A stretch of DNA of 21,454 bases from positions 1 to 21,454 of IMG/VR virus record IMGVR_UViG_3300032087_006456; one strand, given 5' to 3'. Origin of the DNA: a virus. A program made the translations under genes and the position numbers. Below, piece by piece: positions 1 to 21,454 of this stretch. The notes under the pieces are model-generated. The model did not search any database and was not told the DNA's origin. It saw only the letters and a list, made by a program, of their open reading frames with translations. Within the stretch, counting starts at the first letter, position 1; every line of letters starts with the position of its first letter.

Positions 1-3000
1 TTTTTGAAAAAGGTGATGTCAAAGTCTCAATGGAAGACTTTCTCCTTCATGCTGTCAGTGATGAAAACATGAGAGAGTTCTTTTTTGATGAAATGAAATT
101 AGAACCTGATGCTAGATCAGCAAGGGAAACTAGAGAGTTAATCTTTGAGGAGCAGCGTAAGGCACTTGTAGAAGATGCCATCAATAAATCTCAAGAGGAC
201 AACCTTAAAGATCAGATTGTTGATATAGTTGCAGACATTGCAATCAAGGGAGGGATGTCCGAACAGGAGGCCGTAACAGATGCAGAACTCTATGCTGCCT
301 TTTTTGTTCAAAAGGCAAGAGAGACAGGAAGAGACCCCATTGAAATTCTTAGAGAGTATAATCTCAAAATTCAAAGGAGACCAATAGCTGGAAGAAATCA
401 AGAGTCATTTACTAGAGACTTTGAAGTTGCTCAAAGAGAGATACCTCTTCCCGATAGAATCTCGATTATTTCCACAAGGTCTGACCAACAAATTAGGTCT
501 AGTGATTCAATTGAAACTATCACTGAAAGAATTCAGGCCATACTTAATCAAACTCCTAATATTGAGAATAGACACACAGGAATGACCATAAACTTATCCA
601 AGAAGAAAATTTCCAACTTCTTGCGCAAAAGTAAAGCCCTAAAGCAAGAGGGAATCAGGGACCAGCTAAACACCCTGGCAAACCTTGCACAGATCCTCCC
701 AGAAGCTGTCTATTTAGCTAACCATAAAATTAAGCAAGGGGAGAAGACAAAAGATATCTTTACATTTGTGTCACCTGTAAACCTAGATGGAGTCAACAAG
801 CTTGTCAGAATTGAAGTTTCCAAGGATAAAGATGGAAAAGCTCAATATGAAAACCATGAGATTGTAGACACTGACCATCTTGGTAAAAAGAGACTCCTAG
901 AAACGAATGATTTCCTCACTGCTGTTGAAGGGGCCAAAGGAAAAACATTTTTCCAGGGTGGAAAACCTCAAAGAGTAGTTAAACTTTCACCTCTTGGATT
1001 TTATTCTCACTTAGAAAATGAAGTTCTTAAAATGGAGTTCAAAACTATCCCAGGAGAACAGTTAAAATCTAGAATCCAAAAGATCGCTGGCCTTAAATCA
1101 GAAGAGCTTGAAATGAGTGGGTTGATGGAGCATATCGACTTAGTCGCCTCTAAAGACACCACCAAAGAAGCTGATATTAAGGGTAGCCCCAAAGGGAAGG
1201 TTTCTAAGGAGGAGATTCAGCTTTTTCTTGAAAATAATGGCCCTCAAATTGAGGAAATTGTTAGAAGCTCTGAAATAAAAGATGATGGCACAGGGAGCTT
1301 AACTGTTGACGATGTATCTTGGGGTGATGTTGAACAGGTAAAATATGATGACATAGAAGACGAAGCTATTCTAGATGGAGAATATGACCATTATGTAAAT
1401 GGAATGATTAGTGGTGAATACCAGGATGATACATTTGATAAGTTCAAAACAGAGAACCCGGATGCAACAGAGGATGAATTATTAAAGGTTGCCGAAAGGA
1501 TTTACGAACAGGAAATTAAGCCAGGTATAATTAAAGACATTGATAAAGGTGATCACTTCCTTTCCCGAACTTCTGTAAAGTTTACGACCCCTACTCTAGA
1601 TCTTGAAGGGAGTATAGAATACATAGATGAATTTGGAAGTGCCAATTTTAATTATTATGATCCAATAAGACGAAGGTGGGTGGATCATGACCTAGGAGAA
1701 TTTGGGTCTATCGAAGTTGCTATGGATGCTGCGGTAGAGAGACTTGTAGATGATGGACACGTTAAATATCCTGAGGATGTTGAATCAGAGCAGGTAGCTG
1801 CCGCTGGTGGCGCACCATCAACAAGGTTTGACAATTTGTTTAAACCCAAAGAAGGCACTATATTTGAACATAAATACAGTGCAACTCTACCGGGAGAAAG
1901 AACTGGTTATAAAGAATACCAACTAACCTTCCCTGTTCTTGAAAAAGAATTTTATTATACTCCACATTTTCCAGATAAAAACTTCTTTGCCCACTCACGA
2001 GTTTCATTCAGACCCCAAGAGAATGGTGAAGAAATATTCTATATTGAAGAGATACAGTCTGATCTCCATCAACAGGCCAGAAAAGAAGGAGGTTTCTATT
2101 CCCCCACTAAGGAAAGCGAACTGGCCGCACTTGATATTGAGTATAAAAATTTAAGGAAAGAGAGAGGAGAATACCTGGACTCTTTTAGGCCATCCCAGGA
2201 AAGGGCCTTAGATAAAATTGATAAGCAAATTATTCCCATCCAAGTTAGAAGACAAAAACTTTTAGAGGAAGTGCACTCTCCTGTTAAAAATGCACTTGAT
2301 GCTGTTTATGAAGAAAGACAGGATTTTGTTAAGAGAGTTGGTGAAGATACTGAATTTGAAGATCTTTCTATAGAGGACCAAAACAAGTTTAATGATATTC
2401 AGAAACGACATAACCTTTTCCTAGAAAGGGCCAAAGGTTTAGCAGATCAGTTTAAGCCTATGGACAATCAAATTGATGACCTCCAAAGGAAAAGAGACAA
2501 AATTAGGAACATAGAAAATTATTTTTTTTATCATGCCACAAGAGAAGAGTCTCAAAAGATGGAAAAGATTGATAAAAGAATAGATGAGATAAATGAAATA
2601 CTTGGTTCTCGCTTCTCTGCTGATGCGAGATTTAAAGACACTGAGGCATGGGCAGGGTTGATGTTGAAACGACTTGTTACTATGGCAGTGGAATCTGGAT
2701 TTAAACACATAGCGATTACCCCTGGCCATATTCAATATAAAAGGTGGAGCGAAGACGGCCTAATTCCCTTTTATGATGAAAAAATCCCTTCTATTATGAA
2801 AAAACTCTTAAGGAAGGTTGATGGAAAGAAGGCCCAACTCCAAACTTATGACATCGACACAGGAGAAGTCTTAAGGCAAAAAGACACTTCGCCTTTAAGT
2901 AATTGGAATAAAGAATCATTCAACGAGGCGATGGATGCTCTTATTCAAGATTTTACCAATCAAATAGAGCACAATAAGGCCTTTGAAAAAAAATTAGATG

Positions 3001-6000
3001 AACATAGAGCGAAGGGCAGGGATTTTCTAAGTTCACTTTTAGATGAACGAGATGACGTTTATATACCAAAGTATGAACAGGTGGCATATACACAAAGTCC
3101 TGAAGGGGCATTAAGAAGGTTTATAAGACTTAAGGAAGATTTAAATTCAAGAGTTTTCCCGGATTTTGAAAACCTTAGTGAAGCAGCAGAGATGGGAAAA
3201 TTGCTTTTAACTGAGGTTGATTATTTCAACCAAATGATAACTGGGGAGCCATTACCTATAATTAAAAAACCTGTTATCGTCAAATCTCCTGGGTTTGAAA
3301 TCTCAGATAAGATGGTTGAGGCGGTAGAGCAAGGATTCACTTATTATCAAGGAAGAGGTGAAAGAGGTTCCATCACCTTCCGACAAGGTATGGTTGACAT
3401 CAACCTATTTAAAGATGCAAACCTTTCAACCTTCCTTCATGAGACAGGTCACTTCTTCCTTGAAGTCTTCGCTGATTTAGCAAATTCAGACACTGCCTCA
3501 CAGAGTTTAAAAGACGATTGGGCAGCAACTATGGAAGCTCTTGGGGTTAAAGACAGATCTGAAATTGGAACTGAACAACACGAATCTTGGGCAGAGCAAT
3601 TTGAGAGAAAGCTTGAAACAGGTAAAGCACCATCAGAAAGATTGAAAGGTCCATTTGCTAGGTTCAGATCTTGGTTAGTTCAAATCTACAAAAATATTAA
3701 GGACACAAGAACGCAACTTGATCCAAGGATCTCTGAGATTATGGACAGGATGCTTGCTTCTGATGAAGAGATTAGACAGGTTTATGCTGAACAAGGTCTC
3801 AATGCCCAGTCAATGGTTGAGGCCCTAAAGAAGATTGACCCCAAAGAAGCTCAAAGACTTGCCCAGGCAATTGCCGATGCTAAGGATGAATCAGAAACAG
3901 AGCTTGCCCATAAACTCTATAAGGAAGTTAAGAAAAGAGAAAATGCTGTTGTAAAAGAGAGATCTGCTTCTGAAGAAAAGAAAATTAGAAAGGAGATAAG
4001 TGAGGAGAAAGGCTATCAGGCCATGGCAGCTCTGACCACTGGGACTCTTCCTGATGGAACTAAACTTGATAAGACTTTTAAAATTTCTAGAAAAGATCTG
4101 GTTCAGAAATTGGGTCAAGATGCGGTTAAAGATCTTTCTGTTATTAGGCCATACGTTTATGCTAATCAAGGTGGGATAGATGCAACCACTGCTGCTGGCC
4201 TCCTTGGTTATGATGGGCCTAAAGATATGGTTGATTCTCTTCTTAAGCTAGAAGGTGCTGATGAAAAGGTTGCAAGGCTCCTTGATGAAAGAATGAAAGA
4301 GATTCTTGGTGATTCTTTACACACAGGACAGATTGAAGAACTTGCTCAGATTGCTGTTCATAACTACAAAAGGGATGAGCTTCTTGCCTTGCAGATGGAA
4401 CTCCTTGCTAAGTATGATTTTAAGAACTTCAAAAAACTTGATAAGTCTCTTAGAAAGAAATCAGCAACAAAAGATCTAAGAGAACAAGCAGATCAAATCA
4501 TTTCTAGAACCACCCCAAGGAATCTAACCCCTGGGAAGTATCTTAGAGCTGAGGCCAGAAACGCTAGAAAGTTTACTGATGCCTTTTATAAGGGAGACAT
4601 TGAAGCTGCCATTGCCTACAAAGAAGCTGAGTTAATCAATGCCCAACTTTATAAGAAGGCCATCAAAGCTCAAGAAGAAGTCCAGAAGATAAGAAGGTAT
4701 GCTAAGAAGTTTGACAATAAACAGTTCCTGGCAAAGTTTGGAAAAGTTGATCAGGATCTCTTGGGCCAAATTAAAAACATCCTAGAATATTATGATTTCC
4801 AAAATACCACCTATAAAGAAATTGATTACAACAAATCTCTTAAACAGTGGATCATTGAATCAGCACAGAAAGATGGGGTCTTCCCTTTATTGAATGAGCA
4901 GCTTCTCAATAGAGTGGACCCAACCAATTATAGAGAAGTGCCGATGGAAGAACTCAGAGGGGTTTATGATGCTCTTAAAGCTCTTGAGTTCCAAATGAGA
5001 ACAGATCTTCAAACTCTAGTGGGAGAAGAATATAAACTCTTTGCTGATGAGAAAGAAGCTGTATTACAACAAATGAAAGCAGCTCATGGGAAAGGGCCTA
5101 ACCTAGAATTGCCAGCCCCTAAAGAGACTCCTGCTGATGACAGAAGAAATGTCATGGAATGGTATAAGTCTTTTGTTGCTGCCCATGAAAAAGCATCTTC
5201 CATTTTTAAAAATCTTGGTGGAGGCAACCCACTCAACCAGGTTTTCAACACTTTCTATGGAAGGATTTCTAAAGCTGCTGATGATAGGGACATCCTCATG
5301 GGACGCATTATCCAGAGGATTCAAAAAGCAGTGGAGCTTTTTTCAGAACAAGAAAGAGAAGCTTGGGCGAATAAAGAATATACTGTTCTAAATGAAGACT
5401 ATAAATTATCCCACTCTGAGATGATGATGGTCCTTATGAATCTTGGGAATATCTACAACAGACAAGCATTGATGGAAGGATGGGGTTGGACCAATGACAC
5501 AATTGACAACTTCCTTTCTCAAGTAGAAAAGAGGGATATGGATTTTGCCCAGATGATCTGGGACATGTATGACTTTTATCTATGGCCAATGGTGAAGCAG
5601 CTTGAAATTGAGACCACTGGTCTTGCTCCTGAGAAAGTAGAGGCTGACGCCATCAAAACTAGGTTTGGAACTTACCGAGGTGGATACTTTCCTGTTATGT
5701 ATTCCAAAAAATTAAACTGGAGAAAGTTTAAGGAGACCCAAGTTGAAAGCCTTGATGATCTGCAAGAGCTTTACGTTTCTAGGAAAATGACTAAACAAGA
5801 TCACGTCAAAGAAAGAACCATCAACAGAGATGAGCAAGGGAACTATCTTAAAGTCTCTCTTTCAATTTCTGGGTTTACCGAATCCCTTCATAATGTTGCC
5901 CATGACCTCACTCATAGAAAGGCAGTCATTGATGCCCACAGATTCCTAAGGGATAAAGATATTAGATCTGCCATTTTGGGAATTGCTGGAAGAGAAACCT

Positions 6001-7205
6001 ACTTAGAGCTTGATAAGTGGATTGCTTCTGTTGCTACGGAAAAGGTTGGCTATTCTGATTCTGCTTGGGAGGCCATGCTTGGTAACCTCAGGTCAGGAGC
6101 AACAGCAGTCAACATGGGATTTAACATTGGTACCACCATAACACAACCATTGGGTGTTACTGTCTCTGCTGCTGAAATTGGAGAATTTTGGGTTGCAGCA
6201 GGGGTCAAAGAATTTTACAAAAAGGGATTTTTAAAGACCAGTAAATTCATTGAAGAAAACTCAGTCTTTATGGCCAAAAGAAAAGAGAACTATTCCAGAG
6301 ACGTGAGGGACTATCACAGAAGATCTAACATTCTAAACTTTACCCCTCCATCAGCAATGGGGAAGATGGAGAAAGTCTGGAACGAGGTCACAAGAAAAAA
6401 AATCCCAGGAACCAAATGGAACTTGGAAGAATTAAGATATGCCCAATTTGACATCATTGGGATGGGTGACATTGCTGTGGCTTATCCCACTTGGATGGGT
6501 GCCTACAAAAAGGCAATGGCAGGTGAAGTCACAGGTGTTGCTGGGAATGGCCATGAACTTGCTGTAAAGTATGCTGATCAAGTTGTGAAAGACACCCAAG
6601 GATCAGGAAGGCTTGCAGATCTTGCTGGAATCCAGAGAGGAAGTGAGTGGCTTAAATTATTCACAATGCACTATTCTTACCACTCGGTTTTATTCAACCA
6701 GTTTAGAGATAAGATGAAAGCCAGTGCTATGGGGGCCATTTCAAATAAGGAACTTTATAAGGCTTTATTTTATATGGTCTTCTTATCCCCAATGCTAGAA
6801 GCTCTTGTAAGAGGGAGACTTCCAGAGGATGATGATCCAAAAGATATTGCACGATGGATGGCCCTCAACACACTGTCAAACTTAGGTGGCACTGTGATTG
6901 GGTTAAGAAATATTAGTGGAGGATTAGAGTATGGCTTTAGCCCTTCCCCTGCTTTTGGGATTGCTGAGTCTGCAACAAGCACTGCCAGCACTGTTTTAAA
7001 TCTGGTAACATTTAATCAGGATGAGATTAAGAGGAAGGACATAAAAAATATGACCCTAATGACAGGGTATGTTTTTAAGCTTCCAGCAAGACAAACATGG
7101 AAGACTCTTGAATTTTTCTATGATTGGCTTGATGGAAAAGCTGAGGCCAATGATCCTCTCACTTTTATGTATAAAGCATCAATTAAAGGCACTGACCGAA
7201 AATAG
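1..7205 (+). CDS. Giant phage polyvalent/internal virion protein with zincin motif (5' partial)
   Basis: A very large protein, probably carried in the virion and ejected with the DNA. The frame is open from base 3, and the ATG at 30 has no Shine-Dalgarno at normal spacing, so the true start probably lies left of the window. Numbered from that ATG: residues 1-500 are charged and helical. At about 640-910 lies a domain with EEIQSD (about 675-680) and, after a long coiled-coil insertion, the block AWAGLMLKRL...IAITPGHIQYKRW; I know this pair from phage large polyvalent proteins. HETGH at 1137-1141 follows RGSITFR...LSTFLHETGHFF, a zinc-metallopeptidase (HExxH) motif. The middle is rich in Lys/Glu helices. 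Near the C terminus SPMLEALVRGRLPEDDD resembles the PLxRG-type region of polyvalent proteins. Stop TAG lies 8 bases before the fibre gene. The peptidase motif is seen; virion location and ejection are inferred. An anti-defence or cell-takeover role is possible but not shown. Confidence 0.8.
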   Translation, partial: FEKGDVKVSMEDFLLHAVSDENMREFFFDEMKLEPDARSARETRELIFEEQRKALVEDAINKSQEDNLKDQIVDIVADIAIKGGMSEQEAVTDAELYAAFFVQKARETGRDPIEILREYNLKIQRRPIAGRNQESFTRDFEVAQREIPLPDRISIISTRSDQQIRSSDSIETITERIQAILNQTPNIENRHTGMTINLSKKKISNFLRKSKALKQEGIRDQLNTLANLAQILPEAVYLANHKIKQGEKTKDIFTFVSPVNLDGVNKLVRIEVSKDKDGKAQYENHEIVDTDHLGKKRLLETNDFLTAVEGAKGKTFFQGGKPQRVVKLSPLGFYSHLENEVLKMEFKTIPGEQLKSRIQKIAGLKSEELEMSGLMEHIDLVASKDTTKEADIKGSPKGKVSKEEIQLFLENNGPQIEEIVRSSEIKDDGTGSLTVDDVSWGDVEQVKYDDIEDEAILDGEYDHYVNGMISGEYQDDTFDKFKTENPDATEDELLKVAERIYEQEIKPGIIKDIDKGDHFLSRTSVKFTTPTLDLEGSIEYIDEFGSANFNYYDPIRRRWVDHDLGEFGSIEVAMDAAVERLVDDGHVKYPEDVESEQVAAAGGAPSTRFDNLFKPKEGTIFEHKYSATLPGERTGYKEYQLTFPVLEKEFYYTPHFPDKNFFAHSRVSFRPQENGEEIFYIEEIQSDLHQQARKEGGFYSPTKESELAALDIEYKNLRKERGEYLDSFRPSQERALDKIDKQIIPIQVRRQKLLEEVHSPVKNALDAVYEERQDFVKRVGEDTEFEDLSIEDQNKFNDIQKRHNLFLERAKGLADQFKPMDNQIDDLQRKRDKIRNIENYFFYHATREESQKMEKIDKRIDEINEILGSRFSADARFKDTEAWAGLMLKRLVTMAVESGFKHIAITPGHIQYKRWSEDGLIPFYDEKIPSIMKKLLRKVDGKKAQLQTYDIDTGEVLRQKDTSPLSNWNKESFNEAMDALIQDFTNQIEHNKAFEKKLDEHRAKGRDFLSSLLDERDDVYIPKYEQVAYTQSPEGALRRFIRLKEDLNSRVFPDFENLSEAAEMGKLLLTEVDYFNQMITGEPLPIIKKPVIVKSPGFEISDKMVEAVEQGFTYYQGRGERGSITFRQGMVDINLFKDANLSTFLHETGHFFLEVFADLANSDTASQSLKDDWAATMEALGVKDRSEIGTEQHESWAEQFERKLETGKAPSERLKGPFARFRSWLVQIYKNIKDTRTQLDPRISEIMDRMLASDEEIRQVYAEQGLNAQSMVEALKKIDPKEAQRLAQAIADAKDESETELAHKLYKEVKKRENAVVKERSASEEKKIRKEISEEKGYQAMAALTTGTLPDGTKLDKTFKISRKDLVQKLGQDAVKDLSVIRPYVYANQGGIDATTAAGLLGYDGPKDMVDSLLKLEGADEKVARLLDERMKEILGDSLHTGQIEELAQIAVHNYKRDELLALQMELLAKYDFKNFKKLDKSLRKKSATKDLREQADQIISRTTPRNLTPGKYLRAEARNARKFTDAFYKGDIEAAIAYKEAELINAQLYKKAIKAQEEVQKIRRYAKKFDNKQFLAKFGKVDQDLLGQIKNILEYYDFQNTTYKEIDYNKSLKQWIIESAQKDGVFPLLNEQLLNRVDPTNYREVPMEELRGVYDALKALEFQMRTDLQTLVGEEYKLFADEKEAVLQQMKAAHGKGPNLELPAPKETPADDRRNVMEWYKSFVAAHEKASSIFKNLGGGNPLNQVFNTFYGRISKAADDRDILMGRIIQRIQKAVELFSEQEREAWANKEYTVLNEDYKLSHSEMMMVLMNLGNIYNRQALMEGWGWTNDTIDNFLSQVEKRDMDFAQMIWDMYDFYLWPMVKQLEIETTGLAPEKVEADAIKTRFGTYRGGYFPVMYSKKLNWRKFKETQVESLDDLQELYVSRKMTKQDHVKERTINRDEQGNYLKVSLSISGFTESLHNVAHDLTHRKAVIDAHRFLRDKDIRSAILGIAGRETYLELDKWIASVATEKVGYSDSAWEAMLGNLRSGATAVNMGFNIGTTITQPLGVTVSAAEIGEFWVAAGVKEFYKKGFLKTSKFIEENSVFMAKRKENYSRDVRDYHRRSNILNFTPPSAMGKMEKVWNEVTRKKIPGTKWNLEELRYAQFDIIGMGDIAVAYPTWMGAYKKAMAGEVTGVAGNGHELAVKYADQVVKDTQGSGRLADLAGIQRGSEWLKLFTMHYSYHSVLFNQFRDKMKASAMGAISNKELYKALFYMVFLSPMLEALVRGRLPEDDDPKDIARWMALNTLSNLGGTVIGLRNISGGLEYGFSPSPAFGIAESATSTASTVLNLVTFNQDEIKRKDIKNMTLMTGYVFKLPARQTWKTLEFFYDWLDGKAEANDPLTFMYKASIKGTDRK

Positions 7206-7213
7206 GAGTTATT

Positions 7214-9757
7214 ATGACTATTGCTTCCACCACTAACAGAATTTCCTATACCGGGAACGGATCGGTTAGTGTTTACGCTTACACTTTTAAAATATTCACT
7301 GATGATGATTTACTTGTCACAGTTAGAAACACATCAGGGGTTGAGACAACTCTCACCAAAACGACAGACTACACTGTTGATGGTGTTGGTGAAACCTCTG
7401 GAGGGAACGTGACTTTGGTGAACGCTTCCCAAGCATGGCTTACCGGGGGGAACCTTACCACAAATTATGTTCTGGTCATTAGGAGAGTTATTGATCTTCT
7501 TCAGTCAACAGACATCAGAAACCAAGGGCAGTTCTATCCAGAAGCTCATGAGAACGCTTTTGATAAGTTTGTGATGATGAGTCAGCAACAACAGGACGAG
7601 CTTGATCGAACTATGAAAAACCCAGAGACTGTTCCAAGCTCTGACTTTGATCCAACTCTTCCCTCTGACATTGAAACGGCTAACTCAACTATCATTGTTA
7701 ATTCAAGTGGAAATGCTTTTGAGATGGGGCCAACAGCAAGTGAAATTTCAAATGCCCAAACTTATGCAAACAACGCTAGTTCCTCTGCTAATAAAGCTGA
7801 GAATTGGGCAACAAAAACTGATGGGATTGTTGAATCAACTGATTATTCAAGTAAGGCCTGGTCCATAGGGGGAACCGATGTTACAGACACAGCAAGTAGA
7901 GGCGCAAGTAAAGAGTGGGCCACAAAAACCTCATCAACCGTGGACACAACTGAATACTCTTCCAAAGAATATGCTCAAGGAAGTCAAGCTGCTACTGGAG
8001 GGTCTGCCAAAAACTGGGCGCAACAAACTGGAGCCGATGTTACAGGAGCTGCTGCTGGATCTATGTCAGCGAAAGAATGGTCGGTGGGAACCCTCGGCCG
8101 AGGAGTATCAGGTGAAGGGAGTAGCAAGGATTGGGCCACACACACATCGGGAACAGTAGACGATACCGAATACAGTAGTAAGGCTTGGTCTGTAGGAGGT
8201 ACAGGCGTCACAGACACAGCAAGTAGAGGCGCAAGTAAAGAATGGGCAACAAAGACTTCATCAACCGTGGACACAAGTGAGTTTAGTTCCAAGGAATATG
8301 CTCAAGGAAGTCAGGCAGGCACTGGAGGGAGTTCCAAAAACTGGGCAACGCAAACTGGAGCCGATGTTACAGGTGCTTCTGTCGGGGATATGTCAGCGAA
8401 AGAGTGGGCCGTTGGAACTATGGGTAGGGGTGTAGCTAACGAAGGTTCGAGTAAGGACTGGGCTACTTATACTTCTGGAACCGTCGATGGGAGTGAGTAC
8501 AGCAGTAAGTATCATGCTCAACAGGCATCATCTTCTGCTGCCTCTGCTGCTTTAAGTGCCGCCTTGAGGCTTTTTAAACAGACTGATTTTTTAACTAGTG
8601 CAGGTTCACCTTACACCTTAACAAATTCTGATTTAGGGATTTTAAAAAGTATAGATGCTAGTTCTGGAAATGTAGTTGTTAATCTTCCCCAGATTTCCAC
8701 TTTAGGTGAAATGGCGGCCATTGCTTTTTTAAGAACAGATGCTGGATTAAATACAGTAACCATTAATCGAGCAGGGACAGACACCATTGGCAGTGGTGCC
8801 GCTTCCTCTATAACTCTAGACAGTCGAGATCATGCAGCAATATTGGCTCCCGAGGATTCAACCACACCCGATCAATGGTCACATTTAGATATTAATAGTC
8901 CCACTCAGGCAGAAAGAACAACTACAACGGTTACGGCTTCATCTTATAATTTATCGGACAGTGACGATATTATAATTTTAGATGCCAGTTCAAACGCTAT
9001 CACTATTAATCTCCATGCAGTGGCTACTGCGAGAGTCGCGCCTTATACTTTTATAGTTAAAGATAACTCTAACACTATTACTCTTGATCCAAATAGTTCT
9101 GAAACAATTAATGGTGAAACTACTTGGACTCTATCAAACAAATATGAAGCAATTGACGTGATACCGGACGGAAGCGCATGGTATATTAAAGCCAAAGGTC
9201 AAAATGCGCCTGACATGACTTGCACCTTTGCAAGGTGTGTAGCAAGTGGGAGTAATGGTGGCAGTCTATCTAGTTCAAGCTACCAAGATTCACAATTTTC
9301 TCATTACTATGGCGATGATATGTTTACGAGTGGTCCGATTACGGCCGGAACTCTAAGCGCACACACTAATGATTCTCACACGGCATTGGGGACTTGGAAT
9401 CTTATCCCTGGTAAAACATCTGGAAATGCCTTTACAACCTTCGATTTTGCGCCTGGGATTTATAGGCTAAAATTCTCTAAAGGCACATCGAGAAAAGGTT
9501 GTAAGGTTAGGATTTATGACAATGATGGTGCCACAGCAGTCCATTATGGTAACTCTGTCCTGGTTGTTTCTGATACTGATGGTAGTGCATGGTCGACCGT
9601 AGAAGTAACTTTAATACTAACCACGGCAAATGAATATAGTTTTGAGTACTATATCGGGGGCGGTGGAACTGGTAACGGTAACGCTAGGGGTATCCCGCTA
9701 GGTGATGGCGTTGCCGAAACTTATGCAACCGTTGATGTTCAGTATTGGAAGCTATAA
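7214..9757 (+). CDS. Tail fibre protein, T7 gp17-like N terminus, repeat-containing shaft
   Basis: An 847-aa receptor-binding fibre. Residues 1 to about 140 match the T7 tail-fibre N-terminal (virion-attachment) type: ITNRISYTGNG-like start, the VVIRRV-like LVIRRVIDLLQSTDIRNQG block, then FYPEAHENAFDKFVMMSQQQQDELDR. Residues 198-415 hold two tandem 109-aa repeats plus a partial third, each with sub-repeats around WATKT, SSKEYA and SAKEW, likely a trimeric shaft. Residues about 470-670 hold two beta-rich modules with ITINRAGTDTI- and ITLDPNSSETI-type lines. The last 180 residues (CTFARCVAS... to VDVQYWKL) resemble a jelly-roll-like tip domain and probably bind the receptor (inference). AGGAG overlaps the upstream stop and sits 7 bases before the ATG, so it is co-transcribed with the giant protein gene. 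Confidence 0.88.
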   Translation: MTIASTTNRISYTGNGSVSVYAYTFKIFTDDDLLVTVRNTSGVETTLTKTTDYTVDGVGETSGGNVTLVNASQAWLTGGNLTTNYVLVIRRVIDLLQSTDIRNQGQFYPEAHENAFDKFVMMSQQQQDELDRTMKNPETVPSSDFDPTLPSDIETANSTIIVNSSGNAFEMGPTASEISNAQTYANNASSSANKAENWATKTDGIVESTDYSSKAWSIGGTDVTDTASRGASKEWATKTSSTVDTTEYSSKEYAQGSQAATGGSAKNWAQQTGADVTGAAAGSMSAKEWSVGTLGRGVSGEGSSKDWATHTSGTVDDTEYSSKAWSVGGTGVTDTASRGASKEWATKTSSTVDTSEFSSKEYAQGSQAGTGGSSKNWATQTGADVTGASVGDMSAKEWAVGTMGRGVANEGSSKDWATYTSGTVDGSEYSSKYHAQQASSSAASAALSAALRLFKQTDFLTSAGSPYTLTNSDLGILKSIDASSGNVVVNLPQISTLGEMAAIAFLRTDAGLNTVTINRAGTDTIGSGAASSITLDSRDHAAILAPEDSTTPDQWSHLDINSPTQAERTTTTVTASSYNLSDSDDIIILDASSNAITINLHAVATARVAPYTFIVKDNSNTITLDPNSSETINGETTWTLSNKYEAIDVIPDGSAWYIKAKGQNAPDMTCTFARCVASGSNGGSLSSSSYQDSQFSHYYGDDMFTSGPITAGTLSAHTNDSHTALGTWNLIPGKTSGNAFTTFDFAPGIYRLKFSKGTSRKGCKVRIYDNDGATAVHYGNSVLVVSDTDGSAWSTVEVTLILTTANEYSFEYYIGGGGTGNGNARGIPLGDGVAETYATVDVQYWKL
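7805..8511 (+). repeat. Tandem 327-bp in-frame repeats in the fibre shaft
   Basis: Unit 1 is 7805-8131, unit 2 is 8132-8458, and a partial third unit starts at 8459. Both full units are exactly 327 bases (109 codons) and start with TGG GC(A/C) AC(A). Units 1 and 2 share identical runs of about 30 bases, for example around 7886 and 8212, so duplication or gene conversion is fairly recent. Within each unit shorter Trp-centred sub-repeats of roughly 25-30 residues are visible. The repeats are coding, with no spacer structure. Confidence 0.9.
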
Positions 9758-9822
9758 CTATCTAACGCATTTTATTTTTCAATAACTTTTTTGCCGGGTA
9801 AAATATTTTGAAGGTTAAAACG

Positions 9823-10056
9823 ATGAAAATTGAAGCGACCACAATTGAGAAAATATTTATCCCGGTATTAAGTGCCGTTATAATTAGTGGTGTTACCACA
9901 CTCATCCAATTACATACAAAGCTGGAAGTTTTAGAAAATAAAGTCAATACAAACACTGATCGAATAATCAGAATTTTTAATAAATTAGAAAAAATTAGTG
10001 ATGATCAAAAAGAGATCCTTAGGCTTCTATTTGATTGGGAACATAAAGCTAAATGA
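9823..10056 (+). CDS. Small membrane protein with coiled coil (holin or inner-membrane spanin candidate)
   Basis: A 77-aa protein. I chose ATG 9823 over the TTG at 9808 because AAGG lies 9 bases upstream of the ATG. Residues about 10-28 (IFIPVLSAVIISGVTTLI) form one membrane segment; residues 32-72 are a heptad-like charged helix (LEVLENKV...IIRIFNKLEKI). An N-terminal anchor followed by a coiled coil fits a short i-spanin-type protein or a class-III-like holin. Its stop overlaps the start of the NlpC/P60 hydrolase gene (ATGA), which supports a lysis role. The exact lysis function is inference; no family is recognised with certainty. Confidence 0.72.
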   Translation: MKIEATTIEKIFIPVLSAVIISGVTTLIQLHTKLEVLENKVNTNTDRIIRIFNKLEKISDDQKEILRLLFDWEHKAK

Positions 10057-10475
10057 ATAGAGATTTAATTGTTCAAATAGCATTACAATTTTTAAACATC
10101 CCCTACAAGTTTGGGGGAAACTCTGTCTTAGATGGGGGGTTGGATTGCAGTGCCTTGTGTTGTGAGCTTCTAAAGGCAACGGGTGATCTTCATTTTAAAT
10201 GTGACCTAACAGCTCAAGGGATCTATAATTATTTAAGTTACAGAAATTGGGGGCCAACAGAAAATCCACAGAAAGGAGATTTTTGTTTCTATGGGCAGGA
10301 TCTTAAAAAGATACGGCACTGTTCAATGGCCATAAGTGAAGATCTAATGATTGAGTCAGGGGGAGGGAACTCCAAGACAACCACACTGGAGGCTGCAAGA
10401 AAGAGGCAAGCTTACGTTAGAGTGAGGCCGATTAAATTCAGAAAGGACTATTTGGTATGTCTGACCAAACTTTAA
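10053..10475 (+). CDS. NlpC/P60-family cell-wall hydrolase (probable endolysin)
   Basis: A 140-aa cysteine peptidase of the NlpC/P60 fold, which cuts peptide bonds in peptidoglycan. Visible catalytic features: Cys32 in GGLDCSALC, His89 in IRHCSMAI, and a polar third position in the ESGGGNS strand at about 101-107. PYKFGG before the Cys is the usual lead-in. No signal peptide is present, so export would need a holin, consistent with the membrane protein gene that overlaps it by 4 bases. It is a single catalytic domain without a cell-wall-binding domain. It could instead be a virion-associated hydrolase acting at entry, as NlpC/P60 proteins sometimes sit in tails; the neighbours favour lysis. 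Confidence 0.85.
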   Translation: MNRDLIVQIALQFLNIPYKFGGNSVLDGGLDCSALCCELLKATGDLHFKCDLTAQGIYNYLSYRNWGPTENPQKGDFCFYGQDLKKIRHCSMAISEDLMIESGGGNSKTTTLEAARKRQAYVRVRPIKFRKDYLVCLTKL

Positions 10476-10645
10476 AATTAGTAAAAGAGCGTATAAAAGA
10501 GTTAGAGAAACAAATTCAAAGAATGGAAAATGATAGATGGCCAAGTAAATTTTTAAGGATGACCATCAGCACTTTAGAAATAAATAAAGAATTAGAAGGA
10601 GTTTTGGAAAATGGAAAATCAGAAGTTTGGTATCCAAAAAATTAA
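10457..10645 (+). CDS. Small coiled-coil protein, unknown function
   Basis: A 62-aa protein that overlaps the end of the NlpC/P60 gene by 19 bases and the next gene by 35. Residues 5-26 (LKLVKERIKELEKQIQRMEN) form a short coiled coil, followed by WPSKFLRMTISTLEINKELEGVLE. There is no membrane segment and no signal peptide. AGGA lies upstream of the ATG at somewhat long spacing, so translation may be coupled to the hydrolase. Not recognised as a family; a lysis-cassette accessory is a guess from position. Confidence 0.6.
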   Translation: MSDQTLKLVKERIKELEKQIQRMENDRWPSKFLRMTISTLEINKELEGVLENGKSEVWYPKN

Positions 10646-10985
10646 AGAGGTTTTAAAATTTGCTTTCAGTTTTGGTGAGGCTTTCGACAAATCCTTTGCT
10701 GATAAGAAATTCACCTGGGAAGACAGTGCCAACTTCCTACCAGTCTTCATTAATGCTGGTGATGCCTTCACTGATGTTAAAAACATTATTCAAGAAATTA
10801 AAGATTTAGATTCAGCAGAAATTGATGAGCTAAATCTTTTTATCAAAAAGGAGTTTGATCTTGAAAATGATGCGATTGAAGGATTTATTGAGTCGGGGAT
10901 TGAGTTGGCCTTTAACATTTACAATTTGGTCTTTAAGGTTATTAGACATAAGAAGGACAAGAATCTGCCTCCACAGGTGGACTAA
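10611..10985 (+). CDS. Hypothetical acidic helical phage protein
   Basis: A 124-aa protein. AAGGAG sits 9 bases before the ATG. The sequence is rich in acidic and aromatic residues: FSFGEAFDKSF at 18-28, FLPVFINAGDAFTDVKNII in the middle, and an amphipathic helix IELAFNIYNLVFKVIRHKKDK near the end. No signal peptide, catalytic motif or certain membrane segment is visible. It overlaps the coiled-coil ORF upstream and is followed by a lipoprotein gene. Proteins of this size between lysis and structural genes are common in phages, but I do not recognise this one. Confidence 0.65.
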   Translation: MENQKFGIQKIKEVLKFAFSFGEAFDKSFADKKFTWEDSANFLPVFINAGDAFTDVKNIIQEIKDLDSAEIDELNLFIKKEFDLENDAIEGFIESGIELAFNIYNLVFKVIRHKKDKNLPPQVD

Positions 10986-11027
10986 AGAAATAGGTCCATA
11001 CAATACTCAGACTTGGAGGTGTTCAAA

Positions 11028-11663
11028 ATGTTCTTCAGTAGAATTAAAATAACCTTGCTGATGGCGGTGCTGATTAGCTGCACTGCTATTCAATACATAG
11101 ACGACACTGGTTTTCTCAACAGCAGTCAGGCAAACTCATTTGAAGCTTTGGTTAAAATTGGTGGTAAGGCCTGTAAGGATATGGATGGAAGAGTTGGTCT
11201 CTGTGTAAAGCAGATAGAATCCAATAGATCCTTAAAAATTTTCATGCCTCCCATGCCATATGATTATACCCTCATCATTAAATGCACAATGGATCTTGAT
11301 CAATCCAGAGGATATGATGTGGAAAAAGGAAAAGAATTTAATTTGGCCATATCAGATTATAAAGGTATGAAGTCTTTTCAATGTATTGGGGAGATCTTTC
11401 CTCAAGACAGAGATGAAGAGGTTAGCGCAAAGTGGGGTATCTTAGTTAAAGTTGTAGACCCAAACTATCAACCGAGAACTGCTATATATAAAACAGGGGA
11501 TTATCTCATTACTGGGAAGCATTCTCGTTATGTTAGATACTGTTATTCTGATGGGAAGTGCAAAAATAAAAAAAAGAAAACAATGATTAAGAATAAGAAC
11601 AATGAAGTTGTGTCTGTCTTTTCAGAAAGCAAGACCATGAGATTTAATTACTACGGATTTTAA
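11028..11663 (+). CDS. Predicted lipoprotein, unknown function
   Basis: A 211-aa predicted lipoprotein. The start is set by GGAGGT at 11015-11020, 7 bases before ATG 11028; a longer TTG reading at 11013 would place its start inside this Shine-Dalgarno. MFFSRIKITLLMAVLISC is a clean type II signal peptide with lipobox LISC and Cys18. The mature part has several further cysteines (KACKDMDGRVGLC, IIKCTMDL, FQCIGE, YCYSDGKCK), which may form disulfides in the periplasm. The tail is basic (KNKKKKT). Phage lipoproteins next to lysis genes include outer-membrane spanins and superinfection-exclusion proteins; this one is long for a spanin. Function is not shown. The next gene begins 1 base after its stop. 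Confidence 0.78.
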   Translation: MFFSRIKITLLMAVLISCTAIQYIDDTGFLNSSQANSFEALVKIGGKACKDMDGRVGLCVKQIESNRSLKIFMPPMPYDYTLIIKCTMDLDQSRGYDVEKGKEFNLAISDYKGMKSFQCIGEIFPQDRDEEVSAKWGILVKVVDPNYQPRTAIYKTGDYLITGKHSRYVRYCYSDGKCKNKKKKTMIKNKNNEVVSVFSESKTMRFNYYGF

Positions 11664-11664
11664 T

Positions 11665-13002
11665 ATGAGTGACACTGAACCGATTAGACAAGTAGACACA
11701 AATTTTGGTAGGGCCATCACGGGAGCTATGGAGTATAACTCTAGTGATCTTAAGTATGATATGAGAATAAAATCCGGGTCCGGAATAAAACATACGGTAG
11801 CATTTGACACTCCAAACAAGGATTCTTTTGAAAGATTAAGAGTAAGCAACCCTAGAACAATCTTCGATTCCAAACAAATCTACGACAACGAACCCTTAAT
11901 TTGGGATGATCAAGAGGTTTCTGGTAGTGGTACAAACTCTACTCACTCAGTTAATACCGCCACAACAACTCTCTCGGTTTCAGCATCCACAGCAGGTAAA
12001 AGAGTTAGGAGAACTTTTAGGAGATTCAACTACCAACCTGGTAAGTCTCAGCAAATTATAATGTCGGGTAGAATTGCCGATGTAGATAGTGGGATTACTA
12101 AGTCATGGGGATATTTCGACGATAACAATGGTATTTTCTTTTCGGTAATTGATGGGGTCATTTATGCAGTAGTTAGAAGCTCAACCAGTGGCAGTCCTGT
12201 AGATACTTCAATACCACAGTCAAGCTGGAACATTGACAAGTTGGATGGGACAGGGGCAAGTGGGATTACTATTGATCATACAAAGACCCAAATATTTTAC
12301 TTTGATTTTTCATGGCTTGGAAGTAACACTGTCAGATTTGGATTTATAATTAACAATGCTATTGTTTATGTTCATTCTATTAATTTTGCAAATGAACTAG
12401 CTACGGTTTACATGTCTACTCCTAACCTTCCACTGTCCTGTGAATTAGAAAACGATGGAACGGGAGGGGCGGCAACCCTAGAACACATATGCTCTACTGT
12501 GATAAGTGAAGCTGGCGACGATCAACATGGGATTATTCGCCATGTTGGTACTGAAAATAATTCTGTTACCCTTCAAACGGGTGGAACAACTTACGGGGTA
12601 ATTTTTATAAGATTGAAAAGTACCCATCAGTCGGCAACCTTTATCCCCGAAGAAATAGATTTGTTATGCACTTCCGGCGATAACATTCATTATGAATTGA
12701 TTTTAGAACCCACTATCGGCGGCAATGCCTTATCATGGGCAAGCGTAAATAATTGCGCAATTGAGTTTGCGGTTGGAGATGGAACGCAAACAATAACTAA
12801 CGGAACTCCTTTTACAGGAGGTTATTTTAATTCGCAGAAAAATGCATCCGGCTCGGGTTCTAAGGCGGGTGATAATGAAATAAGTATTGGTTCGAACATA
12901 GCAGGGGCAAGTCAAATTCTTTGCCTGGGTATGATGCCAATCGGTTCGGGGACAATTAATGCCGTTGTCTATGGTAATATAAACTATAGGATTCAAGCAT
13001 GA
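11665..13002 (+). CDS. Beta-rich phage structural protein (minor fibre/tail candidate)
   Basis: A 445-aa protein, Ser/Thr/Gly-rich with few charged helices, starting 1 base after the lipoprotein stop. The N-terminal block includes FDSKQIYDNEPLIWDDQ, then GSGTNSTHSVNTATTTLSV and RRTFRRFNYQPGKSQ; I have met this pattern in predicted virion proteins of environmental phages, but cannot name a formal family. The middle (YFDDNNGIFFSVIDGVIYAVVR) and the C-terminal Gly/Ser-rich half look like a beta-sandwich, as in lectin-like or decoration proteins. It could be a second receptor-binding or capsid-decorating protein (inference). Its TGA overlaps the next ATG as ATGA. Confidence 0.72.
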   Translation: MSDTEPIRQVDTNFGRAITGAMEYNSSDLKYDMRIKSGSGIKHTVAFDTPNKDSFERLRVSNPRTIFDSKQIYDNEPLIWDDQEVSGSGTNSTHSVNTATTTLSVSASTAGKRVRRTFRRFNYQPGKSQQIIMSGRIADVDSGITKSWGYFDDNNGIFFSVIDGVIYAVVRSSTSGSPVDTSIPQSSWNIDKLDGTGASGITIDHTKTQIFYFDFSWLGSNTVRFGFIINNAIVYVHSINFANELATVYMSTPNLPLSCELENDGTGGAATLEHICSTVISEAGDDQHGIIRHVGTENNSVTLQTGGTTYGVIFIRLKSTHQSATFIPEEIDLLCTSGDNIHYELILEPTIGGNALSWASVNNCAIEFAVGDGTQTITNGTPFTGGYFNSQKNASGSGSKAGDNEISIGSNIAGASQILCLGMMPIGSGTINAVVYGNINYRIQA

Positions 13003-13226
13003 AACTAAAAATAAAACAAAAAGATGTCTTTGTTCATTATTACGTTGAATCTAATACCTATCGTAAGGCCACAATAATTTTCTGCAATGGTAAGTTTCAA
13101 AAAGCAGATTTTAATTTTAAAGGTGATTATGACTTCCAAGACTGGGACTTTCTCACCTCTTTAGGAAAACTAATAAAAGAATTCAAGGTTAAAGATGAAC
13201 TACAAATATCGGGACCAACACAGTAA
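12999..13226 (+). CDS. Hypothetical small protein
   Basis: A 75-aa protein with a 4-base ATGA overlap with the structural gene, so it is translationally coupled. The sequence is basic and aromatic (KQKDVFVHYYVESNTYRKATIIFCNGKFQKADFNFKGDYDF), with alternating strands and no membrane segment. It reads like a compact beta protein. Not recognised. It overlaps the next ORF by 32 bases. Confidence 0.6.
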   Translation: MKLKIKQKDVFVHYYVESNTYRKATIIFCNGKFQKADFNFKGDYDFQDWDFLTSLGKLIKEFKVKDELQISGPTQ

Positions 13227-13452
13227 AAGAGTTCTCACTGTTGAGCAGGTTGATAAACTTATTGAACTTTCAATCATTGCCCCCAAATCAAAGTTTGATG
13301 CCATTATAAAAGGGGTCCAGTTAGTCCTAGTGGGTGTTGCTTGTTGGGCAAAAAAAAGTATGATGGAAGAGGAACAGATTAGGTTAAAACAACAATATGA
13401 GAGAGAGATCGCAACTGATAACCAAATGGAAGTTGATGAAGGGATCATCTAA
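13195..13452 (+). CDS. Hypothetical small protein with short hydrophobic segment
   Basis: An 85-aa protein that starts inside the previous gene (AAGG upstream of the ATG). Residues 39-53 (KGVQLVLVGVACWAK) form a short hydrophobic stretch, possibly membrane-associated, followed by a charged coiled-coil-like tail (MMEEEQIRLKQQYEREI). Its last 15 bases overlap the 5' side of the tRNA-like element, whose first acceptor strand lies inside codons 82-84. Function unknown. Confidence 0.55.
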   Translation: MNYKYRDQHSKRVLTVEQVDKLIELSIIAPKSKFDAIIKGVQLVLVGVACWAKKSMMEEEQIRLKQQYEREIATDNQMEVDEGII

Positions 13453-13509
13453 GTAGTTTAAGACCCGGTTCACCCACCGGAAATGGGAGTGCGAGTCTCC
13501 CTCCCTTCG
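13438..13509 (+). tRNA. tRNA-like cloverleaf, atypical or degenerate
   Basis: A 72-base cloverleaf: acceptor GAAGGGA (13438-13444) pairs with TCCCTTC (13502-13508), 7 of 7; T stem GGGAG/CTCCC, 5 of 5, with loop TGCGAGT (consensus TTCGANT); anticodon stem CCGGT/ACCGG, 5 of 5; D stem TCT/AGA, 3 pairs. T8, A14, A21, G53, C61, T54, C56 and A58 positions fit tRNA. Deviations: the anticodon loop is 6 bases (TCACCC) instead of 7, base 26 is missing, T55 is G, and G18 is A. CCA is not encoded (GCCT follows). The amino-acid identity cannot be set; CAC (Val) is one reading. It may be a decayed phage tRNA or a tRNA mimic. Confidence 0.5.
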
Positions 13510-13526
13510 CCTCAATGGAATGAAAA

Positions 13527-14525
13527 ATGAAATTACTTTTTTGGTTTTTTTTAGTATTGTCTATCTATGGTTGCAAAGATGGTGGGAAGGTATCTCCCAA
13601 GATTCCCAGCTCCTCACCTGTCTCAAAACCTGTTGATCCTAGAGAAACCCCCGTGGAGGATAGGTCCGAAAATACTCCTTTCAAGTTGTCCATTAAAGAC
13701 GGTAAGATTCTCAGAGATGGCCATCCCTATCTTTTACGGGGGTTCAACATTGCAGACCCCTGGCACATCATTAAAAGAAACCATCGAAACGATCCAAAGG
13801 CCATAGACTTTCTCCAAGATCATATTTACTCAGGGATGGAGCTTGGTGGGAATGTTGTGAGGATTCCTTTGATTCCAAGGGACCCATTTAAAGAAGGTTT
13901 CCTTGATTGGACTGAGAGATACCTTAAGGAGATCTTAAGGCCCACAGTTGAGTTTATTGTCAAAGCTGGATGGTATGTGATTCTTGATAATCATTGGGTA
14001 AAGGACTTTGACAAAGTAGAAAGAACCGATCTTTTTCTTTGGGCAGAAATCATGATGGAAAATTTCGGCAATAACCCACAAGTTATTTTTGAAGTTTTTA
14101 ATGAGCCGATTAGACCAAACGATTGGGCAACCTGGGTAAGTTATATCCAGCCAATGATAAATCAAATGCAAAAAGTTGATAACCTTCTTATCGTTGGCGG
14201 CCCTTATTGGTCATCGAATATGAGCGGGGCAAATCAAATGCCTATTGCCGGAAAGAATATTACCTACGCTGGACATATTTACAGCAACCAAGACCCAATG
14301 AGATGGAAAGTAAACTATCCAGAAAATTGTATTTTCACCGAATGGGGATTTGAAGTTGGTGGAACTGAAGGTGGGAATTTAGAATGGGCCAAAAAGTTTT
14401 ATTATGAATTCCTTCACAAAAAAAGCTGGACCATGTGGTGCTTATCTTCCCAATGGGGTCCCCGTATGTTGAATGATTCTGGTGATCTTACGGATGCTGG
14501 CAAATTCTATCGGGATATCATATGA
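13527..14525 (+). CDS. Lipoprotein glycoside hydrolase, GH5 (cellulase-like)
   Basis: A 332-aa predicted secreted lipoprotein of glycoside hydrolase family 5, a retaining TIM-barrel enzyme cutting beta-glycans (cellulose, mannan or similar). Signal peptide MKLLFWFFLVLSIYGC gives lipid-anchored Cys16, then a Pro/Ser-rich linker to about residue 50. Barrel features: LRGFNIAD near 70, NVVRIPL (conserved Arg) near 115, YVILDNHW near 150, acid/base Glu193 in FEVFNEPI, AGHIYSNQ, and nucleophile Glu272 in IFTEWGFE. Both catalytic glutamates are present, so it is probably active. Substrate cannot be read. The Shine-Dalgarno is weak (GGA 8 bases upstream). It is the last + gene before the convergent zone, a typical cargo position. 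It could help the virus or host degrade polysaccharide, or modify the infected cell surface (inference). Confidence 0.88.
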   Translation: MKLLFWFFLVLSIYGCKDGGKVSPKIPSSSPVSKPVDPRETPVEDRSENTPFKLSIKDGKILRDGHPYLLRGFNIADPWHIIKRNHRNDPKAIDFLQDHIYSGMELGGNVVRIPLIPRDPFKEGFLDWTERYLKEILRPTVEFIVKAGWYVILDNHWVKDFDKVERTDLFLWAEIMMENFGNNPQVIFEVFNEPIRPNDWATWVSYIQPMINQMQKVDNLLIVGGPYWSSNMSGANQMPIAGKNITYAGHIYSNQDPMRWKVNYPENCIFTEWGFEVGGTEGGNLEWAKKFYYEFLHKKSWTMWCLSSQWGPRMLNDSGDLTDAGKFYRDII

Positions 14526-14715
14526 TGTAAGAGGCCGGGAAGTCTCAAGGAAATGCTAGAGACGAACCTAAACATGTTGGAAGACAATCCCGGCCCTTTG
14601 ACATTAACAAACTGGTTTTACGCAGTCACCATCCCACCTCGGTGAGAATCTTATTTTTAACAATTAAAGGTTTATACTCTAAATTATTTTTCATAGCAAC
14701 CAAACTCTTTAAGAG
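14526..14715. other. Convergent intergenic zone
   Basis: This is where the + strand late operon and the minus strand operon meet. It holds structured copy 1, then a weaker hairpin TCACC (14626-14630)/GGTGA (14641-14645) with a 10-base loop and TTATTTTT starting at 14651, which may act as a weak terminator for + transcripts. A 13-base palindrome, ACTCTTTAAGAGT (14704-14716), touches the stop of the minus-strand gene. No convincing gene is present. Confidence 0.55.
14533..14595 (+). ncRNA. Structured RNA-like element, copy 1
   Basis: It begins 7 bases after the GH5 stop. Outer stem P1 is GGCCGGGA (14533-14540) with TCCCGGCC (14588-14595), 8 of 8. Inside, P2 is GTCTC/GAGAC (14542-14546, 14559-14563) with a 12-base loop, followed by GAACCTAAACA and a possible small hairpin CC..AA/TT..GG (14567-14580). 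No T-run follows, so it is not a classical terminator. It shares its layout and the string GAGACGAACCTAA with copy 2 at 14892-14948. The class is unknown to me. Confidence 0.5.
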
Positions 14716-14862
14716 TCATAGCTCCCCCCCCAGCTCATCAATTTCATTTTTAATTGCTTGTAGTAGGATTTTATCAGCAGGTTCCAATTTCTCTTCTGGT
14801 TCTTTTTGCATTAGCTCCAAGAGATGTAGTAACCACTTAAGTCGTGCAGCACCTTCTTTCAC
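14716..14862 (-). CDS. Small helical protein, unknown function
   Basis: A 48-aa protein. I chose GTG at 14862 because AAAGGAG lies 6 bases upstream; a longer reading from GTG 14931 has no Shine-Dalgarno and would run through structured copy 2. The protein is one long amphipathic helix (AARLKWLLHLLELMQKEPEEKLEPADKILLQAIKNEIDELGGEL). Eight G residues in the coding strand (14724-14731) encode Gly-Gly near the end, a possible slippage site. It lies between the two related structured elements. No family recognised. Confidence 0.5.
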   Translation of the reverse strand: MKEGAARLKWLLHLLELMQKEPEEKLEPADKILLQAIKNEIDELGGEL

Positions 14863-14891
14863 AAAATACTCCTTTGTGCTAAGGTGAAAAA

Positions 14892-14948
14892 GGGGTGGCG
14901 TTTCACGGACCAAGAGACGAAACCTAATCACGGGAGAGTTGCCACCCC
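14892..14948 (+). ncRNA. Structured RNA-like element, copy 2
   Basis: P1 is GGGGTGGC (14892-14899) with GCCACCCC (14941-14948), 8 of 8. P2 is GTTTC (14900-14904) with GAGAC (14914-14918), one U-G wobble, loop of 9; alternatively GTTTC pairs with GAAAC (14919-14923). Then GAAACCTAATCA and GGGAGA. The string GAGACGAA(A)CCTAA is shared with copy 1 while the P1 sequence differs completely yet stays paired. Strand is called + because the P2 wobble is allowed only in the + RNA. On the minus strand P1 is followed by TTTTT, so this copy might also end minus-strand transcripts 7 bases after the upstream gene. Confidence 0.5.
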
Positions 14949-14955
14949 AGTTTAA

Positions 14956-15240
14956 TTAGGCAGTTTTAAGTCCTAGATGCTCTCCGATTCTAGCATTTAA
15001 AATACACAAGGCCTCAATTAACTTCTCTCTTTTTTCAATCAGCACTCGAAGATCTGGCTTTCTGGTTGAATCTTTTTTTTCCTTCTGTGCCTTAACTTTT
15101 GTTCCCTTCGCAGTAGCACCTTTCCATCTAGTAAGGGTTACTCTGCTGATGTTGAGGTCTTTTGAAACTTTTGTGATTGAATCAGTTTGAAGTTTTTTCA
15201 TAGCCTCTGCTTTCTCTTCTTTTGTGTAAGTCTTTTTCAT
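14956..15240 (-). CDS. Small helix-turn-helix protein (transposase-orfA-like HTH)
   Basis: A 94-aa protein. ATG 15240 is chosen because it overlaps the upstream stop as ATGA and has GGAGA 5 bases before it; an in-frame ATG 4 codons earlier overlaps this Shine-Dalgarno. Residues about 6-41 (KEEKAEAMKKLQTDSITKVSKDLNISRVTLTRWKG) form a helix-turn-helix like those at the start of IS3-type OrfA proteins and small phage regulators. A Lys-rich linker (KGTKVKAQKEKKDSTRK) and a C-terminal helix follow. It is probably a DNA-binding regulator of the phage rather than a transposase, as no transposase partner or inverted repeats are present. Last but one gene of the minus operon. Confidence 0.72.
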   Translation of the reverse strand: MKKTYTKEEKAEAMKKLQTDSITKVSKDLNISRVTLTRWKGATAKGTKVKAQKEKKDSTRKPDLRVLIEKREKLIEALCILNARIGEHLGLKTA

Positions 15241-15671
15241 GATTGTCTCCATTTAATTGACTGGGAACTCTTGATGTAATCAAGGCCATCAATTAGTTCT
15301 CCATTTTTTAAAAGCTCTGTTGCTTTCTTTTTATCTACACTCATCTGAGTCTTAACAACTAAGTAATCCTTTGGAACCCTTGTCATGTCTTTTATCTCCA
15401 CTCGGTAATTGGTTCTGCCAAATGTAGCTTTATAGTGGTTACCTTTCAGCTCTCCACCAGCAAGGTTCAAACAAAGGTCAATATATTTTTTATACTTTTC
15501 CACTTTCCGTTTAGCACGATCAAGTTCTTTCTTTGTTTTCTCATGCAGGTGTGTAGCATAGGCAACCTGACTTTCCAAATGATTTATATAAAAATGAGCA
15601 TTATCTATTTTTGTTCGATCTACTTTTCCATCTCTAATTTGAGTTAATAAACTTTCTGGTCTATCAATCAT
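15237..15671 (-). CDS. Siphovirus Gp157-family protein
   Basis: A 144-aa protein matching the Gp157 family pattern: an N-terminal long coiled coil (residues 35-70, LESQVAYATHLHEKTKKELDRAKRKVEKYKKYI), a middle strand pair (YKATFGRTNYRVEIKDMTRVPKDYLVVK) and a C-terminal VDKKKATELLKNGELIDGLDYI. The family is common in phage recombination modules; it was named from Streptococcus phages and has been linked to phage-resistance phenotypes, with no firm molecular role. Length is near the family norm. AAGGA lies 5 bases before the ATG. It sits in a tight operon with a Sak4-like ATPase and a DUF669 protein, which supports a role in DNA recombination or replication. Confidence 0.82.
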   Translation of the reverse strand: MIDRPESLLTQIRDGKVDRTKIDNAHFYINHLESQVAYATHLHEKTKKELDRAKRKVEKYKKYIDLCLNLAGGELKGNHYKATFGRTNYRVEIKDMTRVPKDYLVVKTQMSVDKKKATELLKNGELIDGLDYIKSSQSIKWRQS

Positions 15672-15672
15672 T

Positions 15673-15798
15673 TCAATCCTTTTTGGTTATACTGATATTA
15701 ATATTGTAGCCATCAACAGACTTCATTAAATTAAAATAGTCTGCTCCTGACTTTTCAATTATTTTTAAAATTTCCTGCAATTGAACTTCATTCATCAT
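15673..15798 (-). CDS. 41-aa small protein, unknown
   Basis: A short ORF reading MMNEVQLQEILKIIEKSGAD at its start and NLMKSVDGYNINISITKKD at its end. AGGAG sits 6 bases before the first ATG (15798), a strong Shine-Dalgarno, and the ORF fits exactly between the helicase stop (14-base gap) and the Gp157-family start (1 base after its stop). The position and ribosome site make it a real gene more likely than not. Helix followed by a beta hairpin; not recognised. Confidence 0.62.
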   Translation of the reverse strand: MMNEVQLQEILKIIEKSGADYFNLMKSVDGYNINISITKKD

Positions 15799-15812
15799 TG
15801 GATACTCCTTTC

Positions 15813-17480
15813 TTAAATCCAATCTTTTATTTTATAAAACCCATCTTCTTTTACAAAGATGAAACCTTCTTTAGCTCTCTTTGAAGGAGGGACCTCAACA
15901 GTGGTTGACCTGCCCCATGGCATCAGCATTTCACGCCCAAAGGAATCAAAGAACACGTCAATGTTATAGTCGTAATGCTCCCCATTGATTCCCATCAAAT
16001 CATCGACAAGTTTAAATCCGTTACCCCTCCACCCTCTCTTTGGCATTGCGAAGATAGACATGGGTGCATTGTTCTTATCTCGGAACGAGAATTTAAATAA
16101 CTTGTTTCCTGCCTTGCTGGTGTGAAGGAAAATCTTGCAGTCATCTATCATAAAAATTCCACTCTCCTCTTTGGGGGAGTAGGGTTTTAGTTCTGTTTTT
16201 TCTAGTAGCCTTTGGAGATAATCTTTTTGTGGACTCTCCTCAATGTAGGGGTCAACTGGACAGGCCTCACAATCTTCACCAGCAAACTTTAACTCAAAGC
16301 ACTTCTGGCACATCACCATAAAGGCCTCAAAACATTCTTCACATTTTTTGGCGTTTACAGGATTGGGCGCATTACAAAGCTCACAGATCTTTTGATTAGA
16401 TCTTTTTTTAATATCACTTGCTCTGATTGTTAATGGATTTCCAAGTGTGGTGCAAACATTTCCATAATCCAATAGCAGGGCATGGTCCTTCCCAGGGGCA
16501 ACCCTTAAGACTCGACCAGTGGCCTGAACAAATAAAACGTGACTCTTAGTAGGGCGGATAAGAACAAGAGCATCAGCAGGAGGAAAGTCAAATCCCTCCG
16601 ACAGCACAAGCACAGAAACGAGATACTTTGTCTTACCTGTTTTAAAATCTTCAATGTTTTTATCCCTTTCTTTCATAGTCATTTTACTGTGAACAATGGA
16701 GGCACCACCTAAGGCCATGGCCACCATCTCACAGTGTTCAATCGACACGCACATAAAAATAGGAAATTTGTATCCCTCAATTCTTTTAAGTGCATCTTTT
16801 ATCTGGGCCATCACCAGTTCCCAAACTGCTGCCCGATCAGATAATTCTCTCAGATTAAATTCACCAGCAGACACTTTGATCCCTTGAGTGTTGATGGAGA
16901 GATTAGGATTGAGTGGAGCAAATTTTAATGGGACCAACCTACCCATCTCAATCATCTCTTTTGTTGTTGCTGAGTAAATCGGTTTAGGCCAAAACCTATC
17001 CTTGCCATAAATAGGGCCGGTGCTGGTGAATGGTGTGGCAGTGAAGCCAATTAAATTAGTGTGAGGGAATCTCTCTGCAATCTTAAAGAAGGTCCCTTTT
17101 TTATTTTCCATGTTGGATCTGTGGCACTCATCAAAGATTATAAAATCAAATGGCCTATCACTGGTTGCTTTAACTAAAGACTGTACAGTTCCAACAACAA
17201 TTCGGGCATCAATCTGCCTCTTCCCTAGAGATCCATTATAAGTTCCAACCTCAGTGGGACAGAGAAAAGCATTGAGAGAATCCAGCTTGTCGATGGTTTG
17301 ATCAATAAGACCTATTTTATTAAAGCAGACTAAGGCCCTTTTATCTGGGTGATCAGCTAGAAACTTAGAGAGCACAACAGTCTTTCCATAACCTGTTGGG
17401 GCCTGAACCAGGATTTTCTCCCGGCCCAGGTTGTTGTTGATTGTCTCTAAACATTTCACTTGATCTGGAAAAAGCTTCAT
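15813..17480 (-). CDS. Superfamily 2 DEAD/DEAH-like helicase with zinc ribbons
   Basis: A 555-aa phage helicase that unwinds or remodels nucleic acid using ATP. Motifs: Walker A APTGYGKT (27-34), motif II DECH (117-120), motif III TATP (147-150), and motif VI QATGRVLR near 325, preceded by VSVLVLSEGFDFPPADALVLIRPT. After the two RecA-like domains, residues about 365-410 carry CELC...CEEC and CQKC...CEACP, two likely zinc ribbons. About 140 residues follow with no known motif. Its ATG overlaps the previous stop (ATGA) with only a weak Shine-Dalgarno, so translation is coupled. In this operon it probably serves replication or recombination, as in other phages with a UvsW/DEAD-type helicase beside an SSB-like protein. 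Confidence 0.9.
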   Translation of the reverse strand: MKLFPDQVKCLETINNNLGREKILVQAPTGYGKTVVLSKFLADHPDKRALVCFNKIGLIDQTIDKLDSLNAFLCPTEVGTYNGSLGKRQIDARIVVGTVQSLVKATSDRPFDFIIFDECHRSNMENKKGTFFKIAERFPHTNLIGFTATPFTSTGPIYGKDRFWPKPIYSATTKEMIEMGRLVPLKFAPLNPNLSINTQGIKVSAGEFNLRELSDRAAVWELVMAQIKDALKRIEGYKFPIFMCVSIEHCEMVAMALGGASIVHSKMTMKERDKNIEDFKTGKTKYLVSVLVLSEGFDFPPADALVLIRPTKSHVLFVQATGRVLRVAPGKDHALLLDYGNVCTTLGNPLTIRASDIKKRSNQKICELCNAPNPVNAKKCEECFEAFMVMCQKCFELKFAGEDCEACPVDPYIEESPQKDYLQRLLEKTELKPYSPKEESGIFMIDDCKIFLHTSKAGNKLFKFSFRDKNNAPMSIFAMPKRGWRGNGFKLVDDLMGINGEHYDYNIDVFFDSFGREMLMPWGRSTTVEVPPSKRAKEGFIFVKEDGFYKIKDWI

Positions 17481-17674
17481 GTGATTCTCTCAGCATGTTG
17501 ATCAATTGCATCCCCAATAGATTCGAGGTCATTGCTCTGACACCAATTCAAAAAAAGGTGACAGTATTCTGGAAAGGTCATCTCATAATTATTGTTTTCC
17601 ATATGGAACTCATAACCAAAAGATGCCTTCTCCAAAAAAGAATTAAAGGCCTTACTAGAAGGGGATCCCATCAT
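17477..17674 (-). CDS. 65-aa hypothetical protein
   Basis: ATG 17674 is chosen: AAGGAGG ends 5 bases upstream, inside the end of the DUF669 gene. The ATG at 17692 would place this ribosome site within the gene. The protein is mostly helical and acidic (SKAFNSFLEKASFGYEF, YEMTFPEYCHLFLNWCQSNDLESIGDAIDQHAERIT). It overlaps the DUF669 gene by 20 bases and the helicase by 4. Not recognised; a small accessory of the replication operon by position. Confidence 0.65.
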   Translation of the reverse strand: MMGSPSSKAFNSFLEKASFGYEFHMENNNYEMTFPEYCHLFLNWCQSNDLESIGDAIDQHAERIT

Positions 17675-18113
17675 TGCTTCCTCCTTGGGCATTTTTAAAA
17701 TCTTGATTAAGGTCTACTGACTTATCTACCTTTTGATAGAAGGTGACTTTATTTTTATCAGCATATCCTTCAGACTTTTCAATCTTTACATTCCCCCAAA
17801 CATGAGCACCTTTAATCTTGCTGATGAGGTCATGCTTATCTTGAAATCTGAAATCTTTAAAACCAGCAGAGACAAGAAATCCTTTTAATCTAGACATCGC
17901 CATCCCCTTTACCTTCTCATCAGGATGCCAAAGAGAAATGATGTCAAAGACATTTGCTGATGGTTGGTCAGGGGCCGTACATTGCAATCTTAAATTAAGA
18001 TAGTCATGTCCACCCTGAGATTTTTTTATCTCAACCTCTGTTGCCATAAAAGGGTAAAGTCCAGGTTCAAGAATAGGGAAGGATTCCTCAGAAACATTTG
18101 TTAAATCAAGCAT
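17655..18113 (-). CDS. DUF669-family protein, probable phage single-stranded DNA-binding protein
   Basis: A 152-aa protein. ATG 18113 has GGAG 8 bases upstream; the longer reading from 18158 would overlap the upstream gene by more than 50 bases. Family marks: PGLYPFMATEVEIKKSQGGHDYLNLRLQC near the start, VFDIISLWHPDEKVKGMAMSRLKGFLVSAGF in the middle, ALVWGNVKIEKSEGY-like HVWGNVKIEKSEGYADKNKV next, and a C-terminal acidic, glycine-containing NDGIPF tail like that of SSB proteins. DUF669 proteins lie beside phage recombinases and are thought to bind single-stranded DNA (family inference). Here it overlaps the Sak4-like gene by 8 bases, the expected partner. Confidence 0.82.
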   Translation of the reverse strand: MLDLTNVSEESFPILEPGLYPFMATEVEIKKSQGGHDYLNLRLQCTAPDQPSANVFDIISLWHPDEKVKGMAMSRLKGFLVSAGFKDFRFQDKHDLISKIKGAHVWGNVKIEKSEGYADKNKVTFYQKVDKSVDLNQDFKNAQGGSNDGIPF

Positions 18114-18819
18114 TGATCTTCTCCAAAAGTTGTGCAAGGTTTGCAGGTTCATAATCATTCAATTTATTTGATCGAGACTTTCCTTCGTACCCATCAATAG
18201 GCAGAGTCTGAAAAGCTCGAACAATCTGATCTTCTTTTTTAAAAATTCTTAGGCTATAAACTTCATCAAAAAATTTAGGGACGGTCCAAGCAATAGACCC
18301 CTTGAGATTACAGATATAACGAGTCCTCATAGCATCATCTTTTTCTGTTCGCTCAAGCGCAGTAAGAAATACATTAAACTTAGGGAGGTCTCTCACAAAT
18401 TTGATAAATAGTTCAACCTGTCTAGAAAGTTCGCCGTAAAGAACAATGGTCTTATTTTTGTCAGGGTATCGTTCTTGGAGAGTGTGAAAAAAAATCTCAC
18501 CAATTTCAGTGAGACTATCAAAAAATATATGGTCATATTTTTCTTGGACATCATCTGATAAGAGATAACTTCTGAGTTCCCTCAACTTGTTAAGTCTTCC
18601 GTTCCAATTTAAAGCACGGCCATCATCATCTTTAGTTATATCAATAATTGGGATGTCAAAATCTGCTAATGTCCTATGACCATTTTCTGCTGATATAAAA
18701 AGAGTGCGCTCGATGTGGGGGAGAGTTGAAGCAAGAAAAGTTTTTCCCACTCCTGGTTGACCGATGATAAGACACTTTAAACCATCATCTTTTGAATCAT
18801 GAGTTGATCCAATTTTCAT
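18106..18819 (-). CDS. Sak4-like/AAA_24 RecA-fold ATPase (phage recombinase)
   Basis: A 237-aa single-domain RecA-fold ATPase. Walker A is GQPGVGKT (20-27); LFISAENGHRTL follows at the strand-2 position; Walker B-like HIFFDSLTEIGEIFF lies near 97-111; NVFLTALERTEKD fits the next strand. Length and layout match phage Sak4/AAA_24 proteins, Rad51-like enzymes that assist single-strand annealing together with an SSB-like partner. It is the first gene of the minus operon, with AGGAGG 4 bases before its ATG and a good promoter about 75 bases upstream. It could be a more general phage AAA protein, but the DUF669 and Gp157 neighbours support recombination. Confidence 0.85.
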   Translation of the reverse strand: MKIGSTHDSKDDGLKCLIIGQPGVGKTFLASTLPHIERTLFISAENGHRTLADFDIPIIDITKDDDGRALNWNGRLNKLRELRSYLLSDDVQEKYDHIFFDSLTEIGEIFFHTLQERYPDKNKTIVLYGELSRQVELFIKFVRDLPKFNVFLTALERTEKDDAMRTRYICNLKGSIAWTVPKFFDEVYSLRIFKKEDQIVRAFQTLPIDGYEGKSRSNKLNDYEPANLAQLLEKINA

Positions 18820-18892
18820 AAATCCTCCTGCGGAAATAAAAAAATGAGTGTAAACCTTATTGGTTTTTTAAAAAAAAATCAAGAATCTTTTT

Positions 18893-18921
18893 AATATCAA
18901 TGCACTAGCAAATCGCATCAA
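18893..18921 (-). promoter_or_regulatory. Promoter for the minus replication operon
   Basis: On the minus strand TTGATG (18921-18916) and GATATT (18898-18893) are 17 bases apart, four of six matches in each sigma70 box. Transcription would start near 18886, giving a leader of about 67 bases with an A/T tract and an AGGAGG ribosome site for the Sak4-like gene. Confidence 0.5.
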
Positions 18922-18924
18922 TCC

Positions 18925-18953
18925 TTTACTGCATGGGTGTGTGGGCGTATATT
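18925..18953 (+). promoter_or_regulatory. Rightward promoter, back-to-back with the leftward one
   Basis: TTTACT (18925-18930), a 17-base spacer, then TATATT (18948-18953): four and five matches of six to sigma70 boxes. Start of transcription would be near 18960. Its -35 box is only 3 bases from the -35 of the leftward promoter, so the two may compete or share a regulator. Confidence 0.52.
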
Positions 18954-18959
18954 TAAATC

Positions 18960-19044
18960 TCTGCAACGGCCCTGTTCTTGGGTCACCCAGATTTACCAGA
19001 TTTTGTGAAGGCGTAAAAGGGGGAGCAATGCTCCCCTTTTTTTT
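18960..19044 (+). ncRNA. Candidate short RNA or attenuated primase leader
   Basis: A promoter at 18925-18953 and an intrinsic terminator at 19015-19044 define an RNA of about 85 bases that contains no ORF with a ribosome site. A 5-pair hairpin GGCCC (18968-18972)/GGGTC (18980-18984) with a 7-base loop and the terminator hairpin are visible. It may be an independent small RNA, or a leader whose terminator controls read-through to the primase-polymerase gene 100 bases further on. Confidence 0.42.
19015..19044 (+). terminator. Strong intrinsic terminator upstream of the primase gene
   Basis: GGGGAGC (19020-19026), loop AAT, GCTCCCC (19030-19036), followed by eight T (19037-19044), with AAAAG before it. 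Seven GC-rich pairs and a long T-run make it effective on the + strand. On the minus strand only CTTTT follows, so it is weaker there. Confidence 0.88.
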
Positions 19045-19147
19045 CTGGCCAATCGTAAACTTATCACTCACAATTTTCAAACTCACAAAACAATCTGTAA
19101 GAATCTGGGGTATGCAACATTCCCCTCACTGACAAAAAGGACATTTT

Positions 19148-21358
19148 ATGGTTGATCATGCTGATCAAAGAGGTATTTTTGCGTCAAATTGCGAAGCTTA
19201 TTTTAGTCTTGGTGCTACACCCTTGCCCCTAGTAAAAGGGCAAAAGTATCCTGCCATCGACAAGTGGGAGCAGATTCCCTTTAATCCTAAATGGATAAAA
19301 GAGTATGCTCATTGTGGGATTGGTATTCGTTGTGGTGATGGACTTAACATAGTGGATATTGATTTTGATTCCACTAAATACCCTGAGGCCTATAAATATC
19401 TGATGGCCTTCCTCCCCCACACACCTTATCGAATCATCGGCAAAAGAGTCCCAGGTAGAATGAAGCTAGTCTATCGTGGAAATATGCCTAATAGAAAGTT
19501 CGGCCTTGTGGAACTGTTAGGAAAAGGAGCGCAGGCAGCAGCACCGCCAACAATTCATGAAGACGGACTCCCCTACATTTGGGAACAGGAAGATCTCTTC
19601 GGTGCTGATGGAATCGAAGACCTTCCAGAGCTGGATATTCCACTGGAGTTTTTTGAAAATTTTAAGGAGAGATTCTTCCCTGGGAAAAAGGCCAATTACG
19701 GAAGAAGAAATAATCTAATCCAATTGATCACTGCCAAGATCCATGACTTTAAAAATGATGAAGAAATCTTTGATGAGATTTGGAACTATGATCAACTCGA
19801 ACACAGGTATTTTGAGATTGATGGAGAATGGTCAGGGGCAGTCAGGCAGCTACATCCACAAGATAGGGCAAGGCATTTTATTGCGGATCTTAGAGGGACA
19901 GTGGGAATAAAGGCCAAAGAAATTGAGATTGGGGAAGACCCAGAACCCCCACCCCAGGAGAAAATAAAAGAAAAGGTCCCTTTGCTTCCTTATCCAGTTC
20001 CCAAAAATGGGATAATTCGATTAATCCATGATGATCTTATCAGCAGCAAGGTATCCACGGACCCCAATATTAATATCCCTCTGGCCCTTGCCTTTGCTGG
20101 TGCTGTTCTCAGTAATCGAGTAGAGTTTAAGGGCAACACTCCAAATCATTATCTTCTTAATGTGTTTAAATCTGGGACTAATAAGACCCGGCCATGGAAA
20201 CATATTGAAGAGAATTATATTCCTGAGTTTGATTGCCATTTTGGGGCAGGGAAATACTGGAATCCAAAACCCTTTAAAAAAAGAGTTGGCATAATAGGCC
20301 CTGAACACGCAACCCACCATGCAATTATTGAATCCCTCCCCCACAACAGGGAAGCGATTAATAATGTGGATGAGGCAGCAGATCTTTTCTCAAAGGATAA
20401 GATTGATAAAAAACTCATCTCTGCTCTAACCTCTTTATGGTCTCATGGAGGGAAGCATTTCCAGGGAATTAATTATAAAAATGGAAAGACTCACACCTAT
20501 GAAATCCCCATCAAGGACCCTGAGACAGGGGAAGAGTTGGTAGAAACCCTAACTGTCAAGATTCCCTCTGGTGCCTGCAAAAGCCCCTGCCCCACCTTGA
20601 TTCTGAATATGACACCCAACGCATTTCAGGAGAATGTTCGGTCGGCCCAGATGGAATACGGTTTTTTGGGAAGAACATTTCTAGCAGTCTCTGACCAACA
20701 AAAGGAGAATAATTCTATTTACGATGCAAAAAAAAACCCCCTTGCTCATTTAGAGGGACAGAGATGGGTTGAATATTGGAATAACTTTGAGCTAAATCCC
20801 AAGGCCCTACTGGAACAAAATGGTGCAACCTACTCTTTCGGGTTTCTTGGAAGGCCATACATTTCTTCTCCCCATGAACTTGGATACCCAAAAAATTTAG
20901 AAGGGAGACTCAGAGAAATAGAGGATTATTTCTTCAAATTATCTGTTAGACACACAGAAGAAAACTCTAGAATTTCAGGCCTAATCAACCGGGCGCACCA
21001 ACATTTTTTAAAGGCCCTAATTGTAATTTCTTGCAGTGAAGCAGGCAAACCTAATATGCACTCAGATTCTATTGATTGGGCCTTCAATTTAATTAATGCG
21101 ATGATAAAAAATTCTGCCATTTTTTATGACGTGAACCTCAGTGACTCAATAGAAACAATTCGAGAAAATAAAATTTACGAATTTATAGTGCATAATATGG
21201 GGTGCGTCTGGAAAGACATCCACACGCATTTTAACATATCACGAAACGATAGGGATAAATACATAAAGCCCCTTGTAAACGAGGGTTTGATCATTGTAAA
21301 AGAAAAGGAAACCAATAAACCAGGGCCAAATCCCAAGGCTTTTTATGCTATTAGTTAA
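19148..21358 (+). CDS. Primase-polymerase with DUF3987-type C-terminal ATPase region
   Basis: A 736-aa replication protein. Residues 10-190 are a bifunctional primase/polymerase (AEP prim-pol) domain: ATPLPLVKGQKYPAIDKWEQ, then GIGIRCGDGLNIVDIDFD with metal-binding Asp70 and Asp72, and VELLGKGAQAAAPPTIHEDG. Residues 275-560 look like the DUF3987 helicase-like domain (NIPLALAFAGAVLSNRVEF..., NNVDEAADLF as a Walker-B-like line, SPCPTLILNMTP, GFLGRTFLAVSD with a probable Arg finger). The P-loop is odd: FKSGTNKT at about 338-345 keeps Lys-Thr but has Asn where Gly is usual. The last 60 residues (WKDIHTHFNISRNDRDKYIKPL) look like a winged helix. AAGGAC precedes the ATG. It probably primes and helps unwind at the phage origin. 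Confidence 0.85.
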   Translation: MVDHADQRGIFASNCEAYFSLGATPLPLVKGQKYPAIDKWEQIPFNPKWIKEYAHCGIGIRCGDGLNIVDIDFDSTKYPEAYKYLMAFLPHTPYRIIGKRVPGRMKLVYRGNMPNRKFGLVELLGKGAQAAAPPTIHEDGLPYIWEQEDLFGADGIEDLPELDIPLEFFENFKERFFPGKKANYGRRNNLIQLITAKIHDFKNDEEIFDEIWNYDQLEHRYFEIDGEWSGAVRQLHPQDRARHFIADLRGTVGIKAKEIEIGEDPEPPPQEKIKEKVPLLPYPVPKNGIIRLIHDDLISSKVSTDPNINIPLALAFAGAVLSNRVEFKGNTPNHYLLNVFKSGTNKTRPWKHIEENYIPEFDCHFGAGKYWNPKPFKKRVGIIGPEHATHHAIIESLPHNREAINNVDEAADLFSKDKIDKKLISALTSLWSHGGKHFQGINYKNGKTHTYEIPIKDPETGEELVETLTVKIPSGACKSPCPTLILNMTPNAFQENVRSAQMEYGFLGRTFLAVSDQQKENNSIYDAKKNPLAHLEGQRWVEYWNNFELNPKALLEQNGATYSFGFLGRPYISSPHELGYPKNLEGRLREIEDYFFKLSVRHTEENSRISGLINRAHQHFLKALIVISCSEAGKPNMHSDSIDWAFNLINAMIKNSAIFYDVNLSDSIETIRENKIYEFIVHNMGCVWKDIHTHFNISRNDRDKYIKPLVNEGLIIVKEKETNKPGPNPKAFYAIS

Positions 21359-21382
21359 TATGCACTTTAATTATCATGCACC

Positions 21383-21440
21383 TATAGAGAGAGGGTCTTT
21401 TGCTCTCTCTCTCTCTCTCTCTTATAAAGATATTTTTTTT
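21383..21440 (+). terminator. Sliding AG/CT hairpin with T-run after the primase gene
   Basis: TATAGAGAGAG (21383-21393) can pair with CTCTCTCTTATA (21415-21426, one bulge) or with any CT register nearer to it. T8 follows at 21433-21440 after a short gap. It may end the primase transcript, but the T-run is several bases from the stem, so strength is uncertain. Confidence 0.4.
21403..21422 (+). repeat. (CT)10 dinucleotide repeat
   Basis: Ten perfect CT units in a non-coding position 44 bases after the primase stop. Such tracts slip during replication, so the count may vary between genomes. It forms the 3' arm of the hairpin described above. Confidence 0.9.
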
Positions 21441-21454
21441 GTGAGGTGTAGACA

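Follow-up and report, generated by a model that had tools for sequence, protein, structure and literature searches.

The window analysed here is an IMG/VR record of 21,454 bases from an uncultured tailed phage, and raises the question of what function is served by two similar, foldable sequences placed on either side of a small gene. Genes up to position 14525 read rightward and encode a very large LPD3-domain protein, a tail protein, an NlpC/P60 protein, a virion structural protein and a GH5 protein. The block after 14525 reads leftward, with a 48-codon gene and genes for HTH and Gam/Gp157-like proteins, a helicase and an AAA ATPase, and a rightward prim-pol primase gene is found at the window end. 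The repeated element is sited at the convergent junction of the rightward (tail/GH5) and leftward (Gam/HTH) blocks, where the features are as follows.

13527–14525, plus strand: GH5 cellulase-family protein (Pfam PF00150, E 1.2e-18), last gene of the rightward block
14533–14595, no strand assigned: copy 1 of the element, 63 nt; P1 arms 14533–14540 and 14588–14595; fold z −4.3 (plus strand) and −3.5 (minus strand)
14716–14862, minus strand: 48-codon gene between copies 1 and 2, with AAAGGAG and a GTG start
14892–14948, no strand assigned: copy 2 of the element, 57 nt; P1 arms 14892–14899 and 14941–14948; fold z −2.6 (plus strand) and −3.65 (minus strand)
14956–15252, minus strand: small HTH protein, HTH_Tnp_1-like
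15237–15671, minus strand: Gp157/Mu Gam-like protein, which starts the neighbouring leftward genes

Other features of the window were also noted. The 2,391-residue protein encoded at 30–7205 contains an LPD3 (large polyvalent protein) domain and shows similarity to PHROG 9880, and the tail protein gene carries near-tandem 300-nt repeats (7800–8099 and 8127–8426, 77% identical) that represent an internal duplication. The region just before the GH5 gene (13445–13526) matched a viral tRNA-like element in Rfam weakly and below threshold; the match is probably due to chance, as the region folds no better than shuffled sequences. In the 48-codon gene, AAAGGAG lies at a good distance from the GTG start on the minus strand, and the plus-strand open reading frame at 14642–14887 is antisense to it. 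Relatives of the gene were looked for and none was found.

The initial annotation described two copies of one layout at these positions, and the coordinates, the 8-bp stems and the common interior were all borne out. The outer stem, P1, is a perfect 8-bp Watson-Crick helix in each of the two copies, and their interiors share the motifs GTYTCAMGGA, AGAGACG(A)AACCTAAWCA and GGRAGA. The copies lie in the same orientation, about 350 bp apart, and the bracketed 48-codon gene reads on the minus strand. Their reported distance of 7 bases from the nearest flanking stop codon also holds, with copy 1 beginning 7 nt past the GH5 stop and copy 2 ending 7 nt short of the stop codon of the minus-strand HTH gene.

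P1 had been described as differing throughout between the copies and yet pairing in both. It does pair in both, but only four of the eight base pairs differ, the arms GGCCGGGA and GGGGTGGC agreeing at 4/8 positions. The four differing pairs are all compensatory (C-G to G-C twice, G-C to U-A, and A-U to C-G). This count was read from the reverse-strand alignment; the plus-strand alignment displays three compensatory pairs, MAFFT having gapped copy 2 at the eighth pair. Among the three sequences available, including a third copy described below, compensatory changes were found at these four pairs of P1 and at none in the inner stems. P1 is thereby supported, and the copies fold beyond shuffled sequences in energy.

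The inner fold is less consistent. The 5-bp hairpin GTCTC/GAGAC proposed initially is favoured in copy 1 (pair probability 0.98 in single-sequence ensembles); it is one of two competing folds, with probabilities of 0.12 in copy 2 and 0.00 in the third copy, where GTCT is predicted to pair with a downstream AGAC in its place. RNAalifold returned the GTCTC/GAGAC stem and a 2-bp CC/GG stem for the trimmed alignment and chose a different inner pairing for the flanked alignment, and pair counts fail to separate the two inner models (100% versus 97% of cells paired). The plus-strand assignment made at the outset, which rested on a single wobble in the inner hairpin (P2) of copy 2, is not established. 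That wobble favours the plus strand; a wobble in copy 1, in the apical stem of the minus-strand fold, favours the minus strand, and the minus-strand consensus fold is the more stable (−23.55 versus −20.28 kcal/mol). Fold energies for copy 1, copy 2 and the third copy are −25.0, −24.5 and −27.7 kcal/mol on the minus strand, and −24.5, −20.3 and −26.0 kcal/mol on the plus strand.

A third copy was identified by a pattern scan of IMG/VR in a second phage (contig 3300025093_000189, 8270–8327). It occupies all of the space between GH5 (plus) and HTH (minus), which converge there as they do in the window, 4 nt past the GH5 stop and 5 nt short of the HTH stop; the Gp157/Mu Gam-like gene is next in order there too. 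This contig contains neither the 48-codon gene nor a second copy. The initial annotation had looked to a further homologue with a paired, covarying P1; the third copy does have a paired P1, but of the same sequence as that of copy 1, and all P1 covariation derives from copy 2. Three copies on two contigs form the evidence base, and protein baits (Gam, GH5, and the 82-residue and 124-residue proteins) gave matches only in this contig, which leaves one independent homologue.

DNA similarity between the two phages stops at the element (window 13716–14600). The GH5 proteins (window 13527–14525; second phage 7267–8265) are 79% identical although the two phages are otherwise divergent, whereas the HTH protein abutting the third copy is only 29% identical to that of the window. 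Since most other genes common to both phages diverge more than GH5, GH5 and the element look like one exchanged or conserved module. The GH5 protein has a lipoprotein-like N-terminus, and just three weak matches to it turned up in 50,697 phage records. Separately, a gene for an 82-residue protein (window 9780–10016; second phage 5446–5682) is 87% identical in DNA and 83% in protein, where the proteins of neighbouring genes are about 50% identical; on this comparison the patch is read as a module recently exchanged between the two phages.

Copy 1 and the third copy are identical at 55/57 aligned bases, compared with 35/71 at fourfold-degenerate positions in the neighbouring GH5 gene (Fisher p 9e-10). 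Judged from this contrast, the element is itself under purifying selection, conserved beyond neutral expectation. The length differences between these copies (two of 3 nt and one of 1 nt) fall in predicted loops or at a stem junction. When copies 1 and 2 are compared, 30/37 interior positions are alike versus 8/19 in the stem, the interior being the better conserved part.

The resemblance of copy 2 was compared with random windows. Its Smith-Waterman score against the third-copy interior is 34, while the best of 40 random windows scored 27. A score of 34 was reached by 0/1,500 random windows, even though 8-bp stems on both strands were admitted with whatever interior they enclosed; with the third copy as reference, the resemblance thus goes beyond chance expectation. 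The weaker test, with copy 1 as reference, gave 5/1,000 random windows equal to the score of copy 2. An 8-bp stem abutting a given core has p of about 0.0005. These tests count score and stem; proximity, orientation and stop-codon spacing would add to them.

The element is apparently undescribed so far. With Rfam 15 at lax thresholds on both strands, no family approached its gathering score at the copies (E up to 5–10), and together with a third copy under selection this sustains the initial view of an unrecognised structured element. Four motif patterns run over IMG/VR recovered the third copy as the only real member outside the window, the other matches being rejected because they have no P1. 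Two pattern scans of bacterial genomes yielded none and then eight matches without the P1/P2 architecture. Searches of INPHARED and PLSDB with blastn gave only partial matches (E 2–7) and nothing credible; one intergenic match in SPbeta was rejected for having no such stem. A covariance model run over 1,191 genomes of three phyla found no member, which is weak evidence given its strict filters and lack of a positive control. Weak model matches in the second phage were rejected as lying within coding sequence. The hammerhead core CUGANGA is absent from both strands of all three copies, in agreement with the earlier judgement by eye; hammerheads in permuted block orders (orders from PMC10085705) were rejected for the same reason. 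CCTAA as part of an 11-nt GAAA-tetraloop receptor was likewise rejected, as CCTAAG and TATGG are absent.

The best explanation, with about an even chance of being correct in our judgement, is a phage-encoded structured element that acts at operon ends, most likely as RNA. On the minus strand each copy lies downstream of a gene (HTH before the third copy, HTH before copy 2, and the 48-codon gene before copy 1). On the plus strand copy 1 and the third copy follow GH5, and copy 2 follows no credible gene. Because every copy is downstream of a gene only on the minus strand, an operon-end function on the minus strand or on both strands is preferred from position. Of the three roles first suggested (a small RNA, a 3′-end processing element or a DNA hairpin), the operon-end position favours 3′-end processing. 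The minus-strand tails of the copies are T-rich (TTTTTCAC, TCCTTTAT, TCTTACAT). Against an operon-end function, an intrinsic terminator scan of 14300–15400 found no canonical terminator; a run of five T occurs in copy 2 alone, on the minus strand, directly after P1 and just upstream of the ribosome site of the 48-codon gene; and a DNA hairpin would account just as well for the compensatory changes in P1.

In the proposed mechanism, the GC-rich P1 would close a folded interior of 41–47 nt of conserved sequence, and the element would mark the meeting point of the rightward (tail/GH5) and leftward (Gam/HTH) transcripts. The folded RNA would likely stop transcription there, be cut, or be shielded from decay, and its conserved interior would probably be read by a phage or host protein. 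The leftward message of the 48-codon gene would have copy 2 as its upstream boundary and copy 1 as its downstream boundary. The active form (RNA), the strand and the activity (termination or processing) are all inferred.

Four other explanations were considered. The element may be a DNA-level site for insertion of small genes or exchange of modules, resembling attC or a mosaic boundary. One copy in the second phage corresponds to copy-gene-copy in the same orientation in the window, the DNA shared by the two phages stops at the element (13716–14600) with the next gene only 29% identical, and compensatory changes in P1 would also suit a DNA hairpin. We consider this unlikely, as no integrase or transposase was found among the window proteins scanned, variable outer arms are the reverse of the attC layout, ordinary phage mosaicism accounts for the boundary, and no other cassette was found. 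Equally unlikely is a plain bidirectional terminator hairpin with no special role for its interior. Its location between convergent genes, GC-rich 8-bp stem and T-rich minus-strand tails would all be expected of such a hairpin, but the plus-strand tails have no T-run, the scan found no terminator, and a plain hairpin has no need of an interior that outconserves its stem between copies 1 and 2.

A new class of small self-cleaving ribozyme is improbable. The outer stem covaries and junction nucleotides are conserved; the size of 57–63 nt, the conserved, unpaired-looking core and the copies on either side of a phage gene agree with known phage ribozymes (PMC3088659; PMC4604425), and such a class would be new, with no Rfam ribozyme matching. 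Opposed to this, neither CUGANGA nor any known core was recognised, no cleavage site is suggested, the inner fold is inconsistent across copies, and ten similarly chosen structured motifs failed to cleave in vitro (PMC10085705). That copy 2 is a chance look-alike, and that only copy 1 and the third copy are homologous, as a conserved hairpin of ordinary type following GH5, is very unlikely: the 5/1,000 random windows equalling the copy 1–copy 2 score are outweighed by the 0/1,500 stem-bearing windows reaching 34, and by the orientation, spacing and stop-codon distance of copy 2.

The element is thus a real, selected and apparently undescribed structured element at phage operon ends, probably with an RNA role in forming or processing transcript 3′ ends. 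Hammerhead and pistol ribozymes are among the compact structured elements found where phage genes adjoin. The present element adds a candidate that is small and easy to test, distinct in sequence, with compensatory changes in its stem and copies on both sides of a single small gene. Cleavage activity, or use as a recombination site, would make it the first of a new class; a role as a terminator or processing signal whose interior is read by a protein would make it a new phage transcript-end element. The more far-reaching outcome, a new self-cleaving RNA class or a folded-strand site that inserts small genes into phage genomes, is quite unlikely and would so far be represented in two uncultured phages only.

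Among known systems, attC sites have conserved core sites at their outer arms and are used by an integron integrase. The present element resembles attC sites and phage mosaic boundaries in being an imperfect palindrome behind a gene where similarity ends, and in occurring as one copy versus copy-gene-copy. In attC terms it is reversed, since its P1 arms vary between copies and its interior is conserved, and no integron integrase was found among the proteins scanned. Intrinsic and bidirectional terminators share a strong GC stem between convergent genes; they differ in having a short loop followed by a T-run, whereas the element has a conserved interior of 41–47 nt and no consistent U tract, and even copy 2 on the minus strand, where TTTTT follows P1, has an interior of 41 nt. 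Pistol and other phage-associated ribozyme classes occur near phage genes (PMC4604425) and are likewise compact, intergenic in phages and built of conserved nucleotides among short stems, although the element has no covariance-model match to them and its predicted fold differs as far as known. Since the hammerhead core is absent from the element on either strand and Rfam gives no match, its likeness to hammerheads is a working analogy, not membership. Hammerheads in prophages flank single genes, and their suggested task is to divide long phage transcripts into messages the length of a gene (PMC3088659); like the present element, they are small and structured, occur several per locus at the borders of single phage genes, and vary in their outer stems.
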